A DNA stretch of 39,436 bases from Cytophagales bacterium (GTDB lineage Bacteria; Bacteroidota; Bacteroidia; Cytophagales; Microscillaceae), in assembly GCA_013298075.1 (NCBI GenBank), contig JAAFJG010000043.1:1-39436 (forward strand), read 5' to 3'. Shown piece by piece: positions 1-39,436 of this stretch (the first letter of the stretch is position 1; the number at the start of each line of letters is the position of its first letter). The notes beneath the pieces were generated by a model that was not told the DNA's origin, searched no databases, and worked only from the letters and a program-made list of their open reading frames with translations. Position numbers and translations under genes: made by a program.

Positions 1-246
1 GGTTTAAAATCGGCTTATACAGAAGCAGATAAACATGTTTGGACAAAAAAAGATTTGGAGGCTTACTCGTATGCGCGTATGCGTGAGACCGACGAAAAAA
101 CAGAAAAAATGATGGCGGAGGAAAAAAAAGCAAAAGAAATTGCAAAAAAAACTATTTTAAAAAATGCTGATAACGAATTTATTGCTGACATTACAGGTTT
201 AACGATTGAACAAGTCGAAGAACTAAGAAATGAAAAAAATAATTAA
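1..246 (+). CDS. Rpn-family recombination-promoting nuclease/putative transposase, C-terminal fragment
   Basis: The reading frame is open from base 1 to the TAA at 244-246, so this is the 3' end of a gene that begins before the window. The visible 81 residues are charged, with a lysine/glutamate-rich helical stretch, and end in a short segment reading FIADITGLTIEQVEELRNEK. That ending, a predicted small helix-turn-helix-like tail ("...TGLSxEEIxxL"), is typical of the C-terminus of Rpn (PD-(D/E)XK nuclease family transposase) proteins. The catalytic N-terminal domain is outside the window, so activity cannot be judged. A TTG at 55 could be called as a start but is internal to the longer frame. 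The family call rests on the tail only. Confidence 0.6.
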   Translation, partial: GLKSAYTEADKHVWTKKDLEAYSYARMRETDEKTEKMMAEEKKAKEIAKKTILKNADNEFIADITGLTIEQVEELRNEKNN

Positions 247-446
247 CTTGCAGATATAAAAAATGATATTACTTTTCGAAAAATATGTAGCAATGAAACA
301 AAAATATTGGCATAAAATTCCAATTTTTCTTATTTTATCATAATTTTGGAAATGAAAATTAAATGTATTAAATTTGCAAAAAAATATAATCAAAAGAGTT
401 TAATTAAAACATTTTGAAATAAAATATTGCCGTATAATTAAAAATA

Positions 447-773
447 ATGACAACAACCGATATAGAAATTCCAGACTTAAAAGAAAAAGTATTGGAAAAA
501 ATGAAAAGTGTTTATGACCCCGAAATTCCTGTCGATATCTTTGAATTGGGGCTTATTTATGATATAAAAATATTTCCCATTAATAATGTATATATTTTAA
601 TGACTTTGACTTCGCCTAATTGCCCATCAGCAGAAGAAATTCCGAATGAAGTCAGAATGAAAACAAAATTGATACACGGCGTAAATGATGTAGAAGTTGA
701 AATTACTTTTGACCCGCCTTATACGCAAGACATGATGTCTGAAGTAGCAAAATTAGAATTAGGCTTTTTATAA
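447..773 (+). CDS. MIP18/DUF59-family SUF-associated Fe-S assembly protein
   Basis: The 108-residue protein is a single MIP18 (DUF59) domain. Hallmarks are the opening VYDPEIPVDIFELGLIYDI and the TSPNCPSAEEIP motif with its conserved cysteine, followed by a VEVEITFDPPY strand. Members assist iron-sulfur cluster assembly or transfer in the cytosol, and in Bacteroidota they commonly sit in or near suf operons. It is the first gene of a tight forward cluster, 16 bases before proline dehydrogenase. The 200 bases upstream hold no other gene. It is often labelled 'SUF system Fe-S cluster assembly protein'; the symbol sufT is used for related proteins but is not assigned here. Confidence 0.88.
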   Translation: MTTTDIEIPDLKEKVLEKMKSVYDPEIPVDIFELGLIYDIKIFPINNVYILMTLTSPNCPSAEEIPNEVRMKTKLIHGVNDVEVEITFDPPYTQDMMSEVAKLELGFL

Positions 774-789
774 AAATCATCAAAAATAT

Positions 790-1986
790 ATGAATACACT
801 TGTTAAAAACAAAATATCTTTTGAAAATACAGAAATTGCTTTTTCATCTAAATCTAATTATTCACTCAAAAAAACCTATTGGCTTTTTTATTTGATGAAT
901 CAAAATTGGTTAGTTAAATTTGGTACTGCGTCTATTAATTTGGCGTTTAAATTATATTTACCCATCAAAACTATCGTAAAAAATACTATTTTTTCTCAAT
1001 TTTGTGGCGGAGAAAGTATCGAGGATTGTGATAATTCTATCAAAAAACTTAGTCAATTTCATATCGGAACTATTTTAGATTATTCTGTGGAAGGTGAAAA
1101 ATCTGAAAAAAGTTTTGATGAAACCACCAAAGAATTATTATTGACTATCGAAAAAGCATCTAAAATGAGAATGGAAATTCCTTTTTCTGTGTTTAAAGTT
1201 ACAGGAGTCGCACATTTTGATTTATTAGAAAAAATTCAGGCAAACGAAACTTTATCAGAAGAAGAAAAAAATAATTGGGAAAAAGCCAAAGCGAGAGTAA
1301 AATCAATTTGTCAAGCGGCTTATGATAAAAAAGTAAGACTTTTTATTGATGCAGAAGAAACTTGGATTCAAGGAACGATTGATAATTTGGTTGATGAAAT
1401 GATGCGTTTGTATAATAAAGAGCAAGCAATTGTGTATAATACTTATCAAATGTACGCCAAATCGAGCCTTCCAAATCTTAAAAGTGATTTTGAAAAAGCC
1501 GAAAAAGATAATTTTATTGTAGGGGCAAAGTTGGTGCGCGGGGCATATATGGAAAAAGAAGCCAAAAGAGCCGAAGAGAAAAAATATCCAAATCCTATCC
1601 AAAATACAAAACAAGATTCTGACGATGCCTATAATCAATCTTTGTTATTTTGTGTAGAAAATAGGCATAGATTTGCTATTTGTGCAGGTACACACAACGA
1701 AGAAAGTAGTTTGTATTTGACAGAATTGATGGAAAAAAACGAAATTTTGCCTAACGATACCCGTTTCTTTTTTGCACAATTATACGGAATGAGCGATCAT
1801 ATTTCTTATAATTTGGCACAAGCAGGTTTTAATGTCGCTAAATATGTACCTTACGGACCTGTAAAAGCCGTTTTACCTTATCTTTTTAGGCGTGCCAATG
1901 AAAATACTTCTGTCAAAGGACAAAGTAGCCGAGAGTTTAATTTGATTAAACAAGAAGTAAAAAGAAGAAAATCGATTAAAAAATAA
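790..1986 (+). CDS. Proline dehydrogenase
   Basis: This 398-residue monofunctional proline dehydrogenase is a cytosolic FAD enzyme that oxidises proline to delta-1-pyrroline-5-carboxylate, the first step of proline catabolism. The beta/alpha-barrel hallmarks are present: FIDAEETWIQ near residue 185, KLVRGAYMEKE at 247-257, CAGTHNEES around 298-306, FAQLYGMSDH around 328-337, and the substrate-binding double arginine in YLFRRANEN at 367-368. The length fits the stand-alone PRODH type found in Bacteroidota and eukaryotes rather than the long bifunctional PutA. It lies between the MIP18 gene (16 bases) and a hypothetical gene (12 bases), which suggests cotranscription. Confidence 0.95.
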   Translation: MNTLVKNKISFENTEIAFSSKSNYSLKKTYWLFYLMNQNWLVKFGTASINLAFKLYLPIKTIVKNTIFSQFCGGESIEDCDNSIKKLSQFHIGTILDYSVEGEKSEKSFDETTKELLLTIEKASKMRMEIPFSVFKVTGVAHFDLLEKIQANETLSEEEKNNWEKAKARVKSICQAAYDKKVRLFIDAEETWIQGTIDNLVDEMMRLYNKEQAIVYNTYQMYAKSSLPNLKSDFEKAEKDNFIVGAKLVRGAYMEKEAKRAEEKKYPNPIQNTKQDSDDAYNQSLLFCVENRHRFAICAGTHNEESSLYLTELMEKNEILPNDTRFFFAQLYGMSDHISYNLAQAGFNVAKYVPYGPVKAVLPYLFRRANENTSVKGQSSREFNLIKQEVKRRKSIKK

Positions 1987-1998
1987 ACATCTATTATT

Positions 1999-2487
1999 AT
2001 GAAAACGTCTTTTGTTGAATATTCACTTAATTTTTTATCTGCTCACACAGAAAACCAAGAAATTCCTTTTGAGGAATTAGAATATCCTGATTGTTTGAGC
2101 GAATTTGCGTGTGGAAACGTAGTCATTTTTGAAAATGACGAGGAAGGAAAGTTTATTTATTTAGAAAATATCGAACTTCCTGCTTTCTTTTTTCATTTTA
2201 ATTTTGCGTTACAAAAATTAAAACAAACGCCCAATGAAGTCGCAGCCGTAGCAAGTATGTATCAAACTTATGATTTGGTATTAGAATTACAAAATAATAC
2301 GTTGAATATAACCTCAAAATCAGGAGAAAATGATAAAATAGTAACATTAAATTTTGATACGTTAGAAAAAAGTTTTGAAGGTATGCAAATGAATTTATTC
2401 GAAGATTTGAAAATTGTTTATACAAATCTCAAAAAATTACCTGATTTTGCACAAATGGAAAAAGATTTTAACAACTATTCTGCTTAA
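1999..2487 (+). CDS. Hypothetical protein, 162 aa
   Basis: I do not recognise this protein. It is acidic, lacks a signal peptide or membrane segment, and appears to be a mixed alpha/beta cytosolic domain (hydrophobic strands near residues 40-75 and a helical C-terminus around 125-160). It is clearly a real gene by position: it starts 12 bases after proline dehydrogenase and ends 4 bases before the peroxiredoxin start, so it is part of the same transcript. There is no basis for a functional call beyond association with proline oxidation and peroxide defence. Confidence 0.75.
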   Translation: MKTSFVEYSLNFLSAHTENQEIPFEELEYPDCLSEFACGNVVIFENDEEGKFIYLENIELPAFFFHFNFALQKLKQTPNEVAAVASMYQTYDLVLELQNNTLNITSKSGENDKIVTLNFDTLEKSFEGMQMNLFEDLKIVYTNLKKLPDFAQMEKDFNNYSA

Positions 2488-2491
2488 AAAT

Positions 2492-2944
2492 ATGCCATTA
2501 AAATTGCACACACAAGCACCTGACTTTGTGCTTCCTTCTACTTCTGGAGTGGATTTTAAATTGTCTGAAACATTTGCCGACAAAGCTTGTATCATTTATT
2601 TTTATCCCAAAGATTTTACTTCGGTTTGTACTGCGGAGGCTTGCGATTTTAGAGATTCACACGCATTTTTTAAAAATTTGGGCGTAGAAGTTGTTGGAAT
2701 TAATAGAGATAGTATCGAAACGCATCTCAAATTTAAAGAAGTAAATCATCTAAATTTTGAATTATTGACCGATGATAAGGGAGAGGTTTCTCAACAATAT
2801 AAATCAATGGTGCCTATTTTGGGTATGGTTCGTAGAGTTACTTATCTATTGGATAAACATCATATTGTCAAAGCCGTTTATGAAAGTATGTTTGAAGCCA
2901 AACAACATATCAAAGAAATGATAAAAGAATTAGAGAAAAATTAA
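2492..2944 (+). CDS. Thioredoxin-dependent peroxiredoxin, BCP/PrxQ type
   Basis: The protein has 150 residues from the ATG at 2492. An upstream in-frame ATG at 2414 would add 26 residues overlapping the previous gene and is not conserved in character, since the family starts just before the APDF segment. The peroxidatic cysteine is C45 in FTSVCTAEACDFRD, with a resolving cysteine at C50, five residues on. This is the alpha2 arrangement of atypical 2-Cys PrxQ/BCP enzymes, which reduce H2O2 and organic hydroperoxides using thioredoxin. It is the last gene of the four-gene cluster and is followed by a terminator hairpin at 3062-3105. H2O2 from flavin-enzyme side reactions might explain its pairing with proline dehydrogenase, but this is inference. 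Confidence 0.92.
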   Translation: MPLKLHTQAPDFVLPSTSGVDFKLSETFADKACIIYFYPKDFTSVCTAEACDFRDSHAFFKNLGVEVVGINRDSIETHLKFKEVNHLNFELLTDDKGEVSQQYKSMVPILGMVRRVTYLLDKHHIVKAVYESMFEAKQHIKEMIKELEKN

Positions 2945-3061
2945 TCTGTATTTTTTCTCAAAAAAACTAAAATTTCTTACTGTAATTAAAAGTGTGGAAT
3001 TACCTATGTGCTAAAATCTTTGTTATTTTAAAAACTCTAATACTTAAAATAGTTAAGGCAT

Positions 3062-3105
3062 AAAAAAATAGGAACTTACTTTTGTAATGTTCCTATCTTT
3101 TTTTT
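3062..3105. terminator. Bidirectional intrinsic terminator
   Basis: An 8-bp perfect stem (ATAGGAAC 3068-3075 with GTTCCTAT 3089-3096) is flanked by A-tracts on the left and T-tracts on the right. It can therefore end transcription from the peroxiredoxin cluster on the plus strand and from the lipoprotein gene (ending at 3121) on the minus strand. Confidence 0.75.
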
Positions 3106-3120
3106 AAGTGTTATCTAAAA

Positions 3121-3945
3121 TTAAATAGATATTCTTATGTGACTATAACCTAATATTTTTGCCCATTGTGAATCTCCAAGATTAGTAGATTTAAAAGATG
3201 CTCTAATAATACTAATAGTTGCTCCTTTACCATTTTCACGTCTATCTTTAGGTATCATATCGAAAGCAGACTTTGGAATTACAAAACTTCCATTATCGAC
3301 TACTGTTTCAGCAAAGGCAAACCCAATACCAGCACCATTATTATCACTTGGGATTTTTGGATAAGTAATAACCACCAAAACTCCGTTGTAATTATGTCTA
3401 TCAGAATTCCACTCTATTTGTAGGTCTTGCTCTGCCGAAATACAATTTTTTATTCCTTCTTTTTTTACAGGATTTGTAATTTGTAATTTTTCTGGAACAT
3501 ATAAAGAATCAATATACATACCATTTTTTGAGGTAGGTAATTGAAAAACGACATTCCTTCCATAAAAATTTTTGCAAGTAGAAGCATCAGTTATATAATA
3601 GCTATTTGAAGTTCTATAAGGTATAGCAATATTATTAATTGTTATTTGTCCATTATCATAACAATCGTATTTTCCTATTTCATTATTTATACATCCACCT
3701 GCTTGGTAACCTAAATCATTAGTAAGCGTCATCGAATCACTTGGAGTATTTTGACCATCGTACCAGAGTGTAAAATATGCCGTTGATTTCTGGTTTAAAA
3801 ATTTATAATATTCAGAAGGAGGCATCAAAGAACCTCTTTTAACCAAATTACTATAATTAAGAGAAGTTGGTTCAATATTATTTTTCACTGTGCAATTAGA
3901 TAATATAATCGCAAATAATAGAAAATATAAAGATATTTTTTTCAT
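3121..3945 (-). CDS. Predicted lipoprotein, unknown function
   Basis: The 274-residue protein has a clear lipoprotein signal peptide: MKK, a hydrophobic core, and a lipobox L-S-N-C with C18 as the predicted lipidated cysteine. The mature part looks like a beta-rich globular domain, with several Gly/Asn/Tyr-rich strands and a few cysteines. I cannot place it in a family. It lies 25 bases downstream of another exported protein gene on the same strand, so the two are likely cotranscribed. Their neighbour on the other side is a broken lnt gene, whose product normally acylates lipoproteins such as this one. Confidence 0.8.
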   Translation of the reverse strand: MKKISLYFLLFAIILSNCTVKNNIEPTSLNYSNLVKRGSLMPPSEYYKFLNQKSTAYFTLWYDGQNTPSDSMTLTNDLGYQAGGCINNEIGKYDCYDNGQITINNIAIPYRTSNSYYITDASTCKNFYGRNVVFQLPTSKNGMYIDSLYVPEKLQITNPVKKEGIKNCISAEQDLQIEWNSDRHNYNGVLVVITYPKIPSDNNGAGIGFAFAETVVDNGSFVIPKSAFDMIPKDRRENGKGATISIIRASFKSTNLGDSQWAKILGYSHIRISI

Positions 3946-3970
3946 AAAGGTAAAGTTTAATTTTTTTTAA

Positions 3971-4648
3971 TTAATAACAATTATTAAGAGAATATTTTCT
4001 AACAGTATTACAATCTCCAATACCACATTGGCTCGTACCAACTCTAAAATCTAATGGAATGTCTCCAACTGTTCGTCCATCATAACTTTTTTGTATTGTG
4101 TCAAATCTAACTTTTCTTGGTAAATTTGTTACTGAGCAGCCTCCAATTCCAAATCCACCACCTGGTGTAGTAAACGAGCATGTTCCTTGTGCAAATTGTT
4201 TTGTTAGCAGTCCTACGTTAAGCTCAAATACTCTATCTGAAGGAACTTGTATTTGTATAAATGGGCTTTGACTTCCAAACTGAGTGGCAATTTGGTCTGA
4301 GACTAGAATATCATCACTGACATCTTGGGCATAAACCCTAATTCTCATAGAAGCGAACTGACATTTTGTATTGTCCCTAACAGAACTTTCAGGTGGAAAA
4401 TTTAATTGCCCAAAATTAAGTGAAAAAAAACTCAAAGGACATCCTCCTGTGTCATATGGTGATAAAGGCTGACTTCCAATTGGATTTTTATAGGAATTAA
4501 GCTTTAACAAAACAGATTTCATTGGTACAATCGGGTCACTTGGTCCGCTTGAATGTCCAAAAATTATTTTTGGTGGGAAAAACATACACAAAGGGATAAT
4601 TATCAAAAATATCGCCAAGTATTTAACTTTGTTTATTTTCATAAGCAT
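3971..4648 (-). CDS. Predicted secreted cysteine-containing protein, unknown function
   Basis: The protein has 225 residues with an N-terminal hydrophobic signal sequence (core around residues 10-30). An ATG two codons in, at 4642, is an equally good start. After the signal it has seven cysteines, several in Gly-Gly-Cys or Cys-x4-Cys-like contexts near the C-terminus, consistent with disulfides in an exported protein. It has no recognisable domain. It is the first gene of a two-gene minus-strand unit with the lipoprotein at 3121-3945. A TAACTTTG sequence (minus strand, 4684-4691) 36 bases upstream could be its -7 promoter box, though no well-spaced -33 box is visible. Confidence 0.7.
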   Translation of the reverse strand: MLMKINKVKYLAIFLIIIPLCMFFPPKIIFGHSSGPSDPIVPMKSVLLKLNSYKNPIGSQPLSPYDTGGCPLSFFSLNFGQLNFPPESSVRDNTKCQFASMRIRVYAQDVSDDILVSDQIATQFGSQSPFIQIQVPSDRVFELNVGLLTKQFAQGTCSFTTPGGGFGIGGCSVTNLPRKVRFDTIQKSYDGRTVGDIPLDFRVGTSQCGIGDCNTVRKYSLNNCY

Positions 4649-4737
4649 TTTTACTTTTTTTAAGTTACTAATTATTTAACTCACAAAGTTAAAAAAGTTA
4701 TTTCAAAAAAAAAAAAAATATAATAACATTTTTAATT

Positions 4738-4964
4738 ATCCGACTTTCCGCACCCCTGTTTTAGTTTAGAGCATTTACTCAAAAATGTATAAATATTTAA
4801 AATTTTACGCATAAAATATATTTAATTTATCTGAAAATTTACTCGATTTATTAATTTCTATTCAGATTATTGTTAAAATAAAATTTATTAGATGATTTTG
4901 CCAATAAATTCTCGAATTTCAACGATAATACTCATTTTTAAAAATAGGGTGCGGAAGGTCGGAT
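4738..4964. repeat. MITE-like element with 18-bp terminal inverted repeats
   Basis: The left end 4738-4755 and the right end 4947-4964 are inverted repeats matching at 17 of 18 positions. The 190 bases between are very AT-rich and non-coding. Its right 81 bases (4882-4962) recur, ungapped and about 90% identical, at 36364-36444. A short sequence with inverted ends, no ORF and a second copy elsewhere is what a non-autonomous mobile element or its remnant looks like. It lies directly upstream of the lnt pseudogene. Confidence 0.6.
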
Positions 4965-4972
4965 TATATTTG
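4965..4972 (+). promoter_or_regulatory. Candidate -7 promoter box for lnt
   Basis: TATATTTG fits the Bacteroidota -7 consensus TAnnTTTG and sits 15 bases before the lnt start at 4988, immediately beside the right end of the TIR element. A convincing -33 TTTG at the expected distance is not seen, so this is tentative. Confidence 0.4.
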
Positions 4973-4987
4973 CAAAAAAATATTTAT

Positions 4988-6552
4988 ATGAGAGTAAACA
5001 TTGCATTTATTTCTATTTTATCTATTAGTATATTTAAATTGTCTTTTTATAATTTTAGTACATTTTATTTTGTTTTTATTAGTTTTATACCAATTTTATT
5101 TTTAGAAAAATGGTTTAGAGAAAATAAAATTAAAAATTTATTTTTTTTATTTTAATTTGGCTTATTTTTTCTTGTTCAAATTTTGTGATTTTATTTTGGA
5201 CTTTGAGGGATACTATTGTGGGATCGCTAATATTGTATATTGTCAATGGATTTATTATGACAATCCCAATTTTTATTTACCATATTTTAAGAAAAAAAAT
5301 AAATACCAATTCCTACTATTTATTTATATTTTTTTGGATAAGTTATGAATATATTCGATTTAAAGGAGATTTTGCCTTTCCTATGCTAACACTTGGTAAT
5401 ACATTATCTAATTTTCCTACCATTGTTCAATGGTATCAATAGGTTGGAGTACTTGGTGGAAGTTTTTGGATTTTATACATCAATATAATGTTATTTATAA
5501 TTTTTAGCAATAAAATTAATTTAATAAATATTTTACACTTACTTATTACCATTTTTACACCTATATTTTTATCTTACTATTTAATAGATAACGAGAAGAG
5601 TCAAAGAACAAAAGAAATCTTAATTCTACATCCTTGTACACAACGTTATGGATCTAATAATACAAATACATATTTTCAAGTTGAAAAATATATTGAAATG
5701 ATAGAAAAAAATATAACATCAAGTACAGATTATGTCCTTTTACCAGAAACAGCAATGCAAGAAGGCTTATGGATTGGAGATATAAAAAGTAATCTTAGTA
5801 TTCAAAGATTGAAAAATATCACTATAAAAAATAAAAATCTAAAAATAATAATTGGCGCTATAGCTTACGAGTATTGCAAAAATGGTGAAATATTAGAAGC
5901 ACAATATCAAAAAGAAACAAAAAAATATTTTAAAACTTACAATGCTATTATCCAAATTGATGCATCTGAAAATATTCAGATAAGAACAAAACAAAAATTA
6001 GTTCCTTATGAAGAAAGGATACCATATTATTTAGAGTGGTTTAATGGTGTTTATTCATATCTTGGTGGTGAGAATTGGCATTATACTTATCCGAGTTATA
6101 AAAACCAAAATTTATTTTTTGATGATAAATATAGCAACATTTTGGCTTTAATATGTTATGAAGCTGCTTTTTATGAAGATTTTAGTAAAATAATCAATAA
6201 TAACACATTATTTTTGACGTGTTCAGCAAATGAAATTTGGTATCAAAATAGTGAAGGTGCTGAACAAGCCATAAAATTAAGTCAAATTTTAGCACTTTGC
6301 ACAAAAAAATATATTATTAGAAGTTCTGACTTTGGAATAAGTGGTGTTATTGACGATAATGGAGAAATTTTAATGAAGATAAATTCACCAATACCCAAAG
6401 CTATTAAAATAAATATTCCCATAAAAGAAAAAATGACCTTTTTTGTAAGAAATGGAAGTATTATTATAGAAGTATATTTAATCTTAAATTTACTGATATT
6501 TATATTAAGCTTGCCTATAATTGGTTTAAGTATTAAGCGAAGCGTTACTTAA
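4988..6552 (+). pseudogene. lnt: Apolipoprotein N-acyltransferase, disrupted by frameshift and TAG
   Basis: Three pieces in two frames make up a full-length Lnt of about 520 codons. Frame A runs from ATG 4988 to 5155 (N-terminal membrane helices). At the T8 tract 5141-5148 the homology passes to another frame, as if one base were lost. That frame then meets a TAG at 5440-5442, inside the conserved segment QWYQ-stop-VGVLGGSFW. The rest is intact and carries all three residues of the nitrilase-like catalytic triad: Glu in LLPETAMQ, Lys in KQKLVPYEE and Cys in ALICYEAAF. A C-terminal membrane helix is also present. Lnt adds the third acyl chain to lipoproteins in the inner membrane. TAG ends ordinary genes here (for example the kinase at 8062), so recoding is unlikely. 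A sequencing error could explain the homopolymer shift, but less easily the TAG. Confidence 0.85.
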
Positions 6553-6834
6553 ACTTACCACTTCTTAAGTCTCTAACTTCACCATTCAAAGAATGGTAAT
6601 GTTGCGTAGAAGTGTGTTTGTTGTTAAGATAGAAAATAATGTATTTTTATCAAAATAACAAACTTATTTCTTGTATTTTCAACAAAAAAAAGATATATTT
6701 GCACCAATAAAATAAACAAAGTTTTTCAGACAAAAAATGTTCTAATGTCATAAAAGTTACTATCGTTTCGAATAGCGAAGTTGGAGAGTTCAAAAGTTAT
6801 AGGTTTAAGTAACGCTTTGCTTAATATTTAAACC
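6523..6834. repeat. REPIN-like inverted-repeat element
   Basis: The 33-base arms at 6523-6555 and 6802-6834 are inverted copies of each other, matching at 30 of 33 positions. Each arm is itself a small hairpin (GTTTAAGTA ... TACTTAAAC type). Weaker inverted similarity continues inwards for about another 45 bases on each side. Two REP-like hairpins in opposite orientation form the REPIN layout. The left arm supplies the last codons and stop of the lnt pseudogene. The centre holds a promoter (6671-6701). Confidence 0.65.
6671..6701 (+). promoter_or_regulatory. Promoter inside the REPIN-like element
   Basis: TTG at 6671-6673, a 20-base spacer and TATATTTG at 6694-6701 match the Bacteroidota -33/-7 consensus. 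It points towards the ThiF-rhodanese gene at 6910, leaving a leader of about 200 bases that includes the right arm hairpin of the element. Confidence 0.6.
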
Positions 6835-6909
6835 ATTTTCTTTTTTTATACTTAATCAGTTGGGGGTATCAAAATCAACCTCGAAAATCATATAAATCTT
6901 GGCAAAAAA

Positions 6910-8019
6910 ATGCTTTCAAATCATCAAAAAAAAAGATATGCTCGTCATATTCAATTAAATGAAATTGGTATTGAAGGACAAATAAAAATTTGTGAAAGTA
7001 AAATTTTAGTCATTGGAGCAGGCGGTTTAGGCTGTCCTGCTTTACAATATCTCACGAGTGCGGGCATAGGAAAAATTGGAATAGTTGATTTTGATGTGGT
7101 TGAAATATCAAATTTACAAAGACAAATTTTGTTTACAGAAGAAAATATTGGTAAAAGTAAAGCAATTATTGCAGGAGAATATTTACGAAAATTAAATAAC
7201 TCGATTGAATTTGAAATATTTAACCAAAAAATAACATTGGAAAATGGAGAACAAATTATTTCAAAGTATGATTTGATTTTAGATTGTTCTGATAATTTTG
7301 AAACTCGATATATTATCAATGATATTTGTGTAAAATTAAATAAAATTTGGATTTTTAGTGCGATTCAAGGCTTTGAAGGGCAATTAGGAAGTTGTAATAT
7401 ACCTCTTGAAAACAATGAAAGAAGCAATACTTATCGGTGTATTTTTCCTGAAACTTCGAATAATAACGAAATTTTGAATTGCGAATCATTAGGAATTTTG
7501 GGCGTTACGGCGGGAATTTTAGGAACTTTGCAGGCTTTAGAAGCAATAAAAATCATTTTATCCATAGGAGAAGTTTTAAAAAATAGAATTTTATTATTAA
7601 ATGTTTTAACTTTGCAACAGAAAATTATACACATTAAAAAAGTCTATGTTACAAATACCGAAAATAATATAAATAATAAAAACGATAAAAATAAAAATAT
7701 GAGAGAAATAACGGTGAGAGAACTTCACCAAATGATAAAAAATAAGGAAGCAATTCAACTGATTGATGTGAGAGAAAAGTATGAATATGAAATTTGTTAC
7801 CTTGATAATTGTGAACTAATTCCTGTGGCAGATATTCCAAATCATATCGAAAAAATTCAAAAAGATAAAACGGTTGTCATTTATTGTCATCACGGAGTTC
7901 GAAGTGCCAACGTAATCAATTATCTCAAAAAAAATCATCAACTTAATAATTTATATAATTTGGTGGGTGGAATTCACGCGTGGGCTTTGCATATTGATAC
8001 AAATATGCCTACGTATTAA
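6910..8019 (+). CDS. ThiF/MoeB/HesA-family adenylyltransferase fused to rhodanese domain
   Basis: The 369-residue protein has an E1-like ThiF/MoeB domain at residues 1-245 and a rhodanese domain at about 265-365. The first shows the nucleotide-binding GAGGLG (36-41), an acidic FD at 61-62, the NLQRQ segment near 68-72 and YRCIFPE near 175-181. The rhodanese has LIDVRE and the active-site cysteine C326 in IYCHHGVRS. Such fusions adenylate the C-terminal Gly-Gly of a ubiquitin-like sulfur carrier (ThiS/MoaD type) and pass persulfide sulfur to it, for thiamine or molybdopterin synthesis. The first cysteine of the usual CxxC zinc pair is Thr174 and no second CxxC is seen, so the zinc site is probably absent. 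No ThiS or MoaD lies nearby. Confidence 0.88.
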   Translation: MLSNHQKKRYARHIQLNEIGIEGQIKICESKILVIGAGGLGCPALQYLTSAGIGKIGIVDFDVVEISNLQRQILFTEENIGKSKAIIAGEYLRKLNNSIEFEIFNQKITLENGEQIISKYDLILDCSDNFETRYIINDICVKLNKIWIFSAIQGFEGQLGSCNIPLENNERSNTYRCIFPETSNNNEILNCESLGILGVTAGILGTLQALEAIKIILSIGEVLKNRILLLNVLTLQQKIIHIKKVYVTNTENNINNKNDKNKNMREITVRELHQMIKNKEAIQLIDVREKYEYEICYLDNCELIPVADIPNHIEKIQKDKTVVIYCHHGVRSANVINYLKKNHQLNNLYNLVGGIHAWALHIDTNMPTY

Positions 8020-8061
8020 AAAATAGTAAAACTTCTTAAAAAAACTTTTGAATATAAAAAA

Positions 8062-8679
8062 ATGTTACATATAGCAGTCGCAGGCAATATTGGTGCAGGC
8101 AAAACTACTTTGGCTTCTCGTTTGGCGAAACATTATCAGTGGGAAGTAAGATTTGAATCGGTAGAAGACAATCCTTATTTGAGTGATTTTTATCTCGATA
8201 TGCCTCGCTGGTCTTTCCATTTGCAAATTTATTTTTTAAATAGTCGTTTTAAGCAAGTGTTGGAAGTGAAACAAAATATAAAACCAACTATTCAAGATCG
8301 CACTATTTATGAAGATGCTTATGTGTTTGCGCATAATCTTAGGGAGTCTGATTTGATGTCTGAAAGAGATTTTCAAAACTATCAAGATGTTTTTAAGGCG
8401 ATGATTCAGTTTGTAAAACCGCCTGATTTATTGATATATTTGAGGGCTGATTTGCCTAAATTGAAAGCACAAATTGCACAAAGAGGACGTGATTTTGAAA
8501 AAAATATTCCCGATGAATATTTATTGAATTTGAATCAACATTATAATAATTGGATAGAAAATCATTATCCGCACAAAATTTTGGTGATTGATATTAACGA
8601 AAAAGATTTGTTAAATGAACCCAAAGAATGGGAAAATTTGCTCCAAAAAATTGATGAAAATTTGAAAATAAATGTTTAG
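8062..8679 (+). CDS. Deoxynucleoside kinase (dNK family)
   Basis: The 205-residue protein is a deoxyribonucleoside kinase, which makes dNMPs from deoxynucleosides in salvage. The P-loop GNIGAGKT is at residues 8-15. The catalytic/substrate segment follows as FESVEDNPYLSDFY (E in the ExV-type motif), then QDRTIYEDAYVFA (DRS-like motif) and a LID region with RGRDFE. Its length equals the bacterial dGK/dAK type. It starts 42 bases after the ThiF-rhodanese gene. Its TAG stop (8677-8679) lies within the left terminal repeat of a small mobile element, so the last residues may have been set by that insertion. Confidence 0.92.
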   Translation: MLHIAVAGNIGAGKTTLASRLAKHYQWEVRFESVEDNPYLSDFYLDMPRWSFHLQIYFLNSRFKQVLEVKQNIKPTIQDRTIYEDAYVFAHNLRESDLMSERDFQNYQDVFKAMIQFVKPPDLLIYLRADLPKLKAQIAQRGRDFEKNIPDEYLLNLNQHYNNWIENHYPHKILVIDINEKDLLNEPKEWENLLQKIDENLKINV

Positions 8680-8836
8680 GGAGTATCTAAAAAATAAGTT
8701 ACCCAAGCGTTAAGAAATTCATTTTTTATTTTGAATATATATATATCTAAAACGCAGGCGTTAACGCCTGCGTTTTAGATATGCGTAAGAAAATGAAATT
8801 TTTTTGGGTATAATATTTTCTATTTAGTCCCTTAAA
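8675..8836. mobile_element. MITE-like element, TTTAGGGA terminal repeats, palindromic core
   Basis: The left end is TTTAGGGAGTATCTAAAAAA (8675-8694) continuing into AAGTTACCCAA. The right end, read on the minus strand from about 8836, begins TTTAAGGGACTAAAT and continues into TTATACCCAAAAAAA. The same two termini bound the element at 31311-31480, but the interiors differ. Here the core is a perfect 40-base palindrome, 8743-8782, centred on GCGTTAACGC with no spacer. The region separates the converging kinase and MscS genes, so the palindrome could also act as a terminator, although the usual loop is missing. Confidence 0.65.
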
Positions 8837-8851
8837 TGACCAAAATATGTT

Positions 8852-10492
8852 TTATTCTAATCCTTTTTGTTTCAAAAAAATATTTATTTTTTGGTTTAAT
8901 ATTTCTTGTGTAGGATTTTCTTCGGGCATTTTTCCACTTGATTTATCAAAATGCAAAGTTTGTGTAGGAAAAGCAAAATCAATATTTAATTCGTGTGCTA
9001 ATTCTAAAATTAAAATATTAATTTCTTCTCTGGTTGCCCATTCTTCCTCAAAAGTATTAACGATAAAAAAAATATTAAACATAATATTCAAAGAATGCGC
9101 TCCATAATCCTGAAAATATATACCAAAAAAATCTTTTCTTGTTTTTTCGTGTCTTAATACAATTTGTTTTAATCCTTCTACAAAAGTTTTTATTTTTAAT
9201 GGGTGCGTATTATAAGTCAAACCTAAATTTGTTTTATAGCGTCTATACACACGCAAACCCAAATTATCGACAATCATATCTGCTAATTTTCCATTCGGTA
9301 CATATAAAATAGAATGATAAAAAGTTCGAATTCGAGTAGAACGCACTCCAATTTCTTCTACATCTCCATCAATTCCCTCAGCCGTAATCCAATCGCCAAC
9401 TTTGAAAGGTTTATCTAAGAAAATAGTGAGCGAACCAAACAAATTTTTGACTGTATCTTGGGCAGCCAAAGCAACCGCCAAACCACCAATAGACAAACCC
9501 GCCAAAACACCTACTACATTGATACTCAACGCTTCCAACATATAAAAAACGCCCATCACAATCGCTAAAATTTGTAAAGTTGTGCCAATAAAAGGCACTA
9601 AATTACTATACCAAATTTTAGGATTTTCGATGACTTTTTTCTGTAAATATAACATCATCAAACGTATCAAACCATTGACTGCCAAAATAGCAAAAACAGG
9701 TCGCATAATTCGAGTAATGGTAAATAAATAAAAAGAAATTAAGGCTGGAAATTGCCAAATGGGAATCATCAATTCTAATAAAATAAATATTAAAAATAGA
9801 CTAATTGGGCGAACTAATTTAGTAACTTTTGTACGTCTTTCTTCATCATTTGTACCTAATTTGGATAAAAAACGTACTAATAAAGCCAAAAACCAAGCTA
9901 ATGGCGTATATAAAATAAAAGGAAGAAAAATAAGAAAAATTAGTCCTACATAATGAATAAGATTTAAACCTAAAAAATTATATTTTTTGACAGGACTTGT
10001 CCCCAAAATTTTACTCAAATATTCAGTATCAAAAGGAAAAGTTTTATCGTATAAATAAGGAATTGCTTCTATGGTTGTGCGCGAATAAAACCAATTATGC
10101 CCTACTTTTTCTAAATATATTTCGGGAAATTTTGGAAAGGGGATATATACATTTTTTTTTCGGATAGTATCTCTATAAATACTTTCTTTGGGAATTTTTT
10201 GAAAATCATAATACAAACCGTTTCCATCTAAAATTTGTCCTAATTGAATCGCCAATTCTTCCCTACGTGCTTGCGAGCCGCCATAATAAGGATTTAAGGC
10301 TTTGGCTGACGAATCAGGTCGATAATGTTGTGGATTAAGATGATAAATATGCAAATAAACAGCGTGAAAAGGCGATAAAAGTGTATTTGCTCTCTTTTTT
10401 TCTTGCTCCAAACTTTGTGCATTGATTTGAAAAAAAGAAATAAAAAAGAAGAAAAATAATAGAAATTTGATATAGTTTTGGTATAATTTCAT
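8852..10492 (-). CDS. MscS-family mechanosensitive ion channel
   Basis: The 546-residue protein has a signal peptide (to about residue 26), a periplasmic region of about 150 residues, several membrane helices and a C-terminal MscS core. The pore helix reads VVGVLAGLSIGGLAVALAAQ, with the Ala/Gly pattern of TM3. It is followed by DTVKNLFGSLTIFLDKPFKVGD and the beta domain containing GDVEEIGVRSTRIRTFY and YVPNGKLAD. Such channels open under membrane tension and release solutes during hypo-osmotic shock. It starts 58 bases after the upstream DMT transporter gene on the same strand, so the two are probably cotranscribed. Confidence 0.93.
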   Translation of the reverse strand: MKLYQNYIKFLLFFFFFISFFQINAQSLEQEKKRANTLLSPFHAVYLHIYHLNPQHYRPDSSAKALNPYYGGSQARREELAIQLGQILDGNGLYYDFQKIPKESIYRDTIRKKNVYIPFPKFPEIYLEKVGHNWFYSRTTIEAIPYLYDKTFPFDTEYLSKILGTSPVKKYNFLGLNLIHYVGLIFLIFLPFILYTPLAWFLALLVRFLSKLGTNDEERRTKVTKLVRPISLFLIFILLELMIPIWQFPALISFYLFTITRIMRPVFAILAVNGLIRLMMLYLQKKVIENPKIWYSNLVPFIGTTLQILAIVMGVFYMLEALSINVVGVLAGLSIGGLAVALAAQDTVKNLFGSLTIFLDKPFKVGDWITAEGIDGDVEEIGVRSTRIRTFYHSILYVPNGKLADMIVDNLGLRVYRRYKTNLGLTYNTHPLKIKTFVEGLKQIVLRHEKTRKDFFGIYFQDYGAHSLNIMFNIFFIVNTFEEEWATREEINILILELAHELNIDFAFPTQTLHFDKSSGKMPEENPTQEILNQKINIFLKQKGLE

Positions 10493-10550
10493 TGTTTTTT
10501 TTAAAATAATTTTTTTGTTTAGATTAGTTTGATTTAACTTTTAGACAAGT

Positions 10551-11450
10551 TTATAAATTTTTGATAATTTCTTGATAAGCAATTAAAAAAATCGATAAAA
10601 TAGCCACGCCCAAACCTAAAAGATTTAATTTAGATAATTTTTCTTTGAATAAAATAACAGCACAAATACTTGATGCCAAAATGATAGCAATATTAAAAAT
10701 TGGGAATAAAAATGCGCCATCATTTTTGAAAAATTCTAAGGCTTTGAGTAAATAAAATAAGGAAAAAAAGTTAGGAATTCCTAAGGCAATCCCACCTAAA
10801 ACTTCTTTCATAGTGATTTTTCTTTGTTTTGAAATTAGTTGAAAAGATAAAATCAAAAAACCTATCAAAGCAGCCGAGCCAAAAGTAAGGATAGAAAATA
10901 AAGCAGATTGTTCAGGTTTTACAAAAATAGCATTGATGCTATTGACCGTAATATCGACCGTAGCAGTCAATAAAAATATTAACAAAGGCAGCCACCAAAC
11001 CGATTTTTGTGTTTGATTTTCATTATTTTTAGGAGAAATAGAACTCAAAACAATCGCTATAATCGCTAAAATAATTCCTAAATAATTAAAAATATCAAAG
11101 GTTTTGGAGGCAGATTGTAACACAAATAAATTAGCAAAAACGGTCAAAACTAAAGAAATTTTGGCAGACACTGTCGTGAGTGTTACTCCTATGGTTTGCG
11201 TACTATAAGCGGTCAAATAAAAAGTAGAAATAAATAAAATTCCTAATCCAAACGCATAAATAGCCCAATGAGAAGCACTTTCAAAACGTCCTATCGTATT
11301 TCCCCAGCCAAAAGTAAGCAAACCTGTGAGAATACAAACCCAATAATTGACCACAACTGCAGGAAAAGTATCTACTTTAAAAGTTTTAAAATATCTAAAA
11401 ATAATAAACCAACCTGTCGAAAATAAGACTGCTAATAATAAATCAATCAT
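10551..11450 (-). CDS. DMT-superfamily (EamA-like) transporter
   Basis: The 299-residue protein is almost wholly hydrophobic, with about ten predicted membrane helices in two five-helix halves (break near residues 145-155, NNENQTQK). This is the EamA/drug-metabolite transporter plan. The ending LILFKEKLSKLNLLGLGVA-type segment (seen as ILFKEKLSKLNLLGLGVA) is the usual EamA C-terminal signature. The substrate cannot be inferred. A well-formed promoter at 11508-11539 precedes it, inside an 83-base sequence that recurs at 14961-15041. Confidence 0.88.
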   Translation of the reverse strand: MIDLLLAVLFSTGWFIIFRYFKTFKVDTFPAVVVNYWVCILTGLLTFGWGNTIGRFESASHWAIYAFGLGILFISTFYLTAYSTQTIGVTLTTVSAKISLVLTVFANLFVLQSASKTFDIFNYLGIILAIIAIVLSSISPKNNENQTQKSVWWLPLLIFLLTATVDITVNSINAIFVKPEQSALFSILTFGSAALIGFLILSFQLISKQRKITMKEVLGGIALGIPNFFSLFYLLKALEFFKNDGAFLFPIFNIAIILASSICAVILFKEKLSKLNLLGLGVAILSIFLIAYQEIIKNL

Positions 11451-11505
11451 TTTTTTGTTTTTTTTGATGTGGTTGATTTTTTATCAACACTTTTTATAAT
11501 TTACC

Positions 11506-11588
11506 TACAAAAGTAAATATAAAAATTAAAATATCCAAAAAAAATAATTTATGTTATTTCAAATTTTTTGTAGGAAATTTTGATGTTT
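11506..11588. repeat. Direct repeat copy A flanking the restriction-modification region
   Basis: These 83 bases match 14961-15041 in the same orientation at roughly 88% with two small gaps. The copy contains a promoter for the DMT transporter (minus strand). The paired copy lies beyond the RM operon and the glycosyltransferase remnant, so the two bracket about 3.4 kb. Confidence 0.75.
11508..11539 (-). promoter_or_regulatory. Promoter of the DMT transporter gene
   Basis: On the minus strand this is TTTG (11536-11539), a 20-base spacer and TACTTTTG (11508-11515), a full match to the Bacteroidota consensus, 58 bases before the start codon. Confidence 0.7.
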
Positions 11589-11730
11589 TTGAAATTAGAT
11601 ATTTTGAGTAAGTTTATGAAGAAGAAAAAACATCACATCTTTATTGGATAAATTAAGATTATCATTTAAAAATACCCTGACATATTTGTTGGTTCTGTTA
11701 TAATTTTTATTTTGTTTTTTTAGTTAAATT

Positions 11731-12783
11731 TTAAGATATTTTCGCCAGTTTTAATAACTCTTGAACACGTTGCAACTTATATTCACCATCTTTAAAACAA
11801 GATTGATTATAGATATTTGCAAGGTTTTTAGTGGTTATTTTTTGTTTGATTTGCTCATCTTGATTAATCAAATCATATTCTTGAAATAAAAACCATTTTT
11901 GTAATAATTGTAAATAGTCTTTTTTGTGTTCAATTCGATTTTTAGGTTCAGTCAAAAAAGTCAATTCATCTATAAAATTAGGAGTAGCAATATTATTGAT
12001 AATTGCTAAAATTTCTTGCATCGTTTGTTGGTTTCCTGAGAGATAATCCCACAATTCGCCTGATAATAATATTTCTGCCTCATCAAAAAATTTAGTAAAC
12101 CCAACGCTGTAATCCATAAAACGTTTTTTGTCATAATCACAAGGTATATCACTCAAAGGGTCAAAAGGAAAAGCCAAAAAATATTTAATTTCTTTTTGTG
12201 GATAACGAAGTTTTAAAGCGGCTTTTGCTTCCAAAATCTTTTGTTTTTCTACCTTAAAAACGCCTTTATTGGGTTTTACGGTTTTGATTTCCACACAAAC
12301 TACTTCTGTATCATTTTGAAAAAATACATCAGCCGTAAAATCTGTACCTTCCACCAAATTACTTGGGGTAGGAATTGTAAAAATAGCATTGTTTTCGTTT
12401 ACTAAAGAAGGTTTTTGATTGCCATTACTCAAATCGGTAATGATTGTAGCAATATTATTTCTTTGTGTTTGTTCTACTTTTAAATTATTATTTTTTCTTG
12501 TTGTAAATTCTTTCTTTTCACCTCCACAAAGAATATGGGCTGTATTTTCGAAGAACGATTGACCTATTTCATCTACTATAAAGGGAAACGTTGTGTTTAT
12601 TGTAATTTTTTTTTGAATAGAAATATTGATAGATTTTGAACAAACAGAGAAATCAGATAGATATTTTTGGTAAGCATCTTCTAACATTAAATTTTCAAAA
12701 AAAAAATTTGGAAAATATGTCATTTGTTGGTACAAACAATTTATGAGTTGTACGGCAACCTCTTGCTTTAAGTTTTTATTCAT
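11731..12783 (-). CDS. PD-(D/E)XK type II restriction endonuclease, TdeIII-like
   Basis: The 350-residue protein carries a nuclease active site of the PD-(D/E)XK kind: D152 in FTADVFF, then E165-I-K167 in VEIKTVKPN. The following segments (YFLAFPFDPLS around 201-211 and a later LLSGELWDYLSG) recall the TdeIII family of type II endonucleases, from memory of that family's pattern. The start overlaps the upstream PmeII-like nuclease gene by 8 bases, so the two are translated from one message headed by the methyltransferase. It is the last gene of the operon. A second nuclease beside a single methyltransferase is unusual. The nuclease call is firm; the TdeIII placement is not. Confidence 0.72.
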   Translation of the reverse strand: MNKNLKQEVAVQLINCLYQQMTYFPNFFFENLMLEDAYQKYLSDFSVCSKSINISIQKKITINTTFPFIVDEIGQSFFENTAHILCGGEKKEFTTRKNNNLKVEQTQRNNIATIITDLSNGNQKPSLVNENNAIFTIPTPSNLVEGTDFTADVFFQNDTEVVCVEIKTVKPNKGVFKVEKQKILEAKAALKLRYPQKEIKYFLAFPFDPLSDIPCDYDKKRFMDYSVGFTKFFDEAEILLSGELWDYLSGNQQTMQEILAIINNIATPNFIDELTFLTEPKNRIEHKKDYLQLLQKWFLFQEYDLINQDEQIKQKITTKNLANIYNQSCFKDGEYKLQRVQELLKLAKIS

Positions 12784-13528
12784 TATTTAGCAGTTTTTTC
12801 CCTGAATTAAATTTTAAAAGTCTTTCCCAATTTATTTTACCATTATCACAAAATTGATTCGTGAAATCAACAGTTAATCGGTTAATAAGTCCAAAATAAG
12901 TTTCATAAAACTCATCATTCTTTTCTTTTGCTTTATGTCCTATTGGCTTAATAATTTGGGTATAGAAATCTTCTTCATTACTTATTAATTCCCAAAATTC
13001 TTGTCCACAAATTTTGTAATATCCATCTTCTTTAGGGTTTTTGTTTCTTTTTTTTCCAAAACAACAACCATTTACAATCATCACTTTTTTTTTCGTTTGT
13101 TTTTCTAAAATTTCTTTGGCATTTTTTGCATTAATTTTTAGTTGTTTTAATTGGCTTGAATTACCCCAATTCCAACCTGCTTTTATTTCTATTGCATAGA
13201 TTGAATTTTCAGTTTCAAATTCTAAATCCATACCTATTAAGCCAGATTTTTTAGCTATAAAAACTTTATTGGCTACAAATATTGCTAATCCTTCCATAAA
13301 ATGCCCAAATAATGTTTCTTCTTGAGATTGCAAAAACGCATCTATAAAGCCTTTTATCAAATCTTGGGCTGTTTGTACATTTTTAGCACGAAACAAATAA
13401 GGATTTTTTTGCTCCAAAATTTTGCTTAAATCTACCTTATTGCTAATATAATCTAAGCGTTGTTGATGAAAATGAGTGATATTTTCTTCAACGTATTCAT
13501 AAACATCTTGTAAATTAATTTTATTCAT
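12776..13528 (-). CDS. PmeII-family type II restriction endonuclease
   Basis: The protein has 250 residues from the ATG at 13528. A longer frame to 13624 exists but would bury the upstream small gene, and the recognised homology starts at MNKINLQDVYEYVEENI. Family marks are NPYLFRAKNVQTAQDLI (43-59) and LFGHFMEGLAIFVA (73-86), followed by the catalytic D101 in GMDLEF and E114-I-K116 in YAIEIKAGWNWGNSSQ. The later GYYKICGQEFWELIS and KPIGHKAKEKNDEF segments are also typical. It is cytosolic and cuts DNA left unprotected by the cognate methylase. Its start overlaps the end of the 69-aa gene by 8 bases, and its end overlaps the second nuclease. Confidence 0.88.
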   Translation of the reverse strand: MNKINLQDVYEYVEENITHFHQQRLDYISNKVDLSKILEQKNPYLFRAKNVQTAQDLIKGFIDAFLQSQEETLFGHFMEGLAIFVANKVFIAKKSGLIGMDLEFETENSIYAIEIKAGWNWGNSSQLKQLKINAKNAKEILEKQTKKKVMIVNGCCFGKKRNKNPKEDGYYKICGQEFWELISNEEDFYTQIIKPIGHKAKEKNDEFYETYFGLINRLTVDFTNQFCDNGKINWERLLKFNSGKKLLNNE

Positions 13529-13730
13529 TGTCAGAAATAATTTGAGTTTGTGTGTAAGTATGTTCAATTTCAGTAATCGTAAAGTTATGTTTTTTTTTAT
13601 CATTTTCAGATGACAAATCTTCAATTCCTGATGTAAAAAATTCAGCCAATTCTAATGCTAATTTCTCATTTTCAGCATCAACATTAATTAAAAATGATTT
13701 TGTTATTGCTACTTGAAATGTTTTTTTCAT
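13521..13730 (-). CDS. Small 69-aa protein between methylase and nuclease
   Basis: This small acidic protein lies in the middle of the RM operon. Its ATG overlaps the methyltransferase stop (ATGA, 13727-13730), and its end overlaps the PmeII-like nuclease start. The N-terminus, KKTFQVAITKSFLINVDAEN followed by a helix with EKLALELAEF, resembles the DpnD/PcfM-type small domain (strand - strand - VdAes..eA.e.. helix) that accompanies some RM cassettes. I see no helix-turn-helix, so it is not an obvious C (controller) protein. Tight coupling on both sides suggests a fixed stoichiometry with the enzymes. Confidence 0.65.
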   Translation of the reverse strand: MKKTFQVAITKSFLINVDAENEKLALELAEFFTSGIEDLSSENDKKKHNFTITEIEHTYTQTQIISDNE

Positions 13731-14554
13731 AATATTACATATTTTATGGGTTCAATATTTTTTTTCAGCATATCATAATATTCAGGCAAAATTTCTATGC
13801 CTACCGAGTTTCTATTCATTCTTTGTGCAACTGATAAAGTAGTTCCAGAACCTGCAAAAGGGTCAAGCAGCATGTCATTTTCTTTGGTAAAAAGTTTAAT
13901 AAACCATTCAGGTAAGTTTTCAGGAAACGCTGCGGGGTGGTTTTTATTGCTACATTCGGTTGCAAAATGTAAAACATTGGTGGGGTAAACGGTTTCTTTA
14001 CCTACCCAATTAGAAATATTTTTACCAAAACCACTGCCATTTTTAGCATTATCACGAATTTTATCTGTTTCGCTTAGGTTTTTCAAACGACCTTTTGCCC
14101 AATCGCCAATCGGAACTTTTACCTCGTCTTGATACATATTAAATTTCTTGTCCTTATTAAACTGCAAAAGCCTTTCCCAACTATCTCTAAAACGGTTTGA
14201 CCACTTGCCAGGATATGAGTTTTTTTTATGCCAAATAAATTCTTCTGTCCAAAACCAGCCTTGTTTGCGAAGTTCAAAAATCAATTCTAAAACATATGTG
14301 CTTCTCTCTCCTTCTATTACTTTTTCTTTGATATTTAAGACAAATGTACCTGTTGGTTTTAATACACGCAAAAGTTCATTGGAAATGGGTAAAAACCATT
14401 CTACATATTTTTCTGCTTGAATACCACCATACGTATTTTTACGTTGGTCTGCATAAGGAGGTGAGGTAAAAATGAGGTCAATACAATTGTCGGGAAGATG
14501 TTTTAAAACCTCTTTACAATCGCCTAAAAAAATATCTGTTTTTATTTCTATCAT
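13727..14554 (-). CDS. Beta-class site-specific DNA methyltransferase (N4-cytosine or N6-adenine)
   Basis: The 275-residue protein has motif order beta: catalytic TSPPY at residues 30-34, then a SAM-binding DPFAGSGTT at 231-239 followed by SVGIEILPEY. The catalytic SPPY form is frequent among N4-cytosine methylases but also occurs in N6-adenine enzymes. It is the first gene of a four-gene operon: methylase, small protein, PmeII-like nuclease, TdeIII-like nuclease, all overlapping by 4-8 bases. Having the methylase first lets DNA be protected before the nucleases build up. The upstream region has an inverted repeat and a candidate promoter (14643-14690). Confidence 0.93.
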   Translation of the reverse strand: MIEIKTDIFLGDCKEVLKHLPDNCIDLIFTSPPYADQRKNTYGGIQAEKYVEWFLPISNELLRVLKPTGTFVLNIKEKVIEGERSTYVLELIFELRKQGWFWTEEFIWHKKNSYPGKWSNRFRDSWERLLQFNKDKKFNMYQDEVKVPIGDWAKGRLKNLSETDKIRDNAKNGSGFGKNISNWVGKETVYPTNVLHFATECSNKNHPAAFPENLPEWFIKLFTKENDMLLDPFAGSGTTLSVAQRMNRNSVGIEILPEYYDMLKKNIEPIKYVIL

Positions 14555-14642
14555 ATCTTTTTGTTCAAGTTGAATCTTTATCTAAAAAAGTTAGACTTTT
14601 TTTGCGTTTTCTTAATTTTGTTGGTTATTTTGTTGTATTTGC

Positions 14643-14690
14643 CTGCACTCGTAAATATACACAATTAGTGCAGCCCGCAATGCAAAAGTA
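14643..14690 (-). promoter_or_regulatory. Candidate promoter and operator of the RM operon
   Basis: On the minus strand, TACTTTTG (14683-14690) fits the -7 box; no well-spaced -33 box is seen. Just downstream of it lies an inverted repeat, CTGCACT (14643-14649) and AGTGCAG (14667-14673), 17 bases apart, in the leader of the methyltransferase gene. It could bind a repressor or fold in the RNA. The leader is about 125 bases. Confidence 0.4.
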
Positions 14691-14732
14691 AACAAAACAA
14701 TTCAAAACATAAAATATTTCCAAAAATATTTC

Positions 14733-14960
14733 TCATTCACTCAAAATCCCCCACCATTTTTCACTCAATATCTGTTCTGAAAACTCAGTTTCTGCTAATT
14801 TTCTCGCATTATTTCCGTATATTTTTTCTTGATTTTCTTGCCAAATTTCACAATTAAAAAAACTTTCGGGAGTTTCGCTATGGATATAAAAACCACATTT
14901 ATTTTATTTTTCAAATAGATATTTTTTTGATTGTGGGTTATAATGAATATGTACTTCCAC
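14733..14960 (-). pseudogene. Remnant of a GT4 glycosyltransferase, internally deleted
   Basis: Read on the minus strand, the region starts without an ATG as VEVHIHYNPQSKKYLFEK, meets TAA, and continues in frame with NKCGFYIHSETPESFF through to KLAETEFSEQILSEKWWGIL and a stop at 14733. Both parts match the intact glycosyltransferase at 16287-17459. The first part corresponds to about residues 32-50 and the second to its last 55 residues, so some 285 codons in between are gone. The 3' part (14741-14905) is about 93% identical in DNA to 16301-16465. It is a decayed second copy. It sits beside its own former promoter-like sequence at 14961-15041. Confidence 0.88.
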
Positions 14961-15041
14961 TACAAAAATAAATATAAAAATTAAAATATCCAAAAAAATA
15001 GTTGATGTTGTTTCAAATTTTTTGCGGAAGTTTTAATGTTT
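14961..15041. repeat. Direct repeat copy B flanking the restriction-modification region
   Basis: This is the second copy of the sequence at 11506-11588, in the same orientation. It retains the minus-strand promoter pattern TTTG-N20-TATTTTTG (14963-14994), directed into the dead glycosyltransferase remnant. The 86 bases between it and the toxin gene end at 15128 show nothing further. Confidence 0.72.
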
Positions 15042-15127
15042 GAATTTATAAAAAATCAAAAATAGAATATTTTTTGTCTAAAAAAATAAGTGTATTCCTC
15101 CAATATTATGAAAATAAAAGAGTGTTT

Positions 15128-15562
15128 TTATTTATTTTGTAGTAACTCTTTGATTTCAGTAGGAATAGTTGGACTATCTAACAATCCTTGAATAACTTGA
15201 GCATAATGTCCTCCAGAGATTTCACCTTTGTATTCAATTAAATTAGTTTCATACATTACTTTAAAATCATCTATTGAATATTCAAAAAAAGTATTACAAT
15301 CTACAAAAGTATCTTTAATTAGTCCATTTTCATTATCAGGTTTTATCCAAATCAAAGTAGTATGCAAACCTAACATTTCAATACGTTTTTTGCGTTTATC
15401 TTCTTTATCTGATGTGCAACAAACTAAAATTATGCTATCATTTTTTTCTTTTAGTATGCAAATAAAGTAATGTGGAACGACAGTATTGAGTTTATTGGTT
15501 GAAAAATAGTATATTTTTTTCTCGTCAATACCTTGCAGAAAAAATTCTATCGGTAATTTCAT
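15128..15562 (-). CDS. Candidate toxin of a Panacea-type toxin-antitoxin pair
   Basis: The 144-residue cytosolic protein has no firm family match. The central part has beta strands arranged as PHYFICILKE, IILVCCTSD and TFVDCNTFFEYSIDDF. This recalls the small SH3-like barrel of MazF/PemK-type toxins, in which a strand of the form 'VDxNxxxxxS' is common; the likeness is weak. Its ATG overlaps the stop of the Panacea gene (ATGA, 15559-15562), so translation is coupled and the antitoxin is made first. Panacea antitoxins are known to be paired with very diverse toxins, and position is the main support for the toxin role. Confidence 0.6.
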   Translation of the reverse strand: MKLPIEFFLQGIDEKKIYYFSTNKLNTVVPHYFICILKEKNDSIILVCCTSDKEDKRKKRIEMLGLHTTLIWIKPDNENGLIKDTFVDCNTFFEYSIDDFKVMYETNLIEYKGEISGGHYAQVIQGLLDSPTIPTEIKELLQNK

Positions 15563-16149
15563 ATCAAGTTACTAATAATTTGATTTTCTAAAAATACTTC
15601 TTTATTGAGTTCCAATAATTCTCCGTTTTGCTCAAATAAATAGTGAGAATTTTCATTATTTTGAAAAAAATCTTGATAATTCATCTCAAAACGTGAAGAA
15701 TGTCCCATTTGTAAACTCTTTTCAAATTTTTTCCACTCAGGATATTCGTGAGAAAGTTCTGATAACATATATTCATCTAAATTTCCAAAATTATCATAAA
15801 TAAGATTCATTACTACCAAATCACTGTCAGAAAAAACTTTTTTTTGCACTTCTGTTTTAGATTTTATCATATAACGCCCTATGTTTTCGAGTATTTGCTC
15901 TCGTAATTCTCTTTCATTATCAGCCAAATAATCTGAATTATCAGCCAAATCTTTGGTACTTGAGGGAATCGGTCCTTTGGGGAGAGCAAAATATATATCA
16001 TTTAAAATCGGTCTACCATATTTACGCAAATGCAACCTATCTGAAAGCCAAACCAATTTAAAGGCTTTCATTTTGTTAATTTCTCCACCTTCCTTTTGAG
16101 CAAAATAAGAAAGTGTGTGAACTGCTTTTTTATGATTAAATCCTACCAT
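15559..16149 (-). CDS. Panacea-domain (DUF4065/SocA-like) antitoxin
   Basis: The 196-residue protein begins KKAVHTLSYFAQKEGGEINKMKAFKLVWLSDR, followed by HLRKYGRPILNDIYFALPKGPIPS. This is the classical Panacea/DUF4065 pattern, with helices around a [K/L]L.yls[D/L] core and the 'G..i.nd.y.a...GPv' loop. Proteins with this domain neutralise partner toxins, and in Caulobacter SocA delivers SocB to ClpXP. It is followed with a 4-base overlap by the 144-aa candidate toxin. A strong promoter lies at 16220-16251. Confidence 0.85.
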   Translation of the reverse strand: MVGFNHKKAVHTLSYFAQKEGGEINKMKAFKLVWLSDRLHLRKYGRPILNDIYFALPKGPIPSSTKDLADNSDYLADNERELREQILENIGRYMIKSKTEVQKKVFSDSDLVVMNLIYDNFGNLDEYMLSELSHEYPEWKKFEKSLQMGHSSRFEMNYQDFFQNNENSHYLFEQNGELLELNKEVFLENQIISNLI

Positions 16150-16219
16150 ATATTATTTTTTTGCAAGTGTAAAAAAAATTAAGTATATTTTTGCTGTATA
16201 ATTTTCGTATATTCCAGAA

Positions 16220-16251
16220 CAAAGATACGAAAAAAATCTAATAATTACAAA
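16220..16251 (-). promoter_or_regulatory. Promoter of the Panacea toxin-antitoxin operon
   Basis: On the minus strand this is TTTG (16248-16251), a 20-base spacer and TATCTTTG (16220-16227), a full consensus match 71 bases before the antitoxin start. Confidence 0.7.
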
Positions 16252-16286
16252 TATTTTATATAAAATAATTTTAAAATCATTGATTA

Positions 16287-17459
16287 TCAACTGTATCCAT
16301 TCAAAATCCCCCACCACTTTTCGCTCAATATCTGCTCCGAAAACTCAGTTTCTGCTAATTTTCTCGCATTATTTCCGTATATTTCTTCTTGATTTCCTTG
16401 CCAAATTTCACAACTAAAAAAACTTTCGGGAGTTTCGCTGTTTATATAAAAACCACATTTATTTTGTTCAATCAAATCTTTTATCCAACCTTTTGTGTTC
16501 GTAATAATAGGTTTACCAGCTGCCAAAGCATCAAAAAATTTATTGGGACTATTTGCCTCTAAAGCTTTGTTTTGTTTGAAAGAAATATACACCGCATTTG
16601 CTTTTTCCATCAAATTTTTTATCATCAATTTATCTACAAAAGACATAAAAACTACATTTTTTAGTTGATTTTTTTCTACAAAATTTGCTAATTTTTCCTT
16701 TTCTGCTCCATCGCCTACTATCAAAAATTGCCATTCATTTTTTTGATTTTGTTGAGCAAATTGAGCAATTTTTAGCATTTGTGTCAAATCATTTGCGTAG
16801 CCAAGCGTGCCTGTGTATAATAAAATTTTTTGCGTATTATTTTTTTTATCGATATTTTTTGTGTCAATATTTTCTAATTTTTTTTGAAAAAATAACGTAT
16901 CCGAAAAATTAGAAATTACCTCGACTTTTGTATCAATATTGCGTAATTCAATGCCTTTTTTCATCAAAGGCGAAAGAGCAATGATTTTTTTTGCGTTTTG
17001 ATAGATTTTTTTTTGATAATAATAAATGATTTTTAGTAGCCATTTATTTTTGATAATTCCTAAACTTTCAGGAACTTCTGGCCACAAATCTCTTACTTCA
17101 AAAATATAAGGCACTTTTTTTCGTAAAAAATAAGCCACCAAACCCACACTCAAAGGCGTAGAAGTAGCATAAATTAAATCAGCAGGCAATAATTTTTTGG
17201 CTAATCGATAACTTTGATACATAAATTGTAGAAAAGATTTTATTCTCCCTAAAATTCCTAAAGAATTATCATAAAAAATAGGTAATCTATGAATTTTGAT
17301 GCCTTCTATTTCTTCGTATAGATATTTTTTTTGATTATGGGCTGTGATAATATGAACTTCGCAATTTTTTTCTACTAATTTTTTGGCTAAATAATAAGAA
17401 CGAATCGCACCACTTTCCTCAAAAGTTCTAAAATATTGATGAATATAAATAATTTTCAT
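16287..17459 (-). CDS. Glycosyltransferase family 4 (GT-B fold)
   Basis: The 390-residue GT4 enzyme transfers a sugar from a nucleotide sugar, probably in surface polysaccharide or lipid glycan synthesis. It has an N-terminal Rossmann half with KIIYIHQYFRTFEESGAIRS and a linker region around 190-215. The C-terminal half has LLYTGTLGYANDL, FLIVGDGAEKEKLANF, and the nucleotide-sugar segment EANSPNKFFDALAAGKPIIT with its ExxSP.K pattern. The KIYIHQYF/ARS start is like WbuB-type aminosugar transferases. The start codon lies at the edge of a dispersed repeat (17454-17574), so its upstream region is repeat-derived. A decayed duplicate is found at 14733-14960. Confidence 0.93.
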   Translation of the reverse strand: MKIIYIHQYFRTFEESGAIRSYYLAKKLVEKNCEVHIITAHNQKKYLYEEIEGIKIHRLPIFYDNSLGILGRIKSFLQFMYQSYRLAKKLLPADLIYATSTPLSVGLVAYFLRKKVPYIFEVRDLWPEVPESLGIIKNKWLLKIIYYYQKKIYQNAKKIIALSPLMKKGIELRNIDTKVEVISNFSDTLFFQKKLENIDTKNIDKKNNTQKILLYTGTLGYANDLTQMLKIAQFAQQNQKNEWQFLIVGDGAEKEKLANFVEKNQLKNVVFMSFVDKLMIKNLMEKANAVYISFKQNKALEANSPNKFFDALAAGKPIITNTKGWIKDLIEQNKCGFYINSETPESFFSCEIWQGNQEEIYGNNARKLAETEFSEQILSEKWWGILNGYS

Positions 17460-17574
17460 AATTCTTAGGAAATTTGTGTGGAGAATGAAAATGTTTTTTT
17501 AATACTTTTTTGAATTGCCTCCAGATTTATCTGGAGGATATTATAGAATTTAATCAATGGCTTTAGCCGAAATT
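17454..17574 (-). repeat. Dispersed repeat, CCTCCAGAT/ATCTGGAGG hairpin family, copy 1
   Basis: On the minus strand this reads TTTCGGCTAAAGCC, then an AT-rich stretch, the hairpin CCTCCAGATAAATCTGGAGG, GCAATTCAAAAAA and finally ACAAATTTCCTAAGAAT. The same order is found on the plus strand at 31026-31134 and, less complete, at 25852-25935. The far end reaches the start of the glycosyltransferase gene. The rest of the gap, 17575-17723, shows nothing beyond AT-rich sequence with a short TCTTTTTCTAT tandem. Confidence 0.75.
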
Positions 17575-17723
17575 TTTATCTTTTTCTATCTTATCTTTTT
17601 CTATATTTTCATAAGTATAGTAAATTAACTCCACAATAATTCCCTAAAAACAGTTTTTATAGTATATTTTAGGCTTAAAAATAAGAAAAAATATCATAAA
17701 AAAATACAAAAAAATAGTAATTA

Positions 17724-19067
17724 TCACATAGATTTTTGCGATACTATTTTATTGACTGCTCGCCAAAAATCAACTGCATTTCGATATTGCCAAGCCCAAC
17801 CTTTCATTTTTATTTTCTTAGATTCATTGGTAGCTATAATCAAAGTCGGATATTCTAAAAAACATATTAAACTCAAACAAAATAAAGTTCCCGAAAAAAT
17901 CAACGTAAAAAAACTAAAATAAAAAACTAAAATTGGAATTGCTACTATCAACAAAAACAAACCCGATGGAATTTCTCTATGCGTATGTAGCTCACAAGAC
18001 GCAATTTTTCGAATCAAAATTTCTTTTTGTGTGCCTGTTTCGAATAAATCTTTTCCTTCAAAATAACATACTTTTTTATTGCTCACAATGCCAAAATGAT
18101 TATCTAAAATCAAAATTTCTTTTTCTTTTTTGATAATTTCTTCAGGATATTTCAATTCAATCGTTACAAAAGGCTCTTCTTTTTTTTCTGTTTTTGAAAT
18201 TTGTCCCCAAGTTTTTGTAAAATTATGATTAGTTTCAACCGATAAATTTCCCTCAAAAGCATTTAAAAAGTTAGTAGTACTTTTAAATCTTTCCGCTGGA
18301 TTTTTGGCGGTTGCTTTGTCTATTATTTTTTGATAAAATTCTTGTTCTTCTAATAAAATTTCTCTTAATCTTGGCAAAGGTTCGAATAATATTTTTTGAA
18401 AAATATCATATTCTGCTGGAATAGAAATATAAGGATTTACGCCTGTCAAAAGTTCGTATAAAACTACGCCCAACGCATAAATATCGCTTTTATAATCAAT
18501 AGACAAGGCTTTTACTTGCTCTGGACTCATATAATAAATCGTTCCTATACGCATTCCTGTGCGTGTAAGTCCTTTTTCGTCATTTTCTATATTTTTAGCA
18601 ATTCCAAAATCTGTTACTTTTACAATTCCATCGGGAGTTATCAAAATATTCGATGGTTTTATATCTCTATGCACAATATTTGCTTCGTGTGCGTGAATAA
18701 AAGCCAATAAAATTTGGTTAAAAACTTCTTTTAATTTTGATAAACTCAAACCGCCTTCGCTTACGCCTTTCAAATATTTGTCCAAAGAAATACCTTCTAC
18801 GTATTCCATTATCAAATAAGCACTTTCAGGAGTTTCGATATAATCGTGCAAAGATACGATATTTGGGTGCGAAAGATTTGCCATCAACGAGGCTTCATTT
18901 CTACATCTTTCTCTGATTTGTTTGTTTTTGCTATATTCAGGCAGTAATTCTTTGATAGCAACCCAACGATTTATCTGCGTTTGCAATGCCAAATAAACCG
19001 TACCCATTCCACCTTTGCCCAATGTGCGTTTGATTTGATAGTGAGTAAGAATCCGATTTGTGTGCAT
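17724..19067 (-). CDS. Hanks-type serine/threonine protein kinase with C-terminal membrane helices
   Basis: The kinase domain covers residues 1-265. It has the glycine loop LGKGGMGTVYLA (16-27), catalytic Lys39 in VAIKE, Glu58 of helix C, HRDIKPSN with D135 and N140, DFG at 153-155, and GTIYYMSPEQ in the activation segment. All key residues are present, so it should be active. A linker follows, then a roughly 80-residue region with two closely spaced hydrophobic helices (about 365-405) and a short cytosolic tail. There are no PASTA repeats or other extracellular sensor domains. It starts 75 bases after an ion-channel gene on the same strand but has its own promoter (19107-19137). Confidence 0.94.
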   Translation of the reverse strand: MHTNRILTHYQIKRTLGKGGMGTVYLALQTQINRWVAIKELLPEYSKNKQIRERCRNEASLMANLSHPNIVSLHDYIETPESAYLIMEYVEGISLDKYLKGVSEGGLSLSKLKEVFNQILLAFIHAHEANIVHRDIKPSNILITPDGIVKVTDFGIAKNIENDEKGLTRTGMRIGTIYYMSPEQVKALSIDYKSDIYALGVVLYELLTGVNPYISIPAEYDIFQKILFEPLPRLREILLEEQEFYQKIIDKATAKNPAERFKSTTNFLNAFEGNLSVETNHNFTKTWGQISKTEKKEEPFVTIELKYPEEIIKKEKEILILDNHFGIVSNKKVCYFEGKDLFETGTQKEILIRKIASCELHTHREIPSGLFLLIVAIPILVFYFSFFTLIFSGTLFCLSLICFLEYPTLIIATNESKKIKMKGWAWQYRNAVDFWRAVNKIVSQKSM

Positions 19068-19106
19068 TGGATTTAAAAAATATTTTGTATTGGTGGAATT
19101 TTAGCA

Positions 19107-19137
19107 CAAAATTAGTCTATTTTTATAAAATTCCAAA
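19107..19137 (-). promoter_or_regulatory. Promoter of the Ser/Thr kinase gene
   Basis: On the minus strand this is TTTG (19134-19137), a 19-base spacer and TAATTTTG (19107-19114), an exact fit to the Bacteroidota consensus. The -7 box is 40 bases before the start codon. The kinase can therefore be transcribed apart from the channel gene ending at 19143. Confidence 0.72.
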
Positions 19138-19142
19138 TGTTT

Positions 19143-20102
19143 TTACAAATTATTCGAATCAAAAAAACCTGCGTGCCATAATAAATACGTATTTATCAAA
19201 ATATATAGACTTGCAATCGTAAAAAAAGCATACGTATCTAATTTTTTTGACACTATTTTACTCTTATTTTTGAATAAATACAAAGAACGAACCGAAATCA
19301 AAAGGGAAACAAATATAAAAAAGAACGTCAATAAATGAACTTTATCCACCAAAGTAAAAGTAACTGTTTCAGGCAAAATCGAATCTACAATATATTTATT
19401 GCCCACAGCCGCAAATAAACTGCCCACAGAAAGCCCAAAACGAGGATCTACGTCTGTTGGCTCAATAAAAAATACCAACATCGAAATACAAAAAGCAATA
19501 TAAACGCCTAAAAAAAGTTTATAAAATAAACCTAAACCTTTTCTGGAAAGGGAAATAGTTGCCATAATGCGTGGATATTCGCTATAACCTTTCAAAACGG
19601 GGTCGCCATAAGTCGTTTCGTATCGAGTTACACTTTGTTCGAGAGTGAATTTATCAATTTTCCAACCTTCAATTTTTACTTTCGGATCAACTTTACTATT
19701 TTTATGGTCAGCCAAATAAAAAATTTTATTATAATCGTGTGTTGCTTCCTCTATCACAATTTTTAAATATTGCTTATCAAAAGGAAAATTTTCGATGTTC
19801 CATTGTTTTTTGATTTCAGATTTACATTTGTGCATCGACCACATAATATTCTGTTTTTTTTCAATAGAAGGAGAATGATAAGAATTTTCTTTGGCATTTA
19901 CCACTTCCATCGTTTCAATCGGCTTTAAAGAGTCATTTTTATAATTAAACCAAACCCAATAATCAGATTTAAAAGAATTTTCACCCAAATTCAAATCGTG
20001 AATCGAAGTAATATATAAACCGACAGTTACGGTGTCTTTTTTTTGTGCCAATAAAAATAAAGGAAACAAAAAAACAAAAAGAAATAAATAAAAATACTTC
20101 AT
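19143..20102 (-). CDS. Prokaryotic pentameric ligand-gated ion channel homologue
   Basis: The 319-residue protein has a signal peptide (to residue 20), an extracellular beta-sandwich and four membrane helices, the plan of GLIC/ELIC-type channels. The beta domain shows VTVGLYITSIHDLNLGENSF and WVWFNY near the N-terminus and IENFPFDKQ at 103-111, matching the FPFD element of the family's Pro loop. M1 is at about 190-212. M2, RFGLSVGSLFAAVGNKYIVD, is followed by SILPET and the M2-M3 segment LVDKVHLLTF; M4 is at about 290-310. The cysteine pair of animal Cys-loops is absent, as in other bacterial members. It would sit in the inner membrane and open on binding an unknown ligand or protons. A kinase gene follows 75 bases downstream. 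Confidence 0.88.
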   Translation of the reverse strand: MKYFYLFLFVFLFPLFLLAQKKDTVTVGLYITSIHDLNLGENSFKSDYWVWFNYKNDSLKPIETMEVVNAKENSYHSPSIEKKQNIMWSMHKCKSEIKKQWNIENFPFDKQYLKIVIEEATHDYNKIFYLADHKNSKVDPKVKIEGWKIDKFTLEQSVTRYETTYGDPVLKGYSEYPRIMATISLSRKGLGLFYKLFLGVYIAFCISMLVFFIEPTDVDPRFGLSVGSLFAAVGNKYIVDSILPETVTFTLVDKVHLLTFFFIFVSLLISVRSLYLFKNKSKIVSKKLDTYAFFTIASLYILINTYLLWHAGFFDSNNL

Positions 20103-20256
20103 AAAAGTTTGTAAAAATAATAGAAAATCGTACCATCAAAATATCATTTGAAAAATACATATTTTTCAAATATAAATGCAATTTTTATGCTTATTTTTTA
20201 AATGATGATTTTAAAATTCTATTGTTTCAATTTTGTAGTTAAATTATTCAGAAAAA

Positions 20257-21096
20257 TCAAATAAAATTTTCAATCGTCATATTTTTTGTGTCTTGTCCTA
20301 TCAAAGCCAAAGCCTCCAACACTTTTTGAATATCAGGCACAGGCGATACATATTCAGTCGCCCAACGCACACTTGCGAGCCATTGTTGCACATCAAATTC
20401 TGATAAATTAAACTTTTGAACAATTTTTTCGGTTACATTTTCTGTAGTCAAAAATTGATGACAAACTTCATTAATCGTTTCGCACAAGGCTTTTATTTCA
20501 TCAGGATATTGTGCTAAAATCTCATTTCTGACCGCAATCACAAACGCTCCCCAAGGCGTAGGAAATTCGCCCAAACACTTAATCAAACCTTTATCTACGT
20601 AAGATTTTGTCATTAGTTTTTCCCATAAAAACCTTCCGCAAACGTTGTCAGTCAATTTTTGTATACCGCCTTTTAGTCCGTTCGTCGTTTCAAATTCTAT
20701 TTTTTCGATGTCCCAATTTCGTTGTTTGGCATCTAACAAAGCCATCAAATGTGAGCCAGAGCCAAAACGACTAATGGCAGTTTTGAGCTGTTCAACTTCG
20801 TCTATATGATTGAATTGCAATGGCGTATGAATTCCCCAAACCAACGGAGAACATACGTACATTTGCAGAATTTTACTTGGATTTCCTTTTAAAATATCAG
20901 CCGTAATTCCTTCGGTTAATACCACTGCGACATCCAAATTTCCTTCTCGCAAGTCTTGTGCCATTGCGCCTGTACCTGCGTGATAATCAGTCCATTGCAA
21001 ATCTAAGGCGTTTTTTTCGAAAAATTTGTTTTCAATTCCCCAATGCCAAGGCATATTAAAATGCTCAGGCACTCCTCCTATTTTTAAAGATAGCAT
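20257..21096 (-). CDS. Signal-less substrate-binding-like protein (type 2 periplasmic binding fold)
   Basis: The 279-residue protein has the opening LKIGGVPEHFNMPWHWGIENKFFEK and then DLREGNLDVAVVLTEG and FGSGSHLMALL. This is the pattern of NMT1/THI5-like and 'Ca3427-like' type 2 periplasmic-binding folds. It has no signal peptide or lipobox, so it should be cytosolic, and no ABC permease or ATPase is next to it. It may act as a ligand sensor, carrier or pathway enzyme rather than as a transport receptor. The gene follows an AraC regulator gene on the same strand, with an inverted repeat and promoter-like box between them. Confidence 0.75.
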   Translation of the reverse strand: MLSLKIGGVPEHFNMPWHWGIENKFFEKNALDLQWTDYHAGTGAMAQDLREGNLDVAVVLTEGITADILKGNPSKILQMYVCSPLVWGIHTPLQFNHIDEVEQLKTAISRFGSGSHLMALLDAKQRNWDIEKIEFETTNGLKGGIQKLTDNVCGRFLWEKLMTKSYVDKGLIKCLGEFPTPWGAFVIAVRNEILAQYPDEIKALCETINEVCHQFLTTENVTEKIVQKFNLSEFDVQQWLASVRWATEYVSPVPDIQKVLEALALIGQDTKNMTIENFI

Positions 21097-21152
21097 TAAA
21101 TTTTGTCTAAAATAGTATATTGATTTTTTATTGTTTTTGTTTTTTTGAAGAC

Positions 21153-21193
21153 AATATTACGTACAAAATTAAAATAAATTTATACGTAATATT
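21153..21193. promoter_or_regulatory. Inverted repeat around a -7 box between AraC regulator and SBP-like gene
   Basis: The 11-base arms AATATTACGTA (21153-21163) and TACGTAATATT (21183-21193) are perfect inverted copies with a 19-base spacer. On the minus strand the spacer contains TAATTTTG (21164-21171), a -7 type box 68 bases before the SBP-like gene. The site could be an operator. It begins only 7 bases beyond the AraC stop codon, so a terminator or processing hairpin is the alternative. Confidence 0.5.
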
Positions 21194-21199
21194 TTGGTT

Positions 21200-22123
21200 T
21201 TAAAGGCTTGTAATATCTCGCCTTCTCATTTTTCCTGCAGGAATACCAAACATCATTTTAAATCGTCTACAAAAATAAGCGGTATCTTTATAACCAATTT
21301 CTGTGCTGATTTCTCTAATACTTTTTTTGCTTGTTCTTAATAAAATAATTGATTTTTCCATTCGTTGATATTCGATATAATCTTGCGGATTGATTCCAGT
21401 GAGTTGTTTGAAATATTGCCCCACATATTCTTCAGAAATATTAGCGATTTTCGCCAATATTTTATTAGATAAATCGCCATTCAAATCACTTTTGATATGA
21501 TTAAAAATTTCAACTAAACGAACGTCTTTGAAATAAGTATTGTTGGTGGCTAATTTTTCGACAAACATACCTTCTTTTAATAAATATCGGATAATTTCAA
21601 TCACAATTTGCTCGGTTTTTAGTTCGATAATTCGTTCTTTTCCGGGCGTATTGTTCATATTTTCGATGATTACTTCTTTGACTAATCGAGCCAAAGCAGG
21701 CTGTTCTTTGATAATAAAAGGCGGAATATCCAGGGAAGAAAAAAAGTTAATTGAGTCAAATACTTTTGATTCGAAAGCCAAATAGCTGCAAGAATTTTCG
21801 TGTTTTCCTACATAATTTACATCGGTATTTGTTTCGAGATATTTTTCTCTGTTAGTGATAAATTCTTCGTTTTTAATTTGTATTGCTTCTTTTGTATCGC
21901 CAAACCAGATGCTTGCAGGTCTGCTCCCTGGCACAAATAACATATCGCCCTTTTCTACTATATTTTCACCATCTCCGTGCGAGAGTTCGCTATGATGTAA
22001 CAAAAATAAAAAATTTTCAACATTATAATAATTTTTTACTTGAATAGATTGTAAAATTTTTATATTCTTTGCTTTCAAAAATTTTACATTGATTGATTCA
22101 ATAATTCGATTATATTCTTCCAT
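21200..22123 (-). CDS. AraC-family transcriptional regulator
   Basis: The protein has 307 residues. The C-terminal 100 form the double helix-turn-helix of AraC/XylS proteins: ILAKIANISEEYVGQYFKQL, then GINPQDYIEYQRMEKSIILL, and the second motif SIREISTEIGYKDTAYFCRR with FKMMFGIPAGKMRR. The N-terminal 180 residues look like a cupin-type sensing domain, with GDMLFVPGSRPASIWFGD as the beta-roll. It is probably the regulator of the adjacent SBP-like gene, perhaps through the inverted repeat at 21153-21193. A consensus promoter lies at 22219-22250. Confidence 0.92.
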   Translation of the reverse strand: MEEYNRIIESINVKFLKAKNIKILQSIQVKNYYNVENFLFLLHHSELSHGDGENIVEKGDMLFVPGSRPASIWFGDTKEAIQIKNEEFITNREKYLETNTDVNYVGKHENSCSYLAFESKVFDSINFFSSLDIPPFIIKEQPALARLVKEVIIENMNNTPGKERIIELKTEQIVIEIIRYLLKEGMFVEKLATNNTYFKDVRLVEIFNHIKSDLNGDLSNKILAKIANISEEYVGQYFKQLTGINPQDYIEYQRMEKSIILLRTSKKSIREISTEIGYKDTAYFCRRFKMMFGIPAGKMRRRDITSL

Positions 22124-22218
22124 AATTTAGTACTTTTACAAGGTTTAAAAACCTTTTTTGTTTATCTAAAAAGATAAAATTAGATTTATTTAAGATTTAT
22201 TGTTTTATAAATAATGTT

Positions 22219-22250
22219 CAAAAGTAAACTATGTTTTTATAAATTCCAAA
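22219..22250 (-). promoter_or_regulatory. Promoter of the AraC regulator gene
   Basis: On the minus strand this is TTTG (22247-22250), 20 bases, then TACTTTTG (22219-22226). The transcribed leader of about 90 bases contains a small AAGGTTT/AAACCTT hairpin at 22140-22157. Confidence 0.68.
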
Positions 22251-22379
22251 TATTTAACAAAAAAAAATATAACATTTCTAAGATATTATATTTTTTAGAT
22301 AAATAAGTAAAATCTTGTTTCTGTCCTATTTTGAGGTTTAAACGGCATTGCAAACGATTGAATATTTGAGCTTTTTGTG

Positions 22380-24164
22380 TTAAAATTCTTCTATAAAACC
22401 TCTTAAATTTTGTTCTTCTGATAGTTCAAATTTCTTTTTTAATCGATTAAAACTAACTTTTAAACTCCCACTTGTGATGTTTAACATTTGTGCAATTTCT
22501 CCGTTAGTTAAACGCATTTTTAGATAAGCCGCCAATCGACAATCATTATTAGTTGTTTTAGGAAATCTTTTTTGAATATTGATAAAAAAAGTTGGGTGAA
22601 CTTGTTCAAATTGATTTTTATAATTATCCCAATCATTTTCCAAACTAATTGCCTCTTTTGTTTCCAAAAATATTTTTCTGATAGACCTTTTTTGGTCGAG
22701 AGGCATATCACTTTCTAATTCTTTTAATTTATTTTCAATCTGTAATAACCATTCATTTTTTTGCATCAAAAGCGTTGCTTGTCCTGAGAGTTGTCGGGCT
22801 TGAAACTCTGTTTTTTCTTCTAATCTAACCTGTTCTGAATGAGCAAGTTCCCTTTCTAGTCTTCTTTTTTTTTCTAAATCGGTCATTATTATATCGTGTT
22901 GATAAATCACTTCTTGCTTTAATTTATTCCTTTTGAATTGTAAAAAAACAATAATTCCCAAAGATAAAATTCCAATAATTGAAATAATTGTATAAAAAAA
23001 TAATACATTATTTCTATCAGAAAGTTCTCTATTTTCTTTTTTTTCATACATCATTTTTTGGTGCAATTCAAAGGCTGTAAATTCCCTTTCTTCTCGTTGT
23101 TTTATCAATGTATCTTGATAATTTGCCTTTTGTGATTGATATAGATATTTATTTTCTTTGTCATTTATATCCTCATAAATATCAACCAGAATAGTAGAAA
23201 TTTCTAATATCAATACAACATCTTTTATTTGTTTTGCTAATTTAAAACCTATTTCTGCATACTCAATGGCTTTTTTATATGTCTTCATTTCTCTATATAA
23301 TTGAGCTAAATTACTATAACTATTACCTTCGTGTCTATGATTTTTGATTTTTTTGGCACTTTCAATAGATTCTTCAAAGTATAGAATTGCTTCTTCATAT
23401 TTTTTTTGTCTAAATTTCACTAATCCAATATTATTACTTGTATAAGTAATAGTATATATATTTTTTATTTTTTTTCCTTCCTCATAACCCTTTGTATAAT
23501 ATTCGAGTGCTTGCTCATATTTTTTTTGTTTATAATACAAATTTCCGATTTCGCTGAGTGTTCCAGCAGTTTCACTATTTTTTTCTTTTGATTTTATTAG
23601 TAAATCTTTTTTAAGATAAAATAAAGCCTCATCATATTTTTTTTGGTCGGCATATAAAGCAGCAATCCATTGATTAATACCTGTTTCTCTTTTAAATAGT
23701 TCATCATCATAAATTTCTATCATTTCTAAATAAAAATTTAAGGCTAAATTTTTTTGTCCCAACCCCATATAACATAAACCTAATATCTGCAAAGCCCTAA
23801 TCGTTAAATCTCGCTTGTTCTTTTTTCGTGCAATGCTCATTATTTCTCTACAAATAGCAATACAATCATCTGGTCTCGAAACAAATCTATATACATTTGC
23901 CATACATAATTTTGCAAAGAGTTTTAAATCTTCATTATTTGTTTTTGCAGCCATATTAATGGCTTTTTCTGCATATTCATATCCTAATTTTATATCTCTA
24001 TTGATATAAACATTTGATAATGCTATCAAAGTTTCTGCTTCTTTTTCTAAGGAAATTTTCGATTTTAATATATTATTTAAACTATCTATTTTTTGTTTAG
24101 GTTGTGCGAATAATAAAACTTGGATAAATAGTAGTAATATTAATAATAAATATTTTTTTAACAT
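22380..24164 (-). CDS. TPR-repeat membrane regulator with C-terminal helix-turn-helix
   Basis: The 594-residue protein is a common Bacteroidota signalling design. It has a signal peptide (to about 20) and six to seven tetratricopeptide repeats at roughly 30-350. A membrane helix, NVLFFYTIISIIGILSLGI, lies near 385, followed by a charged coiled-coil region. The C-terminal LuxR-like DNA-binding domain contains LAAYLKMRLTNGEIAQMLN and SLKVSFNRLKKKF. The TPR part lies in the periplasm and the HTH in the cytosol, so an outside signal may be transmitted by protein contact. Its targets are unknown; the neighbours give no clear pathway. The promoter is at 24194-24225. Confidence 0.88.
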   Translation of the reverse strand: MLKKYLLLILLLFIQVLLFAQPKQKIDSLNNILKSKISLEKEAETLIALSNVYINRDIKLGYEYAEKAINMAAKTNNEDLKLFAKLCMANVYRFVSRPDDCIAICREIMSIARKKNKRDLTIRALQILGLCYMGLGQKNLALNFYLEMIEIYDDELFKRETGINQWIAALYADQKKYDEALFYLKKDLLIKSKEKNSETAGTLSEIGNLYYKQKKYEQALEYYTKGYEEGKKIKNIYTITYTSNNIGLVKFRQKKYEEAILYFEESIESAKKIKNHRHEGNSYSNLAQLYREMKTYKKAIEYAEIGFKLAKQIKDVVLILEISTILVDIYEDINDKENKYLYQSQKANYQDTLIKQREEREFTAFELHQKMMYEKKENRELSDRNNVLFFYTIISIIGILSLGIIVFLQFKRNKLKQEVIYQHDIIMTDLEKKRRLERELAHSEQVRLEEKTEFQARQLSGQATLLMQKNEWLLQIENKLKELESDMPLDQKRSIRKIFLETKEAISLENDWDNYKNQFEQVHPTFFINIQKRFPKTTNNDCRLAAYLKMRLTNGEIAQMLNITSGSLKVSFNRLKKKFELSEEQNLRGFIEEF

Positions 24165-24193
24165 ATTTAATTATGCGTAATAAATTTTTAGTT

Positions 24194-24225
24194 CAAATAT
24201 ATCACTTTTTATTCTTAATTTCAAA
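24194..24225 (-). promoter_or_regulatory. Promoter of the TPR/HTH regulator gene
   Basis: On the minus strand this is TTTG (24222-24225), 20 bases, then TATATTTG (24194-24201), 30 bases before the start codon. It lies in the gap beyond the FemAB/GNAT-like gene that ends at 24278. Confidence 0.68.
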
Positions 24226-24277
24226 AAAAGTGATGGATTTTTAATTTTATCTCTTCTAATACATTCCAATAAATATG

Positions 24278-25219
24278 CTATAAATCACAAAACCATTCAT
24301 TTTTTTGTGATATTTCTGCACCCAATCTTTGTTTAAATGTCAAAAGTCCTGCGTTAATCACGCCTTTATCTGTGGCAATTCCTAAATCTAAGATTTTAAA
24401 ATGATGTTCAAGAGCATAACTTGACAAGCAGGCAAACAAAAAAACCAACGGACTAAATACCAAAAAATCTACATTATCCGCAGGATAAAACGAGTACAAA
24501 ATACTATCATTCATTATAATTGTTACGCACAAAGCCGCTATTTTTTCGTCTTTTTTGACTGTAAATAGTCGGAATTTTTCGGGAAATGTATGGATTAAAT
24601 GAATAAAATTTTGTTCATCAAGAGTCATCGGATAGTTTTTTCGTTCTCTACTTTTTTTGATAAATTGATGCACAAAAACAAGGTCAATATCTTGATTTTC
24701 TGTATGAAAAGTAAAATTATTTTTAACGCATTTTTGAAAACGTCTTTTTTCTGAGGTATGAAAATTTTCTACTATATTTTTATTTAATTTGAGATGCAAA
24801 TTGAGTTCTGAATTTTTTAATTGAAATTTATTTTGAAACAAAATATTTTCTATCAACGCATTTTTTTCGGGTGCATAACACAAAGGAAAATTTTTGATTA
24901 CCATTGATTTTACATTTTTTTGTTTCAAAAATATTTTTATTTCTTGTATAAATAGCAAAAAATTATTGGTATTTATATTTTCCATTTCAAAACAAAAACC
25001 GCCAAATGTGGCTCTAAAAGGACTTAAAAAAACTTGATTGACAATTATTCCACCCAAATAATATTCTATTTTTTTATCATTTATCCAAATAAAATAAATA
25101 CATTCTCCTAAATTTTCTTTATTTTGGTCGATAATATGTGTTGGTTCTTGTAAAAAAAAAGAAGTTGGAAAAGTATATTTTTCTAATTCATTTATATTTT
25201 TTTGAATAATTTTTAGCAT
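24278..25219 (-). CDS. GNAT/FemAB-like acyltransferase
   Basis: The 313-residue cytosolic protein shows two weak GNAT-type halves. The second has FRLFTVKKDEKIAALCVTII, NDSILYSFYPAD, FLVFSPLVFLFACLSSYALE and the LDLGIATDKGVINAGLLTFKQRLGA ending (shown here only in part: LDLGIATDKG, LLTFKQRLGA). This 'lDlGia...n.gl..FK..lGa' pattern is that of FemAB/BioF2-like acetyltransferase-fold proteins. The substrate is unknown. Its start region is divergent from clpS; a -7 box TAAATTTG at 25295-25302 with TTTG at 25325-25328 could serve it. Confidence 0.68.
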   Translation of the reverse strand: MLKIIQKNINELEKYTFPTSFFLQEPTHIIDQNKENLGECIYFIWINDKKIEYYLGGIIVNQVFLSPFRATFGGFCFEMENINTNNFLLFIQEIKIFLKQKNVKSMVIKNFPLCYAPEKNALIENILFQNKFQLKNSELNLHLKLNKNIVENFHTSEKRRFQKCVKNNFTFHTENQDIDLVFVHQFIKKSRERKNYPMTLDEQNFIHLIHTFPEKFRLFTVKKDEKIAALCVTIIMNDSILYSFYPADNVDFLVFSPLVFLFACLSSYALEHHFKILDLGIATDKGVINAGLLTFKQRLGAEISQKNEWFCDL

Positions 25220-25294
25220 TTTTTTGATGTTTATTTATTTTTATTTTTATATCTATTTTTTGTATTTTAATAATACAATATTTTACTTTGTATA

Positions 25295-25328
25295 AATTTA
25301 TGAGCAAATTTAGTTGTATTTATCCAAA
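25295..25328 (-). promoter_or_regulatory. Candidate promoter of the FemAB/GNAT-like gene
   Basis: On the minus strand this is TTTG (25325-25328), a 22-base spacer and TAAATTTG (25295-25302), 75 bases before the start. The spacer is at the long end of what is usual. Confidence 0.45.
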
Positions 25329-25396
25329 AAAACAAAATTTTATATTATATTTGAGAATAAATTACTTTAAAAAATAAAGAAAAAAATGAACTAAAA

Positions 25397-25428
25397 TTTG
25401 GAAAATTCAAAAAAAACACTTACCTTTG
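25397..25428 (+). promoter_or_regulatory. Promoter of clpS
   Basis: TTTG (25397-25400), 20 bases, then TACCTTTG (25421-25428), an exact Bacteroidota consensus, 28 bases before the clpS start. Confidence 0.75.
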
Positions 25429-25456
25429 AATTGTCAAATCAACAAAAATATTTGCA

Positions 25457-25735
25457 ATGGGAAAAGTGAAAGAATTTGAAATGCCTGATTTTGATACAGA
25501 TGTTATCGAAATTGAGGAAAGTAAATTAGTCGTTTTTAATGATGACAAAAATACTTTTGAACACGTGATAGACACATTAATTGATGTATGCGGACACACG
25601 CCCGAACAAGCTGAGCAATGTGCTTGGATTATTCACTCAAAAGGAAAATATGCGGTGAAAGAAGGTTCTTTTGAAGCCTTAGCACCTATGAGAAATGATA
25701 TTTGTCGTAGAGGAATTTCTGCTGAAATTATGTAA
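25457..25735 (+). CDS. clpS: ATP-dependent Clp protease adaptor ClpS
   Basis: The 92-residue protein is a single ClpS domain. The hydrophobic pocket that reads N-degrons is marked by VVFNDDKNTFEHVIDTLIDV (the NDD..T..fV motif). The ClpA/ClpC-binding surface follows as CGHTPEQAEQCAWIIHSKGK, with AWxxHxxG in the usual form. ClpS delivers proteins with destabilising N-terminal residues to the ClpAP/ClpCP protease in the cytosol. It stands alone, with its own promoter and a strong terminator (25757-25792). The family's usual second partner, clpA, is not adjacent, as in other Bacteroidota. Confidence 0.93.
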   Translation: MGKVKEFEMPDFDTDVIEIEESKLVVFNDDKNTFEHVIDTLIDVCGHTPEQAEQCAWIIHSKGKYAVKEGSFEALAPMRNDICRRGISAEIM

Positions 25736-25756
25736 AAATATACTTTTTTATAGATA

Positions 25757-25792
25757 AAAAAAAGAACTTTTTGTTATGAAAGTTCTTTTTTT
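25757..25792 (+). terminator. Intrinsic terminator after clpS
   Basis: The left arm AAAAAGAACTTT and the right arm AAAGTTCTTTTT form a stem of about 12 bp with a short loop (TTGTTATG), ending in a T-run, 22 bases past the clpS stop. Confidence 0.82.
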
Positions 25793-25851
25793 GTATCTAT
25801 TTATCTCTTGATAATTGTTAATTTTTGTGTAGTTTTCTAACAAAATGGTTA

Positions 25852-25935
25852 GAAATTTTTGGCTAAAGCCAACCATTAAATTTTATATTATTCTCCAAAT
25901 AAATCTGGAGGCAATTCAAAAAACATTTCAAAAAA
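25852..25935 (+). repeat. Dispersed CTCCAGAT/ATCTGGAG hairpin repeat, copy 2
   Basis: This copy has GGCTAAAGCC, the AT-rich stretch, a slightly imperfect hairpin TCTCCAAATAAATCTGGAGG, and CAATTCAAAAAACATTTCAA as in the copy at 31026-31134. It lies between the clpS terminator and the kynU promoter. The remainder of the gap up to 26020 is AT-rich without features. Confidence 0.72.
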
Positions 25936-26026
25936 AATATTTTTCGCAAAACTTACTAAAAAAACAAAAATCTTAGTAATATTTAACATTTTTTTAAAAA
26001 ATATAATTATTTTAATTTTTTATGCT

Positions 26027-26034
26027 TATATTTG
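26027..26034 (+). promoter_or_regulatory. -7 promoter box of kynU
   Basis: TATATTTG matches TAnnTTTG and lies 54 bases before the ATG at 26088. Because it is downstream of the alternative ATG at 26022, it argues that 26088 is the true start. The -33 region is AT-rich without a clear TTTG. Confidence 0.5.
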
Positions 26035-26087
26035 CAAAAAAATACAAAAATAAAAAGCCAATAACTTTACAATCCTTATTACAACCG

Positions 26088-27362
26088 ATGCTAAACAACT
26101 TAAAATCTTTCGCATATAATGCTGACGACGAAGACCCACTTAAAAAATTTCGTAATTACTTTTATTTTCCTCAATTAAATGGAAAACCTGTTTTATATTT
26201 TACAGGAAATTCACTTGGTTTACAACCCGTTCAAACTAATAATTTTGTAAAAAAAGAATTAGAAAAATGGGCTGAGTATGGCGTAGAAGGGCATTTTAAA
26301 ACTGATAAACCTTGGTTTGATTATCATAAACACGCCAAAAACGGACTAACACACCTCACAGGTGCGTTGCCAACCGAAGTAACGGCAATGAATGCGTTGT
26401 CTGTTAATTTACATTTATTATTGGTCAGTTTTTATCAGCCCAAAGGAAAAAAAACTAAAATTATGATGGAAAGCGGTGCTTTTCCATCGGACCAATATGC
26501 TATCGAAACGCAAATTAAATGGCACGGTCTGGACGTAGATAAAAATATTATCGAACTGACTCCAAGACAAGGCGAAAAGATACTCAGAACAGAAGATATT
26601 TTAGATAAAATTCAAGAAAATAAAGGCGAATTGGCTTTGGTGATGTTGAGTGGCGTAAATTATTATACAGGACAATATTTTGATATTCCAACTATTACCC
26701 AAAAAGCACAAAGCGTGGGAGCATATTGTGGTTGGGATTTGGCACACGCCATAGGTAATGTCCCTCTCGAATTACATAAATGGAATGTAGATTTTGCAGT
26801 TTGGTGTTCTTATAAATACTTAAATTCAGGACCTGGTGGAGTTGGCGGAGCATTTGTTCACGAAAAATATCATCAAGCAGATGTAATGCGTTTGGCAGGT
26901 TGGTGGGGTTATGAAGAAAAGACAAGATTTCAGATGAAAAAAGGTTTTTTACCTGAAAAAAATGTTGATTCTTGGCAATTAAGTAATGCGTCTATTTTGC
27001 CTTTGGCAGCCCATTTAGCATCTTTGCAAATATTTATAGAGGCTAATATTTATAAATTAAGAGAAAAAAGCGAAAAATTAACAGGCTTTTTAGAGCAAGT
27101 GATTGAGGCAGTGAAAGCAGAAGTGAATGTAGATATTGACATTATCACTCCTCAAAATCCAAGAGAAAGAGGTTGTCAATTATCTTTAATCGTAAAAAAT
27201 AAAGGCAAGCAAATGTTTGAAGCACTTCAAAATCAAAATATTATTGCCGATTGGAGAGAGCCAAACGTGATTAGATTGGCACCTGTGCCTTTGTATAATT
27301 CTTTTGTGGATATAATGAAATTTGGTGAAATTTTAAAACAAGTTGCTATCAATTTGAATTAA
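26088..27362 (+). CDS. kynU: Kynureninase
   Basis: The 424-residue PLP enzyme cleaves L-kynurenine to anthranilate plus alanine (or 3-hydroxykynurenine to 3-hydroxyanthranilate) in tryptophan catabolism. Seen in the sequence are YFTGNSLGLQP (37-47), SGAFPSDQYA (129-138), GWDLAHAIGN (215-224) and the PLP-binding Lys243 in CSYKYLNSGPGG. GWWGYEE and the C-terminal region EPNVIRLAPVPLYNSF are also family marks. A start at 26022 would add 22 atypical residues and lies upstream of the -7 box, so 26088 is chosen. An ABC ATPase follows after 7 bases. No other kyn gene is in the window. Confidence 0.95.
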   Translation: MLNNLKSFAYNADDEDPLKKFRNYFYFPQLNGKPVLYFTGNSLGLQPVQTNNFVKKELEKWAEYGVEGHFKTDKPWFDYHKHAKNGLTHLTGALPTEVTAMNALSVNLHLLLVSFYQPKGKKTKIMMESGAFPSDQYAIETQIKWHGLDVDKNIIELTPRQGEKILRTEDILDKIQENKGELALVMLSGVNYYTGQYFDIPTITQKAQSVGAYCGWDLAHAIGNVPLELHKWNVDFAVWCSYKYLNSGPGGVGGAFVHEKYHQADVMRLAGWWGYEEKTRFQMKKGFLPEKNVDSWQLSNASILPLAAHLASLQIFIEANIYKLREKSEKLTGFLEQVIEAVKAEVNVDIDIITPQNPRERGCQLSLIVKNKGKQMFEALQNQNIIADWREPNVIRLAPVPLYNSFVDIMKFGEILKQVAINLN

Positions 27363-27369
27363 AAAAAAT

Positions 27370-28122
27370 ATGATTGAACTTAAAAATATAAAAAAACAAT
27401 TCAATGGGCGTGATGTCTTAAAAGGCATCGATGCTACTTTTTATAGGGGAAAAACCAATATGATTATTGGGGCAAGTGGAACAGGAAAAAGTGTGTTATT
27501 GAAGTGTATTGTGGGTTTGGTGCAAGTAGATAATGGTGATATTTTATATGACCAACGTGAATTTACGCGCGCAGACAAAGACCTAAAAAGAGAAATTAGG
27601 CGAGAAATTGGTATGTTATTTCAAGGCGGAGCTTTGTTTGACTCTAAAACGGTTGAGCAAAATGTCCTTTTTCCTTTGGATATGCTGACCAAAATGACTA
27701 AGCAAGAAAAAGCAGATAGAGTCGCATTTTGTTTAGAAAGAGTAGGACTTTCGCAGGCATCCAAACGTATGCCTTCCGAAATTAGTGGCGGTATGAAAAA
27801 AAGAGTAGGCATTGCGCGTGCCATTGCTTTGCAAACTAAATACTTATTTGTTGATGAGCCTAATTCTGGTTTAGACCCTTTGACATCTATCAAAATAGAT
27901 AATTTAATTCAAGAAATTACACAAGAAAATAATATCACAACCGTTATTGTCAGCCATGATATGAATTCTGTAATGGAAATTGGAGAACATATTATTTTTT
28001 TATATCAAGGCGAAAAAGTTTGGCAAGGTGATAATAAATCTATTTTTCATTCTGAGGTAAAAGAATTGAATGAATTTGTGTTCTGTAATAAATTATTGAG
28101 TGATTTGAGAACGCATTTATAA
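27370..28122 (+). CDS. ABC transporter ATP-binding protein, MlaF/Mkl-like
   Basis: This 250-residue nucleotide-binding subunit has Walker A GASGTGKS (34-41), Q-loop MLFQGGALFDS (82-92), signature ISGGMKKR (138-145), Walker B YLFVDEP and H-switch IVSHDMNSV. The GGALFDS(ks)TVxxNV and SGGMkkRvxiARA patterns are those of MlaF/Ttg2A/Mkl-type ATPases, which work with an MlaE permease and MCE proteins in phospholipid or hydrophobic-compound traffic. No mlaE or mlaD gene is beside it. It is probably cotranscribed with kynU (7-base gap). Asn replaces Thr in the usual DEPTSGLD. The target of transport is unknown. Confidence 0.9.
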   Translation: MIELKNIKKQFNGRDVLKGIDATFYRGKTNMIIGASGTGKSVLLKCIVGLVQVDNGDILYDQREFTRADKDLKREIRREIGMLFQGGALFDSKTVEQNVLFPLDMLTKMTKQEKADRVAFCLERVGLSQASKRMPSEISGGMKKRVGIARAIALQTKYLFVDEPNSGLDPLTSIKIDNLIQEITQENNITTVIVSHDMNSVMEIGEHIIFLYQGEKVWQGDNKSIFHSEVKELNEFVFCNKLLSDLRTHL

Positions 28123-28157
28123 AAATATTTTTTTAACTTTAATCATTACATCAAAAT

Positions 28158-28246
28158 AAAATCCGTGTTATTTGTGTAGCCCGCATCATCTGTGTTCCAT
28201 TTTTAAAACATAAATGATACGAATTGAACAGGTAAACACAGATTTT
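28158..28246. repeat. Imperfect palindrome, about 90 bases
   Basis: The arms AAAATCCGTGTT...CATCATCTGTGTT (from 28158) and AACATAAATGATACG...AACACAGATTTT (to 28246) are inverted relatives with scattered mismatches. It lies between the converging ABC ATPase gene and the DUF4097-like gene, and may act as a terminator or be a degraded repeat element. Confidence 0.5.
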
Positions 28247-28312
28247 TTAAATCAAATTTTTAGTAGAGTAGGGGAGAGGCAACGATTTTTCTTTTCTTTA
28301 TAAAAATATAAT

Positions 28313-29062
28313 CTAAAATCTTTTCTTTATTTTAATTTTTCCTTTTCTTGAATTGAGTTTAAAAATTGCTCCATTATTCCCAATTTTTTGTTCTTTTTTT
28401 TGTGGAATGATATATTTTGCTCTCTTTTTTTTGTCAAAAGAGCCATTATTAGTCATATTTTCGTTTATACTCGGTGCATAATTTTCTTTTGTTGGATTGG
28501 CAAAATCACTTTCAACTCGGTTATTTTCGGTTTGTGTTTCCAAATTTGCGTTAGTATTTTCGGGAATATTCAACGTAATATCTCCTGTCAAATTAGTAAA
28601 AGACATCGGTTTTTCAGTTGTAATTTCTGCAAAATCTGCTTCAATATCTCCATCATCATTTTGTACAAAAGCCCAACCTTTTATTTCGCTCAACGTAATT
28701 TTTCCTTTTCGAGATTGTAATTCGATGCCTGATTTTATTTTTTTTATGTCAATATTTCCCTCATCTGTCCAATGAATTTTAAGATAAGTTTGATAAGGAA
28801 CTAAAATTATATATTCAGACATTTGCACAGAAGCCGTTCTAAAATAATTGATTTGTCCTTGTTTTTCCAATATAAAAGGCGTTTCGTTAGGTTTTACAAT
28901 TACAACAATCGTATCGCCTGCGTATCCTTCAATTTTTAAATTCCCTCTATATCCTTCTATCACCAAAGTATTACCAATATCAACTTTTTTAATTTCTTGG
29001 GCAATCAAAAAAGGAGAAAATAAAAGTAAAAAAACATAAAAAATAAAAAATTTGGTTGTCAT
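28313..29062 (-). CDS. Exported protein with DUF4097-like beta-helix repeats
   Basis: The 249-residue protein has a signal peptide (to about residue 21). The following short strands repeat roughly every 20 residues: VEIEGYRGNLKIEGYAGDT-like, DEGNIDIKKIKSGIELQSRK, GKITLSEIKGWAFVQNDDGD. This 'GdI.i.n..G.v.v....G.i' design is that of DUF4097 adhesin-like domains. A basic, low-complexity tail ends the protein with KGKIKIKKRF. It is the last of three same-strand genes: ECF sigma factor, anti-sigma factor and this protein. Its role is unknown. Confidence 0.7.
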   Translation of the reverse strand: MTTKFFIFYVFLLLFSPFLIAQEIKKVDIGNTLVIEGYRGNLKIEGYAGDTIVVIVKPNETPFILEKQGQINYFRTASVQMSEYIILVPYQTYLKIHWTDEGNIDIKKIKSGIELQSRKGKITLSEIKGWAFVQNDDGDIEADFAEITTEKPMSFTNLTGDITLNIPENTNANLETQTENNRVESDFANPTKENYAPSINENMTNNGSFDKKKRAKYIIPQKKEQKIGNNGAIFKLNSRKGKIKIKKRF

Positions 29063-29198
29063 TGGTTTTATAATTAGTCCTTTTATAATCTAAAAAAATA
29101 TAAAAGTTTTTTGTTTAATTGATATTTATAAAGATAAAAATATTTGATTGTAAACCTATAAAACTCAAAATAATATAGGTTTATTTTCTTTTATAAAA

Positions 29199-30155
29199 CT
29201 ACATACTTTCCAAAGCATCTTCTACACAATCTCTCACAACAGGGTGCAATTCTTGTTCTAATAAACGATTCAAAGGCAAAGCACCTTCCAAAATATTGTT
29301 TTTTACAATCCAATCTACTGTCGCTAATTGCAAATGCGTATTTTTAATATAAGGTAATTGCGCCAATACTTGTGTACGAACTTCTTCTAAATGTGCGTAT
29401 TTTTCTAACTCAGACAAAGCCGCTAATTGTTGATGTACGTTTTCATTATTTTTGATATAAGATAAATAATCTTTTAAATTTACGTTTTTTTCGTATATTT
29501 TTTTAACTTTATCCGTATCTAATGGCGCATAATTATCTTTATTGACTACTCTTGAATATGATTTTTCTTCCATTTTCATAGCCATATCAGACATCATTGG
29601 CTCGCCCATATTGCTCGCAGTGGCAGATTTTGTTTCTATGGGTTGAATGGTTTTATTATTATCCACATAAACGTCATCGATAGACTTTGGTTTTTTATCC
29701 GTTTTAACTTTTTTAGTATCGATATTTTTTGGTAATACTTTTTGCGTTTCTTGTTGATTTTTATTGGCTATTTCACTATTTTTTTGGATATTTTTTTGTG
29801 AAACAGCAAACCACAAAGTAATTGCAGTTAAAGTAAATCCCATTGCAAAAGCCACTTTAAATTTTGGCATTGTCCACCATAATTTAACATTTTCTAACCA
29901 AATTTGGAAACTTTTTTTTGATTTTTGATTTTTTTGTGCTTCACTTAACATCGCATAAAAATCCATTTTCAAATGAGGTTTTACGTCTGCTAAAGGTGCT
30001 TTTTTTACAAAAAATAACGTATCTTTCAAAGCATCTAATTCGCTTTGAAATTCAGGATTTTTTTGTAAATAATCCTTAATTCTATATTCTGTTGCTTCAT
30101 CAGTTTTACCTTTCAAAAAGTCTATCAAATGAGGCTCAATTTCTTCGTAACGCAT
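29199..30155 (-). CDS. Anti-sigma factor with HEAT-like periplasmic domain
   Basis: The 318-residue protein begins with a cytosolic zinc-finger-like helical region, 1-70 (IEPHLIDFLKGKTDEATEYR). This is a common anti-sigma form without the classic HxxxCxxC. A single membrane helix, AFAMGFTLTAITLWFAV, follows at about 105-121. After a low-complexity linker, the periplasmic end (about 240-318) has alternating helices such as HQQLAALSELEKYAHLEEVR and ILEGALPLNRLLEQELHPVV, the HEAT-repeat look. It lies 70 bases downstream of the ECF sigma gene, which strongly suggests that it holds that sigma factor at the membrane. Confidence 0.82.
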   Translation of the reverse strand: MRYEEIEPHLIDFLKGKTDEATEYRIKDYLQKNPEFQSELDALKDTLFFVKKAPLADVKPHLKMDFYAMLSEAQKNQKSKKSFQIWLENVKLWWTMPKFKVAFAMGFTLTAITLWFAVSQKNIQKNSEIANKNQQETQKVLPKNIDTKKVKTDKKPKSIDDVYVDNNKTIQPIETKSATASNMGEPMMSDMAMKMEEKSYSRVVNKDNYAPLDTDKVKKIYEKNVNLKDYLSYIKNNENVHQQLAALSELEKYAHLEEVRTQVLAQLPYIKNTHLQLATVDWIVKNNILEGALPLNRLLEQELHPVVRDCVEDALESM

Positions 30156-30225
30156 ATTTTTCTATTTTTTATAAGTAGGAATGTGTTTTTTATCCTAAAA
30201 TTAATCAAGTATTATTTTGTAAAAA

Positions 30226-30780
30226 CTAACGATTCAAATTATATTTTTGTACTACTTCTTTGAGTAATTGCAATGCTCGATGCACGCGCACACGTACCAA
30301 ATTTTCTGTAATATTAAATAATTTTGCCAAATCTTTGTATTCCATTTCTTCTAATTGACTTAAAACTAAGATTTCTCTTTTGTCGTGAGGCAATTTTTCT
30401 AAAGCGGCGTACATTATTTTCAAACGGTCTTCTTTTTCTGCATATTCTTGGTCATTATCCGCAAATTTAATATTTTTTTCACTATGGACTTTATCCAAAG
30501 AATCAATATTTAATTTGAGTTTTTTAAAGTGGTCGTGTTGCACATTGCGAGCGATTTGATAAAACCAAGACTTAAAAACAGCATTTTCTTTGTAAGAATG
30601 TTTATATTTAATAATTCTTTCAAATACTTGTTGAGTCAAATCATTGCTTAAATCTTCATCAAAAGTAGTCCGTAAATAAAAATTATACAAACGAATATGA
30701 TACCTCTCAAAAAGAAGCCCCAACTGCTCGATTTGTCCTTGACAAACCTTTAACATGATATGTTCGTCTGAAAGTTGCAA
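30226..30780 (-). CDS. ECF-type RNA polymerase sigma factor
   Basis: The 184-residue protein has sigma-70 region 2 (FYLRTTFDEDLSNDLTQQVF and FKSWFYQIARNVQHDHFKK) and region 4 (REILVLSQLEEMEYKDLAKL and FNITENLVRVRVHRALQLL). It has no region 1 or 3, which defines the extracytoplasmic function class. It directs polymerase to a regulon of its own when released from the anti-sigma factor encoded next (29199-30155). The family's Bacteroidota members often control envelope or stress genes. A candidate -7 box TAAATTTG is at 30842-30849 on the minus strand. Confidence 0.93.
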   Translation of the reverse strand: MQLSDEHIMLKVCQGQIEQLGLLFERYHIRLYNFYLRTTFDEDLSNDLTQQVFERIIKYKHSYKENAVFKSWFYQIARNVQHDHFKKLKLNIDSLDKVHSEKNIKFADNDQEYAEKEDRLKIMYAALEKLPHDKREILVLSQLEEMEYKDLAKLFNITENLVRVRVHRALQLLKEVVQKYNLNR

Positions 30781-30890
30781 AATATAAGATAGTTTTTTAG
30801 TTTAAATTTAGATATATTACTGATGGCTTATAAAAATATTACAAATTTATTTATTTATTTTTAAAAAATACATAAAATTGTAAAAAAAAG

Positions 30891-31025
30891 ATGAAAAAAA
30901 GGTCTGTTTATACGAGAAATGAAAATATATTTGGTTCATGGGAAATTATTCCAGCGCTAATTTTGTTGTGTTGGATAGCCATTTATTTTAAAAATATAGA
31001 AAAATACCAATTTAAAAAAAGGTAG
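30891..31025 (+). CDS. Predicted 44-aa single-pass membrane protein
   Basis: A short open frame from ATG 30891 to TAG 31025 encodes MKKRSVYTRNENIFGSWEII, a hydrophobic helix (PALILLCWIAIYF) and a basic tail ending in FKKR. Positive ends around one helix, a purine-rich stretch (AAAAAAAAG) before the ATG, and placement in the divergent gap facing the ECF sigma gene make it a plausible real small protein. No family is recognised. It ends exactly where a dispersed repeat begins. The chance of a random ORF this size in AT-rich DNA is not negligible. Confidence 0.45.
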   Translation: MKKRSVYTRNENIFGSWEIIPALILLCWIAIYFKNIEKYQFKKR

Positions 31026-31134
31026 AGATTTCGGCTAAAGCCAAAAGTTGAATTTTATATTATCCTCCAGATAAATCTGGAGGCAATTCAAAAAAACATT
31101 TCAAAAAAAATTCCGTACAAATTTCCTAAGAATC
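31026..31134 (+). repeat. Dispersed CTCCAGAT/ATCTGGAG hairpin repeat, copy 3
   Basis: This is the most complete copy: TTTCGGCTAAAGCC, an AT-rich stretch, CCTCCAGATAAATCTGGAGG, CAATTCAAAAAAACATTTC, and ACAAATTTCCTAAGAAT. It is followed at once by TTATTTTTTAGATGCTCCCT (31137-31156), a terminal piece of the other element family in minus orientation. The stretch 31157-31310 shows AT-rich DNA with a TAATTTTG box (31284-31291). Confidence 0.75.
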
Positions 31135-31310
31135 TTATTTTTTAGATGCTCCCTAAAGTCTATCGACTATTTTCTAAATGCAAAGTTAAATATTTTATTT
31201 TGCTACCAAATAATATTTTATACTTTTAATCATACTCTTAAAAAAATAATCTATTTTTATTTTTTTTATTATCAAAAAAAGTATAATTTTGCATAATAAA
31301 ATGAAACAAC

Positions 31311-31480
31311 TAAGGGACTAAATAAAAAATAATATACCTAAAAAAAACTCCCTCACCTTCGGGGAGGGCTGGGGTGGGACATAATTTGAGTGAAAAGCCC
31401 CACCCTATTCCTCTCCAGCGGTGAGGGAACTAAAAATAAGTTTTTTGAGTGGGTAATTTATTTTTTAGATGCTCCCTAAA
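31311..31480. mobile_element. MITE-like element, same termini as 8675-8836, GC-richer hairpin core
   Basis: The plus-strand left end TAAGGGACTAAATAAAAAAT matches the minus-strand end of the 8675-8836 element. The right end, read on the minus strand, TTTAGGGAGCATCTAAAAAA, matches that element's left end. The core is a large imperfect hairpin: CCCTCACCTTCGGGGAGGG with GGGGTGGGAC on one side, and GCCCCACCC with CTCTCCAGCGGTGAGGG on the other. No ORF lies inside. The element precedes the DUF1569 gene. Confidence 0.7.
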
Positions 31481-31540
31481 ATATATTTTGTTGTTTTTTT
31501 ATGTGTAAAAATAATATTTATTATTTCTTCAAAAAAAACC

Positions 31541-31993
31541 ATGAAAAACTTATTCAACGCCAACGATGCGGCACAAACCATCGAGAGAATTAGTCAACTA
31601 AAAACCGATTCAAAAGCACAATGGGGCAAAATGTCTGTGTCTCAAATGTTAGCGCATTGCAACGTTCCTTACGAGTTTGTGTATGATAACAAACATCCAA
31701 AACCAAACTTTTTTATGAAATTAATTTTTAAATTATTCGTAAAAAGTGCGGTAGTAGGTGAGAAACCGTATAAAAAAAATTCTCCAACTGCTCCTGCTTT
31801 TATTATCAAAGAAGATAAAAATTTTGAGATAGAAAAAAAACGTTTGGTAGATTATATCCAAAAAACATTGGCATTAGGCGAAAGTCATTTTGATGGAAAA
31901 GAGTCAATTTCATTTGGAAAATTATCTAAAAATGAATGGAATATTATGTTTGCTAAGCATCTTGACCATCATTTACAACAATTTGGTGTATAA
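31541..31993 (+). CDS. DUF1569 (DinB-like) family protein
   Basis: The protein has 150 residues from ATG 31541. A longer frame to 31469 begins within the mobile element and would add a hydrophobic leader foreign to the family, so the later start is preferred. Typical marks are AQWGKMSVSQMLAHCNVPYE near residues 25-45 and the ending FGKLSKNEWNIMFAKHLDHHLQQFG with its HLDHHLxQFG motif. The fold is a four-helix DinB-like bundle, with histidines that could bind a metal. The biochemical role of the family is not known. It is 15 bases before the NlpC/P60 gene. Confidence 0.88.
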   Translation: MKNLFNANDAAQTIERISQLKTDSKAQWGKMSVSQMLAHCNVPYEFVYDNKHPKPNFFMKLIFKLFVKSAVVGEKPYKKNSPTAPAFIIKEDKNFEIEKKRLVDYIQKTLALGESHFDGKESISFGKLSKNEWNIMFAKHLDHHLQQFGV

Positions 31994-32008
31994 TTATTAA
32001 CGAATATA

Positions 32009-32932
32009 ATGAAAACAAAGACTATTTTTTTTCTATTGATTTTTTTATTAGTGTTTCAAATTTCAAAAGCCCAACAAAAAACTATGTACGGCATTGCTCA
32101 TTTGTCTATTTTGCCTTTGCGCACAGAACCTTCGAATAAAAGTGAATTATGCACGCAAATTTTATTTGGCGAAATTTATAAAGTACTCAAAAATTCTCCT
32201 GATGAACAATGGTTATACATCGAAAATAATTTTGATGAATACAAAGGTTGGTTAAATAAAGGACAATTCAAAGAAATTTCTGAAAAACAATTTAAAGAAA
32301 TTGAAACGCAAAAAAAAGAATATTTGTGTCAAGAATATACAAAAAATTTGGTAGGAATAGATAAAACAACGTCTATTCCTATCGTTTTTGGCGCAAAATT
32401 ACATAAAATTGATGACAATACGTGTAAAAATAATACTAATTTTTATACGTATTCTTTTGCTCAAGAAAATCAACCTCAAAATCAAAATCAATCTCAAAAT
32501 ATTACTCAATTACTTTTAGAAGATGCGTATATTTTTTTGAATGCTCCTTATCTTTGGGGAGGAAAAACGCCTTTTGGCGTAGATTGCTCTGGTTTTACGC
32601 AACAAATTATGCGTGCTAATCATATCAAAATAAAAAGAGATGCCTATCAACAAGCAGAACAAGGCGAAAAAATTGATAAATTAGAAAATACTAAAACAGG
32701 TGATTTGGCTTTTTTTGTGAGGAATAATCGCGTAGTTCACGTAGGATTGATTATCGAAGACAAAGATTTGCAAAAAAACAAACCTGATGCTGTTATTCAA
32801 AAAAAAGAACGTTGGATAATGCACGCTTTGGAATGTGTGCGCGTAGATAAAGTAGACGAAAAAGGTATTTTTAACCTCGATAACAAGGAATATTCTCATT
32901 TTTTACATAGTTTTAAAAGATATATCAAATAA
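32009..32932 (+). CDS. SH3 and NlpC/P60 (C40) peptidoglycan endopeptidase
   Basis: The 307-residue secreted protein has a signal peptide (to about residue 21) and an N-terminal SH3-like region at 25-90 (HLSILPLRTEPSNKSELCTQ, WLYIEN, GWL). A Gln/Asn-rich linker (QPQNQNQSQN) precedes the NlpC/P60 domain from about 170. The catalytic Cys193 is in FGVDCSGFTQQ, His244 in RVVHVGLI and His272 in WIMHALE. It should cut the D-Glu-diaminopimelate bond in cell-wall peptides. It lies 8 bases before carA, so they may be cotranscribed. Confidence 0.93.
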   Translation: MKTKTIFFLLIFLLVFQISKAQQKTMYGIAHLSILPLRTEPSNKSELCTQILFGEIYKVLKNSPDEQWLYIENNFDEYKGWLNKGQFKEISEKQFKEIETQKKEYLCQEYTKNLVGIDKTTSIPIVFGAKLHKIDDNTCKNNTNFYTYSFAQENQPQNQNQSQNITQLLLEDAYIFLNAPYLWGGKTPFGVDCSGFTQQIMRANHIKIKRDAYQQAEQGEKIDKLENTKTGDLAFFVRNNRVVHVGLIIEDKDLQKNKPDAVIQKKERWIMHALECVRVDKVDEKGIFNLDNKEYSHFLHSFKRYIK

Positions 32933-32940
32933 GAAAAAAT

Positions 32941-34047
32941 ATGAACAAAGCATTTTTAATATTGGCTGATGGTATGACTTTGGAAGGACAAAGTGTTGGC
33001 AAAAAAGGAACAACGACAGGCGAATTATGTTTTAATACAGGACTCACAGGCTACCAAGAAATATATAGCGACCCTTCTTATTTTGGACAAATTATTGTCA
33101 ATACAAACACACATATCGGAAATTATGGCGTATTCGAACCCGAAAATGAATCGAATAAAGCCCAAATTAATGGTATGGTTTGCACTGCTTTTTCTACTAA
33201 TTATTCGAGATGGAAAGCCGATGATTCTTTGCAAAATTATTTAGAAAAAAATGAAATCGTTGCCATTGCCAACATCGATACGCGTGCCTTAGTCAAACAT
33301 TTAAGGCAAAAAGGAGCGATGAATGCCATTATTTCTTCCGAAATTTTGGAAGTAGAGGTTCTCAAAAAACGACTTTTGGATATTCCAAGCATGCTTGGAA
33401 TGGAATTATCCTCAAAAATAAGCACAAAAAATCCTTATTTTTATGGCAATGAAAATGCAACCTATAAAGTGGCGGTTTTGGATTTGGGAATTAAAACCAA
33501 TATTTTACGAAATTTTGAAAAAAGAAATATTTTTGCAAAAGTTTTTCCTGCTAAGACTGCTTTTGAGGAAATGGAAAATTTTCAGCCTGATGGATATTTT
33601 ATTTCTAATGGACCTGGCGATCCTTCGTCTATGCCTTATGCGATAGCAACAGTTAAAAAAATATTAAATACAAACAAAGCACTTTTTGGAATTTGTTTAG
33701 GGCATCAATTATTGGCGTTGGCAAACGATATCTCTACGTATAAAATGCCCAACGGACATCGGGGATTAAATCATCCTGTCAAAAATATTATCACTAATAC
33801 ATGTGAAATTACTTCTCAAAATCACGGTTTTGGCATCAGTGAGTTTGATGTAGCGAAAAGTAATGGAGTAGAAATAACGCACTTAAATTTGAATGATAAT
33901 TCGATAGAAGGCATCAGAATAAAAGGAAAACGAGCATTTTCGGTGCAATATCACCCTGAATCTTCGCCAGGTCCGAATGATTCTGAATATTTATTTGATG
34001 AATTTTTAGGATTATTGGCAAATAAAAATAAAGTTGTGTTTGGATAA
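32941..34047 (+). CDS. carA: Carbamoyl-phosphate synthase small subunit
   Basis: The 368-residue glutamine amidotransferase subunit releases ammonia from glutamine for carbamoyl phosphate (arginine and pyrimidine synthesis). The N-terminal domain has TTTGELCFNTGLTGYQEI and SDPSYFGQIIVNT. The class I GATase domain has DLGIKTNILR, ISNGPGDPSS, the nucleophile Cys252 in FGICLGHQ, and His338/Glu340 in QYHPESSPGP, a complete triad. The length is normal. The large subunit carB is not downstream: a terminator and a convergent SpoVR gene follow, so it must lie elsewhere. Confidence 0.96.
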   Translation: MNKAFLILADGMTLEGQSVGKKGTTTGELCFNTGLTGYQEIYSDPSYFGQIIVNTNTHIGNYGVFEPENESNKAQINGMVCTAFSTNYSRWKADDSLQNYLEKNEIVAIANIDTRALVKHLRQKGAMNAIISSEILEVEVLKKRLLDIPSMLGMELSSKISTKNPYFYGNENATYKVAVLDLGIKTNILRNFEKRNIFAKVFPAKTAFEEMENFQPDGYFISNGPGDPSSMPYAIATVKKILNTNKALFGICLGHQLLALANDISTYKMPNGHRGLNHPVKNIITNTCEITSQNHGFGISEFDVAKSNGVEITHLNLNDNSIEGIRIKGKRAFSVQYHPESSPGPNDSEYLFDEFLGLLANKNKVVFG

Positions 34048-34099
34048 GTTAGGATATAAGGTAAAAAATATTATACCCAATAAAAATATTTATGTATAT

Positions 34100-34133
34100 A
34101 AATTGGTGACCTTAACCTCACCAATTTATTTTT
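34100..34133 (+). terminator. Intrinsic terminator after carA
   Basis: A perfect 10-bp stem (AAATTGGTGA 34100-34109, TCACCAATTT 34118-34127) with an 8-base loop is followed by ATTTTTT. The T-run continues into TTTTTTAGATGCTC, the terminal motif of the MITE family seen at 31480. Confidence 0.85.
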
Positions 34134-34149
34134 TAGATGCTCTGAAAAA

Positions 34150-35754
34150 CTATCGATACATTTTTCTTATTTTTTTATTATCAATAATAAATAAAATTGG
34201 TCTTTGCATCAAACTATTATTTTGTGTAGCGGTAACTTCCACGGTTTCTAACAAAACTCTACCTCCCCACAAAAATTCTATGCCCAACAAAGTATCTGCA
34301 ATAAAATCTTGCAACAAAGGCTTGCCCTCAAATTGATGTATCAAATACAATTCGTCCTCGTGTGTGCGGATAGTGTCCACATACACATAAGGCGGATGAT
34401 ACAAAGAATCTACTAACATTTGTTGATAATCTTCTGCCTTTCTGCTTTTTACGTAATATTCTTCGGTTTTTTTCTGATAATTCATACGTTTTCCGACCAC
34501 AAACAAATCATGTTTATCAACAAAGTCTTGGTCTGTAAAAGTTTTCACCAACGTAAAATCAGAAAAATGTGTTCTTAAATCAAAGATTGCGTCTCTTCCC
34601 TTTCCTGTTTTTTTATCGTATTTTTCTCTATTATTTACTCCTGCGAGGTCTTGAAATTCTCTCGAAATTTTGCCTTCATTTGCTAATTCCTCTACATATT
34701 GCACCAAACGAAGCCCAATTGCATAAGGATTTAAACCAACTCTTTGTACCGAAGTTACCATCGCATTGAGTTTTGCGTAGGCAATTTCGTGGGTTTTCAT
34801 TTTTTTATCTTCTCTAAAAAGTGTATCATGCCAATAACTTGCCCAGCCTTCATTGATGATTTTAGTTCGAATTTGAGGCTCAAAATAAACGGCTGTATCT
34901 CTGATAATCGTCATCACTTCTTTCATCCAAGTATTATCAGATTTATGTAAAAAAGGAGAATTATCTCTGATATATTCTAACAAATCTTGATTTTTAGGCT
35001 GATTTATTTTGGATATATATTTATCGAATTCTGCTTGTAACTCAGGATATTTATCTTTTACTTCTATCAAAAACATAGTTTCTGCATAATCTACGTCATT
35101 TGATTTTTCATACCAAAGATTTAATCTTTCGACTTCGTTAAAAATTTCGCTATCAGGTCTTTTTTTAATCACTTGTAAAAAATCTTGCAAATAAAATTCT
35201 ACTTTTGAAAGAATTGTATTTTGAGAATCATTGTGTTGATTTTTGGCTAATTCGGTAAAATAACCATTCAAATTATTGATACTTCTCGTAAATTCTATCA
35301 CATAATCAACCCAACGCCCGTGTTTTGTACGCATATCTGCGAGCAAACGCTTGTCTGCCAAAGCCTTTCCCACAAAATCATCTTTCCAAGTATGCGCAAA
35401 TAATCGGTTATTTTGAAAAAAATCTATATGCCCCAATACGTGATAAAATATCATTACATTCAACCAATCAGGATTATTATCGTTATAAAAAGAAATGGCT
35501 GGACGAGAATTAATCACTGTTTCGTAAGGATTGTTTGGATATAATTTATATTTTCCTGATTCTTTCAAAACCTCCACATCATTCACCCAATAATCATACA
35601 GAGTAGGAATCATAATTTTGGGCGTGAGTTCAATCATATCTTTATTGGTAACGATATATTCTAAAGTATCAGATTCGAATTTCAATCCCGCATCTATGGC
35701 TTTGAGTTTGCATTCTTCCATCAATTTTTTTACGTGTTGTGAGATAAGTTCCAT
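34150..35754 (-). CDS. SpoVR-family protein
   Basis: The 534-residue protein is of the SpoVR family, widespread in non-sporulating bacteria. It has YWVNDVEVLKESG, MIFYHVLGHIDFFQNNRLFA near residues 105-125 with a conserved HxxGHxxF-like histidine cluster, IINEGWASYWHD around 310, and LNPYAIGLRLVQYVEELANE. The C-terminal region has LFVVGKRMNYQKKTEEYYV. The GHxxFF and EGWAxxxH elements resemble metalloenzyme ligands, but the reaction is not known. In other bacteria it often sits with PrkA kinase and YeaH/DUF444 genes; neither is present here. It converges on carA. Confidence 0.9.
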   Translation of the reverse strand: MELISQHVKKLMEECKLKAIDAGLKFESDTLEYIVTNKDMIELTPKIMIPTLYDYWVNDVEVLKESGKYKLYPNNPYETVINSRPAISFYNDNNPDWLNVMIFYHVLGHIDFFQNNRLFAHTWKDDFVGKALADKRLLADMRTKHGRWVDYVIEFTRSINNLNGYFTELAKNQHNDSQNTILSKVEFYLQDFLQVIKKRPDSEIFNEVERLNLWYEKSNDVDYAETMFLIEVKDKYPELQAEFDKYISKINQPKNQDLLEYIRDNSPFLHKSDNTWMKEVMTIIRDTAVYFEPQIRTKIINEGWASYWHDTLFREDKKMKTHEIAYAKLNAMVTSVQRVGLNPYAIGLRLVQYVEELANEGKISREFQDLAGVNNREKYDKKTGKGRDAIFDLRTHFSDFTLVKTFTDQDFVDKHDLFVVGKRMNYQKKTEEYYVKSRKAEDYQQMLVDSLYHPPYVYVDTIRTHEDELYLIHQFEGKPLLQDFIADTLLGIEFLWGGRVLLETVEVTATQNNSLMQRPILFIIDNKKIRKMYR

Positions 35755-35909
35755 ATTTTTAATAATTGTTTAGTTCATTTTTATAAAATGAATATTATTT
35801 TGTGTTCTATTTATAATTACGAAAAAAATGTTATTTTATGAAATGATTTGAGTTATTTTTTTATTTTTTTATTTTGAATGATAAATAGAGAGTTTTTTTG
35901 CCACCTCTA

Positions 35910-36086
35910 TTAGGATCGAAAAAGTAATAATGTAAACTTTTTATTTTATTTATTTTTGAGGTCTAAAAATATTATAACTGCAAAAAATGGCTTATTGATA
36001 ACCAAACTAAATACCTAAAAAATATAATAATTTTAATTTTATATTTACTTTTTTTGGTGTTTACATTATTTAAAATTCGATCCTTA
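35910..36086. repeat. TIR-bounded non-coding segment
   Basis: The ends TTAGGATCGAAAAAGTAATA.. (from 35910) and ..TTTAAAATTCGATCCTTA (to 36086) are inverted relatives, matching at 22 of 28 positions, with GGATCGAA and AATAATGTAAAC conserved. The interior is AT-rich and has no ORF. The rest of the 35755-36529 gap holds the partial repeat at 36364-36444 and a TATTGCTACTT direct repeat near 36490-36525, with no gene. Confidence 0.5.
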
Positions 36087-36363
36087 GACCAATTAAGCAG
36101 ACTCTGATTTTAACTGATTTTGAAATATTTTTTAGGTTCTTAGGAAGTTTGAAACCGAACGAAAAGGTTATGCTAAATTTTTGTAGGATTTTCGTTAGTT
36201 TTTAAAAATGATTTTACAATATTTGTTACTGCCATTTTTCGTGTCGTAAATAAATAATAGGAAGTTTACTTATAATTTTGTGCAAATAAATTCACTTTAT
36301 TTATTAAAAAATTGTGATTATTTTAGCACAAAATAATTTTTCAAACTTTTAATTACATTAACA

Positions 36364-36444
36364 ATTTATTAGATGATTTTGCCAATAAATTCTCAAATTT
36401 TAACAATAATACTCATTTTTAAAAATAGAATGCGGAAGTCTGGT
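36364..36444. repeat. Partial copy of the 4738-4964 TIR element
   Basis: The 81 bases match 4882-4962 without gaps at 73 of 81 positions, in the same orientation. They include the right terminal GCGGAAG motif. The left half and its terminal repeat are not found, so this is a truncated copy. Confidence 0.72.
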
Positions 36445-36529
36445 ACAAAATTTTGGGACTTAATAGTTTTCATACATGTAAGTAATACTTTTATTGCTAC
36501 TTAAATAAATTAGTATTGCTACTTTTATT

Positions 36530-38938
36530 TTATTTCAATAAAAAACCGTGTTCATATACTTTTGGTTCTATTTTTTTTGCCAAAACTTTTAACTTTTCAC
36601 GTAACACATTAATATACTGCATATACACATTATCCTCGCTTTTGTGATTCATTTTTCCCGATTCATTTCTACCCTGAAAATGTGAACGTATATCATATAA
36701 ACTTGCGTTTGCATTACAATTTGGCTGTTTATGGTAATAAGTCCAAAGGATTTTACCTGCCTCAAAAACTTCTTTTGCTTCTTGAGAAAATTCAATTGAA
36801 ACTTTTCTTATTTCATCAATACCAAATAAACTACCATTAAGTTTATATTTTAATTTTCCTGTTATAAATTTTGACATAAAATCACTTTCAAATTCTTCTT
36901 TTGCATCTACTTCATACTCTGTAAATGGTATCCAATGATTTGTGCCAACGCTTGAAGTAATTTTATTTTGTCCATAAAATAAGGTAAAAGCCAAGCAATT
37001 ATTTTGAAATTCTATATCTTTTTCCCAACTATCTTTTGGATATAAAAATTGGTCTCGGTCATTGAGCCAAGTAGGATTTATACAATGGCGAACTCCAAAA
37101 TAAGTACAAGCAATAAGAAGATTATAATAATTTATCTGAAAATAAATACCGTGACGTGTACCTTTTTTACTTTGTATAGCTATCAAATTAGTATGCTGGA
37201 AATCAGGAGCATCAGCCATCAAAGTACCTATGTAGTTATTAGTATTATCTTTGTATGTTTGTAACCAATCGTTTATTTTTCCTTTTTTATTCTCATAAGA
37301 ATAAAAATATTTTTCTTTATGTTGTTTTTTATCTATTGTGAATACTTGCGCCTTTATCTGCTCAAATTTTTGTTTTTGATTTGTATCCCAAATAAAAAAA
37401 CCGATTGGAAAAGCACCTTTTACATTGTCGAATGTATCTGCAGGCACAACAAAAAGTTTTTCAAGTTTAGCCAAAAACTCATTTCTAAACGTGGTTGAAT
37501 TGGTAGCAGTGATTATTTTCAATGTAGAAAAATGAGCAATTTTACAACCGCTTATTTCGAAATAAATACGTGCTAGAAATTGTGCAAATAATTCTGCCCC
37601 TACTTTTTCTAATTGGGACGAATATTTTTTATGTATTTTAGTATTATGAACATTACTTCTTGTAATACTAACTTTTCCGTTACTTTCTGCATAAGGCGGA
37701 TTAATATAAACCACTAATTTTTTACGTTTCTCAGGATTATTGATAATATCCTGTAGATTTTTTGGAAGTTTTGTAAAATCATCATTTAAAAAATCAAACT
37801 GAAAAACATTATTTTTCCAAAGATTTGCGCCATTTTTAATGCGGTCATGAATTACATCTACATCTTGTCTATCCAAGGTAGAAGCCCAAATATTCTTTTT
37901 ATTGGTCAAACCCGCAAGTAAATTGCCTGTTCCTGCGGCACAATCCCAAATATAATATTCGTCTTGCCAATTTTCGCCCAAAGTATCAGTTAAGTATTTT
38001 TGTGAGAGTTCTACCCAAATTTGTGGCGTGAAAAAACTGCCTTTTCGTTCTCTTATATCCTGCGGCACGAGCAAATCTCTACGCCCCACAATATAATCCC
38101 AATATTCCTCTTTCGGAGGGCGTTCATATTTGCTCCAAAATTGTGTATGTGCTTTTTGTTTATCCGTAAAGCCTGTAGATTGAGTATTAAACATGCCTAA
38201 CTCATTTAACTTTCTATCTAAATAATATTTGTCTCTCTCGAGTAATACATATAAATTATCTTTCAAACTTGTATTTTCAGATGATAATAAATCAGCTAAA
38301 TAAAAATCACCATCAATAATACCGCTTTTTTTAGCCATATCCCAATTTACTATAATCGTTGGTTTTACGGTTTCTAACCATTTATTATAAATCGTAATAA
38401 AATTATTTTTGTCAATTTTAGTTTTATTAAATTCAAAACTTCCTATTTTGAAATTATCTTTGATAAAATTCTTTAATTCTGTATCGTCTTTTTCATAATA
38501 AAAAAGCAATGATTTTTCATCAATATTATTTTTTACTTTTTCATGAATGAGTTTAAATTCTCTACTATTATGGTTCGAAGGGGTAACATTCCAATTAAAA
38601 TCATTGACATAAAAAATATCATGGATTTCGTTGTAAGGAACGAAAGCCATTTTTTCACCATCAAAAGCACCGAGCATATTTGGTGGCAAAAATTTATCAA
38701 AAGTTCTTGCTTTGCCTATGGTCAAAATAAGTTGCGTGATAGATTTGGATAAATCTGAATTGCCTGTTTTTGCCTCTGCCCATAAGAGAGATTCTTGTTC
38801 TAAAATGTTCTGAGATTTTTGAGATATTGCCACACAAAAATCTACATTGCCTATTATTTTGGTGCAATCATATACTTTAAAATAATCTATTGTTATTTTA
38901 TTTTTAATTTCTTCTTCTTTGATATTTTGATATTTCAT
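36530..38938 (-). CDS. Type IIG-like restriction-modification fusion (N6-adenine methylase with N-terminal nuclease)
   Basis: The 802-residue protein has a likely PD-(D/E)XK nuclease site at the N-terminus: D33, then E55-A-K57 in LLWAEAKTG, followed by SKSITQLILTIGKAR. A linker and helical region run to about 290. The gamma-class methylase has FFTPQIWVELSQKYL near 303-317, SAM-binding DCAAGTGN at 333-340, and catalytic NPPYAE at 414-419. The remaining 380 residues would hold target recognition. One chain with both activities and its own specificity is the type IIG plan. No separate S or R gene is adjacent. A -7 box is at 38983-38990. It could alternatively be a methylase-only homologue if the nuclease site is degenerate. 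Confidence 0.82.
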   Translation of the reverse strand: MKYQNIKEEEIKNKITIDYFKVYDCTKIIGNVDFCVAISQKSQNILEQESLLWAEAKTGNSDLSKSITQLILTIGKARTFDKFLPPNMLGAFDGEKMAFVPYNEIHDIFYVNDFNWNVTPSNHNSREFKLIHEKVKNNIDEKSLLFYYEKDDTELKNFIKDNFKIGSFEFNKTKIDKNNFITIYNKWLETVKPTIIVNWDMAKKSGIIDGDFYLADLLSSENTSLKDNLYVLLERDKYYLDRKLNELGMFNTQSTGFTDKQKAHTQFWSKYERPPKEEYWDYIVGRRDLLVPQDIRERKGSFFTPQIWVELSQKYLTDTLGENWQDEYYIWDCAAGTGNLLAGLTNKKNIWASTLDRQDVDVIHDRIKNGANLWKNNVFQFDFLNDDFTKLPKNLQDIINNPEKRKKLVVYINPPYAESNGKVSITRSNVHNTKIHKKYSSQLEKVGAELFAQFLARIYFEISGCKIAHFSTLKIITATNSTTFRNEFLAKLEKLFVVPADTFDNVKGAFPIGFFIWDTNQKQKFEQIKAQVFTIDKKQHKEKYFYSYENKKGKINDWLQTYKDNTNNYIGTLMADAPDFQHTNLIAIQSKKGTRHGIYFQINYYNLLIACTYFGVRHCINPTWLNDRDQFLYPKDSWEKDIEFQNNCLAFTLFYGQNKITSSVGTNHWIPFTEYEVDAKEEFESDFMSKFITGKLKYKLNGSLFGIDEIRKVSIEFSQEAKEVFEAGKILWTYYHKQPNCNANASLYDIRSHFQGRNESGKMNHKSEDNVYMQYINVLREKLKVLAKKIEPKVYEHGFLLK

Positions 38939-38982
38939 TCTTATGTTTTTCTATGTTTTGTGATTTTTTTATAAATTTCCAA

Positions 38983-38990
38983 CAAAATTA
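38983..38990 (-). promoter_or_regulatory. Candidate -7 box of the type IIG-like gene
   Basis: TAATTTTG on the minus strand, 45 bases before the start codon. There is no clear -33 TTTG at the usual distance. Confidence 0.4.
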
Positions 38991-39156
38991 CTTTTTTTGT
39001 TTAAAAAAAAAGTATTAAAAAAAAATGTAAAAAAAATGTATGAAAATAAAAATAACTTGCTCAGGTGCTTTATCTTTCATTTTTTATCTGAAAAAACTGC
39101 TCATTCTATCAATTCCACCAAAAAAAATCATTTTAACAAAAAAATATTAAACTTGA

Positions 39157-39240
39157 TTAGGGAGTATCTAAAAAATAAACTACCCACTCAAAAAAAACTA
39201 TTTTTAGTTCCCTCATCGCTGGGAGGGTTAGGGAGTGTTG
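39157..39240 (+). mobile_element. Half copy of the TTTAGGGA-terminus MITE family
   Basis: The segment starts TTAGGGAGTATCTAAAAAAT, then CTACCCACTCAAAAAA, TTTTTAGTTCCCTCATCGCT and GGGAGGGTTAGGGAGTG. It follows the minus-strand right half of the 31311-31480 element through its hairpin arm and then stops matching. The opposite terminus is not seen before the window ends. The rest, 39241-39436, is AT-rich with nothing recognised. Confidence 0.65.
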
Positions 39241-39436
39241 TTAAATTCTATTATTAAAGCATATATTTTTAAATTGTCCTCCAAATAATATTTGGCTTTC
39301 TGAAATTCCGAAACTGCACGATAGAACTATGCTAAGAAATGAGAATTAATTTTACATAACTATTTGTTAATTTTAATATTTTCCTTGTTAAAAATTTTAT
39401 ATTTATTTACAAATTAAACAGAAATATTATAAAAAA

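Follow-up and report, generated by a model that had tools for sequence, protein, structure and literature searches.

How can a single DNA methyltransferase shield a chromosome from two restriction nucleases encoded in the same operon? The question is raised by four genes in a 39,436-nucleotide contig of a Cytophagales bacterium (the whole of this stretch is hereafter referred to as the window). The literature search found nothing on restriction-modification in which a single methyltransferase is combined with two restriction endonucleases. The locus is best explained as an unusual composite, probably isospecific, and not as a new kind of machine. Probably, one type II system with a GGNCC-type target overwrote another, and its methyltransferase would protect against the nucleases of both.

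A four-gene operon with two intact nucleases

The four open reading frames overlap end-to-start in the order Mβ, sA, R1 and R2, by 4, 8 and 8 bases, so that R2 begins within the last 8 bases of R1 (Table 1). The earlier note had described overlaps of 4–8 bases through all four genes, and the coordinates bear this out; the arrangement is real and unusual. The start of R1 was placed at the ATG from which its relatives align, the list of open reading frames giving a longer, TTG-started form. With separate, adjoining methylase and nuclease genes and intact catalytic motifs, the operon has the layout of a type II restriction-modification system.

Table 1 Features of the operon and its flanks (positions in the window)
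Feature	Position	Strand	Remarks
Left copy of the 84-base direct repeat	11505..11588	.	89% identical to 14960-15041
R2, TdeIII-family nuclease	11731..12783	-	350 aa; PF09520, 3e-42; E79, D152-E165-K167
R2 residues 26-75, rewritten block	12559..12708	-	comparison with four close relatives
R1, EcoO109I/PmeII-family nuclease	12776..13528	-	250 aa from ATG; PF14511, 3e-68; D101-E114-K116
sA, small protein	13521..13730	-	69 aa; overlaps Mβ by 4 bases and R1 by 8
Mβ, beta-class amino-methyltransferase, predicted N4-cytosine	13727..14554	-	275 aa; PF01555, 2e-48
Remnant of the 3' end of the neighboring glycosyltransferase gene	14735..14908	-	92.5% identical to 16295-16468
Right copy of the 84-base direct repeat	14960..15041	.	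brackets the operon with the left copy

In Mβ, TSPPY precedes DPFAGSGTT, which is the motif order of the beta class. Both TSPPY and DPFxGSGTT, where x is one variable residue, are invariant in an alignment of 19 Mβ sequences that includes the window. Because its closest relative of solved structure is the N4-cytosine methylase M.PvuII (1e-33), the product of Mβ is likely to be N4-methylcytosine.

R1 matches the EcoO109I family with 230 bits (cut-off 22.5), and both this match and its predicted fold (below) place it in the EcoO109I/PmeII family, in line with the NCBI label of its relatives, ‘PmeII family’. Among 23 aligned R1-type sequences (window included, L112 and L114 omitted), D101 and K116 never vary, and some distant members carry S, T or G in place of E114. 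R2 belongs to the TdeIII family by its Pfam match (145 bits against a cut-off of 27.2, covering residues 70–265) and by its catalytic residues, and its relatives carry the NCBI label ‘TdeIII family’. In an alignment of 15 R2-type sequences, again including the window, D152 and K167 likewise never vary, and position 165 holds either E or D. The active sites read earlier from the sequence (D101/E114/K116 and D152/E165/K167) are therefore as stated and both cores are intact; degeneration of the second nuclease, which had been named as making the arrangement less remarkable, is not seen in this alignment.

A common fold and a probable common core target

The nucleases had been assigned to different families, which holds by Pfam name (PF14511 and PF09520), but the families prove to be distantly homologous. 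Their profiles can be aligned across the catalytic region and a motif of EFW type (hhalign probability 90, E 1.6e-6), and a TdeIII HMM matches R1 of the window at 7.7e-6. When 81 sequences were searched in six frames, this HMM gave 64 matches in 55 sequences, 54 of the matches lying inside R1-type genes, and none in reversed sequences. The AlphaFold models of R1 (pLDDT 88.6) and R2 (pLDDT 82.5) both have EcoO109I as their top structure, in Foldseek (E 2.8e-7 for R1 and 0.0095 for R2) and in VIA: entry 1wte for R1 (Z 15.9, 3.4 Å over 232 residues) and entry 1wtd for R2 (Z 9.0, 4.8 Å over 178 residues, the next other entry scoring 6.0). The absence of other families below the EcoO109I rows in VIA was not counted as evidence. 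Sequence searches for solved relatives of R1 and R2 gave no significant match, whether the proteins were used alone or as profiles (best profile E 0.29 and 0.73, both to unrelated proteins).

TdeIII cuts GGNCC. EcoO109I recognizes RGGNCCY and the related AvaII GGWCC (PMC7337904, in excerpt). The DNA of P. mendocina is methylated at GGWCC, and PmeII, from its name an enzyme of that species, is among the enzymes listed with a matching site (part of PMC8112702). Since the EcoO109I fold is common to R1 and R2, and sites of GGNCC type are assigned to named members of both families, the two are likely to share a GGNCC-type core target; their exact specificities may differ. The case in which the enzymes are isoschizomers with one motif, which according to the earlier note would make the arrangement less remarkable, is thus predicted to apply. 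Given the common fold and the probable common core target, the locus is less mysterious than first thought.

R1 could recognize RGGNCCY or GGWCC, with R2 recognizing GGNCC. A cytosine-type methylase suits a GGNCC motif. An alpha-class m4C methylase is reported to act on GGNCC in Thioflexothrix psekupsii (PMC5578853, in excerpt). The GGNCC methylases of PMC4675945 and, in excerpt, PMC9465063 are m5C and not m4C enzymes. The literature yielded nothing on TdeIII in restriction, nor on an RGGNCCY methyltransferase, and the available parts of PMC3526280 and PMC5920184 hold nothing on the R1 and R2 families. Avoidance of the motif was considered as a further line of evidence and set aside: GGNCC is depleted (observed/expected 0.47 in 430,604 bases, third lowest of 16 such motifs, the z values being inflated by the double counting of palindromes), but many palindromes are depleted, so the signal is not specific. 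Depletion of GGSCC is accounted for by GGCC, at 0.03.

The usual methylase of TdeIII systems is not found with R2

A methylase of ~525 aa, in which motif I precedes SSPPY (the alpha order), lies in the same short locus as the nuclease in 33 of 41 TdeIII loci, a set that leaves out L109 (a fragment) and L110 (the same gene as L096). The other eight loci include a fragment (L198) and one, L192, whose sequence runs out 79 bases upstream of the gene. Among six close relatives of R2, this methylase is present in five (L123–L125, L219 and L220) and absent from L126.

R2 has no such methylase adjacent to it. No remnant of the gene was found in the window, matches to it in the window and the assembly occur only at shared methylase motifs, and the best match in the source genome (97.9% complete) is partial, with 50 bits versus 212–942 bits for the genes of TdeIII loci. 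Only partial or truncated matches were found in nine genomes of related loci, several of which are small MAGs of unstated completeness. R2 thus resembles TdeIII systems in its Pfam family and preserved catalytic core and differs from them in three respects: the usual alpha-class methylase is missing, the gene lies behind another nuclease, and residues 26–75 depart from the other TdeIII members examined.

Some R1-type genes lie among remains of TdeIII systems

Fragments of the 525-aa methylase on the upstream side, TdeIII sequence on the downstream side, or both are carried by 12 of 38 loci of R1 relatives (L002, L003, L004, L005, L007, L008, L009, L011, L014, L016, L017 and L036), with both ends present in L007, L014 and L016. 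The HMM of the 525-aa methylase also matches Mβ at the shared SAM motif, and the matches counted are those to its first 121 positions, outside Mβ. L003 is included by virtue of its TdeIII piece, its methylase piece being weak (E 0.0018). The flanks of L051–L080, sequences of at most 3.6 kb, are seen in part only. As a control, 24 open reading frames from 11 other methylase loci of the source genome matched the same flanks in 0 of 38 loci. The old methylase breaks off near residue 117–122 in L007 and L008, and Mβ begins within ~15 bases.

Only the window (350 aa) and L009 (259 aa) still have TdeIII at full length; L017 retains 205 aa, and L003, L007, L011, L014 and L016 only pieces. A survey of operon order, as the earlier note proposed, thus recovers a second full-length composite in L009; in the remaining composite loci, what is left of TdeIII is mostly wreckage. 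Mβ–R1 cassettes appear, from these comparisons, to have overwritten TdeIII systems, usually leaving wreckage behind.

The R1 tree has 69 rows (matches of more than 200 residues without stops, which excludes L018, L028, L036, L037 and L038). Within it, a clade of 18 with support of 100/99 contains the window and all 11 composite loci placed in the tree, and none of the 51 rows outside is labeled composite. The composite label requires 5 changes on this tree, compared to 11.3 after shuffling (none of 500 shuffles reaching so low a value); either one ancestral nesting with losses or a few captures would fit. By best hits, the TdeIII subclade of R2 differs from that of most of the wreckage, and the scenario may therefore need more than one event. 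The nesting is reversed in genome G039 (L128), where an R1-type gene with an internal deletion accompanies the 525-aa methylase and TdeIII.

One methylase, probably for both nucleases

On the reading that we favor, Mβ and R1 would form a normal methylase–nuclease pair, and R2 would be the nuclease of a TdeIII-type system whose own alpha-class methyltransferase is gone. R2 would have been retained in frame behind R1, with the overlapping start coupling its translation to that of R1. To judge by the motifs of Mβ and by its partner nucleases, Mβ most likely methylates the common GGNCC-type core, which would keep the chromosome safe from both R1 and R2. R2 might then be redundant, or it might widen the cutting of incoming DNA, and its rewritten N-terminal block may reflect a shift in specificity or activity since then. 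The puzzle of one methylase and two nucleases was correctly posed, both cores being intact, and protection against both is, of the solutions that had been listed, the one that seems to fit best.

If this is right, the locus would show how type II systems with overlapping targets displace one another: an incoming methylase that also neutralizes the resident nuclease would permit piecemeal overwriting without killing the cell. The natural intermediates, wreckage as well as intact composites, would offer a test set, and R2 would be an example of a nuclease that lives on without its own methylase in the genome and whose conserved N-terminal block has changed.

One observation counts against this reading: in genome G377 (L117), an R1-type gene persists beside an Mβ that is cut off before the SAM motif, so the loss of a methylase need not take the nuclease gene with it. 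HNH nucleases in Mβ loci were considered as a third nuclease under the guard of Mβ and rejected: the Mβ of L117 and of L038 is truncated, and that of L218 stops at an altered SAM motif.

The N-terminal block of R2 is rewritten

Residues 26–75 of R2 retain 5 of the 21 positions that are invariant in four close relatives, compared to 57 of 61 for residues 76–350. The affected region covers an N-terminal block (P as in PFH; TxFG/TxLG) that we noted in TdeIII members and that is our own observation, not a published signature: in 40 members other than the window, L009 and L017, the P and the T are each present in 38, and the G in 39. Of these three residues, R2 retains only the G. At the T and G positions of the NTxFG-like motif, L009 has K and E, and L192 has K and V. 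A frameshift was rejected as the origin of the odd N-terminus, the other two frames being without the missing motifs. The block directly precedes E79 and should match part of the long helix of R1 (residues 54–90). EcoO109I places long helices in the minor groove (PMC7337904, in excerpt), and we infer that the R2 block corresponds to this minor-groove helix.

The rewriting suggests that R2 has shifted in specificity or activity. Tentatively, R2, left without its own methylase and under a foreign, slightly different one, may have been forced to narrow or shift its target to fit the protection given by Mβ, a possibility we regard as doubtful; if true, the locus would be a natural case of a restriction enzyme re-specified through methylase replacement.

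Alternatively, the rewritten block could mean that DNA binding was lost under relaxed selection, R2 being a decaying or inactive passenger while R1 alone works with Mβ. The loss of 16 of 21 clade-invariant positions in residues 26–75, the coincidence of the block with the low-confidence region of the R2 model, and the state of the TdeIII part in related loci, where it is mostly wreckage, all agree with such a passenger. We nevertheless consider it unlikely: the 350-codon frame is open in DNA of 30% G+C, the catalytic residues are kept along with nearly all other clade-invariant residues outside the block, and the start overlaps R1, a pattern unlike that of an evenly decaying gene.

An apparent second composite and the possibility of a guard elsewhere

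Another contig of the same genome, C71, encodes in turn the first 30 residues of Mβ (97% identical), a third EcoO109I-family nuclease with a C5 methylase, and a C-terminal piece of TdeIII with stops. It looks like another composite, with its middle replaced by a third system. Over almost its full length, this C5 methylase is 53–55% identical to those of L031–L033, which are fused to R1-type nucleases. The N6/N4-methylase family has 28 matches in the genome, several of them pieces of one gene. Any of these genes, such as the C5 methylase of C71, might guard an R2 of new specificity, a change that the rewritten block would suggest. This is improbable, as it needs a coincidence in which the matching methylase is remote while R2 sits in the operon of Mβ, and a GGNCC-specific C5 methylase would merely add to Mβ.

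Compared to EcoO109I/PmeII systems, R1 is alike in Pfam family, in fold and in the pairing of methylase and nuclease in one operon. M.EcoO109I is a C5 methylase, and a C5 methylase is fused or adjacent in L031–L034 and C71. The operon described here differs in having a beta-class amino-methylase and a second nuclease added downstream.

Independent occurrence of the nucleases

The R1 family is present in 60 and the R2 family in 29 of 395 Bacteroidota genomes, and only the source genome and G039 have both, which makes it unlikely that one nuclease requires the other, as the earlier note had allowed. Two nuclease genes with one methylase also occur in type IIT and BslI systems, where both proteins form one enzyme (BslI is α2β2, acting on a palindrome; PMC4081073, in excerpt). 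That R1 and R2, each with its own active site and encoded by overlapping genes of one operon, are likewise two subunits of a single enzyme has such precedents and is nonetheless highly improbable, as either family is found in genomes that lack the other, the target is presumably palindromic, and the closest relative of R1 (L001, 84%) has no R2 in its 8,965 bases of sequence.

The small protein

DpnD (PF14207) sits in the DpnII/DpnI operon, and sA resembles it in being a short protein within a restriction operon. The name ‘DpnD-like’ given earlier to sA was not confirmed by Pfam, and we reject it: no family scored above cut-off, and none of 11 aligned members, taken from R1 loci, matched PF14207 at E ≤ 10 in a search whose reach is limited by the 46-position model and by filters that drop most weak matches. 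A search of the whole genome with PF14207 gave zero matches and is uninformative, controls likewise being unmatched. The proposal that sA tunes the ratio or assembly of the nucleases finds no support; the small protein shifts position in R1 loci of relatives or an unrelated-looking protein stands in its place. Among 148 genomes of the phylum, sA is present in 2, the source genome counted.

The operon as an accessory insertion

Comparison with two congeneric genomes (91% and 79% complete) marks the operon as an accessory insertion. Both genomes have the gene pair to the left of the operon, similarity ending at positions 11542 and 11460, with no operon adjacent to it, and their best matches to Mβ are 33% identical. 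Relatives of R1 were found on plasmids (13) and in viral contigs (three). In the same searches, R2 had one distant relative on plasmids and none in viral contigs, and sA had none on plasmids.

An 84-base direct repeat brackets the operon, and the remnant that encodes the glycosyltransferase C-terminus is located between the operon and the right copy. According to Kobayashi and colleagues, restriction genes reportedly insert with long target duplication, which the bracketing repeat resembles. Other parts of the genome contain 13 weaker matches to the repeat, the closest of them 81% over 62 bases, so it is also a member of a loose, dispersed family, and a target duplication is one reading only. 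Restriction genes are known to replace one another at hotspots (PMC12707154, in excerpt), and the locus is similar to defense islands in this respect. It differs from them in that one system is found repeatedly inside the remains of a distant homolog that probably shares its target.

A probable second composite and the restriction signature of the genome

The same genome carries, on another contig (C71), a locus (L111) that opens with residues 1–30 of Mβ, the beta-class methylase of the window, continues with an EcoO109I-family nuclease and a C5 methylase, and closes with a broken TdeIII end. Judged from its sequence, this locus looks like an older composite, that is, a cassette nested in the remains of a TdeIII system, with a third system inside. 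In 430,604 sampled bases of this genome, GGCC is strongly depleted (observed/expected, 0.03), as are GATC and CTAG (0.13 each), and the N6/N4 methylase family has 28 matches across the genome, several of which are pieces of one gene. This pattern suggests a heavy restriction history.

Coordinates of the features described
Feature	Location	Positions	Content
L111	own genome, contig C71	2851–5269	Mβ start, EcoO109I-family nuclease and C5 methylase, broken TdeIII end
Glycosyltransferase 3' end, copy 1	window	14735–14908	
Partner gene	window	15128–15562	overlaps the antitoxin-like gene
SocA/Panacea antitoxin-like gene	window	15559–16149	
Glycosyltransferase 3' end, copy 2	window	16295–16468	
L160	G019	2717–8845	small proteins, other genes, D12-like methylase, R1-type piece
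L031		2260–4200	fused methylase-nuclease
L004		3663–3956	97-aa open frame

Beside the window operon, the 3' end of a glycosyltransferase gene is present twice (92.5% identical), and the copies flank a SocA/Panacea antitoxin-like gene and its overlapping partner.

Related loci and plasmids

Relatives of R1, the EcoO109I/PmeII-family nuclease of the window, that are 37–44% identical to it reside on small plasmids (H2–H12; 5.2–7.6 kb) from Enterobacterales, Aeromonas and Acinetobacter. In total, R1 has 13 plasmid hits, 11 of them predicted to be mobilizable. In L031, L032 and L033, a C5 methylase and an EcoO109I-type nuclease are fused into a single protein of ~646 aa.

Four methylase-nuclease loci of the window's type (L037, L038, L117 and L218) contain an HNH_2-type nuclease and a small protein. 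The methylase is truncated in L038 and L117 and has an altered SAM motif in L218; the nuclease side alone is visible in L037.

In L160, two small proteins of the kinds described here come before other genes, and the locus ends with a methylase identified by eye as D12-like and with part of an R1-type nuclease. Its queC-like flanking gene, also named by eye, adjoins TdeIII systems in L136 and L137. The similarity of the L004 open frame to the TdeIII methylase is confined to the N-terminal part of the latter; this frame may be a remnant or an independent regulator.
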